In this document: piece by piece, positions 1-12,273 of the stretch | How the letters are laid out: each line of letters opens with the position of its first letter | Position numbering within the stretch: the stretch's first letter is position 1 | Source of the DNA: Ghiorsea sp. | Lineage (GTDB): Bacteria > Pseudomonadota > Zetaproteobacteria > Mariprofundales > Mariprofundaceae | Assembly: GCA_027053695.1 (NCBI GenBank) | Contig: JALUHL010000089.1 | Location: forward strand, 1-12,273 | DNA length: 12,273 nucleotides | Direction of reading: 5' to 3' | The notes under the pieces: model-generated | What the model saw: only the letters and a program-made list of their open reading frames with translations | The model's database searches: none | What the model was told of the DNA's origin: nothing | Program-made: the position numbers and the translations under genes

Positions 1-71
1 TTGGCGGCGCTAGCCTTAAAGCTGATTCATTTATGGAAATTGTTGCAGCCGCTGCGCGCGTAGCTGCATAG
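1..71 (+). CDS. tpiA: Triosephosphate isomerase, C-terminal end (partial)
   Basis: Only the last 22 codons are present; the reading frame begins at base 3 and ends at a TAG stop at 69-71. The visible tail reads GGASLKADSFMEIV followed by an alanine-rich end. This is the classic C-terminus of triosephosphate isomerase, where the GGAS loop helps bind the substrate phosphate. The enzyme interconverts dihydroxyacetone phosphate and glyceraldehyde 3-phosphate in glycolysis and gluconeogenesis, in the cytoplasm. The next gene, secG, starts 8 bases after the stop. tpiA followed by secG is a common bacterial arrangement, and it supports the call although so little sequence is visible. Confidence 0.9.
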   Translation, partial: GGASLKADSFMEIVAAAARVAA

Positions 72-79
72 GAGAAAGC

Positions 80-442
80 ATGACAACGGTATTATTAACA
101 GTTCACATTATTGTAGCGATATTGCTTATTATTGTGGTTTTGATGCAAAAAGGCCAAGAAGGTGGCATGGGCGCATCTTTTGGCGGCGGAAGCTCACAAT
201 CTTTATTTGGCTCTGGCGGCTCTGGTGACTTTCTTGTGAAAGCTACAGGCGTGCTTGCAGCGACATTTATGCTCACAAGCTTATCGCTTGCATTCTTTTC
301 GCAAAAAGAAGCAAGTTCGGTTTTAGATAGAGGTTTAAACACTGGCGTGGTTCAAGAACAACCCGCAGCGCCAGCAGGCGATGGTGCTTTTGACCCTGCA
401 AAATTGAAAGATGATGGTGCAGACATTCCCGCAGCGGAATAA
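80..442 (+). CDS. secG: Protein translocase subunit SecG
   Basis: SecG is the small accessory membrane subunit of the SecYEG translocon, which exports unfolded proteins across the inner membrane and assists the SecA motor. The 120-residue product shows the family layout. A first membrane segment lies at about residues 3-22. A conserved glycine- and serine-rich cytoplasmic loop follows (QKGQEGGMGASFGGGSSQS, then LFGSGGSGDFL). A second membrane segment lies at about 53-74. A variable, alanine- and aspartate-rich tail ends the protein. The ATG at 80 is preceded by a good ribosome binding site, GGAGAAA at 71-77, which overlaps the tpiA stop, so the two genes are probably co-transcribed. The length is ordinary for the family. 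Confidence 0.96.
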   Translation: MTTVLLTVHIIVAILLIIVVLMQKGQEGGMGASFGGGSSQSLFGSGGSGDFLVKATGVLAATFMLTSLSLAFFSQKEASSVLDRGLNTGVVQEQPAAPAGDGAFDPAKLKDDGADIPAAE

Positions 443-461
443 CCCCTTAACACAAACATAA

Positions 462-546
462 GCCGGAGTGGTGAAATTGGTAGACACGCTACCTTGAGGG
501 GGTAGTGGGGCAACCCGTGCTGGTTCGAGTCCAGTCTCCGGTACCA
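462..546 (+). tRNA. leuU: tRNA-Leu (anticodon GAG)
   Basis: A complete class II tRNA can be folded by eye. The acceptor stem is GCCGGAG (462-468) paired with CTCCGGT (536-542), followed by discriminator A543 and an encoded CCA (544-546). The anticodon stem CTACC (489-493) pairs with GGTAG (501-505) around the loop TTGAGGG, giving anticodon GAG at 496-498, which reads leucine CUU/CUC codons. A variable arm and a T arm carrying GGTTCGAGTCC follow. It sits 19 bases after the secG stop, the same order as secG-leuU in E. coli. It is therefore probably processed from a tpiA-secG-tRNA transcript. Confidence 0.97.
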
Positions 547-550
547 GCAA

Positions 551-583
551 GCAAAAGAAGCAACTTAATGTTGCTTCTTTTGC
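551..583 (+). terminator. Strong hairpin terminator after tRNA-Leu
   Basis: A perfect 14-bp inverted repeat starts five bases after the tRNA CCA end: GCAAAAGAAGCAAC at 551-564 and its exact reverse complement at 570-583, with loop TTAAT. The arm contains A4 on one side and T4 on the other, so it could end transcription from either strand. Its core is also the first unit of the tandem array that follows. Only this copy has the extended 14-bp stem, because the bases before the later copies differ. Confidence 0.8.
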
Positions 584-839
584 GCGATAGTCCAAATCAA
601 GCCGAAGCAACTTAATGTTGCTTCTTTTGCGCGATAGTCCAAATCAAACCGAAGCAACTCAATGTCACTCTTTTTTGTGCGATATTTCATCTCAAACTGA
701 AGCAACTTAATGTTGCTTCTTTTGTGCGATATTTCATCTCAAACTGAAGCAACTTAATGTTGCTTCTTTTGCGCGATAGTCCATCTCAAACTGAAGCAAC
801 TTAATGTTGCTACTTTTGCGCGATAGTCCAAATCAAGCC
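557..839. repeat. Six-copy 47-bp tandem array of terminator-like hairpins
   Basis: Units start at 557, 604, 651, 699, 746 and 793 and are 47 bp each, except the third (48 bp). Each begins with an inverted repeat, GAAGCAAC, loop TTAAT, GTTGCTTC, followed by a T-run. A linker of about 22 bases follows. Units 1, 2, 4 and 5 keep the hairpin perfectly. Unit 3 is degenerate (loop TCAAT, right arm eroded) and unit 6 has one mismatch (GTTGCTAC). Two linker types occur: one containing GATAGTCCAAATCAA (units 1, 2, 6) and one containing GATATTTCATCTCAAACT (units 3, 4). Unit 5 is a hybrid of the two. The units carry no unique spacers, so this is not a CRISPR array. The period is not a multiple of three, so it does not encode a repeated peptide. 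Confidence 0.93.
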
Positions 840-947
840 GAAACGACACAGCTATTTTTAAGGGTAATACGAATAACTTTGATAACGTTTTATGGTTGAT
901 AGGCGCTAAAATAAGCTGGATATTTTTAAGAAATAAAGGCATGAAAC

Positions 948-976
948 TTGCCGATAACAGCGCTAATGTTTATGCT
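948..976 (+). promoter_or_regulatory. Candidate sigma70-type promoter for the NPD-family gene
   Basis: TTGCCG (948-953) and TATGCT (971-976) are separated by exactly 17 bases, and each matches four of the six consensus positions. A start site near 983 would give a leader of about 80 bases before the ATG at 1065. This is a by-eye match in the only sizeable gap between the terminator array and the next gene. The rest of 840-1064 shows no convincing gene. Confidence 0.3.
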
Positions 977-1008
977 GTGCAACTATAGGTATTTGTTTAA
1001 TTTTCCCC

Positions 1009-1037
1009 TTTGCCGTCCGTAGAGATGAAAAGGCAAA
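1009..1037 (+). promoter_or_regulatory. Possible hairpin in the leader of the NPD-family gene
   Basis: TTTGCC at 1009-1014 can pair with GGCAAA at 1032-1037 around a 17-base loop, 27 bases before the start codon. It does not cover the ribosome binding site AGGTGA at 1055-1060. I recognise no known riboswitch or leader class, and a 6-bp stem could arise by chance. Confidence 0.2.
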
Positions 1038-1064
1038 CCTTAGAACATTTGACTAGGTGAACAT

Positions 1065-2471
1065 ATGTCATTCAATTTAGAAGCAGTGAACATTTCAGGG
1101 GCAGAAGTTTTACCATTGATTGAAGGTGGTAAAGGCGTTGGTGTCTCAACTGGGCTAACATCTGGCGAATGGGCGAAGGCAGGCGGCATAGGTACGGTTT
1201 CAGCCGTGAATGCGAGCCGTCACGATGAAGATGGCAATATTATTCCCGTAGAATATAAAGGGCGCAATCGTAACGAACGCTTCAAAGAATTGGTGCAGTT
1301 TGGTATTGATGGTGGTTTAACTCAGCTTAGGCAGGCGCATGATATTGCAGGCGGCAATGGTAGATTGCATGTGAATGTGTTGTGGGAAATGGGTGGTGCG
1401 CAGCAAGTTCTTCATGGTATTCTTAAGCAAGCTAAAGATATTGTGCATGGTGTAACATGTGGTGCAGGTATGCCGTTCAAGTTGGCTGAAATTGCCGCGC
1501 AATACGGTGTGCATTATTATCCTATCGTATCATCAGGGCGTGCATTTCGTGCATTGTGGCTTCGCTCTTATCGCAAAGCACCCGATTTGTTGGGTGGCGT
1601 AGTGTATGAAGACCCTTGGCTTGCAGGCGGTCATAATGGTTTGTCCAATACTGAGCGCTTTGACCAGCCCCAAGACCCTTATCCGCGCGTAAAAGAGCTG
1701 CGTGCGACCATGAATAAGTTTGGCTTAGAAAAAACACCGATTATCATGGCAGGCGGCGTTTGGTATCTTCGCGAGTGGGCAGATTGGATGGTTGATCCTG
1801 AAGTCGCTCCTGTAGTATTCCAATTTGGTACGCGCCCGTTGCTAACCCAAGAAAGCCCAGTGCGCGACTCATGGGGCAAAACATTATTAAGCTTGAAAGA
1901 AGGCGATGTAGCACTGAATCCATTCTCTCCAACGGGCTTTTATTCATCTGCGGTGCGCAATAAGTTTTTGAATGAAATGTATGAACGCTCGGATAGGCAG
2001 GTCACCTTTGCTGACCATCCAGAGCCTGCTGATGGGCATACGGAACCCTTTACTTATGGCCCGCGCAATCGAGAAGTCTTTTTAACCCCAGAAGGTAAAA
2101 AAAGCGCTGAAAAGTGGGCTGCACAAGGCTTTACTAAACCTTTGGTTACGCCAGATTCAACATTTGTTTTTGTGGATGAAGACAAGGCCGCAGAAATCCG
2201 TAAAGACCAGTTGGATTGTATGGGTTGTTTATCGCAATGTAAGTTTAGTAACTGGGCGGACAATGAAAAAGGTACAACTGGTCATAAAGCTGACCCTCGC
2301 AGTTTTTGTATTCAAAAAACATTGTTGCGTTCGGCATACGGCGATGCACCAGAAAATAATTTAATGTTTTCAGGGCATGCGGCTTATAAATTCGCCCAAG
2401 ACCCCTTCTATAAAGATGGTTTTATTCCTACCGTGAAGCAACTGGTTGATCGCATTGCTACGGGTGACTAG
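1065..2471 (+). CDS. Nitronate monooxygenase-like flavoprotein (NPD family) with C-terminal Cys cluster
   Basis: This 468-residue protein belongs to the 2-nitropropane dioxygenase / nitronate monooxygenase family, FMN-dependent TIM-barrel oxidoreductases. Supporting motifs in order are the TCGAGMP segment at 131-137, the AGGHNG motif at 187-192 containing the family's active-site-type histidine (His190), and IIMAGGVW (about residue 227), which fits the FMN phosphate-binding region. Typical family members are about 320-380 residues. Here the chain continues with four cysteines in the extension: Cys385, Cys388, Cys392 (CMGCLSQC) and Cys415. Such spacing could hold an Fe-S cluster or zinc, which is inference. 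The ATG at 1065 has AGGTGA at 1055-1060. The gene follows a terminator array and ends 30 bases before the flippase gene, so it may lead that operon or be an independent neighbour. The true substrate is unknown; nitronate oxidation is only the family label. Confidence 0.85.
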   Translation: MSFNLEAVNISGAEVLPLIEGGKGVGVSTGLTSGEWAKAGGIGTVSAVNASRHDEDGNIIPVEYKGRNRNERFKELVQFGIDGGLTQLRQAHDIAGGNGRLHVNVLWEMGGAQQVLHGILKQAKDIVHGVTCGAGMPFKLAEIAAQYGVHYYPIVSSGRAFRALWLRSYRKAPDLLGGVVYEDPWLAGGHNGLSNTERFDQPQDPYPRVKELRATMNKFGLEKTPIIMAGGVWYLREWADWMVDPEVAPVVFQFGTRPLLTQESPVRDSWGKTLLSLKEGDVALNPFSPTGFYSSAVRNKFLNEMYERSDRQVTFADHPEPADGHTEPFTYGPRNREVFLTPEGKKSAEKWAAQGFTKPLVTPDSTFVFVDEDKAAEIRKDQLDCMGCLSQCKFSNWADNEKGTTGHKADPRSFCIQKTLLRSAYGDAPENNLMFSGHAAYKFAQDPFYKDGFIPTVKQLVDRIATGD

Positions 2472-2501
2472 TTACTACCCTCGTTTGTTCTAGGTTCTAC
2501 T

Positions 2502-3929
2502 TTGAGCTTATCTAACCGTGTGTTTCGAGGTGGTGTTTGGTTAGGCATGACCTTTGCCTCATCACGCCTGCTTGGTTTATTGCGGCTTACGCTACTTACA
2601 CGTTTATTGCTTCCAGAGGATTTTGGGCTCATTACTATTGTGACATTGGTGGTGAGTAGCATGTGGGTGCTGACAGATGCTGGCGTTGCTGCTGCGGTTA
2701 TTCAAAAGAAAAATCCTAATGATGCCTTTTTGCATACAGCATGGCATATCAGTTGGCTAAGAGGCATTGTTTTAGCGATTATTTGTTGGCTTATCGCACC
2801 TGCATTGGCATTGTTTTTTGAGCATGCAGAACTAGAAAGGTTGTTGCATTGGGCAGCGCTTATTCCTTTGGTTCAAGGCTTTGAAAGCTTGGGTATGACA
2901 TTGCTGAAAAAAGAACTTCAATTTAAACAAAAAGCGTATGTAGATTTAACCAGAGAAATTGTACAAACCGTTGTTGCAGTGTTGTTGGTGATGTATTGGC
3001 AAGCCAACGCATTATCTGTGGTGTTGGGTATTATTATGGGGGTTATTGCTGCAACGCTTCTTTCTTATGTCATGCATCATTATAGACCTGTATTACGTTA
3101 TGATAAAACAGCCATGCAGGAGATTTGGTCTTATGGCTCACATGTTATGGGTGCAGGTATTTTGGTGTTTGCGATGACCAATCTAGATGATGTGGTGGTT
3201 GGTAAAATGCTAGGGGTGGCACAGCTGGGTTTTTACGGCGTGGCATTTACACTAGCAGCATTGCTGACAAATCAGTTGGTTCAAGTGTTTAACACGGTGA
3301 TGTTCCCCGCATTATCCCAAATTCAAGAAGATGGTACACGGATTAAGCATGTTTTGTATTTAAGTGTGCGTATGATGGTCGGTGTGCTAACCCCTGTTAT
3401 TGCGTTTGTTGCCTTGTTTCCTGAGGCGCTGGTAAGCATGATTTTAGGAGATAAATGGCTGCCTATTGTTAGTGTGCTATTGGTGCTTCTGTGCATGGGC
3501 TGGGTTCGTGGTATTGCGACCGTCTTTGGCCCTATTCTCATGGCTCGTAAGAAGACTAAAGCACTACATAAAATGAAATGGTTCGAGTTTATTTTATTTT
3601 CGCTCACGATTATTCCTGCGGTATCTTGGTTTGGAGTTGTTGGTGCAGCAATCGTATTGCTTATGGTGTATGGTTTGAGCTTATTCTTGCATATTCAGGC
3701 TGTTCATAGGGATATAATACTGGATGGTAAGCATCTTTTCTTACAAGTTCTTCACGGTGTTTTGCCTTCCGCTATTGCTTTTACTTTTGCTATGTTATGG
3801 CATAACTTCTATCCTGAGGTCGGGTTGTGGCTCATTGGTATGATGTTTACATGCATATGGGCATTGATTTTATGGGTAAGAGAAAGAAGCTTTATTTACA
3901 AGGTGATAGAGATGGTCAGGCAAAAATGA
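2502..3929 (+). CDS. Polysaccharide flippase, Wzx/WzxC-like
   Basis: The 475-residue product is highly hydrophobic, with roughly 12-14 membrane segments along its whole length. It begins with the pattern usual for oligosaccharide flippases of the MOP superfamily (FRGGVWLGMTFASSRLLG, then RLLLPEDFGLITI). Such proteins move undecaprenyl-linked repeat units across the inner membrane. The start is a TTG at 2502, chosen because it gives the expected N-terminus and has AGG at 2492-2494 at suitable spacing; the next in-frame ATG would cut into the first helix. The stop overlaps the next start by four bases (ATGA). The neighbouring glycosyltransferases support a role in capsule, exopolysaccharide or O-antigen export. 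Substrate specificity cannot be read from sequence. Confidence 0.88.
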   Translation: MSLSNRVFRGGVWLGMTFASSRLLGLLRLTLLTRLLLPEDFGLITIVTLVVSSMWVLTDAGVAAAVIQKKNPNDAFLHTAWHISWLRGIVLAIICWLIAPALALFFEHAELERLLHWAALIPLVQGFESLGMTLLKKELQFKQKAYVDLTREIVQTVVAVLLVMYWQANALSVVLGIIMGVIAATLLSYVMHHYRPVLRYDKTAMQEIWSYGSHVMGAGILVFAMTNLDDVVVGKMLGVAQLGFYGVAFTLAALLTNQLVQVFNTVMFPALSQIQEDGTRIKHVLYLSVRMMVGVLTPVIAFVALFPEALVSMILGDKWLPIVSVLLVLLCMGWVRGIATVFGPILMARKKTKALHKMKWFEFILFSLTIIPAVSWFGVVGAAIVLLMVYGLSLFLHIQAVHRDIILDGKHLFLQVLHGVLPSAIAFTFAMLWHNFYPEVGLWLIGMMFTCIWALILWVRERSFIYKVIEMVRQK

Positions 3930-4669
3930 AATCTGAACAAGACATTGAACCTTTAGGTTTTGCATCACCGAATCGTTATGTCCAAGGCGCATGGACTACT
4001 GCGCTTTTAAAGCGTATGGCATATTGGGTAAAAAAGAAGCATCCAGAACATGAGAAGTGTTTAGATGTTGGTTGTGGTGAAGGAGCACTGTTGGATATGT
4101 TGGGTTTTTCAGGCGTTGGCGTTGATCTTAACCCAGCTCGCCTAGCCTTAGCCAAAGAGAAAAAGCTTCAGGTTATGCTCGGTGATGGCACGGCTCTTCC
4201 TTTCGAGGATGAACTATTTGCAACGGCGATTAGCATGGAAGTCTTAGAACATGTCCCTGAAATGCAGATGATGATGCAAGATGTGCATCGTGTGCTCAAA
4301 AAAGGTGGTGTTTGGATTATTTCTGTTCCCAGTGTGACGCTGCGTTCAAAGTATGAAATGTGGCGAGAGAAGAAAGCATATTACTGCGACCCCGATGAAC
4401 ATTTTAGAGAATTCTCCCCCGTTCTTCCGCAAGGCTTTGAGCATAGGTTTATGTTAACATCGGATTTTAAAGACATGTTTGTTGAGGCTGGATTTAAGGT
4501 GCTGCACCAAGATGGTGTGCGCTATGTTTTTCCGCAGTGGTTCACTCGCCTTCCTGGGTTGCAAAGCTTTTTGGAGTCGCCTTGTGCCGATAGATTTTGG
4601 TCTAAATTACCATGGTTTAGTAGTTATCCTTATTGGACAATTCTTGTATTGCAGAGAATGCCAGCATGA
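3926..4669 (+). CDS. Class I SAM-dependent methyltransferase
   Basis: The 247-residue protein has the Rossmann-fold methyltransferase signature. Motif I is LDVGCGEG at 46-53, the acidic residue ending strand 2 is Asp67 in VGVDLNP, the motif II region is GDGTALPF at 86-93, and MEVLEHV follows at 104-110, as in the Methyltransf_11 family. An upstream in-frame ATG at 3827 would overlap the flippase by about 100 bases. The ATG at 3926 is preferred because it forms an ATGA overlap with the flippase stop and has CAGG at 3917-3920. Within this cluster it probably methylates a sugar or a lipid-linked glycan, but a small-molecule substrate cannot be excluded. It ends in another ATGA overlap with the next gene, so translation is likely coupled. 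Confidence 0.85.
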   Translation: MKSEQDIEPLGFASPNRYVQGAWTTALLKRMAYWVKKKHPEHEKCLDVGCGEGALLDMLGFSGVGVDLNPARLALAKEKKLQVMLGDGTALPFEDELFATAISMEVLEHVPEMQMMMQDVHRVLKKGGVWIISVPSVTLRSKYEMWREKKAYYCDPDEHFREFSPVLPQGFEHRFMLTSDFKDMFVEAGFKVLHQDGVRYVFPQWFTRLPGLQSFLESPCADRFWSKLPWFSSYPYWTILVLQRMPA

Positions 4670-5754
4670 ACCTTCTTGTTGTCTCTAAAGAAGCATGGGG
4701 AGATACGCGGTGGGCAAGAAAACAGTGGCTACCCTATTTTTTAGCGCAACAAGAGGTTATCAACCAAGTTACTTATGTCGATAGTCCTTCTGCTTGGTGG
4801 CGTGGACAAGCAGCCCATCAAGACGAAACAGTAAGTAACATTAATATTGTACAAAAGAACCTTGTGTTTCCCTTGGAGAAACTACCTTTTGTGCGTGTTA
4901 TGAACCGCAAAATTATCGCTAGAAAGCTCCTTTCTATATATACAACAGATTCACCATGGATAACCATGTACTACCATCCTTATGATGTTGATATGATGGA
5001 TACTCTGGCTGAGAAATCACATATAGTATTTGATTGGACGGAAGACTGGGCAGACTTTCATCATGATGAAAGCATGCTGGAGCTACAAGTCAGATGTGTG
5101 AAAGAAGCAGATGTTGTTTTTACAGTTACGCAAACACTTTATCAACGAGCAGTTGATTTGAGGTGTTCGGATGAATCGGTATTTTATGTGCCCAATGCCA
5201 CAGTGTTTAGACCCAATGAATCCATCATAGATGAGCCACAGGCATTGCGCTCAGTTTCGAGGCCTAGACTTGGGTTTATAGGTCATATTGGCCCATGGTT
5301 TGATATAAGTTTGGTAGAATCAATGGCGAGCAGCCAACCTTCTTGGCAATGGGTGTTGGTTGGGGGAGCAAGTGATCAGGCAAAAGCTAGGTTATCAGAG
5401 TATGATAATATCCATCTCTTAGGTGTATTTTCTCCCAAAGCATTGCCAGCATTGATGCAGCATTGTGATGTGCTTGTTGCACCATATAAACAAGGTATTC
5501 AAGGTGATGCAACTAAGCTTTATGATTATTTAGCGATGAAGAAACCAATTGTTTCTACTGCTTGTGAGACATCAACGAAGCTTCAGCCGTGGGTGCGAGA
5601 ATGCCATAATACTGAGGATTGGTTAGGTTCAATTTCAGAGGCTCTTGAAATGAAAACGCTCCCTTTAGCCAGTGACCAAGATATTTTGCAACATCATTGG
5701 CAAGCACGTTCGTCATACGTAGTGGAATTATTTCAAAGTATGTGTCATGTCTAG
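4666..5754 (+). CDS. GT-B glycosyltransferase, TuaH-like
   Basis: The 362-residue product looks like a two-domain GT-B glycosyltransferase of the type annotated TuaH-like. The N-terminal half ends with a segment rich in acidic and aromatic residues (FDWTEDWADFHHDES). The C-terminal half opens with RLGFIGHIGPWFD and carries a donor-binding-like segment around residue 284 (KLYDYLAMKKPIVST). It would add one sugar from a nucleotide-sugar donor to a growing glycan at the inner face of the membrane; no signal peptide or membrane segment is evident. An in-frame ATG at 4633 exists, but the ATG at 4666 overlaps the previous stop as ATGA and gives the normal start MNLLVVSKE. The gene overlaps the next by eight bases. 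Donor and acceptor are unknown. Confidence 0.8.
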   Translation: MNLLVVSKEAWGDTRWARKQWLPYFLAQQEVINQVTYVDSPSAWWRGQAAHQDETVSNINIVQKNLVFPLEKLPFVRVMNRKIIARKLLSIYTTDSPWITMYYHPYDVDMMDTLAEKSHIVFDWTEDWADFHHDESMLELQVRCVKEADVVFTVTQTLYQRAVDLRCSDESVFYVPNATVFRPNESIIDEPQALRSVSRPRLGFIGHIGPWFDISLVESMASSQPSWQWVLVGGASDQAKARLSEYDNIHLLGVFSPKALPALMQHCDVLVAPYKQGIQGDATKLYDYLAMKKPIVSTACETSTKLQPWVRECHNTEDWLGSISEALEMKTLPLASDQDILQHHWQARSSYVVELFQSMCHV

Positions 5755-6703
5755 TTTTGCTGTCTCTGTTTTAGTGATTTCCCGAGATAGACGGGCTTTA
5801 TTGCAGCGTGTTTTATCGGATTTAAGAGCGCAGCAGTATGATGGTGAATTTGAAATTGTGTTGGTGGAAGAAACCGATGCTCCAGATGCGCCTGAAGGTG
5901 TGGTGTATGTGCCGCACCCGATGAAAAATTTAGGCATTGCTTATGCGAGAAACTTATCTGTACAACATGCAAAATATGATGTGTTGGCATTTATTGATGA
6001 TGATTGCCGCGTGGAAAAGAATTGGTTGAGCAACTTGGTCGCGCCCCTTCATGATGAACAGGTGTTGGGTGTTCAAGGTGGTGTCACTGTGCCAGAAGGT
6101 ACGAATGCGATAGGTTGGGCTGAAAGCTTATTGGGTTTTCCTGGCGGTGGTATCACAAGGGTTAAGCAAGCCCAAGGGCAAACGCAGTCTACGCAAGAAA
6201 TTTCAACCTTAAATGCATGTTATCGTAAGCATATTGTGGATAAAGTTGGCGGCTTTTCTGCGCATGCACGCTTTGGCGGCGAAGATTATTTGTTGGCAAA
6301 GAAGGTGGCTGAGCATGGAAAGCTCTTATTCGTTCCCCAAGCCATGATTAGGCATGAGGCAAGAGGGAACTTGGCGGATATTTGGCATTGGTTTATACGT
6401 CGAGGTCGAGCTGAAATGGATTTATGGCGAAGTGGTTTTGCTCCCGAACATTATGGGCAGTGGATGCTCAAAGCTTCGCCAACTTTGAAGTTTTATCCAT
6501 TTGTTTTATTGAGTTGTTGGAGTGTGCTTCCCTTGCTTCTCTTTTTAGCGATGATGGCGGGCATGAATTGGTGGCGTTTTCGTTGGATATTATCGGATAG
6601 TGACATACCCAATACTGCGTGGGCGGTTTTGCCGGTGGTGCGATTAATCATGAGCTTGGCAACGGATGTGGGTAGAATAAAAGCATGGCTGAGCAAAGCA
6701 TGA
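5747..6703 (+). CDS. GT2-family glycosyltransferase with C-terminal membrane segment
   Basis: This is a 318-residue GT-A (family 2) glycosyltransferase. The N-terminus VSVLVISRDR starts the nucleotide-binding fold. IDDD, with aspartates 84-86, is the metal- and donor-binding motif. GGED with Glu179-Asp180 fits the catalytic base region. RGRAEM in the following helix is a plausible acceptor-loop motif. A hydrophobic stretch at about 248-271, with a possible second one near the C-terminus, suggests it is anchored to the inner membrane and acts on a lipid-linked acceptor. The start at 5747 overlaps the preceding gene by eight bases and lacks a strong Shine-Dalgarno sequence, so it probably depends on translational coupling. 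Its role is likely one step of repeat-unit assembly. The sugar specificity is unknown. Confidence 0.87.
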   Translation: MSSFAVSVLVISRDRRALLQRVLSDLRAQQYDGEFEIVLVEETDAPDAPEGVVYVPHPMKNLGIAYARNLSVQHAKYDVLAFIDDDCRVEKNWLSNLVAPLHDEQVLGVQGGVTVPEGTNAIGWAESLLGFPGGGITRVKQAQGQTQSTQEISTLNACYRKHIVDKVGGFSAHARFGGEDYLLAKKVAEHGKLLFVPQAMIRHEARGNLADIWHWFIRRGRAEMDLWRSGFAPEHYGQWMLKASPTLKFYPFVLLSCWSVLPLLLFLAMMAGMNWWRFRWILSDSDIPNTAWAVLPVVRLIMSLATDVGRIKAWLSKA

Positions 6704-8805
6704 TGCGTATTGCCTATGTTTCTCAATTTCCAAATATGGTGGGTGGTGGCGAGCATTCTTTATTGGATTTGATGTGCCATGTGCCTTCATCAGTAGAGCC
6801 TGTATTCATCACACCCAGTGAAGGTGAGTTGACAGAACAAGCCAAAGCTTGCGGTATCAAACATGTGAGCTTGCCTATGCTGAAACTGGTGCAGTTTAAG
6901 CCTTCCATATTACAAGCTTGGGTAAAAGCGCTGCAGGTGATAAAACCTGATGTGATTCATGCCAATAATTCGCGTGCTGCATTTTATGCAGGTTTGGCTG
7001 GGCGCAAGTTGCATATCCCTGTGGTTTTTCATTGCCGTATTGCGCAACCCGATGCTTTGATGGATGGTATATTGAAGCGTTTGGTGGGCACGGTGATTTG
7101 CAATAGCCAGTCCGTGGCAGCACGTTTTCAGAGTTATGCAAAACCTGTGCATGTGATTTACAACGGTTTGAATGTAACCTCATTACCGAATCTAGCGAAT
7201 CCTTTGCCTAGCGCAGATAAATATATGCTTTTTGTTGGGCGTATCACCCCAGAAAAGCAGCTTGAACATGCTTTGAAGGTCTTTGCAGATTTAGCCGCGC
7301 AAGATGAGGGACTTCACTTTGTTGTGCTTGGTGAGGCAGGCCCTGATGACAACGGTTATATGCAAGGCATCAAAGATGAATGCAAGCAGCATGCTTGGTG
7401 TGATAGGGTGCATTTTTTAGGGTATCACGATGATGTAACGCCTTGGTATGCGCATGCGCAATATCTTATTTTAACCTCTAAGCATGAGGGGTTTGGACGG
7501 GTCTTGGTGGAAGCGATGTCGCAAGCTTGCCCTGTGGTGACTTATGCTGTGGGTGGTGTACCTGAAGTGTTTGAAGATGGTGAGCAAGGTTTTCTGATTG
7601 CGCCCAATGATGTGCAGGCGATGAGCCAAGCATGCAAGCGTTTGCTGGAAGATAAGTCGCTTAACACAAGCATGGGGCAGGCTGGCGTAAAACATGCGCA
7701 AAACTTCTCCATTGAAACGCATGTGAGCCAAGTGGTGTCGGTATATCAAGGCTTGGTGAGTGAGGCATCTGCAGTGAAAGTGATGGTTGACGGGCGAGAA
7801 TTTGTATTTGGTCGCCGTACTGGTATTGGCCGTTTTTTAGAAGGGCTTTTGCTGGCACTTGCAAATCAACATCCTGATTGGTTGCTGCAAGTGATATTGG
7901 ATGAGCCGAATGCCTTGCCTATTTCCCTGCAAGATAAGGTAGTGGCTCAGCAGGCACCAAAACACTTGGAATGGCATTGGCCAGCTTTGACAAAAGGATT
8001 TGATTTATTTCTAAGCCCTTATCCCAAGCGTCCACTGCGCATGCTACCTTGCCCAAGCATTCACACCATTCATGATGTGTTTTATTTGACCCACCCTGCA
8101 TATCAAGGGAATAGTTTGCGTAGAATGGCAGGGTTATGGCGTTTAAAACAGGCGGTATCGTCTGCCAGTTTAACGTGGTTTGATTCTAAGGTTTCTCAAG
8201 ATGAAACAGAAAAGTTGGTGGGCGATATTACGCATGATACTGCTATTCGGTTCCCTGCGATTGAAGCAAGCTTTAAGCCCGATAGGCGGGTGAAGAAAAA
8301 AGATTTCTTTTTGTTTGTAGGCAATGGCTTGCCGCATAAAAATGTGCAAATTCTGCTTGGCGCAATGAAGGGTACAGACATCCATTTGAAATGCGTGGGC
8401 ATTCGCCAAGATGTGGCAGATAAACTTTTGCATATGTTTCAGCCTGAAGAAGGGCAAGTGGAGTTCTTACAAGATGTGGATGATGTGGCATTGCTGAAAT
8501 TATACAGGCAAAGCAAAGCTTTATTGCAGCCCTCCACAGCTGAGGGTTATGGCTATCCACCTCTTGAAGCCTTTGCATGCGGCACATCCGCCATTGTTTC
8601 TGATATTCCCGTGCTTAGAGAAACCACAGGTGGCTTTGCAAGCTATTGTCCGCCGCATGACGCACAAGCTTGGCGCAATGTTTTGACCACATTTGAAGCA
8701 GACACGAAAATGGTAGAGCAAGGTTTAACATGGGCAAAAGCGCATCAAGGCAAACGCGGTTGGGCAAAGCATATTCAAGATATTGAGCAACTGGTGAACC
8801 GTTAA
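6700..8805 (+). CDS. Two-module GT4-GT4 glycosyltransferase fusion
   Basis: The 701-residue product is about twice the usual length and contains two GT-B glycosyltransferases in tandem. Module 1 (about 1-355) has the N-terminal glycine-rich loop GGGEHS (15-20), FVGRITPEK at 178-186 and an EX7E motif with Glu263 and Glu271. Module 2 (about 360-701) restarts with a typical GT4 N-terminus, VDGREF then RTGIGRF, followed by FVGNGLPHKN at 539-548 and a second EX7E with Glu615 and Glu623. Both modules keep their catalytic-type motifs, so both may be active and add two successive sugars. The start at 6700 makes an ATGA overlap with the preceding stop; in-frame ATGs at 6685 and 6703 are alternatives. 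The stop overlaps the asnB-like start by one base. Confidence 0.86.
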   Translation: MMRIAYVSQFPNMVGGGEHSLLDLMCHVPSSVEPVFITPSEGELTEQAKACGIKHVSLPMLKLVQFKPSILQAWVKALQVIKPDVIHANNSRAAFYAGLAGRKLHIPVVFHCRIAQPDALMDGILKRLVGTVICNSQSVAARFQSYAKPVHVIYNGLNVTSLPNLANPLPSADKYMLFVGRITPEKQLEHALKVFADLAAQDEGLHFVVLGEAGPDDNGYMQGIKDECKQHAWCDRVHFLGYHDDVTPWYAHAQYLILTSKHEGFGRVLVEAMSQACPVVTYAVGGVPEVFEDGEQGFLIAPNDVQAMSQACKRLLEDKSLNTSMGQAGVKHAQNFSIETHVSQVVSVYQGLVSEASAVKVMVDGREFVFGRRTGIGRFLEGLLLALANQHPDWLLQVILDEPNALPISLQDKVVAQQAPKHLEWHWPALTKGFDLFLSPYPKRPLRMLPCPSIHTIHDVFYLTHPAYQGNSLRRMAGLWRLKQAVSSASLTWFDSKVSQDETEKLVGDITHDTAIRFPAIEASFKPDRRVKKKDFFLFVGNGLPHKNVQILLGAMKGTDIHLKCVGIRQDVADKLLHMFQPEEGQVEFLQDVDDVALLKLYRQSKALLQPSTAEGYGYPPLEAFACGTSAIVSDIPVLRETTGGFASYCPPHDAQAWRNVLTTFEADTKMVEQGLTWAKAHQGKRGWAKHIQDIEQLVNR

Positions 8806-10682
8806 TGTGTGGTTTTGCAAGCATATTGGGTAAAACAGATGCCGTAGAACTCAAAGCCATGGCTTCTGCTGTAGCTGCGCGTGGCCCTGATGGGAAGGGT
8901 GAGTTTATGTCATCCGAGTTTTCAGCCATTCATCATAGGCTTGCGATTATTGGCCCCGACGCGCGCGGTAATCAACCCATGCAGGTGGATGATGTGGTGG
9001 TGGTGTTTAACGGCTGCATTTATAATTATAAAGATCTGCGAGAAAAGCTTGAAGCAGATGGCGTGACCTTTCAATCGGATTCGGATACCGAAGTGATTCC
9101 GCATTTGTATCGCCGCTTTGGTTTGGGTGTGTTCAACTTGCTTGAAGGTATGTTTTCCATTGTGTTGTGGGACAAACGCGAACAGATATGTTTAGTGGCT
9201 AGAGATGTGTTTGGTGAAAAGCCCTTGTTTGTCTGCGAGCAAGACGGGCGTGTGGGTTTTGCATCATCGCAGAATGCGTTTGAAAAAGGTAAGTGGTCGC
9301 TCACCCCAAATTTAAGCAGTGTATATCACATTTTAACGCGTATGCGTGCTGAAGCACCCCAAACTATGTATGAAGAAGTATCGCAACTGCCCGCAGGTTG
9401 TTATGCCATTGCCAAAGCGGGGCAACCTTTGCAAATTCGCCGTTATTTCTTCCTACCCGAGCCAGCCCAACCGCTTGATTTAACAGCAGATGAAATCAAA
9501 CCTGAAGTGAAATCCATGCTGGTCAAATCTATCACCAGTAAAACGGTTTCCGACAAGCCATTAGGCGTGTTTTTATCGGGCGGTGTGGATTCATCGCTGA
9601 TTGCAGGTGTGCTCAAACAAGACGCTGGGCAGGATGTGCATAGTTTTTGTGTGCGCTTTATGGATGCGCCCCAAGATTATGACGAGAGCGTGTATGCGGG
9701 GCAAGTGGCTAACCATTTAGGCACACAACATCAAACCTTGGAAGTGAATGCTACAGCACATCAAGCCTTGGATGATTTAGCAACAGCCTTTGATATGCCA
9801 GTTACCAACTCCGCAGCATTGCCCACCTATTTGATTAGCCGCGAAGCGAAAAAGCATGTGGATGTGGCATTGTCGGGTGTGGGTGGTGATGAATTGTTTG
9901 GTGGATACCCGCGCTATTTGGGCTTGAAATGGCATGAGAAGTTGCAAGGGCTTCCTGCAAGGAGCGTAGCGCTTAAAGTGTTGGAAAGTTTGGGTGATAG
10001 CGCATCCAGTCGCAACTTGAGAGGTCGGATGCGCCGCTTTTTACAAGGTTTGGATGATGCGCCAGTAGATGCTTATCGCCGTTGGACTTCGACTACGGAT
10101 GCTGCGTGGTCGGATATATTTCATGGCATGCAGCTTTCGCAACCTGAACATGCTTGGAAAAATGCATCGCAAATATCAGGTGGTCTCAAAGGTTTGTTGG
10201 ATAACTACGGCGTGGTGAATGGCGCAATGATTGATGATGTCATTCATTATGTGGGCGATGATTTGTTGGCAGTGGGTGACCGCATGAGTATGGCCAATGC
10301 CTTGGAATTACGCGCACCATTATTGGATGCGGGGCTATTTTCATTCATGGCGACCTTGGATGATAGTTGGAAGGTGCAAGGTTTACCGTGGCAAGAAAAG
10401 CTGAAAGTATTGCTCAAAGAAATCACTTGCGATTATCTGCCCAAAGCAATGGTTTATCGCCCCAAACAAGGCTTTATGGCACCGATCAAACATTGGATGC
10501 GAGCAGACTTTAAGGATGATATTCAAGCGATGATAGCCGATAAACCGCTTGGTGGTTTGGTGCGTGAAAGCTTTGTGCAGGAGCAGTGGGATAGGCATCA
10601 AAAAGGCGAAGATAGGTCGGATATATTGTGGGGCTTGTTGCTGATGAACAGATGGATGCAGCAACATGGGTGGCAGTTTTGA
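8805..10682 (+). CDS. asnB: AsnB-type glutamine-dependent amidotransferase
   Basis: The 625-residue protein has both halves of glutamine-hydrolysing asparagine synthetase. The N-terminal class II glutaminase has nucleophile Cys2 (MCGF), RGPDG at 26-30, Arg45, Asn69 and Asp94. The C-terminal synthetase domain has the ATP-binding PP-loop SGGVDSS at 258-264. One glutaminase position differs: the usual NGEIYN reads NGCIYN, with Cys71 in place of glutamate. The enzyme would activate a carboxylate with ATP and transfer ammonia from glutamine. In a polysaccharide operon the acceptor may be a uronic acid on the glycan rather than aspartate; that is inference from context. The start codon overlaps the previous stop as TAATG, and no independent promoter is visible. 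Free asparagine synthesis remains possible. Confidence 0.88.
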   Translation: MCGFASILGKTDAVELKAMASAVAARGPDGKGEFMSSEFSAIHHRLAIIGPDARGNQPMQVDDVVVVFNGCIYNYKDLREKLEADGVTFQSDSDTEVIPHLYRRFGLGVFNLLEGMFSIVLWDKREQICLVARDVFGEKPLFVCEQDGRVGFASSQNAFEKGKWSLTPNLSSVYHILTRMRAEAPQTMYEEVSQLPAGCYAIAKAGQPLQIRRYFFLPEPAQPLDLTADEIKPEVKSMLVKSITSKTVSDKPLGVFLSGGVDSSLIAGVLKQDAGQDVHSFCVRFMDAPQDYDESVYAGQVANHLGTQHQTLEVNATAHQALDDLATAFDMPVTNSAALPTYLISREAKKHVDVALSGVGGDELFGGYPRYLGLKWHEKLQGLPARSVALKVLESLGDSASSRNLRGRMRRFLQGLDDAPVDAYRRWTSTTDAAWSDIFHGMQLSQPEHAWKNASQISGGLKGLLDNYGVVNGAMIDDVIHYVGDDLLAVGDRMSMANALELRAPLLDAGLFSFMATLDDSWKVQGLPWQEKLKVLLKEITCDYLPKAMVYRPKQGFMAPIKHWMRADFKDDIQAMIADKPLGGLVRESFVQEQWDRHQKGEDRSDILWGLLLMNRWMQQHGWQF

Positions 10683-10717
10683 TGTTGGCAGATGGTGTAA
10701 GAACCTCTAAGGTTTAG
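10682..10717 (+). other. 11-codon overlapping mini-ORF at the operon/R-M junction
   Basis: An ATG at 10682 overlaps the amidotransferase stop as TGATG, the same kind of junction seen inside the operon, but the frame reads only MLADGVRTSKV before TAG at 10715. It may be the remnant of a further operon gene whose body was lost when the restriction-modification locus was inserted, or it may be chance. It lies directly before the methyltransferase start. Confidence 0.25.
10702..10714 (+). promoter_or_regulatory. Short hairpin covering the Shine-Dalgarno of the D12 methyltransferase
   Basis: AACCT (10702-10706) can pair with AGGTT (10710-10714) around a three-base loop. The right arm contains most of the TAAGG ribosome binding site (10708-10712) that serves the ATG at 10721. 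A 5-bp stem is weak, so any effect on translation is speculative. Confidence 0.2.
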
Positions 10718-10720
10718 CTT

Positions 10721-11614
10721 ATGAGCAAAGCAGTTAAACCTTTTTTGAAATGGGCAGGTGGTAAAACACAACTTCTTAGTGATATTGAACAACGCTTCCC
10801 TTACGCTAAAGAAGAAAAGTTTACCTTTATCGAGCCTTTTGTCGGTAGTGGTGCGGTTCTGTTTTGGGTACTGAATCACTTCCCTAATGTGCAGCAATGC
10901 ATCATTAACGATGTCAATACAGACCTTATCAATACTTATCATACTATTCGCAATGATGTGGATGCGTTGATTGAACAACTCAATATTTGGCAATCTGAAT
11001 ATCATGCCCTTGCTTTGGATATAGAGCGAAAAAAAACTTACTATTATGAAAAACGTGCTGATTTTAATACCAAAGAACAACCTCAAATCCAGCAAGCTGC
11101 ATTATTTATTTTCTTAAACAGAACATGTTTTAATGGTTTATACCGCGTCAATCGCAATGGTGGTTTTAATGTGCCTATTGGTAGTTATAAAACGCCTAAA
11201 ATTTGTGATGCACCTAATCTAAGAAAGGTGAGCGAAGCTTTGCAGAACGTAACCATACTTCAAGGTGATTTTGAGCAAACACTTAAGTATGCGCAAGGCA
11301 ACACCATGTTTTATCTTGATCCACCATACAAACCCTTAAGCGCATCTTCTAGCTTTACGGCTTATGCCAAAGATGAGTTTAATGATGATGAGCAACGAAG
11401 GCTTAAAAACTTTTGTGACACTCTAACTGAACAAGATTATCCATGGATTTTAAGTAATTCAGATGTAAGCCAGTTGGAAGACAATAATTTTTTTGATGAG
11501 TTATATTCAGATTATAAAATTAACCGAATTCTCGCAAAACGGGCGATCAACTCTGTCTCAGCAAAACGCGGAAAGATCCATGAGTTACTTATTTCTAATA
11601 GGGCGGCCGCATGA
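10721..11614 (+). CDS. DNA adenine N6-methyltransferase, D12 class (Dam/DpnM-like)
   Basis: This 297-residue protein is an alpha-class, D12-type adenine methyltransferase. It shows PFLKWAGGK (7-15), the SAM-binding motif FIEPFVGSG (36-44), the segment LNRTCFNGLYRVN with GGFNVP typical of Dam, DpnM and EcoRV methylases, and the catalytic DPPY at 200-203. Family members methylate adenine in GATC or GATATC sites. GATC is the likelier target here, but specificity is not proven by sequence. The ATG at 10721 has TAAGG eight bases upstream. Its stop overlaps the next start as ATGA. That partner looks like a nuclease, so this is a restriction-linked methylase rather than a solitary housekeeping Dam. 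The coding sequence is visibly AT-richer than the polysaccharide genes, which suggests separate acquisition. Confidence 0.93.
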   Translation: MSKAVKPFLKWAGGKTQLLSDIEQRFPYAKEEKFTFIEPFVGSGAVLFWVLNHFPNVQQCIINDVNTDLINTYHTIRNDVDALIEQLNIWQSEYHALALDIERKKTYYYEKRADFNTKEQPQIQQAALFIFLNRTCFNGLYRVNRNGGFNVPIGSYKTPKICDAPNLRKVSEALQNVTILQGDFEQTLKYAQGNTMFYLDPPYKPLSASSSFTAYAKDEFNDDEQRRLKNFCDTLTEQDYPWILSNSDVSQLEDNNFFDELYSDYKINRILAKRAINSVSAKRGKIHELLISNRAAA

Positions 11615-12174
11615 TTAAAGATGGAATAGGTGGAGCAAACACTCAAACAGGCATTTATTTTGAGGGGAAAGTGGATTTGGTTACTTACCTGCATAAAAAG
11701 GTTTTAGGCTATGAATGCGTAGCAAACAAAAGAATAAAAGGGAAAACAATGGGTTTCTCTATTTATTACCAAGAGAAACTCGTGGCACAATCATTCAAAA
11801 AATATGAGTTATATCGGTTTTTAGAAGAACAAGGCATCGATTGGAGGAAAAGTTTATCTAAACGTTTGCTGCCCGATGATGCGATTTATGTTATTCGAGA
11901 AAACACAATGCACATTATTGAAATTAAATATCAAGAAGTTGATGGTTCTGTAGATGAGAAGTTGCAAACATGTGAATTTAAATTAAGGCAATATAAGAAA
12001 CTTTTTGCTCTGCTCAACTATGAAGTAACGTTTTCTTATGTGCTTAGTCGCTGGTTTAAGCAACCAAAATATAAAGACACATTAGACTATATTATTGATA
12101 AAGGTTGTAAGTATTACTTTGAGTATTTGCCTTTGCATAAACTCGGCTTACCTGTTCCACCTAGTAGTGATTAA
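11611..12174 (+). CDS. Putative type II restriction endonuclease, PD-(D/E)xK fold
   Basis: The 187-residue protein has a readable PD-(D/E)xK nuclease core. PDD lies at 88-90, then 13 residues, then EIK with Glu104 and Lys106 in a hydrophobic strand (HIIEIKYQ). A following helix contains FKLRQYKK. An upstream helix containing TGIYFEGK with Glu18 resembles the first core helix of such nucleases. It lies between, and overlaps, two DNA methyltransferase genes, which strongly suggests it is the cognate restriction enzyme. I do not recognise it as a homologue of DpnII, MboI or Sau3AI endonucleases, so the cut site is inferred only from the neighbouring methylases. It starts in an ATGA overlap. A different nuclease role, such as nicking or repair, is possible but less likely. 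Confidence 0.72.
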   Translation: MIKDGIGGANTQTGIYFEGKVDLVTYLHKKVLGYECVANKRIKGKTMGFSIYYQEKLVAQSFKKYELYRFLEEQGIDWRKSLSKRLLPDDAIYVIRENTMHIIEIKYQEVDGSVDEKLQTCEFKLRQYKKLFALLNYEVTFSYVLSRWFKQPKYKDTLDYIIDKGCKYYFEYLPLHKLGLPVPPSSD

Positions 12175-12273
12175 AAGTTATTTCAAATCTCAAGATAAAG
12201 CTTTTACTTTATTAAAGGAAGATAGCCTAGATGTATTAGCAAAATTTGAGTTTGAATTTGATATGATCTTTGC
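12167..12273 (+). CDS. Second DNA methyltransferase, N-terminus (partial, GTG start)
   Basis: A frame opens at GTG 12167, overlaps the nuclease stop by eight bases and stays open to the window end, giving 35 codons. The product begins IKSYFKSQDKAFTLLKEDS and then reads LDVLAKFEFEFDMIF. The segment 'LLKEDSLDVL ... FDMIFA' matches the start of beta-class amino-methyltransferases such as DpnA and HinfI methylase, where it runs directly into the catalytic DPPY motif. Here the window stops within the alanine codon expected just before DPPY. In DpnII-like systems a second methylase of this kind modifies GATC, including in single-stranded DNA. Alternatively it could methylate the other strand of an asymmetric site. 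Confidence 0.72.
   Translation, partial: MIKSYFKSQDKAFTLLKEDSLDVLAKFEFEFDMIF

Follow-up and report, generated by a model that had tools for sequence, protein, structure and literature searches.

Three-gene restriction-modification (R-M) systems of the DpnII, MboI and LlaDCHI kind have the specificity GATC, and in MboI the genes are ordered M1-R-M2. Different genes are known to alternate at a single GATC R-M locus, as in the DpnI/DpnII cassettes of pneumococcus and with hpyIIIR/hrgA in Helicobacter pylori, where hrgA replaces the nuclease gene beside the GATC methylase. Avoidance of restriction sites by the hosts of R-M systems is also known, and leaky self-methylation, system loss and DNA exchange are its candidate causes.

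Here we describe a locus at the end of a 12,273-nucleotide stretch of Ghiorsea sp. DNA (the window), from a bacterium related to marine iron oxidisers (Mariprofundaceae, Zetaproteobacteria). The locus shares with DpnII, MboI and LlaDCHI a Dam-like M1 and, judging by its first 35 residues, a probable DpnA-like M2, and its gene order, M1-R-M2, is that of MboI, in contrast to the M1-M2-R order of pSRQ700. However, its R is a 187-aa PD-(D/E)XK protein outside the DpnII family, whereas a DpnII-family R occupies the same slot in four sister genomes. Compared with the pneumococcus and H. pylori loci, at least three nuclease families are found here between two kept methylases. A study of site avoidance in prokaryotes (Rusinov et al. 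2015, PMC4687349) describes type II sites that are avoided in their own host, an avoidance that persists after loss of the system, with GATC as a recurrent case. Its measurements concern whole genomes; in our data, most of the depletion passes over the methylase genes, and different nucleases are found between methylases that are retained.

GATC is depleted in the window, the genome and the genus

We counted ten GATC sites in the window (positions 1794, 2448, 4124, 5374, 9033, 10484, 11318, 11545, 11575 and 12265), exactly those listed in the original prediction, and its figure of about 45 expected sites corresponds to the 45 given by base composition alone. A second-order Markov model of the window gave 39 and dinucleotide shuffles gave 28 (sd 5.2), with at least 10 sites in 200 of 200 shuffles. 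The predicted contrast with CATG at positions 1-3900 (24 versus 2) and the predicted use of GAC for aspartate before C were likewise recovered, the latter with 6 GAT to 12 GAC before C versus 175 to 29 before other bases. CCGG was rarer still than GATC (3 seen and 16.5 expected; observed/expected ratio [O/E] of 0.18 versus 0.26). The last 1,553 bases, which hold the R-M genes, contain 4 of the 10 GATC sites (binomial P 0.03), and the eight coding sequences of 1..10720 contain 6, whereas shuffling of synonymous codons predicts 24.9 (O/E 0.24).

The assembly to which the window belongs (G000) comprises 1,331,150 bases and is 70.7% complete; about a sixth of it was sampled. In the 39 other contigs, GATC was the lowest of all 256 tetramers (128 seen, 853 expected; O/E 0.15), and with the fortieth contig included the counts were 133 versus 897 over 225,778 non-N bases, again an O/E of 0.15. 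The Karlin-type ratio was 0.29, versus a cut-off of 0.78 in PMC4687349. As anticipated, the GATC ratio in this sixth of the assembly was far below those of the other palindromes, except for CCGG and GGCC, which were also low. The GAT share of aspartate codons was 0.25 before C and 0.81-0.95 otherwise, again as anticipated, and this drop was the biggest among the 14 codon pairs tabulated. Before C, TGT fell to 0.20 (versus 0.44-0.59) and CGT to 0.23 (versus 0.35-0.53), ACT was likewise rarer, and CAT, TAT, TTT and AAT fell little. Isoleucine was encoded by ATC in 1.9% of the cases after G and in 32-40% otherwise. Relative to ORFs with permuted synonymous codons, the 171 called ORFs had a GATC O/E of 0.19 (z -30) with all three codon phases low, and uncalled DNA was as depleted (0.16). 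The genome thus shows restriction-site avoidance of GATC, far beyond that of most palindromes, in coding and noncoding DNA. Among the one-step neighbors of GATC, the ratios were 0.98 for GACC/GGTC, 1.11 for GATT/AATC, 1.82 for GATA and 1.61 for GATG, the last two being high in relatives outside the genus as well (1.41 and 1.23).

Each of the 15 genus genomes sampled is poor in GATC (O/E 0.09-0.40), whereas 17 genomes outside the genus show weaker avoidance or none (0.46-1.08). In 7 of 16 genus genomes, several of them incomplete assemblies, we detected no member of the five GATC nuclease families considered below, and the six of these seven that were sampled avoid GATC equally (0.09-0.38). Because avoidance is equally strong in members without a detected system, the cassette of the window need not be its cause. 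Moreover, CCGG and GGCC are avoided in G007, G008 and G011, where our search found no C5 methylase, so avoidance and present enzymes are not matched one to one.

The window carries a GATC-type R-M locus by homology

The original prediction of a Dam/DpnM-like methylase with a nuclease held up, in that the locus (Table 1) is by homology a GATC-type R-M system. A cognate system for GATC is present, as judged by homology, in G000 or its close kin. M1 matches TIGR00571 dam at 313.9 bits (cut-off, 114.85), and among solved proteins it matches the DpnII methylase 2dpm (5e-46) and Dam 2g1p (4.6e-41). M2 has a GTG start that overlaps the end of R, and over residues 1-35 it is 74% identical to M2 of G007. 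Full-length M2 was found in seven sister genomes; the G007 protein shares 58% identity with the second methylase encoded by the three-gene system of pSRQ700, which we take to be LlaDCHI, of specificity GATC. The asparagine synthase-like gene adjoins the R-M locus in G014, G007 and G011, too.

Table 1. Features of the window
Feature	Position	Strand	Remark
GATC-depleted host DNA	1..10720		six sites: 1794, 2448, 4124, 5374, 9033, 10484
Asparagine synthase-like gene	8805..10682	+	left neighbor of the R-M locus
M1, Dam/DpnM-like adenine methyltransferase, 297 aa	10721..11614	+	PF02086, 6.7e-70
GATC in the catalytic DPPY codons of M1 (GAT CCA CCA TAC)	11318..11321		in 7/7 full-length genus orthologues compared
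R, 187-aa PD-(D/E)XK-type nuclease	11611..12174	+	apparently the exchanged part; putative GATC cutter
M2, DpnA-like N6-adenine methyltransferase, first 35 residues	12167..12271	+	cut by the contig end

R is a putative nuclease that recurs beside GATC-type methylases

Residues E18, P88-D89 and E104-x-K106 of R were invariant in two alignments, one of 40 sequences and the other of 11, and these conserved residues would place R in the PD-(D/E)XK nuclease superfamily. R scored 21.0 bits against PDDEXK_11 (PF20472), under the curated cut-off of 23.7, and many of the 120 R homologues listed carry a precomputed PDDEXK_11 label. It had no match in NCBIfam, PADLOC or PHROGs, and a sequence search of solved structures returned nothing convincing (best E values, 0.11 and 0.022). 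Neither R nor any other part of G000 matched PF04556 (the DpnII family), and G000 had no match to PF02976 (the MutH domain, Sau3AI type) or PF06044 (the DpnI domain). Our literature search found no mention of PF20472, PDDEXK_11, DUF6996 or DUF6997.

Of 1,892 candidates, 1,828 were R homologues at E values up to 1e-3. No R was found in 40 relatives or among the INPHARED phage records. In a draw of 398 genomes from the phylum, 3 of the 397 others had it, as did 4 of 216 genomes in the order that includes G083. A strong M1- or M2-type gene shares the locus with an R-family gene in 17 of 25 scanned loci (15 of 21 without repeats), and such pairs occur in several phyla and in phages. Judging from these partners and from its place in the locus, R may cut unmethylated GATC. 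GATC avoidance was moderate or slight in four R-family hosts outside the genus (O/E 0.46-0.77, measured on short stretches around R itself), and the R-bearing plasmid L109 shows no GATC avoidance (1.01). In a Neisseria gonorrhoeae record, the dam/drg locus has a DpnI-like gene and, after it, fragments of an M2-type methylase and a truncated R homologue, 49% identical to R of the window over residues 1-154. In the window, by contrast, R and M1 are open frames. According to PMC4269198, three strains have a DPNIIB-like enzyme after drg.

GATC-free phage DNA with R and no methylase had been considered as proof of the specificity of R. In three IMG/VR records with R and no M1 or M2 match in the parts fetched, GATC was seen 0 times versus 122, 104 and 52 expected; the records (38,492, 38,492 and 15,776 bases) belong to one phage lineage, with 95-100% identity in the pieces compared, and the three whole records contain no D12 methylase. 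However, 57 of 65 control loci of at least 10 kb, collected via another protein of that phage, also had zero GATC; the phage itself and close copies of it are among the 65, and the others may or may not carry R. The lack of GATC is therefore a property of the phage clade, and the argument was dropped.

Unrelated nucleases lie between similar methylases

Of 16 genus genomes, four have DpnII (PF04556) in the R slot, three have DUF6996/6997 and one has R of the window. These three types are mutually unrelated, while M1 and M2 stay. The M1 proteins of G014, G005 and G004 share 88-89% identity with that of G000 (over 110 residues for G004), and the R proteins of these three genomes gave no BLASTP match to R of the window. 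These layouts suggest that the nuclease of the window's system was swapped, with the present R taking the place of an unrelated enzyme. G009 lacks M1 and M2 and has instead a Sau3AI-like, that is MutH-like, R with a C5 methylase, the arrangement of Sau3AI systems, plus DpnI-type pieces; in contrast, G000 has no MutH-domain match.

G000 and G014 have a common spacer before M1, and their fourfold-site identity is 0.63 in M1 and 0.58 in the neighboring gene. M1 being about as alike as its neighbor, it looks inherited in place in this lineage. Between G000 and G007/G011, the values are 0.32-0.38 for M1 and 0.52-0.53 for the neighboring asparagine synthase gene; between G014 and G007/G011, they are 0.35-0.43 for M2 and 0.46-0.52 for its neighbors. 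Since M1 and M2 are here less alike than their neighbors, some cassettes may be later arrivals from elsewhere. A literature search of titles and abstract openings, mostly of open-access papers, found no report in which R changes while both methylases are retained, and one on R-M in Zetaproteobacteria gave nothing on the topic by title.

The genes of the locus are less depleted than their neighbors

GATC O/E was 0.71 in M1, 0.54 in R and 0.84 in M2, versus 0.19-0.24 in the neighboring genes, and the three genes share the avoidance of CCGG and GGCC of the genome. Aspartate before C was encoded 31 : 6 (GAT : GAC) in M1 and M2, versus 15 : 36 in the neighboring genes (Fisher, 4e-7), and before other bases the methylases had a similar split of 164 : 42. 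With one genome per lineage, the count before C was 13 : 4 (P 0.001). GATC was present in 21 of 21 codon runs for DPPY (M1 and M2) and DPFAG of M2, which is presumably SAM-binding, even though the third bases of the proline codons vary and the main lineages compared are only 0.24-0.57 identical at fourfold sites.

An exemption of methylase genes from the loss of the site that they act on is nevertheless doubtful in our view, because some cassettes may be later arrivals and because the R genes are not exempt at aspartate codons. Recent acquisition is a rival, as an unrelated C5-methylase island of G000 (contig C82) likewise shows little depletion (GATC 4 seen, 5.1 expected). Numbers were small in the Sau3AI-like genes of G009 (2/3.7 and 2/2.8 seen/expected; flanks, 7/15.0), and too few own sites were expected in the GGCC-type genes of G006 for a comparison. 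At a gonococcal GGCC-type locus, also with small numbers, an R piece and a C5-like methylase had 4 sites (5.8 expected), and 19 other ORFs had 49 (166.7 expected). Spared methylase genes were not found in a literature search of titles and abstract openings, mostly of open-access papers. If the exemption were general, selection would act on DNA separated from its methylase by strain exchange, system loss or system swap, and leaky methylation in the carrying cell could be dismissed as the cause, since methylase genes would suffer equally.

Discussion

What has to be explained is a depletion with a codon signature that extends across the genus, together with an M1-R-M2 layout in which unrelated nucleases lie between similar methylases. 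We hold, with a probability of about 0.78, that strong and lasting selection acts on GATC in the genus, that GATC cutters circulate there and that the window carries one current version. A changing set of GATC-cutting systems would act on the genus over a long time, and GATC would be selected against because enzymes cutting the unmethylated site have long been in circulation. M1 and M2 would methylate the adenine of GATC, as their homologues suggest, R would cut incoming DNA that lacks this mark, and restriction would be the selective agent. Counting against this reading, avoidance is just as strong in the sampled members without a detected GATC nuclease, CCGG and GGCC are depleted where our search found no C5 methylase, and R-family hosts outside the genus show moderate or slight avoidance, with none in the plasmid L109. 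The original prediction of long exposure to GATC-cutting enzymes is supported, and we infer that the enzymes are the cause.

It is conceivable, and a reading to be taken seriously even if we do not favor it, that an older system, for instance of the DpnII or Sau3AI type, purged GATC in the ancestor of the genus and that the present cassette contributes little. Genomes with the cassette and genomes without it avoid GATC to the same degree, depletion is much weaker in M1, R and M2 than in their neighbors, fourfold sites allow that some cassettes are later imports, and PMC4687349 reports remnants of R-M systems that were lost. However, M1 looks inherited in place in the G000/G014 lineage, and M1, R and M2 share the CCGG and GGCC avoidance of the genome. 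Removal of GATC by a mutational process or by a translational codon-pair preference, rather than by restriction, is very improbable: although CCGG and GGCC are likewise scarce and a following C also lowers the use of TGT, CGT and ACT, the drop of GAT is the biggest, isoleucine ATC is nearly gone after G only, uncalled DNA is equally depleted and no single dominant product stands out among the one-step words. MutH, moreover, was not found in G000 or in 14 of 15 sisters, the sole match being the Sau3AI-like gene of G009.

A different target site for R, or a function other than restriction with a chance position in the operon, would fit its lack of NCBIfam, PADLOC and PHROGs matches and of a convincing solved relative, as well as its score below the PDDEXK_11 cut-off. 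We consider this unlikely, since R is paired with M1- or M2-type genes across several phyla and phages, conserves the PD-(D/E)XK residues and sits in the place of DpnII between similar methylases.

Under the reading that we prefer, five nuclease families aimed at GATC, three assigned by homology and two by their place, appear to come and go in the genus. R represents a widespread nuclease family without a curated name above threshold here, a shortened copy of which is present in the dam/drg locus of the gonococcal record. With its nearly uniform depletion and largely spared methylase genes, the genus offers a direct comparative test of the causes of avoidance. If the exemption of methylase genes is true, the kept methylase pair would be the long-lived unit and the nucleases its exchangeable parts.

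GATC is the most strongly avoided tetramer in the sampled contigs

The original prediction held that the window contains only ten GATC sites, and a recount found all ten coordinates exact. The expected number was 45 from base composition, 28 from dinucleotide shuffles and 39 from a second-order Markov model, so that the deficit is 2.8- to 4.5-fold depending on the model. Among the palindromic tetramers of the window, the observed/expected ratio (O/E) was lowest for CCGG (0.18), followed by GATC (0.26) and GGCC (0.40), the remaining 13 ranging from 0.62 to 1.03. The window is an entire contig; the assembly it comes from totals 1,331,150 bases over 247 contigs and is 70.7% complete. From it, 40 further contigs were sampled (241,561 bases, 225,778 without N). 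These contained 133 GATC sites versus 897 expected (O/E, 0.15). GATC stood at the bottom of all 256 tetramers (0.15 in 39 of the sampled contigs), CCGG (0.28) and GGCC (0.37) being next. Karlin-type ratios for the genome were 0.29 for GATC, 0.41 for CCGG and 0.58 for GGCC, compared with 0.91 for CATG and 1.05 for AGCT.

We then compared 171 called open reading frames (171,984 bases) with 30 shuffles of their synonymous codons. GATC occurred 100 times versus 537 after shuffling (z, -30) and was low in all three codon phases (O/E, 0.22, 0.38, and 0.07); the same shuffles gave 0.23 for CCGG, 0.43 for GGCC, 0.49 for ACGT and 0.55 for TCGA. The predicted switch from GAT to GAC before C was indeed the steepest drop, aspartate being GAT in 0.25 of cases before C (n = 314) versus 0.81 to 0.95 before A, G, or T, while CAT, TAT, TTT and AAT before C kept shares of 0.71, 0.66, 0.64 and 0.51. 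However, TGT (0.20; 0.44 to 0.59 elsewhere), CGT (0.23; 0.35 to 0.53) and ACT (0.29; 0.17 to 0.55) were also low in this context, indicating that part of the bias is general. The share of isoleucine ATC over ATC plus ATT fell to 0.019 after G (n = 630) versus 0.32 to 0.40 otherwise, with no such collapse in the valine and phenylalanine controls after G (0.225 and 0.155), and uncalled DNA (69,812 bases, N included) held 31 GATC sites versus 195 expected (O/E, 0.16). Together, the codon-phase, aspartate, isoleucine and uncalled-DNA results indicate a process that targets DNA rather than a single codon pair.

GATC avoidance is genus-wide

GATC avoidance is real and extends across the genus: O/E was 0.09 to 0.40 in 15 of 15 sampled genomes, that is, our own sample and 14 sister genomes (4 to 60 kb in total each, many of these ratios being rough because the samples are small; G002 was left out). 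For 17 genomes from outside the genus (14 belong to the same family), it was 0.46 to 1.08. The lowest three were G083 (0.46), G018 (0.48) and G186 (0.49); G083 and G186 carry a homologue of the window's nuclease and were both sampled around it. CCGG was at 0.07 to 0.47 in 15 of 15 genus genomes, and GGCC at 0.09 to 0.37 in 13 of 15, with 0.76 in G009 and 0.69 in G013 (5.4-kb sample). Depletion of CCGG and GGCC extends to G007, G008 and G011, where a search for C5 methylases found none. In G022, from outside the genus, ACGT occurred 0 times versus 32 expected across 20 kb (L074), perhaps another avoided restriction site. Among the 120 closest matches listed for the NPD-family protein, the named organisms were Mariprofundaceae, Mariprofundus or Zetaproteobacteria.

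The nuclease gene between two methylase genes varies

The window ends in a Dam/DpnM-like adenine methyltransferase gene (M1), a PD-(D/E)XK-type nuclease gene (R) and the start of a DpnA-like N6-adenine methyltransferase gene (M2).

Features of the window and of loci used for comparison
Feature	Location	Remarks
tRNA-Leu (gag)	window 462-546	after secG
M1	window 10721-11614	Dam subfamily TIGR00571; best solved-structure matches DpnII methylase (2dpm) and Dam
R	window 11611-12174	187 aa; 4-base overlap with M1
M2	window 12167-12271	first 35 residues, then contig end
Unnamed protein	L066:7337-7876	179 aa; directly precedes M2
Unnamed protein	L134:6252-6806	184 aa; directly precedes M2
Sau3AI-like R, C5 methylase	L140:11104-14002	G009; 2.9e-50 to 4pxg
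NgoPII-type endonuclease, C5 methylase frame	L138:10625-13435	G006; frame without domain start
C5 methylase, two ORFs	L136:9227-12397	island on contig C82 of G000; ORFs of 438 and 193 aa, neither matched in Pfam
dam/drg locus	L107:3197-5553	N. gonorrhoeae

R weakly resembles PDDEXK_11 (Pfam), and E18, P88-D89 and E104-x-K106 are invariant in its alignments. In G007, M2 belongs to N6_N4_Mtase; its closest solved structures are CcrM, then DpnA, and it shares 58% identity with the second methylase encoded on pSRQ700 of Lactococcus (the LlaDCHI system).

M1 was present at 75% identity or more in 8 of the 16 genus genomes (partial in G004). The slot between M1 and M2 is occupied by the window's R in G000, by DUF6996/6997 proteins in G007 (labeled type II REase by PADLOC), G011 and G014, and by DpnII in G004, G005, G008 and G015, each time accompanied by one or two added genes (GmrSD-like in G005, ParB-like plus one unnamed in G008, unnamed in G004 and G015). 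The M1 proteins of G000, G014, G005 and G004 (partial) are 88 to 91% alike, and the three R proteins of G000, G014 and G005/G004 gave no mutual BLASTP match. Since the spacer that separates M1 from the asparagine synthase gene is common to G000 and G014, and their identity at fourfold sites is 0.63 in M1 versus 0.58 in the asparagine synthase gene, R looks to have been swapped in this lineage and M1 inherited in place. Between G000/G014 and G007/G011, fourfold identity is 0.32 to 0.38 in M1 versus 0.50 to 0.53 in the asparagine synthase gene, which speaks against simple inheritance everywhere. The left neighbor of the locus is the same gene in G000, G007, G011 and G014, the right neighbor of G004 is that of G014, G007 and G011, and in G005, G008 and G015 the locus adjoins a gene that by eye encodes an ABC-type ATPase. 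The unnamed proteins of L066 and L134 are related by eye, and these two GATC-type loci carry different R genes.

The R family comprises 1,828 homologues at an E value of ≤1e-3 among 1,892 candidates. Scanning 25 of its loci with M1/M2 profiles, which had been built in part from five of them (L023, L109, L133, L134, and L135), gave a strong match (E < 1e-30) in 17, only a weak one in 3 and none in 5; with repeats removed (L167 lies within L135, L173 equals L183, and L174 to L176 are one phage lineage), the numbers were 15, 3 and 3 of 21. The gonococcal record, one of the loci scanned, contains a DpnI-like gene (identified by eye and from the published drg), then M2-type methylase pieces and a shortened R homologue, and resembles what is left of an exchangeable GATC cassette. 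The portions consulted of PMC4269198 and PMC6789123 report dam and drg at this locus, along with a truncated methylase or an enzyme like DPNIIB, and do not describe an R homologue as such.

Other restriction genes differ among the genus genomes. In G009, searches for M1 and M2 found neither; a Sau3AI-like R with its C5 methylase coexists there with two DpnI-type pieces, both at contig ends (L158 and L159). DpnI-type cutting requires adenine-methylated GATC. The NgoPII-type locus of G006, a type specific for GGCC, lies near an alaS-like gene, and a DpnI-type piece of G009 also adjoins one (alaS named by eye). In 7 of the 16 genomes (G001, G002, G003, G006, G010, G012, and G013), searches for five nuclease families (that of R, DpnII [PF04556], DpnI [PF06044], DUF6996/6997, and MutH/Sau3AI [PF02976]) gave no match; a distant D12 methylase (31%) is present in G010 and a fragment of one in G002.

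The methylase genes are largely spared

Compared with synonymous-codon shuffles, GATC was seen 17 times versus 23.9 expected in M1 (8 genes, one partial), 27 versus 32.2 in M2 (7 genes) and 9 versus 16.7 in R (8 genes), while three partly overlapping sets of neighboring genes had O/E values of 0.24, 0.22 and 0.19. With one genome per lineage, Fisher's test of GAT versus GAC at aspartate before C in methylase and neighboring genes gave 0.001, although such P values are only a guide because the orthologues are related. The 7 full-length M1 and 7 M2 genes have 15 distinct GATC positions, with GATC in the DPPY codons of M1 (7/7) and in the DPPY and DPFAG codons of M2 (7/7 each). Isoleucine was ATC after G in 11 of 61 cases in M1 and M2 versus 3 of 140 in neighboring genes. 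Unlike M1 and M2, the R genes had 3 GAT to 9 GAC at aspartate before C.

Homologues from other genera sometimes use GAC in DPPY, so that the protein does not need GATC there. Recent acquisition is a possible cause of the sparing, given that a different accessory island shows little GATC depletion as well. Like the rest of the genome, the M1, R and M2 genes together avoid CCGG (1 versus 13.3 expected) and GGCC (2 versus 20.7).

Nuclease exchange at a GATC locus has precedents. Among titles and abstract openings of mostly open papers, our search found neither an exchangeable slot with R's family nor spared methylase genes. A nearly GATC-free phage clade, T4-like by eye, was recovered from IMG/VR through a gp46-like protein (named by eye) of L188 (L196 to L275): among 65 loci with a length of 10 kb or more, some of them near copies, 57 have zero GATC, and all 65 together hold 135 versus 3,641 expected in 1,175,525 bases. 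Phage K is a parallel case.

Restriction-site avoidance as such is already known, as PMC4687349 reports. In this genus, the avoidance of GATC most plausibly reflects prolonged exposure to a shifting set of GATC restriction-modification systems.
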